A stretch of 14,041 bases of DNA from an uncultured Clostridia bacterium (GTDB taxonomy: Bacteria > Bacillota_A > Clostridia > TANB77 > CAG-508): positions 1 through 14,041 of the forward strand of contig CALXZR010000052.1 in the NCBI GenBank assembly GCA_944393295.1, written 5' to 3'. How positions within the stretch are numbered: the first letter of the stretch is position 1; each line of letters starts with the position of its first letter. Below the pieces are notes generated by a model. That model was not told the origin of the DNA. It saw nothing but the letters and a program-made list of their open reading frames with translations, and ran no database searches. Positions 1 to 14,041 of the stretch are shown piece after piece. A program made the position numbers and the translations under genes.

Positions 1-75
1 GAAGTAGTTAAACTACAAGGAGGAATAAGAGTCCACAGTGTTAATAGTAAAAATTATATCACGAAAGTGACATAA
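1..75 (+). CDS. Possible 3' end of an upstream gene (partial)
   Basis: The first frame is open from base 1 to a TAA at 73-75, giving 24 residues (start EVVKLQGG, end NYITKVT). The other two forward frames stop within the first ten bases. With only 24 codons and no recognisable motif this could be chance. It is listed because it is the only way a gene could enter from the left edge, and the next gene starts 58 bases later with its own ribosome binding site. No function can be given. Confidence 0.3.
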   Translation, partial: EVVKLQGGIRVHSVNSKNYITKVT

Positions 76-89
76 TATAAAGTTTTTTG

Positions 90-106
90 AGGGTACTTTA
101 AACCCT
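90..106 (+). promoter_or_regulatory. Small inverted repeat in the leader of the 134-688 gene
   Basis: AGGGT at 90-94 pairs with ACCCT at 102-106 around a 7-base loop. The repeat sits between a TTGAGG (87-92) and a TATATT (110-115) that are 17 bases apart and resemble a sigma-A promoter. A transcript from that promoter would start almost at the ribosome binding site (AAGGAGG, 121-127), leaving nearly no leader, so neither promoter nor operator is firm. Confidence 0.25.
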
Positions 107-133
107 AAATATATTATACAAGGAGGACATGCT

Positions 134-688
134 ATGCAAAAACAAACTAAAGAAATACTTCTACGGGAGCTGAAAAAAGACAAAGATGGATTTTACCATA
201 TTATTCTGTACACTTTAGTAGAAAATGCACAAACCTTTGATATCGAGAGACTCACAAGAGAAATCTCAGATAATCCATCTTTAGAAACCGCCATACTTGA
301 TCTTCACAGCAAATTGGTTGTAACTATATTTTGCAGAGAGATTCGATCTATTGTTCAAGAATCTATTCAATCTATTATCACATCTGGATACGCAACTTAC
401 AAATTCATCTCTGTAGTAGCATATATTGTGGACAATAGTTGGCTATCAACTCAGCTTGAACCTAATGCATCTACTAAAATAAAGGTGCTGTATTTCTTCA
501 AGCAACTGGAGCCTATTGCTTTAGAGCCAAATACACAGATTTCACGAGCTAAAAAGCAACGACTTCTGAAAAAATATCTGGAATATGCAAAAAAATCATC
601 CAAACTGCTCGTTAATATTCTAAACTCAAATGAAAAAATTCTGAGTGAAGACAATGTCATCTTAAAAGAACTTAAAAACAGCTTCTAA
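134..688 (+). CDS. Hypothetical protein, 184 aa, unrecognised
   Basis: The ATG follows a strong AAGGAGG (121-127) at good spacing, so the start is secure. The product is soluble, charged and apparently mostly alpha-helical, with no signal peptide and no membrane segment. The N-terminus is Lys/Glu-rich, the middle more hydrophobic (about residues 60-105), and the C-terminal third very basic (AKKQRLLKKYLEYAKKSSK at about 138-156). I recognise no domain and see no helix-turn-helix or catalytic motif. Codon choice differs from the genes to the right: CTA CGG GAG CTG and CTC ACA AGA occur here, and sampled lines give roughly 30-38% GC against about 23-25% in the NRPS region. That may point to a different origin. 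It ends 51 bases before a strong terminator shared with the convergent gene. It is real by its ribosome site and length, but the function is unknown. Confidence 0.75.
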   Translation: MQKQTKEILLRELKKDKDGFYHIILYTLVENAQTFDIERLTREISDNPSLETAILDLHSKLVVTIFCREIRSIVQESIQSIITSGYATYKFISVVAYIVDNSWLSTQLEPNASTKIKVLYFFKQLEPIALEPNTQISRAKKQRLLKKYLEYAKKSSKLLVNILNSNEKILSEDNVILKELKNSF

Positions 689-739
689 ATATGTTTTTCC
701 TTCGCAGGTACAATACTTAGCGCAGGTTTTATGAAAAAA

Positions 740-779
740 GGCACGAGGTCCATTAGCGTGGGCCTCGTGCCTCTTTTTT
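740..779. terminator. Strong bidirectional intrinsic terminator
   Basis: GGCACGAGGTCC (740-751) pairs with GGGCCTCGTGCC (760-771), a 12-bp stem with one T-G wobble and the 8-base loop ATTAGCGT. An A6 run lies on the left (734-739) and TCTTTTTT on the right (772-779), so either strand gives a hairpin plus U-tract. It ends the rightward gene at 134-688 and the leftward gene at 753-1442. The stop codon of the leftward gene (755-753) is inside the loop. Confidence 0.93.
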
Positions 780-1442
780 CTTTGCATCTTTTATCTTAAA
801 CCAAATTTTATCTACAAATACAAAAATAAAAGCAATAGCTAAAACAAAAATAGCCATAATTAATATCCATTTTAGAACTCCAATATAACCTAACTCCTCA
901 TAATCCAGAAAGAAATATGCAAAACGTCTAGAACCACCTATACTATAAAACTCTCCACCTAAACTACTATATGTATATACATACACAATGTAGTTAAGCG
1001 GTAGAATTAACCATATAAATGGATAGAAATATTTGAAATTTCCCTTTTCGTCAAAGAGAAAATAATCCAATATTACTAAAGTTGGTGAAAAAGAATGAAC
1101 TAAAAAGTTTGCAAATTGCTTTCCCAATATACTTTGTCTTAATGAATCCATACTAAAGCCTGTTGGAGCAAGTGCAATCCTATAAACAACAGCTGTAATT
1201 AGAATCTCTATTATCACAGCTCCTTTCAGCATATAATAAATATCTGTCTTATACCGTTTTTTCTGAAATTCTAGCAATATAAAGACTATGAATGCTATAA
1301 AACACCACAGATTACTCTGTAATGTATAATAGGATAAAATGGCTTTTACTGATGTTGTATTGTAAACATTTAGCAAGATACCTAACGCAAGAGAAAAAAG
1401 TGTGAACATCTTATAACAGATACTAATTATTCTCCGCGTCAT
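753..1442 (-). CDS. Pr6Pr family integral membrane protein
   Basis: The 229-residue product has about six hydrophobic segments (near residues 9-27, 42-58, 72-90, 110-128, 140-158 and 188-211), the layout of the Pr6Pr family of bacterial membrane proteins. Family-like features are the YTLQSN stretch after the first membrane segment (39-44), the HSFSPTLVILDYFLF block (116-130) and the FYPF...LPLNYIVY block. Biochemical function of the family is unknown. The start is an ATG preceded by AGGGAGGG on the minus strand. The last codons (EARGPR) are written by one arm and part of the loop of the terminator, so the gene ends inside its own terminator. It stands alone, with no operon partner. A TATAAT about 45 bases upstream of the start suggests its own promoter. 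Confidence 0.8.
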   Translation of the reverse strand: MTRRIISICYKMFTLFSLALGILLNVYNTTSVKAILSYYTLQSNLWCFIAFIVFILLEFQKKRYKTDIYYMLKGAVIIEILITAVVYRIALAPTGFSMDSLRQSILGKQFANFLVHSFSPTLVILDYFLFDEKGNFKYFYPFIWLILPLNYIVYVYTYSSLGGEFYSIGGSRRFAYFFLDYEELGYIGVLKWILIMAIFVLAIAFIFVFVDKIWFKIKDAKKKEARGPR

Positions 1443-1485
1443 AAAATGTCCCTCCCTTCTAGGTATTTTGTATTTCTACAATATA

Positions 1486-1491
1486 ATTATA
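1486..1491 (-). promoter_or_regulatory. Candidate -10 box for the Pr6Pr gene
   Basis: On the minus strand a perfect TATAAT lies at 1491-1486, about 44 bases before the start codon at 1442. The matching -35 position reads only TTTTTA, so this is a -10 call alone. Confidence 0.4.
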
Positions 1492-1533
1492 ACATATTTT
1501 TTAGTTATTAAAAAACCTTTTTATCACAAATAA

Positions 1534-1567
1534 AAAAGCTTAATTGTTTTTTTACAATTAAACCTTT
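1534..1567 (-). terminator. AT-rich intrinsic terminator after the RHH gene
   Basis: Read leftward, TTAATTGT (1561-1554), loop AAAAAA and ACAATTAA (1547-1540) form an 8-bp core. G-T wobbles and A-T pairs extend the stem into a following GCTTTTTT tract. It begins about 12-18 bases after the stop codon of the small leftward gene at 1579-1755, where a terminator is expected. The stem is weak in GC, hence moderate confidence. Confidence 0.55.
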
Positions 1568-1578
1568 CAAATAAAAAA

Positions 1579-1755
1579 TTATTCATCTAAATTTTTTAGT
1601 CCATATTCAATAATTTGATTTACAACACTATTAAAACTTATTTTATTTTTTTCTGCTAAATCACTTATCTTATCAAAATTCTTTCCACTTATTCTAATTG
1701 TTCTTGTAATTGTATCATTACTTTTTAAACTACCTGTTATTTTTAATTTTTCCAT
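1579..1755 (-). CDS. Small ribbon-helix-helix (Arc/CopG-like) DNA-binding protein
   Basis: A 58-codon gene on the minus strand with an ideal GGAGGTAAGAA before its ATG (1755-1753) and a TAA at 1581-1579. After a short N-terminal strand, the segment TRTIRISGKNFDKISDLAEK (residues 17-36) followed by KNKISFNSVVNQIIEYGL has the ribbon-helix-helix pattern: a beta strand with alternating Arg/Ile, helix 1, a polar turn, then helix 2 starting after S(F)NS and ending in a hydrophobic face. Such proteins dimerise, insert the strand into the DNA major groove, and often repress their own gene or serve as antitoxins. No toxin gene is adjacent: upstream is htrA and downstream the divergently ending Pr6Pr gene. 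Palindromes in its promoter region fit autorepression. The regulated target beyond itself is unknown. Confidence 0.8.
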   Translation of the reverse strand: MEKLKITGSLKSNDTITRTIRISGKNFDKISDLAEKNKISFNSVVNQIIEYGLKNLDE

Positions 1756-1766
1756 TTCTTACCTCC

Positions 1767-1790
1767 TACTATTATATAATTATAATAGTA
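1767..1790. promoter_or_regulatory. Perfect palindrome, likely operator of the RHH gene
   Basis: TACTATTATA (1767-1776) and TATAATAGTA (1781-1790) are exact reverse complements around TAAT. The site abuts the ribosome binding site of the RHH gene and holds two TATAAT boxes on the minus strand (1784-1779 and 1776-1771). A repressor bound here would cover the -10 region. No convincing -35 box was found for either. Confidence 0.45.
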
Positions 1791-1826
1791 CACATCTTAG
1801 TATTTTTAAGTATACTGTTTGTGTAC
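1788..1826. promoter_or_regulatory. Imperfect 39-base inverted repeat upstream of the RHH gene
   Basis: Outer arms GTACACA (1788-1794) and TGTGTAC (1820-1826) and inner arms AGTAT (1799-1803) and ATACT (1812-1816) are nested around nearly the same centre (about 1807). The repeat overlaps the end of the 1767-1790 palindrome. Nested symmetric half-sites in front of an RHH gene suggest cooperative operator sites, which is an inference. Confidence 0.35.
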
Positions 1827-1852
1827 ATTTATATTTTCTTTATTATTCTTAT

Positions 1853-1880
1853 ATTTTATTCTAGTACTATTGAATAAAAT
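1853..1880 (-). terminator. Weak hairpin just after htrA
   Basis: ATTTTATTC (1853-1861) and GAATAAAAT (1872-1880) pair around a 10-base loop, beginning 3 bases beyond the htrA stop codon. There is no GC in the outer stem and no clean U-tract on the minus strand, so it may be a 3' stabilising hairpin rather than a terminator. htrA transcripts could continue into the RHH gene. Confidence 0.3.
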
Positions 1881-1883
1881 TTT

Positions 1884-2999
1884 CTATCCTTTATAGCCTA
1901 ACTTTACGGAAATCATAAAACTTTTTTCATTTCTTTGTATTTCTAAATTGACACTATCTCCTGGATTTTTAGTATATATATATCTTCTTAAATCATTCAT
2001 TTTGTTTACCTCTGTATCATCTATTTTTCTTATAATATCTCCTACTTGTAAACCAGATTTATATAATGGTCCATCTGCTATAATTTGTGCAACATAAATT
2101 CCACTTTCAAGTTTTAAGTTAGAATTCAAATATGGTATTACTTCTTTATCGTATCCATAAATTCCTAAATATGCTTCTTCAAATTTTCCAGTACTTTCTA
2201 ATTTTTCTATTATTGGTTTTATTATGTTTATAGGTACCGCAAATCCCATACCCTCAGCTGAAGTAATTTTTATAGAATTTATCCCTAACAAATATCCATC
2301 TTCTGAAATTAGTCCTCCTCCACTATTTCCTTCGTTAATTGTCGCGTCTGTTTGTATTAAATCTTCCATATAAGTATTTTCTGTTTCATTTTCTATTTTT
2401 ATTGTTCTATTCAATCCACTAATTATACCTTTTGTAACGGTCCTTTGAAACTCAAATCCTATTGGATTTCCTATAGCATATACTTCTTCTGCTAAATGTA
2501 AATTATCAGAATCTCCTAATTTTAAATATTTTAATTTGGCACTCGATATTTTAACAATTGCAATATCTATATTACTATCTGCCCATACTACATTTCCATT
2601 ATATATTTCCCCATTTTCTAATGTAACATAGCAATTGCTATATTTATTTCCTACAACATGTTGATTAGTTACAATATACCCATCTTCTGTAACTATTACA
2701 CCACTTCCTAATCCAAGACTTGTTTCAGCATTATTTAAAAATACACTAGTACCATTTTGCCTTAACTTTGAAATGCCAACAATACTTTCACTTGCTTCTT
2801 CAATTTTATTTACTACACTTTCCTCTTCTACTTGATTATTTTCTACTGAAAGATTTTTTGTATTATAATTACTTTGTGCACCAAAATTTACTTTTTCAAA
2901 TTTTAAATTTAAAGCTAAAAGCAACAAAATTATTAACAGTAAGCATATAATAAACAATATGCTATACCTTTTTTTAGGCTTTTGATTTTCATAATACAT
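1884..2999 (-). CDS. htrA: HtrA/DegP-type membrane-anchored serine protease with PDZ domain
   Basis: The 371-residue product has one N-terminal membrane anchor (about residues 12-32, extremely Leu/Ile-rich), a polar linker (33-75), a trypsin-like S1C protease domain (about 76-265) and one PDZ domain (about 275-368). The catalytic triad is intact: His114 in TNQHVVG, Asp145 in NIDIAIVK, and Ser226 in EGNSGGGL. This is the usual Firmicute layout (HtrA/YyxA/YkdA type), placing the protease outside the membrane for cleavage and quality control of misfolded envelope or secreted proteins. The GSGVIVTEDGYIVTN start of the fold and the GFAVPI strand before the PDZ are typical. The start ATG follows GGAAGGA on the minus strand with somewhat long spacing (10 bases). 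It is divergent from the NRPS operon across 174 bases. Family assignment is certain, and the exact paralogue name is not. Confidence 0.93.
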   Translation of the reverse strand: MYYENQKPKKRYSILFIICLLLIILLLLALNLKFEKVNFGAQSNYNTKNLSVENNQVEEESVVNKIEEASESIVGISKLRQNGTSVFLNNAETSLGLGSGVIVTEDGYIVTNQHVVGNKYSNCYVTLENGEIYNGNVVWADSNIDIAIVKISSAKLKYLKLGDSDNLHLAEEVYAIGNPIGFEFQRTVTKGIISGLNRTIKIENETENTYMEDLIQTDATINEGNSGGGLISEDGYLLGINSIKITSAEGMGFAVPINIIKPIIEKLESTGKFEEAYLGIYGYDKEVIPYLNSNLKLESGIYVAQIIADGPLYKSGLQVGDIIRKIDDTEVNKMNDLRRYIYTKNPGDSVNLEIQRNEKSFMISVKLGYKG

Positions 3000-3108
3000 T
3001 CTATATTCATCCTTCCATATCTCAAATAACTCTTATAGAATTTTTTCCCAATTTTTGTATAAATATTCTAAGTATTGTAACATTTTGATTAATTTTCTTT
3101 TTAAACAA

Positions 3109-3136
3109 TTGATTTTTATTTTCTTTATTATATAAT
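3109..3136 (+). promoter_or_regulatory. Sigma-A-type promoter of the NRPS operon
   Basis: TTGATT (3109-3114), a 16-base spacer and a perfect TATAAT (3131-3136) lie 38 bases before the NRPS start codon, giving a leader of about 30 bases. It is the best promoter match in the 174-base intergenic region shared with htrA. No operator palindrome was evident around it. Confidence 0.6.
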
Positions 3137-3173
3137 GAATTCGAATATTTAAATATTGCAAGGATGTAGAAAA

Positions 3174-6100
3174 ATGGAAAATAAATTATATAATTTAACT
3201 AACCCTCAAAAATCAATCTGGCTTACAGAACAATTTTACAAAAATACCAGTATAAACAATATTGTTGGCTACTTAAAAATAGAAAAAAATGTAAGCTTTG
3301 ATGCTTTGGAAAAAGCTTTTAATATTTTAGTTGCAAGGAACGATTCTTTTAAATTAAAATTTACTTTAGAAGAAAATAAACCTAAGCAATATTTGGGTGA
3401 ATTTATATATGAAAAATTAGAAATTATAGATTTAAAAGATGAATTACAATTAGAAGAATTTGAGAAAAATTATCCTAAAAAACCTTTTTCTTTAAATGAT
3501 AATTTCCTTTTTCGTGCAGTTTTATTAAGATTTCCAAACACTTCTGGAATTTTAGTTTTAGGTACACATCACTTAATTTCAGATGCTTGGACTATGACTT
3601 TAACTTTAAATGAAATTTATGATAATTATATAAAAATAGTTACTAATCAACCTATTTTAGAAGAAAAGAAGCCTTCTTATTTAGACTTTATAAATTCAAA
3701 TGAAATTTATCTAAATAGTGATAAATTTAAAAAGGATAAAGAATATTGGGATGAAAACTTTAAAGAACTTCCAAATATTATTTCTTTTAAAAATAATTCT
3801 AATTCAACTTCTTCAAATAGAAGAGTTTTCGACTTTGGAGAAAGTTTAATTAAAAAAATAGAAGAATTTTGTTTAGAAAATAAAATTTCAGTTTATATCT
3901 TTTTACTTGCAATATTCGGAATTTATTTTAGAAACATTTTCGATTCTAATAGATTTGTTATTGGAAACCCAGTATTAAATCGTTCAAATTTTAAAGAAAA
4001 GCATACTACAGGTATGTTCGTTACCGTTATGCCTTTTTTATTCAATATAAACGATACAAATAGCTTTGTAAAATTTACAGAAGCTCTTGCTAATGACCAA
4101 AAAAGAATGTATCGCCACATTAGATATCCATATCATGAAATTTTAAATCAAATTAGATTGGACCATGATTTTTCTGGAAATTTATACGACATTGTATTTT
4201 CATATCAAAATGCTAATATTCCAGATTTTTGCAAATGGCTTCCTAACTATGCTCAAGCAGAATCTTTACAAATCCATATAAAAAATTTAAATGAGAATAA
4301 AAATACATTATCTATCCATTATGATTATTTAACTGATATATTTTCAGAAGTAGATATTGAACAAATGCATGCTAAAATATTAAATATGATATCTCAAGCT
4401 TTAAAAAATAAAAACATGTTAATTTCAGATTTTGAAATTGTAAGTAAATCTGAAGAAAAATTTTTATTGCATAAATTAAATAAAACAAAATCTTCTTATC
4501 CAAGTTCTTCTAATATAGTTAAAGAATTTGAAAAAATTGTTAGAAAATATCCTAACAAAATTGCTGTTTCTAGCAATAAAGGAAGCTTAACATATAAAGA
4601 ACTTAATAATAGAGCAAATATTTTAGCAAAAAAAATATTAGATACAAATATACAAACGGAAATTGTTGCCTTTTCTTTAAATAGAGATATTTCTATTTAT
4701 GTAGCAATTTTAGGAATTTTAAAATCTGGTCATACTTATATGCCTATTGATCCAGATTATCCTATAGATAGAATTAATTTTATGCTTAAAAATAGTGAAA
4801 CTAAGATTTTAATTACAAACAAAGACTTTTCAAATAAAGTTGATTTTAAGGATACAATTATAGATTTTAATACAATATGCTTTGATAAAACAGAGAAAAA
4901 TCAAAATTTAAAAATTGCACCAGGTAAAAAGGCTTATATTATGTATACATCAGGCTCTACAGGAATACCAAAAGCAGTTGCAATAAAGCATTATAATGTT
5001 TTAAACTTTGCAAATGCTATGTATAAGAGATTAAACTATAATCCAGATAGTAATGAAATTGTACTCTCTGTAACCACTGTTTGTTTTGATATATTTGTTT
5101 TTGAGACTTTCCCTACTCTTTTGTCTGGGTTAACTTTATTTATTGCTGATGAATTAGAAGCTAGAAGTCCAAAACTACTTAGCGAAGTAATTAAAAAACA
5201 AAAAATATCAAAAATTTTAACAACACCTTCAAGAATACAACTTTTATTTGATGATAAAAAGTATACTTCATGTTTAAGCTTATTAAAAGAAATTATTTTA
5301 GGCGGAGAACCTTTCCCAGAAATTTTATTAAATAAATTAAAAAATATAACAAAAGCTCGATTATTGAATTTATATGGACCAACAGAAACTACTGTATATT
5401 CTGCATTTAAAGATTTAACTGATACAAACACAATTACTATTGGTAAACCTATTGATAACACTCAAATATATATTTTAAATAATAATAATAAATTGTTACC
5501 ACTAGGCAAAGTCGGAGAAATTTGTATTGGCGGAGCTGGTGTTGGTGCAGGATATTACAAAAATCCAGAAAAAACTAAAGCTAGTTTTATCGAAAATCCA
5601 TATATTCCAAATGACACCATATACAAAACTGGTGATTTAGGATATATAAATAAAAATAATGAAATAATCTGTTTAGGTAGAAAAGATCACCAAATAAAAA
5701 TAAGAGGTTATAGAATTGAATTAGATGATATTAGTAATAATATTATGACTTTTAAAGGTATTGATAAATGCGTAGTTATTGATAGATTAGATAAAAACAA
5801 TAAAAAATATTTAGCAGCTTATTTTACTTCTAAAGAAGAAATTGATGTTAATGAACTAAAAAAATATTTAATAGATTTACTACCTAATTATATGATTCCT
5901 TCTTATTTTGTAAGGCTTGATAAAATTCCATTAACTTTAAACCATAAAGTTGATAGAAAAGCTCTTCCAGAACCAAAAAAGGAAAATTTTATAAAAGAAG
6001 AAGTTATTTTACCTACTACTGAAACAGAAAAAATTCTTTATACTAATATAAAAAAGGAATTAAATATTTCTAAGCTTGGAGTTAATAATGATTTATTTAA

Positions 6101-7442
6101 TTTTAATATTGACTCTTTAGATATTATACGAATTCAAACAAGACTTCTAGAGGCTAATATTAAATTAAATACTCAAGATTTTTATAAATATAGAACAATA
6201 AAAGCTTTGGCAAATTTAATAGATTCAAAAGACGCAAAAGAAGAACCTAAGTATGACGAAATATATTTAAAAAATGTAAATAATAGCTTTTTTAAACACT
6301 CACAAATAATGAAATTTGAAAAACATACTTATAAAAATATTCTACTTATTGGTTCTACTGGATATTTAGGAATGCATCTTTTAGATGAAATTATTAATTC
6401 AACTAAAATAAATATAACCTGCATAATTAGAAACAAAAAAGAAATTTCTGTAGAAAAAAGATTGCAAGATTTATATAAGTTTTACTTTAATAAAAAATTA
6501 CCTTTAGATAGAGTTAACATTATAGAAGGTGATATAACAAAAAAATATTTGGGTATTACTAAAAATAACTATAATGAACTTGTTAAAAATATAGATTTAG
6601 TTATTAATACTGCAGCAAATGTGCGTTATTATGGAAATTATGAAGAATTTAAAAAAATTAATGTGGATTTACCTGTTGCACTTTCAGACTTTTGTTTAGA
6701 AAATAATATAAAATTTGTACATATTTCTACATTGGGTGTTTCTGGAAACTATCTAATTAATTTAGAGAAAAACTATAATATATTTAGAGAAGATGATTTT
6801 TATATAGGTCAAAGATACACAGAAAATGTATATATTCAAACTAAATTTGAAGCTGAAATGATGCTTTACGAAAAAGCTTCAAAAGGTTTAGATGTAACAA
6901 TTATAAGAGTAGGAAATCTTACTGGTAGATATTCTGATGGACATTTTCAAAAAAATATCGAAGAAAATGCTTTTTATAACATTTTACGAATGATATTAAA
7001 ATATAAAATTTTACCTAATACAATGCTAAATCAGTTTTTAGAATTTACTCCAATTGATTTATGTGCTAAAGCAATTAGTGCTTTAATACAAAATTTAGAT
7101 AGTACTAGATATGTATTTCATTTATTTAATCAAAACTATCTATCTGCTCAAAACTTAATTTCTATATTAAAAGAGCAAAATATAGATATTTCTATACTCT
7201 CTGGTAATGACTTTAAAACTCAGATATTAGATTTAAGTAAAAGTTACCCAGAAGAAAATATTCTAAAAGGTATTGTAAATGATTTAGATGATGAATTAGG
7301 TTTAACCTTTAACTCTACAGTACAGCAACAAAATATATATACAAATTTTTATTTAGAAAAATTAGGTTTCCATTGGCCTACTATAGACAAATTGTACATT
7401 GAAAAAATTATAAATTATATGAAAGAAAATAAATATATATAA
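3174..7442 (+). CDS. Single-module nonribosomal peptide synthetase, C-A-T-R (reductive release)
   Basis: This 1422-residue enzyme holds one full NRPS module. The condensation domain (about 5-435) has its active site HHLISDA (His132, His133, Asp137). The adenylation domain (about 443-930) carries LTYKEL (472), YTSGSTGIPK (591-600), FDIF (638), NLYGPTE (732-738), YKTGDL (817-822), GRKDHQIKIRGYR (835) and NHKVDRK with Lys925. In the thiolation domain (about 950-1015) the phosphopantetheine Ser981 sits in NIDSL instead of the usual GGHSL. The terminal thioester reductase (about 1050-1422, SDR fold) has GSTGYLG (1060-1066), Tyr1220 and Lys1224. Known chemistry of such domains: activate an amino acid, acylate it, then release the thioester with NAD(P)H as aldehyde or alcohol. 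An N-terminal C domain with no upstream module suggests an acyl donor, inferred product N-acyl amino aldehyde. ATG 3174 is preferred over TTG 3156 because AAGGATG (3160-3166) lies at correct spacing. Kinase genes follow after 13 bases. Confidence 0.93.
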   Translation: MENKLYNLTNPQKSIWLTEQFYKNTSINNIVGYLKIEKNVSFDALEKAFNILVARNDSFKLKFTLEENKPKQYLGEFIYEKLEIIDLKDELQLEEFEKNYPKKPFSLNDNFLFRAVLLRFPNTSGILVLGTHHLISDAWTMTLTLNEIYDNYIKIVTNQPILEEKKPSYLDFINSNEIYLNSDKFKKDKEYWDENFKELPNIISFKNNSNSTSSNRRVFDFGESLIKKIEEFCLENKISVYIFLLAIFGIYFRNIFDSNRFVIGNPVLNRSNFKEKHTTGMFVTVMPFLFNINDTNSFVKFTEALANDQKRMYRHIRYPYHEILNQIRLDHDFSGNLYDIVFSYQNANIPDFCKWLPNYAQAESLQIHIKNLNENKNTLSIHYDYLTDIFSEVDIEQMHAKILNMISQALKNKNMLISDFEIVSKSEEKFLLHKLNKTKSSYPSSSNIVKEFEKIVRKYPNKIAVSSNKGSLTYKELNNRANILAKKILDTNIQTEIVAFSLNRDISIYVAILGILKSGHTYMPIDPDYPIDRINFMLKNSETKILITNKDFSNKVDFKDTIIDFNTICFDKTEKNQNLKIAPGKKAYIMYTSGSTGIPKAVAIKHYNVLNFANAMYKRLNYNPDSNEIVLSVTTVCFDIFVFETFPTLLSGLTLFIADELEARSPKLLSEVIKKQKISKILTTPSRIQLLFDDKKYTSCLSLLKEIILGGEPFPEILLNKLKNITKARLLNLYGPTETTVYSAFKDLTDTNTITIGKPIDNTQIYILNNNNKLLPLGKVGEICIGGAGVGAGYYKNPEKTKASFIENPYIPNDTIYKTGDLGYINKNNEIICLGRKDHQIKIRGYRIELDDISNNIMTFKGIDKCVVIDRLDKNNKKYLAAYFTSKEEIDVNELKKYLIDLLPNYMIPSYFVRLDKIPLTLNHKVDRKALPEPKKENFIKEEVILPTTETEKILYTNIKKELNISKLGVNNDLFNFNIDSLDIIRIQTRLLEANIKLNTQDFYKYRTIKALANLIDSKDAKEEPKYDEIYLKNVNNSFFKHSQIMKFEKHTYKNILLIGSTGYLGMHLLDEIINSTKINITCIIRNKKEISVEKRLQDLYKFYFNKKLPLDRVNIIEGDITKKYLGITKNNYNELVKNIDLVINTAANVRYYGNYEEFKKINVDLPVALSDFCLENNIKFVHISTLGVSGNYLINLEKNYNIFREDDFYIGQRYTENVYIQTKFEAEMMLYEKASKGLDVTIIRVGNLTGRYSDGHFQKNIEENAFYNILRMILKYKILPNTMLNQFLEFTPIDLCAKAISALIQNLDSTRYVFHLFNQNYLSAQNLISILKEQNIDISILSGNDFKTQILDLSKSYPEENILKGIVNDLDDELGLTFNSTVQQQNIYTNFYLEKLGFHWPTIDKLYIEKIINYMKENKYI

Positions 7443-7455
7443 CTGGAGGTAATCT

Positions 7456-9459
7456 ATGAAGAAATTTTTAAAGAAATACAAAATACAATTAAAACTTCTG
7501 TTAGCTTTAACAATAGGATTAATAGTTCTATCCTCTGCTTTGTACTTTTTAATACCAATGATATTAAATTATCCAGAAGATACTTATGGAACTAGCTTTC
7601 AAACAGAGGTAGAAAATACCGTATATATATATCAGGTTATACTTATATCTTTAGCTATATTTCTTATCTTCGCAGTTATAATATTTGTAAAAACAAAATT
7701 CTTAGTTGATAATGAAGACTTGCTCGATAATCCTAAAAAATATAATGAAAAAGAAATTAATTTAGTAAAAGAAAGATTATTTAACGCTCCTTATTCAATT
7801 TTAGTATTAAACATTATAATTCCAAGTATTGCTTTAACTGTAATACATGCTTTTACAATACATCAACTTGGTATTACAACTTTAAAATTATTTATGCTTG
7901 TAGTTTCTTTTATTACACTATATGTTACAGCTGTTTTCATTTATATAAATAGCTTATTTAAGAAGATTTTAATAAAACTACCTGTAACTGATCTTTCTGA
8001 AGTAAAAAGAAGCTCTATAAAGAAAAGAATTGTATTTCATATTTTTCCTATTTTAGCAGCTTCACTTCTATTTATGACTCTTCTTGGATATGCAAAAACA
8101 GCTATTGAGAAAGGAAATTCTTCTTTTGAAGCTTACAGTAAAAGTTTAAAATACTTTTTTAGCTACAACCAAACAAATATTAATAATTTAGATGATTTAA
8201 TAAAAAAATGTAACTCTGATTTTGAATTATTAAACGAAAATGATATTTTCTTTATAAGACTTCCAAATGGAACTTTTATAAATAGAGATTACGAAAAAAT
8301 TGAATTTAGTGATTTCTTTGTAAAATATTTAAATGAACTATCTGATAAAAATGATGGCAGAGTTTACGAATATTATGGTATTGACGCTCAAGGTGCAACT
8401 TATAAATTATATATAAATGGTGAACTATATACTATAGGTGTATACTTTGATATTTTATCTATCAATGTTTTACGCTACTTTTTAATTGCATTTATAATTT
8501 TAATTATTATAGATATTATTATTTTAATGTTGTTTTCAAATTCATTTAAATATGACATTACTGTTATATCAGAAAAATTTACAAATATGTCAAAACATTT
8601 AAATGGAGATATTGAAAATAATTTAGTTGCAACTTCTAATGATGAAATTGGTGACCTTTGCAAAGCTTACAATGAAATTCAGGAATTAACTAAAAACAAT
8701 CAGGATATGCTAATAGAAAAAGAACGTTTGGCTTCTTTAGGTCAAATGATTGGTGGTATTGCTCACAACTTAAAAACACCTATTTTTTCTATATCTGGTG
8801 GTCTTGAAGGATTATCAGATTTAATTAAAGAATATGATACTTCAATTGAAGATCCTACTGTAAATAATAAAGACATGCATGATATTGCAAAAGACATGAA
8901 TGAATGGATAATAAAACTTAAGGAACATGTTTCATATATGTCTGATGTTATTACTGCAGTAAAAGGGCAAGCAGTAACTCTTTCTGAGGATAATGTACAA
9001 GACTTTAATGTTGATGAATTATTTAAATATGTAGATATTTTAATGAAACATGAGTTAAAAAACTCTTTAACAACACTAAATATTACAAATAATGTAAATA
9101 ATTCAATTATGATACATGGGAATATAAATGGCTTAGTGCAAGTTATAAATAATATTATCTCAAATGCAATTGAAGCTTACAATAAAGAACCTAATAAAGA
9201 AATAAATTTGAAATCTTCTGTAACTTCAAATAATAAAATATTAATTGAAATTCAGGATTTTGGTCCTGGACTTCCAGAAGAAGTCAAAGATAAATTATTT
9301 AAAGAAATGATTACTACGAAAGGAAAAGATGGAACCGGCCTTGGATTGTTTATGTCTTATTCTAATATAAAAGCTCAGTTTAATGGAAATTTATATTTTA
9401 AATCAGAACCTCAAGAAGGTACTACTTTTTATATAGAAATACCTATAGAAAAACAATAA
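7456..9459 (+). CDS. Sensor histidine kinase 1 with six membrane segments and large outer loop
   Basis: The 667-residue kinase has membrane segments near residues 12-37, 58-79, 112-133, 143-166, 193-212 and 337-361. An external region of about 125 residues (213-336) lies between the last two; it may be Cache-like, but I cannot assign a fold. A HAMP-like linker (362-413) leads to the dimerisation helix with phospho-acceptor His437 in GGIAHNLKTP, then the HATPase_c domain with N-box NNIISNA (565-571), DFGPG (601-605) and GTGLGL (626-631). All kinase motifs are present. The base after His is Asn rather than the usual Glu/Asp, a feature shared with kinase 2. GGAGGT (7444-7449) precedes the ATG, 13 bases after the NRPS stop, so it is probably co-transcribed. 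The likely partner is the HD-GYP regulator at 11381. Ligand unknown; the NRPS product is a candidate by position only. Confidence 0.92.
   Translation: MKKFLKKYKIQLKLLLALTIGLIVLSSALYFLIPMILNYPEDTYGTSFQTEVENTVYIYQVILISLAIFLIFAVIIFVKTKFLVDNEDLLDNPKKYNEKEINLVKERLFNAPYSILVLNIIIPSIALTVIHAFTIHQLGITTLKLFMLVVSFITLYVTAVFIYINSLFKKILIKLPVTDLSEVKRSSIKKRIVFHIFPILAASLLFMTLLGYAKTAIEKGNSSFEAYSKSLKYFFSYNQTNINNLDDLIKKCNSDFELLNENDIFFIRLPNGTFINRDYEKIEFSDFFVKYLNELSDKNDGRVYEYYGIDAQGATYKLYINGELYTIGVYFDILSINVLRYFLIAFIILIIIDIIILMLFSNSFKYDITVISEKFTNMSKHLNGDIENNLVATSNDEIGDLCKAYNEIQELTKNNQDMLIEKERLASLGQMIGGIAHNLKTPIFSISGGLEGLSDLIKEYDTSIEDPTVNNKDMHDIAKDMNEWIIKLKEHVSYMSDVITAVKGQAVTLSEDNVQDFNVDELFKYVDILMKHELKNSLTTLNITNNVNNSIMIHGNINGLVQVINNIISNAIEAYNKEPNKEINLKSSVTSNNKILIEIQDFGPGLPEEVKDKLFKEMITTKGKDGTGLGLFMSYSNIKAQFNGNLYFKSEPQEGTTFYIEIPIEKQ
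8707..8800 (+). repeat. Kinase-core direct repeat, copy 1
   Basis: This 94-base segment around the H-box of kinase 1 matches 10622-10715 in kinase 2 at 87 of 94 bases. All seven differences are synonymous, so 31 residues are identical. It is the most conserved part of the duplicated kinase halves. Confidence 0.85.
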
Positions 9460-9475
9460 AAACTTTTATTATTTA

Positions 9476-9504
9476 TTGACTTATTTTTAATTAAAGGTAA
9501 TAAT
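9476..9504 (+). promoter_or_regulatory. Possible internal promoter between the two kinases
   Basis: TTGACT (9476-9481), a 17-base spacer and AATAAT (9499-9504) form a near-consensus sigma-A promoter in the 94-base gap after kinase 1. It would allow kinase 2 and the response regulator to be expressed apart from the NRPS. No terminator is seen after kinase 1, so read-through is also expected. Confidence 0.5.
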
Positions 9505-9520
9505 ATATTGTAGATTATTA
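9498..9520. promoter_or_regulatory. Inverted repeat over the internal -10 region
   Basis: TAATAAT (9498-9504) and ATTATTA (9514-9520) are exact reverse complements, 9 bases apart, covering the -10 box and presumed start point of the internal promoter. It could be an operator, but in DNA this rich in AT a 7-base match is not rare. Confidence 0.25.
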
Positions 9521-9553
9521 TATATACATAAGAAAAATTCGGAGGATTTATAA

Positions 9554-11368
9554 ATGAATATCTTGTTTTATTCGTTTACTGTAGCAGTATTTTTGGCAAT
9601 AATAATTGCATTTTTAATATATTTGCTAAAAGCTATTACTAAAACTCAACTACAACAAATTTTTGCTGTAAACTTAATTTTATTAATTGTTGCATTTTTA
9701 TTTATGTTTCTACAAATACAATTTAGTGGAAAATTAGATATAGATCCTATTTATTTTGATTATTACTCCTATATTGGAATTGTATTTTTGCCGGTATCTA
9801 TATTTTTTACAGCAATTATATTTACAAATACAAAGATACGTTTCAAACCACAATATTTACTTTTTTGCGTAATTCCTATTATATCATTACTTCTATTGTG
9901 GACAAATAATGTACATCACCTATTTTTTAAAGAATATTCTATTCAACTTTCAGACTGTGTATTTGGTCCTTGGTTTTATGTACATGAAATATACACTTAT
10001 TTATTATATGGTTTAGCTATAATACATTTAGTAAATTATTTTAAAAAGAATTCTGGAATATTTAGTCAACAAATAAATTTAATTGTAACTGGAACAGTTT
10101 TCCCTTTTATTATAAATTTACTTGGAACATTAGGAATAATAAAGCTTACAGTTTATATTACACCAATTGCTCTTGCTATATCTTTAATTTGTTTTGCTAT
10201 TGCTTTATTTAAATTTCAACTTTTAAGTGCATTACCAATTGCTCTTACAAAAATAGTTAATAGAATTTCTGATGGATATATTGTTTTAAATGATAAAAAT
10301 ATAATTACAGATTATAATACTCCTTTTAAACAAATATTTAATATAGAAAATTTAGATATAAAGCAAATTCATATTTTTGATTTGCTTTCAATGGAAGAAT
10401 TTAACGGTTTAGATGAAAATACTATAATAAAAGCTCTTAAAGCTGTAGTAGATTCTAATGAAACTCTAATTTTTGAACAGGAATTTCCTAATATTGAAAA
10501 ATATCTACGTTTAGAAATAAACAGTATCAAATCTGATGGTGTATTTATCGGAGCTCTAATATTAATTAAAGATTTAACTCAACACCACAAAGACTTAGAA
10601 GCTATTAAATCAAGTCAAAATATGTTAATTGAAAAAGAACGTTTAGCATCTCTAGGTCAAATGATTGGTGGTATTGCACATAACTTAAAAACACCTATTT
10701 TTTCTATATCTGGTGCTGCAGAGGGCTTAACCGACTTAATCAATGAATATAGAACATCTATTACAGATTCAACTGTTACTGTTGAAGATCATTATGCAAT
10801 AGCAAAAGATATGGAAGATTGGATTGAAAAAATTAAAAATTATACATCTTATATGTCTGATGTAATTACAGCTGTTAGAGGACAGGCAGTTGCACTTACA
10901 AATGATGTAGACGAAACCTTTACAATAGAAGAACTTGTAAAAAGAGTAGATATTTTAATGAAACATGAATTAAAATCAGCTTTAATAAACTTAAATGTTT
11001 CAATTCAAACAGATAAAAATTTTGAAATGCATGGTAATATTAATAGTTTAGTTCAAGTAATTAATAATATTATTTCAAATGCAATTCAATCTTACAATGG
11101 AAAACCAGATCAATCTATTGATCTTTCTATCTTTAAAGAAAATAAAAAAATAATAATTACAATTACAGATTATGGCTGTGGAATGAGCGAGGAAGTACAA
11201 GAAAAATTATTTAAGGAAATGATTACTACAAAGGGAAAAAATGGAACTGGACTTGGTTTATTTATGTCTTATTCTAATATAAAGGCTCAGTTTGATGGAG
11301 ATTTGAAATTTACTTCTGAAGAAGGAAAGGGATCAACTTTCAATTTAATAATACCAATTAAAAAGTAA
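9554..11368 (+). CDS. Sensor histidine kinase 2, 7TM-type N-terminus with PAS domain
   Basis: The 604-residue kinase begins with about seven membrane segments (near 4-26, 36-57, 68-92, 99-117, 140-162, 173-195, 199-222). This matches the histidine-kinase N-terminal 7TM family; its hallmark TNNVHHLFF is at 117-125, with FGPWFYVHEIYTY after it. A PAS-like domain follows (about 230-345, starting ISDGYIVLNDKN). The kinase core has His376 in GGIAHNLKTP, N-box NNIISNA (504-510), DYGCGM (539-544) and GTGLGL (564-569). The core is almost a copy of kinase 1, while the sensor halves do not resemble each other, as expected after duplication and sensor exchange. The ATG follows a GGAGG (9541-9545). The response regulator starts 12 bases after its stop and is the obvious phosphotransfer partner. 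The 7TM family is thought to bind small molecules; the ligand here is unknown. Confidence 0.92.
   Translation: MNILFYSFTVAVFLAIIIAFLIYLLKAITKTQLQQIFAVNLILLIVAFLFMFLQIQFSGKLDIDPIYFDYYSYIGIVFLPVSIFFTAIIFTNTKIRFKPQYLLFCVIPIISLLLLWTNNVHHLFFKEYSIQLSDCVFGPWFYVHEIYTYLLYGLAIIHLVNYFKKNSGIFSQQINLIVTGTVFPFIINLLGTLGIIKLTVYITPIALAISLICFAIALFKFQLLSALPIALTKIVNRISDGYIVLNDKNIITDYNTPFKQIFNIENLDIKQIHIFDLLSMEEFNGLDENTIIKALKAVVDSNETLIFEQEFPNIEKYLRLEINSIKSDGVFIGALILIKDLTQHHKDLEAIKSSQNMLIEKERLASLGQMIGGIAHNLKTPIFSISGAAEGLTDLINEYRTSITDSTVTVEDHYAIAKDMEDWIEKIKNYTSYMSDVITAVRGQAVALTNDVDETFTIEELVKRVDILMKHELKSALINLNVSIQTDKNFEMHGNINSLVQVINNIISNAIQSYNGKPDQSIDLSIFKENKKIIITITDYGCGMSEEVQEKLFKEMITTKGKNGTGLGLFMSYSNIKAQFDGDLKFTSEEGKGSTFNLIIPIKK
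10622..10715 (+). repeat. Kinase-core direct repeat, copy 2
   Basis: Second copy of the 94-base H-box segment, 87 of 94 bases equal to 8707-8800, with only synonymous changes. A further near-identical stretch in both genes encodes MSYSNIKAQF near the 3' ends (about 9351-9380 and 11263-11292). Confidence 0.85.
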
Positions 11369-11380
11369 AAGGAGAACATT

Positions 11381-12433
11381 ATGAGACATTCAGAAAGTAC
11401 AGGCAATATTAGCCCATACAAAATTATTGCTGTTGATGATGAAGGCGGAATTATAGATTCGTTATCTGTATTTTTAAAACGTTCTGGATATCAATTAACA
11501 GGTTGTACAAATCCATTAGAAGCAATTGAACTTGTTAGAAATGAGCATTTCGATTTAATGCTTTTAGACTTTATTATGACACCTATTCATGGTGATAAAG
11601 TTGTAGAAGAAATTAGAAAATTTAATCAGGAATTATATATTTTGCTATTAACTGGTCATAAAGACTTAGCTCCTCCTCTCGAAACTATAAAACGTCTTTC
11701 AATACAAGGATATTGTGAAAAAAGTGATAAATTTGATCAATTATTACTATTAATAGAATCTGCTTTAAAGTCAATTGAACAAATGAATTTAATAAAGAAA
11801 ATCAATAATGAACTTAAAGAATCACAAGAAAGCCTTGAAAAAGCTTATTTGGAAAGTATACAAACTTTAAGGTATACTGTAGAAGCTAAAGATAGATATA
11901 CTAGAGGTCATTCAGACAGAGTTGCTGAATTTTCAGTTCTTATTGGAAAATATATGGGATTATCTGAAGATGATTTGAAAACCTTACGTATAGGTGGACT
12001 TTTCCATGATATTGGAAAAATTGGAATTCCAGATGCAATACTTCTAAAAGAAGGTAAGCTAGATGATAATGAATACTCTGAAATTAAAAATCATCCAAGT
12101 ATTGGTAAACATATACTATCAAATGCAAGTATATTTTCTAGTATAATACCTATTGTTTATCATCATCATGAAAAATATAATGGTACTGGATATCCAGAAC
12201 AATTAGCGGGTGATCAAATACCTTTATTTGCAAGAATAGCTGCTGTTGCAGACACATTTGATGCAATGACTTCAAAACGTTCTTATAGAAATGCTATTCC
12301 TCTTGAATATGTACGTGCTGAAATAGAAAAATGTTCTGGAACTCAATTTGATCCCCAAATAGCAAAAGTCTTCTTAGATATTTTAGATAATCACTATGAT
12401 GAAATACTAAAAATTCAAAATAAATATACTTAA
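11381..12433 (+). CDS. Response regulator with HD-GYP output domain
   Basis: The 350-residue protein has a receiver domain (about 13-130) with acidic pair Asp19/Asp20, phospho-acceptor Asp63 in LLDFIMTP, Thr91 and Lys114. A coiled linker (about 130-160) leads to an HD-GYP phosphohydrolase domain (about 160-345) with metal-binding and signature residues intact: His177 in GHSDRV, His209-Asp210 in HDIGK, the HHHEKYNGTGYP block (261-272) and DTFDAMTS (291-298). HD-GYP proteins of this type cleave cyclic di-GMP, and some cleave cGAMP. Output is therefore a change in second messenger rather than DNA binding. AAGGAG precedes the ATG, 12 bases after kinase 2, so the pair is one transcription unit. 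It is the only regulator in the window and may serve both kinases, given their shared catalytic cores. Confidence 0.94.
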   Translation: MRHSESTGNISPYKIIAVDDEGGIIDSLSVFLKRSGYQLTGCTNPLEAIELVRNEHFDLMLLDFIMTPIHGDKVVEEIRKFNQELYILLLTGHKDLAPPLETIKRLSIQGYCEKSDKFDQLLLLIESALKSIEQMNLIKKINNELKESQESLEKAYLESIQTLRYTVEAKDRYTRGHSDRVAEFSVLIGKYMGLSEDDLKTLRIGGLFHDIGKIGIPDAILLKEGKLDDNEYSEIKNHPSIGKHILSNASIFSSIIPIVYHHHEKYNGTGYPEQLAGDQIPLFARIAAVADTFDAMTSKRSYRNAIPLEYVRAEIEKCSGTQFDPQIAKVFLDILDNHYDEILKIQNKYT

Positions 12434-12498
12434 ATTTATATATAATGGTTTATGGGTAAATCCACTAAAAACCCAAATTTATATTTAAGGAAAAATCT

Positions 12499-13314
12499 AT
12501 GAATTTAAAAGAAACAAAAAAAGATGCTCGTACCCGTTTAGCTGGCAAATGGCCAAAAGCATTAATAATTACTTTAATTTATTTAGCAGTAACTTTAGCA
12601 ATTAATTATTTTTCATCTTATACTGTTGGTTTAGCTCAAAACATTCCTATTTTACAACTTTTAATATATTTAGTTGTTATTGCAGCTATATTACCATTAT
12701 CTTATGGAGTTACAGCAACATTTTTAGACTTTTCTAAAAACAAAGAAGTTAGTTATACTGATTTTATTAACAAAGGAGTTTTAGCTTTTTCAAAAGTTTG
12801 GGCTATAATTTTTAGAATCTTATTAAAAGTTATTGTTCCAATTCTTATTTGTATAGTTGTATTTACTGTATTTATTTTAATTTGTACATACAATTTTGGA
12901 ATAAGTGATGAAAATATAGTTACTTACCAATATATGTTTGCAACTTGCTATATTGTAGTTATGTTAGTTTTTCTAATAAAATTTTTACCTTATGCCTTAT
13001 CTTTTATAATTTTAGCTGATAATCCAGAATATTCTCCAAAAGAAATTTTAGATAAGAGTGCAGAACTTATGAAAAATAGAAAACTAGAATATTTTACACT
13101 TTGTTTATCTTTCTTAGGATGGATTTTATTAATAGCAATAGTAAGTATAATAGTTACAATGGCAGTAAAAAATACATTAGCTACTGATATAATTTCTAAT
13201 ATAGGAACAGTAATTTTATCACCTTATATTTTAATTAGCCAAATAGTTTATTACGAAAAAGCTAGTAGTAAGATTGAAAATAGTGAAAAAGATACTGAAA
13301 AACAAGAAAGTTAA
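12499..13314 (+). CDS. DUF975 family integral membrane protein
   Basis: The 271-residue product begins with a short basic amphipathic segment (LKETKKDARTRLAGKWPKA), the hallmark start of DUF975 (YciC-like) membrane proteins, then has about six membrane segments (near 20-38, 52-74, 104-131, 146-172, 198-222, 232-250). The NPEYSPKEILDKSAELMKNR loop between segments 4 and 5 and the final PYILISQIVYYE are also typical. The molecular function of the family is unknown. AAGGA sits before the ATG. The gap from the response regulator is 65 bases, with a TATAAT at 12441-12446 but no good -35, so it could be the last gene of the operon or independent. It ends at a strong terminator shared with tex. Confidence 0.88.
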   Translation: MNLKETKKDARTRLAGKWPKALIITLIYLAVTLAINYFSSYTVGLAQNIPILQLLIYLVVIAAILPLSYGVTATFLDFSKNKEVSYTDFINKGVLAFSKVWAIIFRILLKVIVPILICIVVFTVFILICTYNFGISDENIVTYQYMFATCYIVVMLVFLIKFLPYALSFIILADNPEYSPKEILDKSAELMKNRKLEYFTLCLSFLGWILLIAIVSIIVTMAVKNTLATDIISNIGTVILSPYILISQIVYYEKASSKIENSEKDTEKQES

Positions 13315-13330
13315 TTACATTTTAAAAACT

Positions 13331-13358
13331 AAAATCCCAGATAATCTGGGATTTTTTA
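13331..13358. terminator. Bidirectional intrinsic terminator between DUF975 and tex
   Basis: AAAATCCCAGA (13331-13341) and TCTGGGATTTT (13345-13355) are perfect reverse complements around the loop TAA, with a T-run at the right side and TTTTAGTTTTT on the minus strand. It lies 16 bases after the DUF975 stop and directly beyond the tex stop, ending both convergent genes. Confidence 0.92.
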
Positions 13359-13361
13359 GTA

Positions 13362-14041
13362 TCATTTTTTCATTGTTAAACTTACTTTCTGTTTTTCTCT
13401 ATCTATTGAAAGTACTTTTACTTTGACAATATCTCCAACAGAAACTACCTCTGAAGGATTTTTTATAAATTTATCTGACATTTCTGAAATATGAACTAAG
13501 CCGTCATGTTTTACTCCAATATCAACAAAAGCACCAAAATCAATTACATTTCTTACAGTTCCAGTAAGTTCCATTCCCTCTTGTAAATCTTCGAATTTTA
13601 AAACATCACTTCTTAAAATTGGTTTTGGTAACTCTTCTCTAGGATCTCTTCCTGGTTTTGAAAGCTCTTCTATAATATCTTTTAAAGTTAAGCTTCCTAC
13701 ATTTAATTTTTCTGACATCTCTTGTATATTAACCTTCGATAAAGCTATTTTTAATTCTTCTAATTTTGATTTTTCTCTTAGGTTATCCACAGAAAATCCC
13801 AAATTTGTTAATAACCTTTCTGCAACTTCATAGCTCTCTGGATGAACTGCTGTTACTTCTAGAGGATTTTCTCCATCAAAAACCCTTATAAACCCTGCAC
13901 ATTGTTTAAAGGCTGCTTGACCTAATTTTGGAACTTTAAGCAAATCTTTTCTTTGCTTTATTTCTCCATTTTCATCTCTATACTTTACAATATTTTTTGC
14001 TATTGTTCCATTAATACCAGATACATAACTTAAAAGTGATG
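13362..14041 (-). CDS. tex: Tex-family S1 RNA-binding protein, C-terminal part (runs off the right edge)
   Basis: Leftward frame, open from the right window edge to TGA at 13364-13362, so about 226 residues of a protein usually about 700-780 long. The edge portion reads SLLSYVSGINGTIAKNIVKY in Tex style, then RKDLLKVPKLGQAAFKQCAGF, the helix-hairpin-helix part of Tex, then the HPESYEVAERLL segment. The PGRDPREELPKP linker and a final S1 domain (about the last 75 residues, GTVRNVIDFGAFVDIGVKHDG and LVHISEMSDKF) follow. Tex proteins bind nucleic acid and affect transcription or RNA metabolism; the gene is a conserved housekeeping one. An apparent TTG start at 13943 is internal, because homology-like sequence continues upstream without a break. 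No damage is visible in the part present. Confidence 0.93.
   Translation of the reverse strand, partial: SLLSYVSGINGTIAKNIVKYRDENGEIKQRKDLLKVPKLGQAAFKQCAGFIRVFDGENPLEVTAVHPESYEVAERLLTNLGFSVDNLREKSKLEELKIALSKVNIQEMSEKLNVGSLTLKDIIEELSKPGRDPREELPKPILRSDVLKFEDLQEGMELTGTVRNVIDFGAFVDIGVKHDGLVHISEMSDKFIKNPSEVVSVGDIVKVKVLSIDREKQKVSLTMKK

What the first reader, a model, noticed from the sequence alone, without database searches (positions are those of the whole stretch)
3109..12433. One-module reductive NRPS in the same gene set as two sensor kinases and an HD-GYP regulator
The sequence shows C-A-T-R NRPS, kinase, kinase and HD-GYP regulator in one direction with gaps of 13, 94 and 12 bases. Reductase-ended NRPSs of gut clostridia are known to make reactive peptide aldehydes and pyrazinones. 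Dedicated kinases and a cyclic-dinucleotide hydrolase beside such an enzyme suggest a self-sensing circuit: the enzyme makes a small membrane-soluble N-acyl amino aldehyde, the kinases detect it, and the regulator lowers c-di-GMP. I know of no described system with this arrangement.
Basis: partly seen in the sequence, partly recalled or inferred. Interest (0 to 1): 0.75.

Follow-up and report, generated by a model that had tools for sequence, protein, structure and literature searches.

The report
Swappable peptide-synthetase signalling cassette in Clostridia
Some Clostridia carry a small-molecule-making enzyme directly beside the sensor protein that probably detects its product, and the two appear to be swapped between species as a matched pair, as in some known bacterial communication systems; no product or signalling has been measured.

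Summary
In detail: C-A-T-R NRPS, two histidine kinases and a REC-HD-GYP regulator, gaps 13/94/12 bp. The linkage is conserved: in one family a kinase directly follows the NRPS in 60 of 60 higher-scoring and 15 of 18 weaker-scoring loci, in the class in 19 of 40. The kinase family is in 40 of 40 NRPS genomes and 0 of 20 without an NRPS match.

Main result: the kinase is a mosaic. Residues 1 to about 400 follow the NRPS; the catalytic half follows HD-GYP and flanking genes. One pair of genomes shares NRPS plus sensor at about 100% DNA identity between 78-90% flanks; another has 90-94% flanks around unrelated-looking NRPS and sensor. Known agr/ComQXP signalling cassettes behave so.

I infer that the NRPS makes a small molecule, probably an N-acyl amino aldehyde, read by its paired kinase, with HD-GYP output. 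In the window HK1 is the paired receptor; HK2 looks like a constant partner. Product, binding and c-di-GMP effect are untested.

The parts
3174..7442 (+). One-module NRPS: C about 3183-4469, A about 4527-5975, T about 6048-6221, R about 6336-7439
   Evidence: with the HK1 sensor it forms the variable block in relatives
7456..8700 (+). HK1 sensor half (residues 1 to about 415): membrane helices and an extracellular alpha/beta domain (model residues about 245-333); the end is approximate
   Evidence: boundary from the sliding windows and the breakpoints
8701..9459 (+). HK1 catalytic half (H-box near residue 437, HATPase_c 556-665)
   Evidence: nearest to the first kinases of L169 and L006
9554..11368 (+). 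HK2, 7TM histidine kinase (PF16927 residues 11-228), probably a constant second input
11381..12433 (+). REC-HD-GYP response regulator
1884..2999 (-). HtrA-like protease: neighbour, in 44 of 60 family regions but 3 of 40 class regions; not part of the unit
12499..13314 (+). DUF975 membrane protein: neighbour, also downstream in a number of family loci

Best explanation
The locus is a self-sensing, quorum-sensing-like system with a nonribosomal peptide synthetase as signal synthase. Shown by comparison: (1) a kinase of one family directly follows the NRPS across a bacterial family and in part of the class; (2) the kinase's sensor half and the NRPS form one co-inherited, exchangeable block, while kinase core, HD-GYP regulator and flanking genes form another. 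Inferred: (3) the NRPS makes a small product, probably an N-acyl amino aldehyde; (4) the paired sensor half detects it, so synthase and sensor must change together, giving pherotype-like alleles; (5) the kinase phosphorylates the REC-HD-GYP regulator, whose cyclic-dinucleotide hydrolysis changes cell behaviour; (6) in some other lineages c-di-GMP acts back on the synthase through a fused PilZ domain. In the window HK1 is the paired receptor and HK2 a second, constant input.
For: Linkage: 60 of 60 and 15 of 18 family loci, 19 of 40 class loci. Co-occurrence: kinase in 40 of 40 NRPS genomes, on the NRPS contig in each, and in 0 of 20 genomes without an NRPS match. Mosaic, n=32: r(sensor, NRPS)=0.90, partial 0.89, p=2e-4; r(core, NRPS)=0.33, partial -0.11. 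Window scan along the kinase shows the switch near residues 390-420. NRPS and sensor trees share 16 supported splits, core and HD-GYP 14, cross pairs 6-7 with 11-17 contradicted. Of 43 pairs with core identity >=75%, 31 have NRPS <50% and sensor <40%, 12 have NRPS >=60% and sensor >=55%, 0 are mixed. DNA breakpoints in two pairs coincide. PilZ-NRPS fusions.
Against: No experiment; no product known. Co-absence could partly reflect incomplete draft genomes, because the genes are adjacent. Exchange tracts must end in conserved DNA, so breakpoint position alone does not prove function. Sensor distance against A-domain code vanishes once NRPS distance is controlled (0.004 and -0.10). With flank controls (n=16) sensor-NRPS is weaker (Spearman 0.33, partial 0.40), sensor keeps some tie to Tex (0.365 given NRPS), and core-HD-GYP is 0.46 (partial 0.064). 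HK2-type loci are blurrier in one test (n=12). HD-GYP is adjacent in 41 of 60 family and 12 of 40 class loci, lies on another contig in G062 and G131, and occurs in 12 of 20 genomes without NRPS at 1e-30, 4 of them below 1e-100. c-di-GMP context is thin in the family: PilZ 0 of 25, c-di-GMP-I riboswitch 3 of 20. Only one phosphopantetheinyl-transferase match of AcpS size per NRPS genome, 20 of 20, so how the T domain is loaded is open.
Confidence: 0.65

Rival explanations
1. Pathway-internal feedback: the kinase senses the NRPS product, but to tune dosage or protect the producer rather than to signal between cells.
For: The same linkage and co-inheritance fit; reactive aldehydes could need control (inference).
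Against: Feedback alone does not obviously call for repeated exchange of synthase-sensor alleles between otherwise similar loci; the regulator has no DNA-binding domain in Pfam.
Confidence: 0.2
2. The kinase senses an outside cue and controls the NRPS, whose product serves competition or host interaction; sensor and NRPS travel together because they are adjacent and too divergent to recombine between them.
For: Breakpoints fall at the edge of the conserved kinase half, as homologous recombination would require; the A-code gives no extra signal.
Against: It does not explain why the sensor half is about as divergent as the NRPS (mean distance 0.68 against 0.60) while the core is at 0.36, nor a kinase family tied to NRPS genomes.
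Confidence: 0.12
3. Chance or neighbourhood conservation: the genes sit together only because gene order is conserved in the family.
For: In the family HtrA (44 of 60) and Tex (28 of 60) are often in the region too.
Against: In class loci the flanking genes I identified differ (MutS2, P-type ATPase, guanylate kinase, M14 peptidase) while NRPS and kinase stay together; NRPS and flanks have discordant histories.
Confidence: 0.03

Closest known systems
RpfF-RpfC-RpfG (DSF quorum sensing of Xanthomonas)
   Same: Synthase, membrane histidine kinase and REC-HD-GYP regulator as one pathway; RpfG hydrolyses c-di-GMP (PMC5391125, passages)
   Different: Synthase is an NRPS, not RpfF; kinase lacks the REC and HPt domains of RpfC; Gram-positive hosts; product unknown
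ComQXPA of Bacillus (pherotypes) and agr of staphylococci
   Same: Highly polymorphic signal loci with groups that talk among themselves (PMC4008528, passages); for both, variable synthase/signal/sensor against conserved kinase core and regulator (that detail recalled)
   Different: Signal made by an NRPS rather than from a peptide gene; regulator output is HD-GYP, not DNA binding
Reductase-ended NRPSs: AusA (aureusimines) and gut clostridial clusters of Guo et al. 2017 (recalled; paper not held)
   Same: Terminal reductase; AusA is the best NCBIfam match and AusA's reductase is among the solved relatives
   Different: 636 bits against an AusA cut-off of 2500; one C-A-T-R module; other R-ended NRPSs of the class (for example L201-L207) have no kinase next to them

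Membership tests
Rpf/DSF system | RpfF-type (crotonase fold) synthase | tested here: not met
   the synthase position holds a C-A-T-R NRPS
Rpf/DSF system | hybrid kinase with REC and HPt domains | tested here: not met
   Pfam shows only HisKA/HATPase_c, and 7TM in HK2
Rpf/DSF system | REC-HD-GYP response regulator in the same gene set | tested here: met
agr/ComQXP-type pherotype locus | synthase and sensor half co-vary; kinase core and regulator conserved | tested here: met
agr/ComQXP-type pherotype locus | ribosomal peptide precursor as signal | tested here: inconclusive
   no ORF of 60 aa or more lies between NRPS and kinases on +; shorter precursor genes were not sought
agr/ComQXP-type pherotype locus | DNA-binding output of the regulator | tested here: not met
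   output is HD-GYP
Quorum-sensing system in general | diffusible product acting on the paired receptor in a density-dependent way | not testable with these tools
   needs chemistry and reporters
AusA aureusimine synthetase | NCBIfam equivalog cut-off, two-module enzyme | tested here: not met
   635.8 against 2500 bits, matching positions 991-2370 of 2373
HD-GYP phosphodiesterase | HD and HHE...GYP motifs | tested here: met
   FHDIGK and HHEKYNGTGYP in the window protein; both search patterns in 45 of 55 linked-locus regulators
HD-GYP phosphodiesterase | hydrolysis of c-di-GMP | not testable with these tools
   the best sequence match in the PDB is a 3'3'-cGAMP phosphodiesterase

The most novel reading that the evidence does not exclude
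An undescribed class of cell-cell communication: NRPS-made small molecules are private signals, each matched to a co-inherited half-kinase; Clostridia exchange these synthase-sensor cassettes between species and so change pherotype, with HD-GYP/cyclic-dinucleotide output and, in some lineages, synthesis of the signal gated by PilZ.
Probability: 0.5. Interest if true: 0.93.

Novelty: new variant of a known kind. Interest (0 to 1): 0.86.

Why it matters
Reductase-ended NRPSs of gut clostridia are known for reactive products (recalled), but their use to the producer is open; this gives a testable one. The paired synthase-sensor alleles are ready-made reagents: each sensor predicts which extract it answers, so sensors could be used to find the unknown molecules. 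It would add non-ribosomal small molecules with HD-GYP output to Gram-positive signalling. One PilZ-NRPS relative is recorded from Pseudobacteroides cellulosolvens, which may allow work in culture; its neighbouring genes were not checked.

Tried and rejected

Literature: 9 of 10 searches; those aimed at NRPS with kinase, HD-GYP or signalling listed no paper that, from title and start of abstract, describes this arrangement. The library holds open-licence papers only. Passages were read in PMC11448209, PMC6694145, PMC4008528, PMC13220807, PMC8895600 and PMC5391125; all others were seen as listings.

Searches took 25 weaker genomes: 6 (G015, G098, G138, G155, G212, G296) have only an adenylation-type hit without this layout; G024 and G084 were not fetched; one gave 18 NRPS loci: 15 linked directly, L258 with one ORF between, L257 (a second NRPS of G006) and L267 not linked. 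Class: 40 regions from 39 of 69 genomes with a match. The 20 NRPS-less genomes are those listed, of 60. Mosaic tests used single kinase ORFs of at least 560 aa with an HD-GYP over 320 aa; loci with kinases in pieces, such as L116, fell out. Class reverse test: of the 29 best kinase places 22 lie at an NRPS by coordinates; three (G554, G457, G656) sit at contig ends behind a piece of an NRPS-like C-terminus; G574:C46 is uncertain; G574:C208, G509 and G485 have a PilZ-module gene instead. Most of the weaker places fetched lie elsewhere.

Full report
What is there. On the + strand the window holds a one-module NRPS (C-A-T-R), histidine kinase HK1, 7TM histidine kinase HK2 and a REC-HD-GYP response regulator, with gaps of 13, 94 and 12 bp. 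Upstream and divergent lies an HtrA-like protease; downstream a DUF975 protein and, on the other strand, an S1-domain gene that I call Tex-like (the name Tex is mine). The NRPS probably starts at ATG 3174. HK1 and HK2 are 58% identical over a 303-residue alignment of their kinase halves; the other segments reported are negligible. The regulator carries FHDIGK and HHEKYNGTGYP, motifs of HD-GYP enzymes (recalled); its nearest solved relative by sequence is a cGAMP phosphodiesterase.

Is the linkage real? The window's own genome is not held. L001 (NRPS 59% identical, uncultured Clostridium) has HtrA, NRPS, kinase and HD-GYP in the same order, with one kinase only. In the family of its genome 330 of 390 genomes have an NRPS-like match. 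I fetched 60 regions from among the higher-scoring places, one per genome (best-segment identity 33-81%). A kinase follows on the same strand in 60 of 60, with a gap of 30 bp or less in 50; median 12 bp. HD-GYP follows the kinase(s) directly in 41 of 60, and in 3 more the region or contig ends there. Against selection bias I took 25 weaker-scoring genomes: 6 lack an NRPS of this layout, 2 were not fetched, and of 18 NRPS loci in the other 17 genomes 15 have the kinase next, one has an ORF between and two have none. In the class (391 genomes, 69 with a match at 1e-100) 19 of 40 fetched regions are linked and 21 are not; among the unlinked the next gene is, where I looked, a MatE protein (L201) or an iron alcohol dehydrogenase (L203). 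On an NRPS tree of 105 rows the linked ones cluster: 5 changes of label against a shuffled mean of 20.2. In class regions the flanking genes I identified are MutS2, a P-type ATPase, guanylate kinase and M14 peptidase, so the unit persists in different surroundings.

Reverse test. The kinase family (E<=1e-30) is in 40 of 40 NRPS-bearing family genomes, on the NRPS contig in each, and in 0 of 20 genomes without an NRPS match. Incomplete drafts could lose both adjacent genes together, so this is strong but not clean. The HD-GYP relative (E<=1e-30) is in 20 of 20 NRPS genomes and in 12 of 20 without, four of these below 1e-100; in G062 and G131 it lies on another contig than the NRPS. In the class, 22 of the 29 best kinase places are at an NRPS by coordinates and three more sit behind an NRPS-like piece at a contig end; most weaker ones fetched are not linked.

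The mosaic kinase. I split HK1-type kinases just before the H-box and compared pairwise distances (n=32). Sensor distance follows NRPS distance (r=0.90; partial 0.89 given core and HD-GYP, p=2e-4); core distance does not (0.33; partial -0.11). Along the kinase, windows over residues 1-390 correlate with the NRPS (Pearson 0.71-0.88) and little with HD-GYP (0.20-0.34); from 421 on it is the reverse (HD-GYP 0.62-0.82, NRPS 0.19-0.41). With flank controls (n=16, rank correlations) the core follows Tex (0.74) and HtrA (0.71) and the NRPS does not (-0.15, -0.02); here sensor-NRPS is weaker (0.33; partial 0.40, p=4e-4), core-HD-GYP is 0.46 (partial 0.064), and the sensor keeps some tie to Tex (0.365 given NRPS). 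Trees agree: NRPS and sensor share 16 supported splits, core and HD-GYP 14, cross pairs 6-7 with 11-17 contradicted. The NRPS along its length follows the sensor (0.60-0.86) rather than core or HD-GYP (0.12-0.41). The result survives removal of redundancy (n=21: 0.74 against 0.15) and distance correction (0.79 against 0.27). Of 43 pairs with core identity of at least 75%, 31 have NRPS <50% and sensor <40%, 12 have NRPS >=60% and sensor >=55%, none is mixed; over all 496 pairs none has NRPS >=60% with sensor <45%, or NRPS <50% with sensor >=50%. HK2-type loci show the same in one test (n=21, partial 0.77) and a blurrier picture in another (n=12). A-domain code adds nothing once NRPS distance is controlled.

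Examples. L157 and L122: HtrA 93%, core 94%, HD-GYP 97%, Tex 96% identical in protein, but NRPS 36% and sensor 32%, with A-codes DVAFLGGICK and DILTLGVIWK. L123 and L122: about 100% DNA identity from about 150 bp before the NRPS to about kinase codon 400, then 85-92% in the kinase core, with HtrA 81%, HD-GYP 84%, DUF975 78% and Tex 90% in DNA. The window shows a like history: its HK1 core is nearest the first kinases of L169 (71%) and L006 (69%), which carry 7TM-type sensors, L169 with a two-module NRPS and L006 with an NRPS read in several pieces, while its HK1 sensor is nearest L117-L119 (55-56%). Among 75 kinases of at least 560 aa, HK1-type occurs only with one-module NRPSs (40 of 40), HK2-type with one (14), two (20) or three (1); this is confounded by descent. 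Window HK2 is 63% identical to the second kinase of L169 and 65% over residues 132-602 to that of L006, so it looks like a constant partner.

Mechanism. The NRPS has C, A, T and R domains; such R domains release aldehydes (established for related enzymes, recalled). A leading C domain and, in 9 of 60 family loci, an acyl-CoA-ligase-like neighbour suggest an N-acyl group. The A-code DIFTIGLVYK is unresolved, and codes differ among linked loci, which fits different signals. The HK1 sensor model has membrane helices and an extracellular domain with weak likeness to Cache/PAS ligand-binding domains. The best reading is synthase, product, matched sensor, kinase, HD-GYP. The c-di-GMP step is weakest in the window's family: GGDEF-family hits in 20 of 20 genomes, GGDDF or GGDEF motifs in 7 of 8 read, PilZ in 0 of 25, c-di-GMP-I riboswitch in 3 of 20. 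Only one AcpS-sized phosphopantetheinyl transferase match was seen in each of 20 NRPS genomes. Elsewhere the link is direct: the linked NRPS of L195 begins with a PilZ domain; the database holds nine such proteins, L195's own included, with RxxxR in 9 and [DN]xSxxG in 6. A source names L195's protein Acetivibrio alkalicellulosi but flags it as unverified contamination; another is from Pseudobacteroides cellulosolvens. In G509, G485 and G574 a free-standing relative of that 545-residue module (28% identity, E 4e-64, for G509) takes the NRPS position before kinase and HD-GYP.

Comparison. The gene logic is that of RpfF-RpfC-RpfG (PMC5391125, passages); the polymorphism recalls ComQXPA pherotypes (PMC4008528, passages) and agr (recalled). 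It is a member of neither: synthase, kinase layout or output fail defining features. I found no description of it in the searches named under Tried and rejected.

Limits. No experiment was done; the genomes used are unnamed, mostly in many contigs; the cassette pattern may in part reflect where recombination can happen. I put 0.65 on the product-sensing, signalling reading.

Noticed in passing
L195:10701-16337 (-); P0244-P0252: NRPSs with an N-terminal PilZ module of about 545 residues in front of C-A-T.
   Followed up: partly
L236:3854-5485, L237:4176-5807, L239:3147-4778: A free-standing 543-aa relative of that PilZ module sits 2-3 bp before the kinase in place of an NRPS; residues after the PilZ part have no convincing Pfam match and might be another synthase.
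   Followed up: partly
C-termini of the NRPSs of L184, L186, L189, L190: Instead of a reductase or thioesterase these share a C-terminal region of roughly 375-400 residues with, at best, faint NAD-binding matches: possibly another release or modification domain.
   Followed up: partly
L177:6685-8196, L180:7489-8997: HD-GYP regulators of some class loci are longer, REC-DUF3369-HD.
   Followed up: no
L250-L254: Tandem kinases of the same broad family without an NRPS; in L252 they follow IspD and ABC-2 transporter genes.
   Followed up: no
L116:2093-5993 (-): In the closest relative both kinases are in two overlapping ORF pieces each, by real frameshift or draft error; left as found.
   Followed up: no
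window 739-772: Terminator-like hairpin (15 pairs, 9 GC) between the 184-aa ORF and the Pr6Pr-like gene.
   Followed up: no
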